Below, in pieces: positions 1 to 10,832 of a stretch of 10,832 nucleotides of DNA. This DNA is from Candidatus Aenigmatarchaeota archaeon (lineage in GTDB: Archaea; Aenigmatarchaeota; Aenigmatarchaeia; PWEA01; B50-G16), in the NCBI GenBank assembly GCA_003663345.1, contig QMZU01000012.1:1-10832 (forward strand), read 5' to 3'. The notes under the pieces are model-generated. The model was not told where the DNA came from, made no database searches, and was given only the letters and a program-made list of their open reading frames with translations. The first letter of the stretch is position 1, and every line of letters starts with the position of its first letter. A program made the position numbers and the translations under genes.

Positions 1-195
1 AAGATGAAGGTTAAGATGGCATTTTTCATAATATTCGGGTCGGCAGCCACCACGATATCGGCGATGTTTCCGCTGATGGTTATTGGTATAGGAGTGATGA
101 GGGGTTTCGCGCTCTCCACAACCATAGGTGTGCTGATAGGAATAACCATAACAAGACCTGCTTACGGGAGGATTGTTGAGTATATTCTCAGGTAA
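1..195 (+). CDS. secD: Protein-export membrane protein SecD, C-terminal end (partial)
   Basis: The reading frame is open from the first base and ends at TAA 193-195, so only the last 64 or so residues are present; the Met at base 4 is probably internal. The fragment has two hydrophobic segments and ends in a stretch of the form RGFALSTTIGVLIGITITRP followed by AYGRIVEYIL. The R-G-F-A-x-T-T-x-x-G-V-L-I-G-x-x-I-T-R-P-A-Y pattern is typical of the last membrane helix of archaeal SecD, the RND-like partner of SecF that assists SecYEG-dependent export across the cytoplasmic membrane. An upstream secF, common in archaea, would lie outside the window. The 3' end overlaps the stop of the convergent nucleotidyltransferase gene by 8 bp. 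The assignment rests on this short C-terminal signature, so another RND-type export protein is not fully excluded. Confidence 0.78.
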   Translation, partial: KMKVKMAFFIIFGSAATTISAMFPLMVIGIGVMRGFALSTTIGVLIGITITRPAYGRIVEYILR

Positions 196-970
196 ACCTC
201 TTCAGTGCTTTCTCCGCTTCTGAGTATCCCTTTTCGTCGTTCACGGGGAACCAGATGAACCTTTCATTTTCAAAATCCTCTGGAAGGAAGTAGTATCCGA
301 GGTTTCCTGTTGAGGCCAAGTCGTTGAGAACCGTTCTCTCCAGTTTGAATCTCCCACTATCCATACCTCTTCTGATTATGAAGTTATAGACATCTGGCTC
401 GAAGATGGATATGCCTGTATAGGTTGGCTTCTCGACCATCTCCTTTTCCCTGAACTTGAGAATATTTCCACCCGAAATTTCGGCTGTTCCAAAAGGATAT
501 CTTCTCCCTCTGACGAAAACTGATGTGGCCATCTTTCTGTTTGATGAATGTGTTTCGATGAGTTTAATGGGAAATTCGGGAAATCCTATGATGAGGTCAT
601 CTGCATAGTGCACCACCATTGGTTTTGACGTATCTATGGTTTTATTTTCAATTGCTCTGAAGATTGCGCCGCCTGTTTCCAGTCTCTTATCCTCAAAACT
701 GAATTTTGGATTTATTCCGGAGATGTTTGAAGTGATGTAGTTCTCTATCATATCACTACCATATCCGAGAAGAAAGATGAATCTTTTAAACCCCAAATTT
801 TTCCATAATTCAATTGTCCAATCCAAGAGTCTTTTGTTGCTATCTGAAGGGAATGGAATGAGATGTTTTGGCAGTGGCTTATCAGGATTATCGGAGTATA
901 TGAATGCTCTATGTTTGAGTCTTGTTCCAAACCCACCCAGAGGCATGACTATCTGGATATCTTCAATCAT
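188..970 (-). CDS. Nucleotidyltransferase-family (sugar-1-phosphate NTP transferase-like) protein
   Basis: A 260-residue protein with the GT-A fold of the sugar-nucleotide pyrophosphorylases. The N-terminal nucleotide-binding loop is LGGFGTRLKHR (about residues 11-21), followed by KPLPKHLIPF (about 31-40), matching the family signature G-x-G-T-R-L ... P-K-x-L. The segment VVHYADDLIIG holds the Asp expected to bind the metal, and EKP followed by TGISIFEPDVYNF matches the family's E-K-P / G-x-x-x-F region. These enzymes join a nucleoside triphosphate and a sugar-1-phosphate to give an NDP-sugar and pyrophosphate in the cytoplasm. The protein ends after the catalytic domain, without the left-handed beta-helix seen in bifunctional relatives. 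Its ATG overlaps the nac stop by 4 bp (967-970), so translation is probably coupled. The sugar and nucleotide specificity cannot be read from the sequence. Confidence 0.82.
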   Translation of the reverse strand: MIEDIQIVMPLGGFGTRLKHRAFIYSDNPDKPLPKHLIPFPSDSNKRLLDWTIELWKNLGFKRFIFLLGYGSDMIENYITSNISGINPKFSFEDKRLETGGAIFRAIENKTIDTSKPMVVHYADDLIIGFPEFPIKLIETHSSNRKMATSVFVRGRRYPFGTAEISGGNILKFREKEMVEKPTYTGISIFEPDVYNFIIRRGMDSGRFKLERTVLNDLASTGNLGYYFLPEDFENERFIWFPVNDEKGYSEAEKALKRFT

Positions 971-1287
971 GATTCTCCCTGAAGCTTGATTATTGCCTCA
1001 GCGATGTCTCCTGTTTCTTCCAATGCTTTTAGAGCTTCCTCTCTTGTTGAGCCAGTCTGTTCCATTACGATTCTTATATCCTCTTCAGGCAGGGATTCTG
1101 TAATGGTTCCCTGAATCTGGAAGGTTTCCTGTCCCTGGACCTTGATTTTGGTAACGGTCGGGTTCTTTATCAGAATATCCCTTCCTGGAGTCTTGATTAT
1201 TACTTCCGTGGCATCCATCTCTTCCATCTCCATTCCGAGTTGTTTCATCATCTTTTGCATCTGTTTTGGATTGAGGTTTGGAAGCAT
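967..1287 (-). CDS. nac: Archaeal nascent polypeptide-associated complex protein (NAC)
   Basis: A 106-residue protein of the usual archaeal NAC length. It begins with a Met/Gln/Lys-rich stretch (MLPNLNPKQMQKMMKQLGM), continues with the beta-rich NAC domain (about residues 25-65, including IIKTPGRDILIKNPTVTKIK), and ends with a UBA domain (about 67-105, EEDIRIVMEQTGSTREEAL ... GDIAEAIIKL). Archaeal NAC forms a homodimer that binds ribosomes and emerging chains. No Shine-Dalgarno sequence precedes the ATG, but a TATA-like element lies about 26 bp upstream, which suggests a leaderless mRNA. The gene is first in a two-gene unit with the overlapping nucleotidyltransferase gene and diverges from the TctA-family gene. 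Confidence 0.93.
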   Translation of the reverse strand: MLPNLNPKQMQKMMKQLGMEMEEMDATEVIIKTPGRDILIKNPTVTKIKVQGQETFQIQGTITESLPEEDIRIVMEQTGSTREEALKALEETGDIAEAIIKLQGES

Positions 1288-1308
1288 GGTCTTATATTGG
1301 TGGGGAGG

Positions 1309-1317
1309 GATAAAAGG
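1309..1317 (-). promoter_or_regulatory. TATA box for nac (leaderless)
   Basis: On the minus strand this reads CCTTTTATC and is centred about 26 bp upstream of the nac ATG, the usual distance from an archaeal TATA box to the transcription start. Transcription would start at or next to the ATG. The palindrome at 1324-1338 lies just upstream of it. Confidence 0.5.
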
Positions 1318-1323
1318 TTTTTG

Positions 1324-1338
1324 TATAACAGTGTTATA
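1324..1338. promoter_or_regulatory. Palindromic operator-like site, copy 1 (TATAACA-N-TGTTATA)
   Basis: This is a perfect 7+1+7 inverted repeat, TATAACAGTGTTATA. It lies in the 84-bp divergent space between nac and the TctA-family gene, 7 bp upstream of the TATA-like element for the latter and 7 bp behind that for nac. The same palindrome with a different centre base occurs at 8104-8118 and 10766-10780. Its size and dyad symmetry suit a dimeric helix-turn-helix protein. The protein that binds it is not known from the sequence. Confidence 0.6.
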
Positions 1339-1344
1339 GGAGGT

Positions 1345-1352
1345 TTAATAAA
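1345..1352 (+). promoter_or_regulatory. TATA-like element for the TctA-family gene
   Basis: TTTAATAA is centred about 24 bp upstream of the ATG at 1372. This fits a leaderless transcript, and the bases just before the ATG contain no ribosome-binding site. A GGAGGT at 1339-1344 looks like a Shine-Dalgarno sequence but is 27 bp from the ATG, and no standard in-frame start codon lies at the right distance from it. Confidence 0.4.
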
Positions 1353-1371
1353 CTTCTACAAAATTAATCTT

Positions 1372-2553
1372 ATGGTCGGGGTGTCCCTTCTCTTGGGTAT
1401 CCTTCTCGGTCTTGCTCTGGGTATACTAACCGGTCTTGTACCCGGTCTTCACCCGAACCTTGTTTCCATTCTGCTTCTGGGGCTTCCTCTTGAGCCGCTG
1501 ACGCTCTGTGTTGTGATAATTGTGACGTCTGTTGTCAACACATTCCTCGATTTTATACCATCGATACTCCTCGGTGCGCCAGAACCCTCCACTGCTCTAT
1601 CCATCCTTCCTGGACATAAACTCCTTCTGCTCGGCAGAGGTTTTGAGGCGCTGTTTCTAACTGTAATCGGTGGTTATATGAGCATAATCATAATACTTGC
1701 GCTCCTGGTTCCGATTATATTTCTGGTTCCAGTGATTTACAGTCTGATGAGACCTTTCATTCATGTGGTGCTGATTCTTGTGATAATGTACACACTTCTC
1801 AGAGACAGGAGTCCCTGGGCTCTTCTGATACTGGTTCTCTCAGGGTCGCTTGGTTATGTGGCTTTGAGTACACATCTCATGGACCAGGATAAAGTTCTGT
1901 TTCCACTCCTTACAGGGTTATTCGGAATCGGTGCGCTGCTTAATTCTATGAGAAGGAGGTGTTCAATCCCTGTACAGGAGATGGGTGTTGGTTATATCGG
2001 AAAATCAAAGGTTCTGAAGGGTGGTCTTGTTGGGAGTGTGTCCGGGATGCTGGTGGGGCTTCTACCCGGTATCGGGGCAGCTCAGGCCACATATCTCTCT
2101 CAGGAGATTCTTGGAGAAAAGGATGAAAATGGATTCCTCATATCAATGGGTGGTATAAATACGGCCGACGCGGTACTCTCGATACTTGCCTTATGGTTGA
2201 TAGGAAATCCGAGGAGCGGGGCGGCTGTTGTAATAGGTAACATAATGAATGTGCAGGCTTACCATATACCGCTTCTAATCGGTGTTGTGGTTCTCGCGTC
2301 AGTGGCTGGTGGTGTGCTTACCCTGGTGCTCGGGAAGAGGATTCTATCCCTCTTGAGAGGCATTGATTACTCCTTGATCTCAAAATTCGTGCTCATCTTT
2401 CTACTCTCAATGGTTCTGTTTCTTTCAGGTCCTGTTGGTCTTATGATATCTCTGATTGCTTCATCCATAGGATTGACTTGCATACTCAGCGGCACAAGAA
2501 GGAGTTACATGATGGGCTCGATACTCATACCGACGATAATTTACTTCCTATGA
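1372..2553 (+). CDS. TctA-family membrane protein (archaeal COG1784 type)
   Basis: A very hydrophobic protein of 393 residues with about ten likely membrane segments. Near the N-terminus is GLALGILTGLVPGLHPNL, and near the middle GMLVGLLPGIGAAQAT; these are two related G-x-x-P-G motifs, the internal-repeat hallmark of the TctA superfamily (Pfam TctA). Bacterial TctA is the large membrane subunit of tripartite tricarboxylate transporters. The archaeal branch is usually found alone, its substrate is unknown, and no TctB or TctC gene lies next to it here. The frame stays open upstream into nac antisense sequence (a Met codon at 1240), but the ATG at 1372 starts directly before the first membrane helix and has a TATA-like element at the right distance, so I chose it. 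The gene converges on the PAP2 gene. Confidence 0.8.
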   Translation: MVGVSLLLGILLGLALGILTGLVPGLHPNLVSILLLGLPLEPLTLCVVIIVTSVVNTFLDFIPSILLGAPEPSTALSILPGHKLLLLGRGFEALFLTVIGGYMSIIIILALLVPIIFLVPVIYSLMRPFIHVVLILVIMYTLLRDRSPWALLILVLSGSLGYVALSTHLMDQDKVLFPLLTGLFGIGALLNSMRRRCSIPVQEMGVGYIGKSKVLKGGLVGSVSGMLVGLLPGIGAAQATYLSQEILGEKDENGFLISMGGINTADAVLSILALWLIGNPRSGAAVVIGNIMNVQAYHIPLLIGVVVLASVAGGVLTLVLGKRILSLLRGIDYSLISKFVLIFLLSMVLFLSGPVGLMISLIASSIGLTCILSGTRRSYMMGSILIPTIIYFL

Positions 2554-2590
2554 AGTTAACATGAAATCCTTTTCAACTTTCACTCAGTTC

Positions 2591-2616
2591 ACACACCCCT
2601 TTATTTCCTGTGGAGA
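2591..2616 (-). other. ORB-like origin recognition box D (distal pair)
   Basis: On the minus strand the core reads TCCACAGGAAATAAAGGGGT, the layout of archaeal ORB elements: a TCCAnnGGAAA dyad part followed by an A-rich spacer and a G-string. It is nearly the same as box B at 8047-8074, differing mainly at the two bases in the centre of the dyad. It lies in the convergent gap between the TctA-family gene and the PAP2 gene, about 5.4 kb from the origin-like region, in the same orientation as box E. Confidence 0.65.
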
Positions 2617-2650
2617 TTGGAGAATTTTGGAGGTAGTGGTTCACGTAAAG

Positions 2651-2676
2651 AGACCCCTTCATTTCATGTGGAAATT
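2651..2676 (-). other. ORB-like origin recognition box E (distal pair)
   Basis: On the minus strand this reads TTTCCACATGAAATGAAG followed by GGGTCT. It matches the ORB layout and shares its GAAATGAAGGGGT part with box A at 8001-8025. Its G-string is 58 bp from that of box D, and both boxes point the same way. It stops 3 bp short of the PAP2 stop codon. Confidence 0.65.
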
Positions 2677-2679
2677 ACT

Positions 2680-3096
2680 TCACCTTCCCTTCACAAGCTT
2701 CATTATTTTACCTGATCTGAAAAGGAAACCAAAGAATAATCCTATCAATGCACCTCCAACAATATCTCCCGCATAATGGACTCCCAGGTAGAGTCTGCTC
2801 AGACCCACAAGAAGAGCATATGTCATAGTCCAGATCCTTCTTTCCCGGAAGAAGCTTGGAATCACAAAAGCAAGGGCTGCATGGGCACTGGGAAAGGATG
2901 GTGTTGTTGTTCTTATCAATCCTCCATCAGGTCTTGGTATGTTGAAGATGTATTTGAGAAAAACTGCTGTGGAGATGCTCAAAAGAACCGCAGAACCGTA
3001 GAGAACCGCCCTTTTCTTCTGGTTTTTGTGAAGAAGATAAACCATTGGTAATGGTGCTATCAGATAAGGTGTTATATTGATAATCTCGTTTATCAT
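2680..3096 (-). CDS. PAP2-family membrane phosphatase
   Basis: A 138-residue integral membrane protein carrying the three acid-phosphatase motifs of the PAP2 superfamily: KYIFNIPRP (K-x6-R-P, about residues 48-56), SFPSAHA (the PSGH motif with Ala for Gly, about 67-73) and SRLYLGVHYAGD (S-R-x5-H-x3-D, about 99-110). Lys, Arg, both His and the final Asp are all present, so it is probably active. Relatives remove phosphate from lipid phosphates or isoprenoid (undecaprenyl- or dolichyl-type) pyrophosphates at the membrane. It is shorter than many family members, keeping roughly four or five helices. Its ATG follows the polB stop with no gap (TAGATG), so it is the last gene of the orc1 operon. 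Its substrate is unknown, and a role in replication is not implied by the sequence. Confidence 0.85.
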   Translation of the reverse strand: MINEIINITPYLIAPLPMVYLLHKNQKKRAVLYGSAVLLSISTAVFLKYIFNIPRPDGGLIRTTTPSFPSAHAALAFVIPSFFRERRIWTMTYALLVGLSRLYLGVHYAGDIVGGALIGLFFGFLFRSGKIMKLVKGR

Positions 3097-5778
3097 CTAA
3101 ATCTCCACGTATTTTCCTATGAAACCCTGACCTGAGGCGTATATCTCCCCTCCACACTCACATCTTCCTGTCAGGGTTACCCTCCTGAAATCCCTATTGC
3201 ACTCACTACAGATGAATCCTGTTGGATTCTTCACCACAACCTCTCTCGGACTCATCTCTATACTGAGGTCATGGTTCCTTTCAGGTCTCCGGTTTCCCAT
3301 TATGTCGCTCAGACTAGTCTGTCTGCCCTTTCCAAGCAGCTCATCCCTGCTCACACCAAGAACCGCAAAAATCCTCTCTATTGGAGGGAGAAGCTGATTG
3401 TTTATGTAGTAATCCGTATCCGTCTTCAGGTTCTTCTCTTTGACGTATTCTATGGTTTCGGCCCTCTTGGAGAGCATCTGATTTCCCTCAACTATGACAA
3501 AAGAAATCCTGTCACCTCTTGTTGGTGGGTTGGAGGGGTCACGCATTCTCATCTTCTTGGCCGCCTCTATATGCGGAAGCACGCCATCATAACTCTCAAG
3601 ACTCTTTGTTATGCTTTTGGTAACGGATAATTCCTTCAGAGGGACCTCACGTTTTCTTATCTGCTCTATCTTCTCCTGAACAAATGATATTGCACGGTTC
3701 ACATCCCCCTCCTTTATTATCATATCTATGACCGCATTCATGGTATTGGTGACCAGATCACACCAGTCCCGCCTGACGGTTTCTATGCCCTTCATCTCTA
3801 TCTTATCACTCCACTCACCGTTATGCTTCTCAAATGCCCAGCCAGCATATCTCTTCTTCGCGAGTATCAGGAAGCTTCTGAATATCTTTTCGAACTCGAG
3901 TTCAAGTACACCCGGCAGTGAATCCGTTATCTCTTTCGCTATTCTGGTGCCTACCTCATAAACCTCATCCAGATTCTTGCTCGGATACTTGACCATTACA
4001 GAATCCGTGTCGCCGTATATTATTTCAAGTCCGTACTCGTTTCTTATCTTGTCAGCGGTTTTCTGGATAAGGTGTCTTCCATAGGATGTTATGGCATTTG
4101 CCACGTGAATGTTGTAGGTTCTCGCCTTCATGTAACCACAGTATCCGTAGAAGGCGTTTGCCATTATCTTGAAGGCATATTGTTTGGCATCCAGTAATCT
4201 TCTCTTTTCCGGGTCTTTCTCTTGATACATTCTTTTCTTGACAGTTGACCTTCCATCTATGAGACCTGAGAGAATTCTGGGTATTATTCCCTCTCTTACG
4301 GAGGATTTGACGAACCTCGCGCCTGCCGGGCTTTCATTGTACTCCACATCCAAGTCTCTCGTGAGCAAGGTGGTTGGACAGATATTGAAGGTTCTTATTA
4401 TGCTCGGATACAGGGACTTGAAATCCATGACCATCACACATCCATCAGCATACAGACCCGGATTGGGCTCAAGAACAAGACCACCCTTTATCCCTTCTTT
4501 TTCCCTTTCTTTGCTTCTCTTTATTATCTCCTCCCTGCCGGGTTTGAGCGGTAGCACGAATCCCTTTTTGTTGAACTCTGAAAGGAGAAGGTTCTCAATC
4601 CTTATTGACTCCCCACCATCCAGTACATCCTGAAGAAGCACACCAGAGACCCTGCAGAGCGCTATGTATTTGTCGAGTGGTTTCTTTTCGGTGATGAGTT
4701 TCAGCGCAAGTATGGAATCCTTTCTGGCATAACTTATGAGTCGATGTATCTCGTTTCTGTCTTCCCAGAGACCATTTATCTCCTTGTAACTCACATCCTC
4801 CTTCTCCTCACCGAGGAGGTCCTTTGCAACGGTGTTGAGTGTGTAGTTTTTGAAGGAATACTCTTTTTTAACTATCCGGTACGAATCAACAATTACTCTT
4901 CCCGTTATGTTTGTCTTCGTTTGTGGACCGAACGTCTGGCAGAAGACCGTCTTATCAACAACCCTTCCTAAGTCCCTTTTGAGGTTCAGGTGCTGCATTC
5001 TCTGAATGATATAGGGCATGTCGAAGTTGTTTATGTTGTATCCTGTGATTATGTCAGGATCATAACTCTCTATAATATCCTTCAGTTTTTCCAACATCTC
5101 CTCCTCGCTGGTACAGCTTATAACATCACCCGGAACAGATTTCGCCACAAGTACATCATTTTCTCTTCCCCGGAAGGGTTCAGAATAAGCAAGAGCAATC
5201 ATTATTATCGGGTCCTTGTCTGCTGAGGGTATCCTCTCTTGAGGGGTCTTCACTTCGATATCAAGCGCGAGAATCCTGAGTGGCACGTTCTCATCATTTT
5301 CTATGGGTGTTATGCTCCTTGCCTCAATGGTTGCACACCTTATGGTATCCGTTCTCAGGGGGTTCCCTTCAACCTCTATCCAACCCATTCCTGTTATGGA
5401 CCTATCAACCATGTACCTGTACTTGAAGAGTATATCCGCCTCGTATATATCATCAACCTTATCCTTTATGTAGTCCCTTATCTCCGGGACCTTTGAAGGA
5501 GTTCTTGTGGTCACCTTGAGGAGTTCAATCTTGTCGGAATATCCTATTGGTAGGTACCTCTCCACAATTTCGGTTTTTTCTATCTCCCCACCGAACCTTG
5601 AGCGAAGCTCCTCTTCAATTCTCTTCGGATTTGTGGTCTTTATGTAGAAGTAGGGTAGAAGGTCGGTTGCGCAGACGCAGTATGTTTTTCCATTCCTATC
5701 CTTTCCGAATATTCTGACTATTGGTCGGTTGTTGAGCATATCATAGTCAACATCCAAAACCTGAATCTGAACCTTCAT
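3097..5778 (-). CDS. polB: Family B DNA polymerase with a C-terminal zinc-finger-like extension
   Basis: A replicative-type DNA polymerase of 893 residues. The 3'-5' exonuclease motifs are ALDIE (Asp about 173, Glu 175), YNINNFDMP (about 247-255) and YARKD (about 350-354). The polymerase motifs are DFKSLYPSII (motif A, about 452-461), KIMANAFYGY (motif B, about 537-546, Ala where many archaeal PolB have Ser), YGDTDS (motif C, about 588-593) and KKRY (about 641-644). All catalytic Asp residues are present and there is no intein. RQTSLSDIM (about 819-827) lies where many archaeal PolB carry a C-terminal PCNA-binding box, but lacks its aromatic pair. After it come about 65 further residues with cysteines at about 857, 860, 873 and 875 (C-x2-C-x12-C-x-C). 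The start was moved from 5862 to 5778: the first 28 codons of the longer frame overlap the upstream gene, and the protein from 5778 begins like other PolB. Confidence 0.95.
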   Translation of the reverse strand: MKVQIQVLDVDYDMLNNRPIVRIFGKDRNGKTYCVCATDLLPYFYIKTTNPKRIEEELRSRFGGEIEKTEIVERYLPIGYSDKIELLKVTTRTPSKVPEIRDYIKDKVDDIYEADILFKYRYMVDRSITGMGWIEVEGNPLRTDTIRCATIEARSITPIENDENVPLRILALDIEVKTPQERIPSADKDPIIMIALAYSEPFRGRENDVLVAKSVPGDVISCTSEEEMLEKLKDIIESYDPDIITGYNINNFDMPYIIQRMQHLNLKRDLGRVVDKTVFCQTFGPQTKTNITGRVIVDSYRIVKKEYSFKNYTLNTVAKDLLGEEKEDVSYKEINGLWEDRNEIHRLISYARKDSILALKLITEKKPLDKYIALCRVSGVLLQDVLDGGESIRIENLLLSEFNKKGFVLPLKPGREEIIKRSKEREKEGIKGGLVLEPNPGLYADGCVMVMDFKSLYPSIIRTFNICPTTLLTRDLDVEYNESPAGARFVKSSVREGIIPRILSGLIDGRSTVKKRMYQEKDPEKRRLLDAKQYAFKIMANAFYGYCGYMKARTYNIHVANAITSYGRHLIQKTADKIRNEYGLEIIYGDTDSVMVKYPSKNLDEVYEVGTRIAKEITDSLPGVLELEFEKIFRSFLILAKKRYAGWAFEKHNGEWSDKIEMKGIETVRRDWCDLVTNTMNAVIDMIIKEGDVNRAISFVQEKIEQIRKREVPLKELSVTKSITKSLESYDGVLPHIEAAKKMRMRDPSNPPTRGDRISFVIVEGNQMLSKRAETIEYVKEKNLKTDTDYYINNQLLPPIERIFAVLGVSRDELLGKGRQTSLSDIMGNRRPERNHDLSIEMSPREVVVKNPTGFICSECNRDFRRVTLTGRCECGGEIYASGQGFIGKYVEI

Positions 5779-5815
5779 GGCAACCACTTTATTTCTCTCC
5801 TGGGAAAGATAAATA

Positions 5816-6730
5816 TTATTGTACCACTTCTCTGTTCCTGAGGTTAAGGAGAACCGACCCATCAGAGCCTGTGCTTACAAGTGTCACAGTCTTGTAGTTG
5901 AGTGTGAAGGTGCTACCCATCGGGGCATATATCACATCTGGTATCTCCTTTAAAAGGTATGGATCAAATTTTGATATAATTTTTCCTGTGGGGTTCAGGT
6001 GTCTTCTTCTAACGAGTTCCACCAGCGCTCTTTGTGGGTCACCGAATTTTTTGATGTATCCACTGTAATCTGAAGGGGCCAGAAATATCCTTACATTTTC
6101 CATCTCCACCGTAACCGGCTCGTTCACGTGAATTACCTTCACGTCATTTCTTTCAAGGTCTGGAGTTGTTGTGAAGATTACGTCAACATTTTTCTTAGGG
6201 ACCTCTCCTGATGTGAATAAACATAATCTGTCATTCTCGGTAAGTACCACCTCTCTGCCGAGCGGGATATCTGGGTGGATGATTCTCTTCACAATGATGT
6301 TTCCTCTATCCGTTACACCCTCAACACCAATAACCTCATCCTCGATGAGTGTGGAATCTGTTATTATTCTGGTTGAGCCCGTGGTATCTTCGATTACAGC
6401 GCCATTTTCTTCCAAATCCCTGACCATACCTATTACACACACTTCGGAGTTGGGTGGTAATTTATTGAGAGAGACCATCCTCTTCATATCAAGTTTCTCT
6501 TTAATGAGGGAGGAAAGATATTTGAACCTCTCTCTGTAAACATCCACAAAATCCTCAATTTTTTTTATTTTATCTCCATCTTCTCTAATGACCCTGATTT
6601 TAGGGAGGATTTTGGTTATCAGAAACTCATCACCTTCAAGGAGCTTCTCGATATCCTCTTCATTTATTCGACTGTACACTTCTGGTGATATTAACTTTCC
6701 CTTTTCAAGGAGCTTCTCCACGATGTTCAT
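5816..6730 (-). CDS. PolD small-subunit (DP1)-like B-subunit, phosphoesterase inactivated
   Basis: A 304-residue protein related to DP1, the Mre11-like exonuclease subunit of archaeal PolD and ancestor-type of eukaryotic B-subunits. An N-terminal helical part (about 1-85) precedes an OB-fold region (about 90-155: CVIGMVRDLEENGAVIEDTT, later DEVIGVEG and HPDIPL), all in DP1 order. Near the C-terminus RRRHLNPTGK (about 241-250) matches the DP1 R-R-H-L-x-P element, and IPDVIYAPMGSTFT (about 263-276) aligns with DP1's V-P-D-I-x-H-T-G-H-V-H. The metal ligands are gone: the S-D-I-H-x-G site reads FTSGEV, the GD and GNHD motifs are missing with much of the mid-domain, the H-G-x-S site reads LAPSDY, and GHVH reads GSTF. 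Known DP1 proteins are much longer. The ATG at 6730 follows the orc1 stop by 4 bp and has a GAGTGAT ribosome site; polB follows 37 bp later. Binding to PolB is inferred. Confidence 0.8.
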   Translation of the reverse strand: MNIVEKLLEKGKLISPEVYSRINEEDIEKLLEGDEFLITKILPKIRVIREDGDKIKKIEDFVDVYRERFKYLSSLIKEKLDMKRMVSLNKLPPNSEVCVIGMVRDLEENGAVIEDTTGSTRIITDSTLIEDEVIGVEGVTDRGNIIVKRIIHPDIPLGREVVLTENDRLCLFTSGEVPKKNVDVIFTTTPDLERNDVKVIHVNEPVTVEMENVRIFLAPSDYSGYIKKFGDPQRALVELVRRRHLNPTGKIISKFDPYLLKEIPDVIYAPMGSTFTLNYKTVTLVSTGSDGSVLLNLRNREVVQ

Positions 6731-6734
6731 TCTA

Positions 6735-7943
6735 TCACTCAAAGTAGAACTCGGATACAAGTGTGTTCTTTATCTTCTCCAGGATCGGTTCGGATACTCC
6801 CAATGTTATGGTTCTTGTTCTTCCGTAGCGCCCCTTACTTATGACCCTTGCATTTATTATACCGAGAAGGTCAAGTTCTGCAATCAGGTCTGATACTCTT
6901 CTCTGTGTGAGCGGCGCAAGTCCGGAGTTTCTACAGACCTTCTCATAAACACTGAATATGTCTCCGGTCTGCACCTCATTGCCACCATTTTCTTTGAGTT
7001 TCAGTATTGACCAGAGAACAGCCTGGCTCTGTCTTGGTTGGGTCCTCACAACCTCAAGTATCCTGTCCATATCTATCTTCGATTCGGCCATATCAACATG
7101 CCTCTCCTCAACCCTTTTGGAGCCTTCCCTTTCACACATCTCACCAGCCACTCTCAATAAGTCCAAAGCGCGCCTGGCATCACCATGCTCCTGTGCTGCA
7201 AGGGCTGCACACTTCTCTATAACCCCTTCTGCTATCACACCGGGTTTGAAGGCTTTCTCTGCCCTGGATTTGAGGATGTCCTGTAGTTGGAGCGCGTTGT
7301 ATGGAGAGAAGAGCATCTCCTCCTCGGAGAGGGAGCTCCTGACCCTTGGGTCGAGGTTCTCTTTGAAAGACAGATTATTTGATATACCGATTATCGATAT
7401 CTTGGAGTTTTCAAGGTCTTCGTTCATCCTGGTCAAGTTGTAGAGGAAGTTGTCACCGGTCTTCTCAACCATTATATCTATCTCATCCAGTATGAGTATC
7501 ACCATCCTTTTCTTATCCTCAACAGCCTCGAAGAATATCTCATAGACCTGGTCTGTGGGGAGGCCGGTTGGTGGGACATCCCTACCAAGCTCCCGGGCCA
7601 GTTTGGCAAGGAGTCTGTACTCGGTATCAGCGACCTTCCTCATCTTACAGTTCAAGTAAATTATCCTGACCTCATGACCGTTGTTCATCGCAACCTCTTC
7701 GAGTTTTGAGCAGACGTATTGGGTCACGGCTGTTTTCCCTGTTCCTGTCTTACCATACACAAAAACATTTGAGGGTTTCTCACCCCTCAGAGAAGGTGCA
7801 AGTATCGAACCAAGGGTTTTTATCTCTTTTTCACGGTGTGGAAGGTTTTCCGGTCTGTATTTTGTTAGGAGAAGTTCTTTATTTTGAAAGATATCATCTT
7901 TCTGAATATAATTCTTGAAGATATTATCCAACGAGAGCTGCAT
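6735..7943 (-). CDS. orc1: Orc1/Cdc6 replication initiator
   Basis: A 402-residue archaeal origin-binding AAA+ ATPase, close to the usual family length. The Walker A loop is GKTGTGKT (about 64-71), Walker B is ILILDEID (about 149-156), sensor 1 is around ISNNL (about 187-191), the arginine-finger region is DPRVRSSL (about 198-205) and sensor 2 is GDARRALDLLR (about 254-264). A winged-helix DNA-binding domain fills about 290-400. Orc1 binds ORB elements and loads the MCM helicase. The frame stays open to a Met at 7970, but the ATG at 7943 has a GGGGGTGG ribosome site 6 bases upstream and begins MQLSLDNIF as expected, so I chose it. It is the first gene of a minus-strand operon with the DP1-like protein, polB and PAP2, and lies next to the origin-like region. 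Confidence 0.96.
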   Translation of the reverse strand: MQLSLDNIFKNYIQKDDIFQNKELLLTKYRPENLPHREKEIKTLGSILAPSLRGEKPSNVFVYGKTGTGKTAVTQYVCSKLEEVAMNNGHEVRIIYLNCKMRKVADTEYRLLAKLARELGRDVPPTGLPTDQVYEIFFEAVEDKKRMVILILDEIDIMVEKTGDNFLYNLTRMNEDLENSKISIIGISNNLSFKENLDPRVRSSLSEEEMLFSPYNALQLQDILKSRAEKAFKPGVIAEGVIEKCAALAAQEHGDARRALDLLRVAGEMCEREGSKRVEERHVDMAESKIDMDRILEVVRTQPRQSQAVLWSILKLKENGGNEVQTGDIFSVYEKVCRNSGLAPLTQRRVSDLIAELDLLGIINARVISKGRYGRTRTITLGVSEPILEKIKNTLVSEFYFE

Positions 7944-7949
7944 ATGAAA

Positions 7950-7957
7950 CCACCCCC
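7950..7957 (-). promoter_or_regulatory. Ribosome-binding site that fixes the orc1 start
   Basis: On the minus strand GGGGGTGG lies 6 bases before the ATG at 7943. It favours this start over the Met codon at 7970, which has no comparable site and sits inside the promoter. Confidence 0.6.
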
Positions 7958-7961
7958 AAAA

Positions 7962-7980
7962 TACTATCATTTCTTATAGA
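7962..7980 (-). other. Degenerate ORB-like box F
   Basis: On the minus strand this reads TCTATAAGAAATGATAGTA. The part TATAAGAAATGA is the same as box C except for the first base, but the G-string is lost. It lies within the orc1 promoter, so it may be a worn ORB or a site for autoregulation by Orc1. It could also be chance. Confidence 0.3.
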
Positions 7981-7984
7981 ACTG

Positions 7985-7996
7985 TTATTATAAATA
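7985..7996 (-). promoter_or_regulatory. TATA box for the orc1 operon
   Basis: On the minus strand this reads TATTTATAATAA, centred about 48 bp upstream of the orc1 ATG. With a start about 26 bp downstream, the mRNA would have a leader of about 22 bases, enough to include the GGGGGTGG ribosome site. Confidence 0.5.
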
Positions 7997-8000
7997 GATA

Positions 8001-8025
8001 TCTGCACGTGAAATGAAGGGGTATT
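8001..8025 (+). other. ORB-like origin recognition box A
   Basis: The core CACGTGAAATGAAGGGGT shares GAAATGAAGGGGT with box E and has the ORB layout of a dyad part followed by a G-string. The first part (CTGCACGTG) is weaker than the TCCAnnGGAAA of boxes B and D. It points towards box B, 22 bp away. Confidence 0.6.
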
Positions 8026-8046
8026 CATATTTACATGAATGAATAT

Positions 8047-8074
8047 ACACACCCCTTTATTTCCTATGGAAAAT
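8047..8074 (-). other. ORB-like origin recognition box B
   Basis: On the minus strand the core reads TCCATAGGAAATAAAGGGGT, the best match in the window to the archaeal ORB pattern. It borders the AT-rich stretch on its left, with the G-string facing away from it. Confidence 0.7.
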
Positions 8075-8149
8075 GTTAATAATAAAATAATTCTATATAA
8101 AAATATAACAATGTTATATATTTGGATTGGTTTTCTTCATCAAAAACAA
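8072..8149. other. Probable DNA unwinding element
   Basis: An AT-rich stretch between ORB-like boxes B and C. From 8071 to 8123 only 4 of 53 bases are G or C. Its place between two outward-facing ORB-like boxes is the layout expected of the site where an archaeal origin first melts. It contains palindrome copy 2 (8104-8118), so part of the AT-richness may serve a regulator instead. Confidence 0.55.
8104..8118. promoter_or_regulatory. Palindromic operator-like site, copy 2 (TATAACA-N-TGTTATA)
   Basis: TATAACAATGTTATA, a perfect 7+1+7 inverted repeat that extends to 8+1+8 with the flanking A and T. It lies in the AT-rich core of the origin, about 100 bp upstream of the HTH gene and about 108 bp upstream of the orc1 TATA box. 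It is identical to copies 1 and 3 apart from the central base. Confidence 0.6.
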
Positions 8150-8173
8150 TTTCCATAAGAAATGAAGGTCTCT
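8149..8173 (+). other. ORB-like origin recognition box C
   Basis: TTTCCATAAGAAATGAAGG fits the first part of the ORB pattern, but the G-string is cut to GG followed by TCTCT. It borders the AT-rich stretch on its right and, like box B, faces away from it. Confidence 0.5.
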
Positions 8174-8187
8174 ATGTGGTTTCGACA

Positions 8188-8197
8188 TTTATAAATA
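8188..8197 (+). promoter_or_regulatory. TATA box for the HTH regulator gene (leaderless)
   Basis: TTTATAAATA is centred about 27 bp upstream of the ATG at 8220, which has no ribosome-binding site. A leaderless transcript starting at the ATG is likely. Confidence 0.6.
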
Positions 8198-8219
8198 TTA
8201 AATTCGTTGTTTAACTATT

Positions 8220-8921
8220 ATGGATTTGAAGAGGGAGTTGATACTCAAGAGAATATGTGGAGAGATTGTCCTTTCAAATGACCCTGGTAAAACCATTCGA
8301 AAATGGAGAAATATCTTCAATATACCTCAAAGAAAACTAGCTGATGAGATGGGAGTCACATCCTCTGTGATATCCGACTATGAGAGTGGTAGGAGGAAGA
8401 ATCCTGGAATAAAGATAATAAATAATATAGTTGAGGCGATGTTGAGGATAGATGAGAAGAGGGGTGGAGAGATTATAAAAGAGTTTCTAAACCTACCATC
8501 AGATCCGGTTCTCTCAGAAGCGATCATGGATATAAAGGAGATGGGTAAAGGTATCAGTATAAGGGATTTCTGTAAATTGATAGGTGCTGAGATAGTTGTA
8601 GGAAAGGATATGTCTGATAAGAACATATACGGTTACACTGTCATAGATTCGATTAAAGCCATAGTCGAACTCTCACCACGAGAACTTGTGAAGCTTTATG
8701 GTATAACAACCGAACGCGCACTCATATTCACCAAAACAACAACCGGTAGAAGCCCGATGGTTGCCATAAAAGTCACAAGCCTCAAACCCGGTCTGGTTGT
8801 CTTCCATGGACCCAATAAGATAGATGACCTCGCTCAGAGGATAGGCGCAGCAGAGCATATACCTCTCGCGATATGTAGACTCGAAGTTAATGAGATGTTG
8901 AAGAGATTGAGGGAGATTTGA
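8220..8921 (+). CDS. HTH (XRE-type) transcriptional regulator, COG1709-like
   Basis: A 233-residue protein. Residues about 25-75 form a Cro/C1-type helix-turn-helix: TIRKWRNIFNIPQRKLADEM, then GVTSSVISDYESGRRKNPG, with Q37 starting helix 2 and S48-S52 on the recognition helix. Residues about 105-233 form an alpha/beta domain, including SPMVAIKVTSLKPGLVVFHG, that I associate with archaeal regulators of the COG1709 type and that may sense a ligand. The targets of this family are not known to me. It is read away from the origin, with its own TATA box, and its stop overlaps the start of the next small gene by one base (TGATG), so the two form a unit. It is one candidate binder of the TATAACA-N-TGTTATA palindromes. 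Confidence 0.85.
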   Translation: MDLKRELILKRICGEIVLSNDPGKTIRKWRNIFNIPQRKLADEMGVTSSVISDYESGRRKNPGIKIINNIVEAMLRIDEKRGGEIIKEFLNLPSDPVLSEAIMDIKEMGKGISIRDFCKLIGAEIVVGKDMSDKNIYGYTVIDSIKAIVELSPRELVKLYGITTERALIFTKTTTGRSPMVAIKVTSLKPGLVVFHGPNKIDDLAQRIGAAEHIPLAICRLEVNEMLKRLREI

Positions 8922-9067
8922 TGAACTTCGAGTGGACGATTTCAGGACTCTTCATTCTTCTTCTAGGCCTCATACTTCTCTTTCCAATATGGTGGTTGGG
9001 TTTAATTCTAACAATATCTGGCGCTTTTGTGATGTGGATCGGCTACACAAAACCAGAGGAAGATTGA
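8921..9067 (+). CDS. Small two-helix membrane protein (48 residues)
   Basis: ATG at 8921 overlaps the TGA of the HTH gene by one base, and the frame ends at TGA 9065-9067. The product begins MNFEWTISG and has two hydrophobic stretches: about residues 7-22 (ISGLFILLLGLILLF) and about 27-41 (GLILTISGAFVMWIG), joined by PIWW, with the acidic tail YTKPEED. The close coupling and clean helical-hairpin pattern support a real gene. I do not recognise the family. It may be a membrane partner of the regulator, but nothing beyond gene order supports that. Confidence 0.65.
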   Translation: MNFEWTISGLFILLLGLILLFPIWWLGLILTISGAFVMWIGYTKPEED

Positions 9068-9069
9068 AT

Positions 9070-9251
9070 TTATAAAATCTCATCAACTTTCTTTTTACTT
9101 CGTTTTAAAAAATTACCTTCTCTTTTCATTTTTTCAAAATTCTCCATCAACCTACTACAATTAGAACATAATGTTGGAATTCCAATTTTTTCAAGGAGCA
9201 CCAAAGATTTATTAAAAATCTCCTACCACACATTTCACAAATTAATTTTAT
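9070..9251 (-). pseudogene. Small zinc-ribbon gene, frameshifted and lacking a standard start
   Basis: Read on the minus strand from 9251, the codons give (I)KLICEMCGR; a one-base frameshift near 9219-9224 then leads to EIFNKSLVLLEKIGIPTL followed by CSNCSRLMENFEKMKRE and a Lys-rich tail ending KKKVDEIL before TAA at 9070-9072. If one G is restored, and the ATA at 9249-9251 is taken as a former ATG, the result is exactly 60 codons plus stop. It has two C-x2-C knuckles and resembles the N-terminal zinc ribbon of archaeal MBF1 (C-E-x-C-G-R-E-I). Two separate defects suggest a decaying gene; a base-calling error is the alternative for the frameshift. TATA-like runs at 9261-9285 lie upstream, and the stop is 2 bp from that of the convergent membrane-protein gene. 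Confidence 0.5.
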
Positions 9252-9291
9252 CTATCGTATGTAATATATATTAAAGAATATATATACTAAA

Positions 9292-9666
9292 CTACAGTTT
9301 AACGAACGATTCCAGAAAATCCTTTAATTTCAACCCTCCTTCAAGCTTGGCGCTACCTTCTGTTTTCAGAAACTCCCTTGGGAATGAGACAAAAACAGGA
9401 CTGTATCTGAAACCGTAAATGATCAGCGGCTCCGCGCCCACGGCGTCCGCTTCCCTTACTATTTTCTCAATATCGGACTTGGAGACGTATATACACTTCT
9501 TCTGTGACGTCTTCTTGGCATCCACAAGAAAGAGAACCCTCCCATCCTTCATAACCGATATATCATAAGGGGAAGAACCGGCCTTTCTCACGGCCTCAAA
9601 ACCATACTCCCTGAAGACCTCACAGACCCTGTATTCGAAGCGCCTACCTTTTTTATAGTTTGTCAT
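9292..9666 (-). CDS. hjc: Holliday junction resolvase Hjc
   Basis: A 124-residue protein of the length usual for archaeal Hjc, a dimeric PD-(D/E)xK nuclease that cuts four-way DNA junctions during recombination and fork repair. It begins MTNYKKGRRFEYRVCEVFRE, where KKGxxxE is the family opening and Glu11 the first catalytic acid. AVRKAGSSPYDIS follows with the catalytic Asp35, then FLVDAKK with Asp49 and Lys51. Most Hjc have Glu at the Asp49 position, so the metal site is E-D-D-K here. The frame is open to a Met at 9753, but that would run into the divergent CBS gene, adds 29 residues with no family likeness, and the ATG at 9666 has a TATA-like element about 24 bp upstream. Confidence 0.88.
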   Translation of the reverse strand: MTNYKKGRRFEYRVCEVFREYGFEAVRKAGSSPYDISVMKDGRVLFLVDAKKTSQKKCIYVSKSDIEKIVREADAVGAEPLIIYGFRYSPVFVSFPREFLKTEGSAKLEGGLKLKDFLESFVKL

Positions 9667-9670
9667 AACA

Positions 9671-9679
9671 TAATTTAAG
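9671..9679 (+). promoter_or_regulatory. TATA-like element for the CBS/zinc-ribbon gene
   Basis: TAATTTAAG lies about 35 bp upstream of the ATG at 9710. A start near 9700 would give a short leader that holds the GGTGGT ribosome site at 9701-9706. Confidence 0.35.
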
Positions 9680-9686
9680 TAGGGAA

Positions 9687-9694
9687 GCTTAAAG
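9687..9694 (-). promoter_or_regulatory. TATA-like element for hjc (leaderless)
   Basis: On the minus strand this reads CTTTAAGC, centred about 24 bp upstream of the hjc ATG at 9666. There is no ribosome-binding site, so a leaderless message is likely. Confidence 0.4.
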
Positions 9695-9709
9695 TATTTT
9701 GGTGGTTTG

Positions 9710-10246
9710 ATGGAATCCATTCCAGTGGAGAAGGTGATGACGAAGAATGTCATAACGATAAATCCTGAGAGTAGCGCACTTGATGCAGCCGAGCTGATGA
9801 AGGAAAATAATATAGGCTCAGTTGTGGTGGTTGATAAAGAGAATCATCCAATAGGTATACTCACGACAACAGACCTCATGAAGAGAGTCACCGCTGAGAA
9901 CCTCAGAGCAAGTGATGTTAAAATCTCAGATATCATGAGTAAAGGTATCAAAACAACAGCACCTGATGAGGAACTGAATGAAGTGAGCCGAAGGATGTCA
10001 AGAGAAGGGATTAAAAGGTTACCTGTGGTAAAGGATGGGAAACTGGTCGGTCTGATAACTTACAGAGACATACTCAGAATATCTCCAGAAGTGATCGACA
10101 TACTCAAAGAGAAGATGAATGAAAAGGAAGGTCCAAACTATGAAGGTCTTCTTTCGGATGTGTGTGAGGTGTGCGGAAACTACAGTGAAGAACTCGTGAT
10201 GGTCGATGGTAAATGGGTCTGTGAAAACTGTAGAGATGATGTGTGA
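9710..10246 (+). CDS. CBS-pair protein with a C-terminal zinc ribbon
   Basis: A 178-residue soluble protein. Two CBS domains form a Bateman module: the first at about residues 5-60 (VEKVMTKNVITINPESSALD ... IGSVVVVDKENHPIGILTTTDLM) and the second at about 70-127 (ISDIMSKGIKTTAPDEELNE ... IKRLPVVKDGKLVGLITYRDIL). Such pairs bind adenine nucleotides or related ligands. A linker leads to a zinc ribbon at about 150-175 with CEVC and CENC knuckles. The ATG at 9710 has GGTGGT four bases upstream; a TTG at 9707 is also in frame but less likely. It diverges from hjc across 43 bp and is coupled to the next gene by TGATG. The ligand and target are not evident; zinc ribbons of this type may bind nucleic acid or a protein. 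Confidence 0.9.
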   Translation: MESIPVEKVMTKNVITINPESSALDAAELMKENNIGSVVVVDKENHPIGILTTTDLMKRVTAENLRASDVKISDIMSKGIKTTAPDEELNEVSRRMSREGIKRLPVVKDGKLVGLITYRDILRISPEVIDILKEKMNEKEGPNYEGLLSDVCEVCGNYSEELVMVDGKWVCENCRDDV

Positions 10247-10758
10247 TGCCGAAACTGAGGGTTGAGGACAAGTGTGATATAACCATACACAAACGGGTCA
10301 AGAATGTCCCGAACCCACAAAACATATATCATGAGATAATTGACATTCTCATCAATAGGTGTAGTATAGGCAAGAATGATATAAATGAAGAGTTCTATGA
10401 GCATGAAAAAACAGAAGATTCAGAAAAGGTACATATTGAATTGACTGCAAATAAAGTTCTCGATAAACACTCCAAATTAGTTATAGATATAGAGATAAAT
10501 ATCACAATGAAGCCTGTGAATAAGAAGGATATAAAATTCATAGGAGATGTTGAGATAGAGGTAGAAGGATTTGTAAGAACAGAGTACCCGCAGGATACAG
10601 CCATACAAAAATCCCTTCTCTGGAACACACTTCGTGGATTTTATGAAAAAACACTTTACTCCGATGTTAGGGAGGATATGATGAAACTCTGTAATAAGGT
10701 TATGAGAAAACTCAAAAAAAATCTCGATGCATATTTCAACCTACTTCCAAAAGTTTAG
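10246..10758 (+). CDS. Conserved-looking hypothetical protein (170 residues)
   Basis: I do not recognise this protein. The ATG at 10246 overlaps the stop of the CBS gene by one base (TGATG), so the two are probably translated together. It starts MPKLRVEDKCDITIHKRVKN, has no membrane segment or signal peptide, and is highly charged. The middle (about 65-115) alternates hydrophobic and charged residues in a way that suggests beta strands (KLVIDIEINITMKPV, DVEIEVEGFVR). The end (about 120-165) looks helical and basic (LLWNTLRGFYEKTLYSDVRE, then KVMRKLKKNLDAYF). Two cysteines, at about 10 and 150, do not form a zinc motif. Codon use resembles that of its neighbours. Confidence 0.8.
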   Translation: MPKLRVEDKCDITIHKRVKNVPNPQNIYHEIIDILINRCSIGKNDINEEFYEHEKTEDSEKVHIELTANKVLDKHSKLVIDIEINITMKPVNKKDIKFIGDVEIEVEGFVRTEYPQDTAIQKSLLWNTLRGFYEKTLYSDVREDMMKLCNKVMRKLKKNLDAYFNLLPKV

Positions 10759-10765
10759 AAGTAGA

Positions 10766-10780
10766 TATAACATTGTTATA
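10766..10780. promoter_or_regulatory. Palindromic operator-like site, copy 3 (TATAACA-N-TGTTATA)
   Basis: TATAACATTGTTATA, a perfect 7+1+7 inverted repeat, 8 bp after the stop of the hypothetical gene and at the head of AT-rich non-coding DNA that runs to the window's edge. It probably serves a promoter of the next gene outside the window. Confidence 0.55.
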
Positions 10781-10792
10781 CAAATCAATAAC

Positions 10793-10807
10793 AATTTAAA
10801 CTTTTTA
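10793..10807 (+). promoter_or_regulatory. Possible promoter of a gene beyond the right edge
   Basis: AATTTAAACTTTTTA is a TATA-like run 13 bp downstream of palindrome copy 3, in an order like that seen before the TctA-family gene. No start codon of a long frame lies inside the window, so this is tentative. Confidence 0.25.
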
Positions 10808-10832
10808 GAATAACTCTAATCGTGTATTGATG

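Follow-up and report, generated by a model that had tools for sequence, protein, structure and literature searches.

How a cell survives the exchange of its replicase is an open question, on which the phylum Aenigmatarchaeota bears. Eukaryotic replicases are chimaeric, being composed of a family B (PolB) catalytic subunit and a dead relative of archaeal DP1. The window analysed here, a whole stretch of 10,832 nucleotides from a Candidatus Aenigmatarchaeota genome that is 74% complete, carries in this order orc1/cdc6, a DP1 homologue with a dead site and an intact family B polymerase with a four-cysteine end (Table 1). Do the last two proteins work together as a replicase, and how could such a pair have arisen?

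Table 1. Features of the window, all positions being those of the forward strand
Feature	Position	Strand	Basis or remark
orc1/cdc6 initiator gene	6735..7943	-	NCBIfam NF001625, E 5.4e-165; upstream neighbour of DP1-like gene
DP1-like B-subunit, 304 aa, OB fold + degenerate phosphoesterase domain	5816..6730	-	NF003118, ligand table, AlphaFold/Foldseek
Family B DNA polymerase, group B6 type, 893 aa	3097..5778	-	Pfam, motif check, tree
PIP-like (PCNA-binding-like) segment GRQTSLSDI and neighbours, residues ~817-831 of PolB	3286..3330	-	Upstream of zinc module
C-terminal zinc module FICSECNRDFRRVTLTGRCECGG... of PolB	3097..3216	-	Homologous to DP2 Zn-III, judged from sequence; proposed DP1 docking tail
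PAP2-like membrane phosphatase ORF	2680..3096	-	PAP2 identity by eye; ATG directly abuts PolB stop

The reading frames in Table 1 are counted from ATG codons. The orc1/cdc6 gene (402 aa) could also start at 7970, and the longest frames of the DP1-like and PolB genes begin at a TTG at 6760 and at 5862, respectively. The orc1 stop and the DP1-like start codon are spaced by 4 nt, and the ORF coordinates leave between the DP1-like gene and PolB the 37 bp that had been claimed. The PAP2-like ORF is possibly the last gene of the operon.

A relationship of the 304-residue protein to DP1 had been proposed, and profile, sequence and fold comparisons bear it out. The NCBIfam model of the PolD small subunit (NF003118) matches it with an E-value of 2.5e-23, at 82.8 bits against a curated cut-off of 445; a Pfam search gave no significant match. 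Phmmer against the PDB retrieved Pyrococcus abyssi DP1 (7.4e-5), and a profile search reached DP1 at 7.6e-34 and Pol epsilon subunit 2 at just 2.8e-4. The AlphaFold model has a confident fold (pLDDT 89) and its best Foldseek matches are to DP1 of archaea and to the B-subunits of eukaryotic polymerases, for instance chain B of the Pol delta holoenzyme (1.6e-14), the Pol epsilon B-subunit (7.8e-11) and a Pol alpha B-subunit entry (8.9e-10); for replisome entries, in which the chain is not named, its identity was deduced. By Foldseek, the protein therefore has the OB domain and inactive phosphoesterase fold of eukaryotic B-subunits. No relative was found among 148 pattern matches when genome contigs were searched with the DP1-like protein alone, nor among 36 when viral contigs were searched with a DP1-like alignment of the same order.

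The intact five-motif metallophosphoesterase site of an active DP1 is missing, none of the eight ligand or catalytic residues being kept. At the active-site columns, eight intact DP1s from the phylum have SDLH, GD, PGNHD, YHGYS and SGHLHT; the window protein reads FTSGEVPK, TT, a gap, APSDY and APMGS when aligned to them, which upholds the four dead metal sites (FTSGE, absent, LAPSD and GSTF) of the original prediction. An assembly error or frameshift masking an intact DP1 is ruled out, since relatives share the same state and the frames are open. Across the phylum the decay is graded. All eight DP1s fetched from family f13 keep all eight residues, and six or seven are kept by some members of f8, f16, f23, f24 and part of f11; these graded states rule out the loss of the whole site in one step. 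Two f16 proteins have every metal ligand and have lost the catalytic histidine alone, and one f24 protein has kept the histidine and lost the asparagine. Such proteins speak for a metal-dependent phosphoesterase activity that the DP1-like protein retains through other residues. However, the window protein has no such residue, 19 of the 25 families never exceed two of the eight, the asparagine and histidine of motif III occur together in no DP1-like row outside f13, and H451 of P. abyssi DP1 is catalytically essential according to passages of PMC10721889, so that retained activity appears very improbable.

The adjacent PolB has intact exonuclease and polymerase motifs (Pfam DNA_pol_B 9e-117, exo1 1.8e-43). 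Among the 99 phylum B6 rows of at least 840 aa, the six Exo residues (ExoI-III) are kept in all, as are six of the seven Pol residues checked, the seventh being present in 97. Q820, which lies in the GRQTSLSDI neighbourhood that we take to be a PIP box, is also kept in 97 of these rows. The PolB tree contained 29 B6 rows chosen from 105 non-f13 PolB loci, together with six of eight viral B6-like loci (L260 and L264 were omitted as repeats of L259 and L256). The 29 phylum PolBs form one clade (SH-aLRT 98), separate from archaeal PolB3, and of the 29 nearest loci that carry a name, 27 are titled Candidatus Aenigmatarchaeota. PolB3 was not found in the window genome, a weak observation alone at 74% completeness; PolB matches there number two by one count and one by Pfam. 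The sister clade of B6 consists of zinc-less PolBs from IMG/VR virus contigs and from plasmid pMETHO01 of Methanomethylovorans hollandica, which terminate at or near the PIP-like segment, the viral ones at it or shortly past it. On these virus contigs no DP1 was detected apart from a weak calcineurin-like phosphoesterase match (E 0.0064) on the look-alikes L259/L260. Phage records contained no close PolB, with 22-26% identity among the matches listed (25 of 996 records). All trees, including those of DP1, came from 'quick' searches with SH-aLRT support only, and their sampling was non-eukaryotic.

The four-cysteine module proposed for the PolB end is present, C857, C860, C873 and C875 falling within the last 40 residues. 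The cysteines are found in 97 of the 99 phylum B6 rows, the other two having gaps there. An HMM of B6 tails matches all nine DP2s fetched from the phylum (3.8e-12 to 2.6e-10), and against 10,867 ORFs it retrieves B6 tails and DP2s, no further ORF scoring better than E 0.007. The top PDB matches of the tail profile are DP2 chains at Zn-III (5.5e-11), followed by a match at 1.4e-4. Judged from sequence, the zinc module is specifically homologous to Zn-III of DP2, and it constitutes a C-terminal domain with a single metal-binding motif that resembles the DP2 one most, as in B6-aenigma1. The homology spans Zn-III, and the helical bundle of DP2 was not recognisable in PolB. According to passages of PMC6355029, Zn-III is the part of PolD that docks on DP1. 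Only 56 of 97 B6 tails have the arginine pair used for docking; 75 of the 97 keep a basic second residue, and all four of f17 lack the pair.

DP2 itself is restricted to one family. A search for its N-domain picked up 10 of the 145 genomes of the phylum, each belonging to f13, and three of 14 control genomes, all three archaeal. Whole DP2 as query matched 42 of the 145 genomes, namely the 10 with real DP2s and 32 that match around the Zn-III stretch alone; 30 of these 32 have the match at the B6 PolB C-terminus (lists compared by eye). The original prediction had called for a search of the same genome for DP1 and DP2. Neither an intact DP1 nor a DP2 was found, DP2 being sought with PF03833 and with the whole protein, and although this is weak alone at 74% completeness, relatives are in the same state. 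The window protein thus has the dead site and its genome, within that completeness, the absence of DP2 that characterise the inactivated aenigmarchaeal DP1s.

At 90 of 117 non-f13 loci, orc lies no more than 300 bp upstream of the DP1-like gene; at 74, a same-strand PolB follows it within 750 bp; 47 loci have both. In another DPANN phylum, the order orc1-DP1-DP2 occurs in 28 of 30 loci (the best 30 from 58 genomes with a match); of the ten archaeal genomes first examined, just two had the tandem order. Comparison of this order with orc1-dead DP1-PolB indicates that PolB occupies the slot of DP2. The argument rests on another phylum because in f13, which has PolD, neither orc nor DP2 was found beside DP1 in the fetched stretches. 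The tandem is lacking in f7, f12 and f15, where PolB, if it lies within the fetched stretch, is mostly convergent and 1.4 to 5 kb off. Since orc is the most constant neighbour, even at loci with PolB on the opposite strand, and passages of PMC2643942 propose a Cdc6-DP1 link at oriC from euryarchaeal gene order, the B-subunit might chiefly partner Orc1 as a loading platform at the origin, PolB binding being secondary or absent. This seems unlikely to us: in f9 and f11 PolB adjoins the DP1-like gene in all 17 loci with no orc match in the fetched stretch, and the DP2-derived tail of PolB would have no obvious other purpose.

The DP1-like gene might also be a decaying PolD remnant that has no present role and stands beside PolB for historical reasons. 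The active site is wholly lost in the window, motif I has been lost at least six times on well-supported branches of the DP1 tree, if never regained, and wherever the two proteins were compared in a pair, the DP1-like one had diverged faster than PolB. That tree was built from 118 rows with a length of 260 aa or more, L158 being omitted for its intein and shorter fragments dropped; an outgroup tree contained 35 chosen B6-associated rows, and alignment A4 retained 20 of 23 sequences (the window protein plus 22; L182, L184 and L197 omitted). However, dead DP1s are under purifying selection, dN/dS (NG86) being 0.05 to 0.24 in the seven of eight dead-DP1 pairs for which it could be computed, several of them with saturated synonymous sites and distances above 1. 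A DP1-like homologue is present in 124 of the 145 genomes, 116 of them outside f13, and 18 of 134 non-f13 genomes yielded no match to it. At least 95% of the 111 dead rows keep a common core of E114, D115, T117, P153, R243, P264 and Y279, in which D115 is invariant, and the zinc tail occurs in each of the 97 B6 rows that extend that far. A relic without function is accordingly most improbable.

The pair is probably a replicative-type polymerase in which a B6 PolB sits on a non-catalytic B-subunit derived from DP1, PolB having displaced DP2 and the DP1 nuclease having decayed. PolB would perform both synthesis and proofreading. Like Zn-III in PolD, its tail, with the Zn-III module and the arginine pair loop, would dock on the DP1-like protein in the groove where the OB and phosphoesterase domains meet. 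The B-subunit would be a scaffold, perhaps one that ties Orc1, RPA or the helicase to the polymerase. As to its origin, a virus- or plasmid-type PolB may have acquired the Zn-III module and then displaced DP2 from an orc1-DP1-DP2 operon. The DP1 nuclease would have decayed repeatedly after this takeover because PolB supplied its own exonuclease and that of DP1 was no longer needed.

The pairing of PolB with a dead DP1 through a C-terminal zinc module, as originally predicted, therefore stands as the best reading given the Zn-III homology, but the idea is not new. Passages of Kazlauskas et al. 2020 (PMC7544198) describe, in Aenigmarchaeota, polymerases of group B6 that bear a DP2-like zinc motif and occur together with inactivated DP1, and the window pair is a further case of this type. 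It shares with B6-aenigma1 (Aenigma_GB_GCA_002789635-like) the phylum and kind of PolB, the one DP2-like zinc motif, the inactivated DP1 and the absence of DP2 from most members. The words operon, synteny, neighbourhood, adjacent and gene order do not occur in the main text of that paper. Its passages concerned do not include a takeover of the DP2 slot by PolB, a decay that is graded and repeated, or virus and plasmid PolBs without the zinc module as sister group.

Other known systems share parts of this arrangement. PolD (Raia et al. 2019, PMC6355029, in the passages concerned) has the same DP1 fold, the Zn-III docking module and, in some archaea, the orc1 neighbourhood; unlike PolD, here PolB replaces the DP2 catalytic core, the DP1 nuclease site is lost and proofreading is predicted on PolB. 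Eukaryotic Pol alpha, delta, epsilon and zeta have the B-subunit fold, the dead phosphoesterase and a zinc tail in common with the window pair, and Pol delta is the top-scoring PDB chain for the PolB core, by a narrow margin. However, the window B-subunit is small (304 aa) and its partner's tail has one, DP2-like, zinc motif, whereas the eukaryotic tail has two according to passages of PMC7544198. The zinc-less B6-like PolBs (IMG/VR, pMETHO01) share the sister polymerase core but lack the tail.

The arrangement resembles the supposed path to eukaryotic DNA polymerases, in which the usual copying enzyme was swapped and its old partner kept while the site of the latter decayed. On balance we favour the view that Aenigmatarchaeota retain steps of such a swap: the passing of a DP2 module and slot to a virus or plasmid PolB, repeated nuclease loss, and the ancestral PolD in f13. 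The phylum supplies intermediates as well as both end states, together with a candidate donor lineage and a seemingly transferred docking piece, and for this reason the order of the steps (tail graft, slot takeover and nuclease decay) can be tested with proteins of living genomes. If this view is true, the phylum would be a natural experiment on how the Pol alpha/delta/epsilon architecture arose.

The window makes up contig 12 in a genome assembly of 951 kb and 74% completeness. Of the 29 nearest loci in a collection with named records, 27 carry the title Candidatus Aenigmatarchaeota. The PolB gene and the DP1-like gene lie in a compact run (see table), with gaps of 4 bases between orc1/cdc6 and the DP1-like gene, 37 between the latter and PolB, and 0 before the PAP2-like ORF. 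A TctA-family membrane protein (Pfam E 1.6e-48) is also encoded in this small archaeon. The AT-rich gap upstream of orc1 (27% GC over 7900-8199) carries three copies of ATTTCTTATGGAA with at most one mismatch, a number reached in 0 of 200 window shuffles. To judge from its sequence, this gap is a candidate replication origin.

Features of the locus, in window coordinates
Feature	Position	Strand
TctA-family membrane protein	1240-2553	
PolB	5778 to 3097	minus
PAP2-like ORF	ATG abuts PolB stop	minus
DP1-like gene	6730 to 5816	minus
orc1/cdc6	stop at 6735	minus
AT-rich gap upstream of orc1	7971-8220	
ATTTCTTATGGAA, first copy	7969-7981	plus
ATTTCTTATGGAA, second copy	8059-8071	plus
ATTTCTTATGGAA, third copy	8151-8163	minus

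The DP1-like protein matches the NCBIfam model of the PolD small subunit at 2.5e-23, with a score far below the model cut-off. The relation to DP1 and B-subunits that had been claimed for it was borne out by profile and structure searches. From the PDB, a profile of 40 sequences retrieved archaeal DP1 chains (7.6e-34) and, less strongly, human Pol epsilon subunit 2 (2.8e-4). With an AlphaFold2 model built from 20 sequences (mean pLDDT 89), the first 46 Foldseek matches were all archaeal DP1 or eukaryotic polymerase or replisome chains. The best were an archaeal DP1 (1.5e-17) and a Pol delta entry (1.6e-14). Further eukaryotic matches came from entries for Pol epsilon, zeta and alpha and for replisomes; where a replisome entry was matched, the listing names no chain, and the B-subunit is presumably meant. 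The original prediction had also described the metal sites as lost, and this reading is right, since an alignment with eight intact DP1s from this phylum shows that the protein keeps none of the eight ligand or catalytic residues. Elsewhere in the genome, on contig 1 (L272:800-1744), a winged-helix and calcineurin-like phosphoesterase protein with intact motifs comes nearest to the phosphoesterase portion of the DP1 model.

The PolB retains intact exonuclease and polymerase motifs. It is of the B6 type, for which six Exo residues and six of seven polymerase residues are present in 99 of 99 rows from the phylum (the seventh in 97). The zinc tail of this polymerase is, by sequence, the docking module with which DP2 binds DP1. 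Among 10,867 ORFs from the fetched loci, a B6-tail profile matched B6 tails and DP2s. The DP2s comprise all nine that were fetched from family f13, plus two from other DPANN archaea (1.4e-13 to 2.6e-10; next other ORF, E 0.007). In the PDB its top matches were DP2 chains at residues 1120-1158 (5.5e-11), followed by an unrelated zinc-finger protein (1.4e-4). A whole-DP2 query matched 42 of 145 genomes; ten have DP2, and 32 match only around DP2 residues 1025-1070. By position, compared by eye, 30 of these lie at a B6 PolB C-terminus and two in short frames (about 150 aa), in genomes where the contig stops within PolB. The same query found no match at E 1e-3 in the window's own 74%-complete genome. 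In PolD, this module, RR loop included, occupies a groove of DP1 that separates its OB domain from its phosphoesterase domain; a peptide of 20 residues spanning the module binds DP1 with nanomolar affinity (Raia et al. 2019, PMC6355029). Both RR-loop arginines are found in the window tail, as in 56 of 97 tails overall (window counted). Binding between PolB and the DP1-like protein is a prediction.

Within the phylum, DP1-like matches occur in 124 of 145 genomes (116 of 134 outside f13) and PolB matches in 141. DP2 is confined to ten genomes, all among the 11 sampled from f13, and occurs in one of the 39 genomes at least 90% complete. All eight DP1s fetched from f13 are intact; its PolB, present in 10 of 11 genomes, matches the window PolB weakly, and the four cases included in the tree group with PolB3. 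One f13 genome, G054, has an intein at active-site motif II of an otherwise intact DP1 (L158:3129-5702), and also oversized DP2 and PolB frames.

Gene order was compared across 117 non-f13 loci. An orc gene closely precedes the DP1-like gene in 90 of them, a PolB gene on the same strand closely follows it in 74, and 47 have both neighbours; in 28 PolB is encoded on the opposite strand, and in 12 it falls beyond the fetched stretch. In the phylum of a woesearchaeote, DP1 was matched in 58 of 60 sampled genomes, and 28 of the 30 best-scoring loci fetched from these show a tandem orc-DP1-DP2. This tandem occurs in two of ten other archaeal genomes, both DPANN by title, and is absent from the f13 stretches fetched; in a Bathyarchaeota locus, orc is encoded on the opposite strand and DP2 about 5 kb off. 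Since the DPANN order parallels orc-DP1-like-PolB, B6 PolB most simply occupies the ancestral DPANN slot of DP2, and the different arrangements of families f7, f12 and f15 would on this view have arisen afterwards. A single 1.05 Mb contig (G138) carries two dead-DP1 loci, each right after an orc gene (L063, L064).

The nearest PDB chain to the window PolB is human Pol delta, by sequence (7.7e-117, narrowly above archaeal PolB at 2.7e-112) and by fold (3.0e-69 versus 1.2e-64), a leaning rather than a phylogeny. PolBs 37-40% identical to the window PolB (540-589 bits) occur in 8 of 15 IMG/VR loci, and that of plasmid pMETHO01 is 36% identical (584 bits); 11 fetched same-phylum PolB3s outside f13 reach 32-37% (357-412 bits). 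It is the tree, rather than percent identity, that separates B6-like from PolB3 enzymes. There, six viral rows and the plasmid row are sister to 29 B6 rows (SH-aLRT supports of quick trees, here and below: 99 together, 100 and 98 apart). In these sister polymerases the chain extends little or not at all past a PIP-like segment, which in the window PolB precedes the zinc tail; the tail was thus probably added to a mobile-element polymerase. Ten ORFs scanned on four PolB-bearing virus contigs included one tail gene and three helicases. Inteins with LAGLIDADG-type domains interrupt the B6 PolB genes of L087 and L143 and, to judge by frame length, probably also the long PolB frames of L097, L122, L147 and L148.

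The 35 B6-associated DP1s chosen group together (99), to the exclusion of f13 and of ten DP1s from outside, as do all 111 in a larger tree (100). Across these 111 rows, between seven and none of the eight active-site residues are kept, and in none are the Asn and His of motif III found together. For instance, two f16 proteins have every metal ligand and Met in place of the catalytic His, and one f24 protein has the His and lacks the Asn. The tree requires 19 losses of motif I if it was never regained, and at least six when well-supported branches alone are counted. Residues that the dead proteins share with active DP1 are conserved, and dN/dS is 0.05 to 0.24 in seven dead-DP1 pairs. This pattern fits a mechanism in which the nuclease would have become redundant under a proofreading PolB and been lost, the DP1 scaffold being retained.

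The pairing of a PolB gene with a dead-DP1 gene is real and well supported, and its core is already published. Kazlauskas et al. (2020, PMC7544198) describe Aenigmarchaeota B6 polymerases with DP2-like zinc motifs together with an inactivated DP1, and propose a replacement of DP2. For eukaryotes, an analogous scenario was put forward by Raia et al. (2019, PMC6355029). No later paper on the pair appeared among the matches listed from the open-licence literature. The takeover of the DP2 slot, the zinc-less sister group in mobile elements, and the graded and repeated decay of DP1 make this known story sharper and testable.
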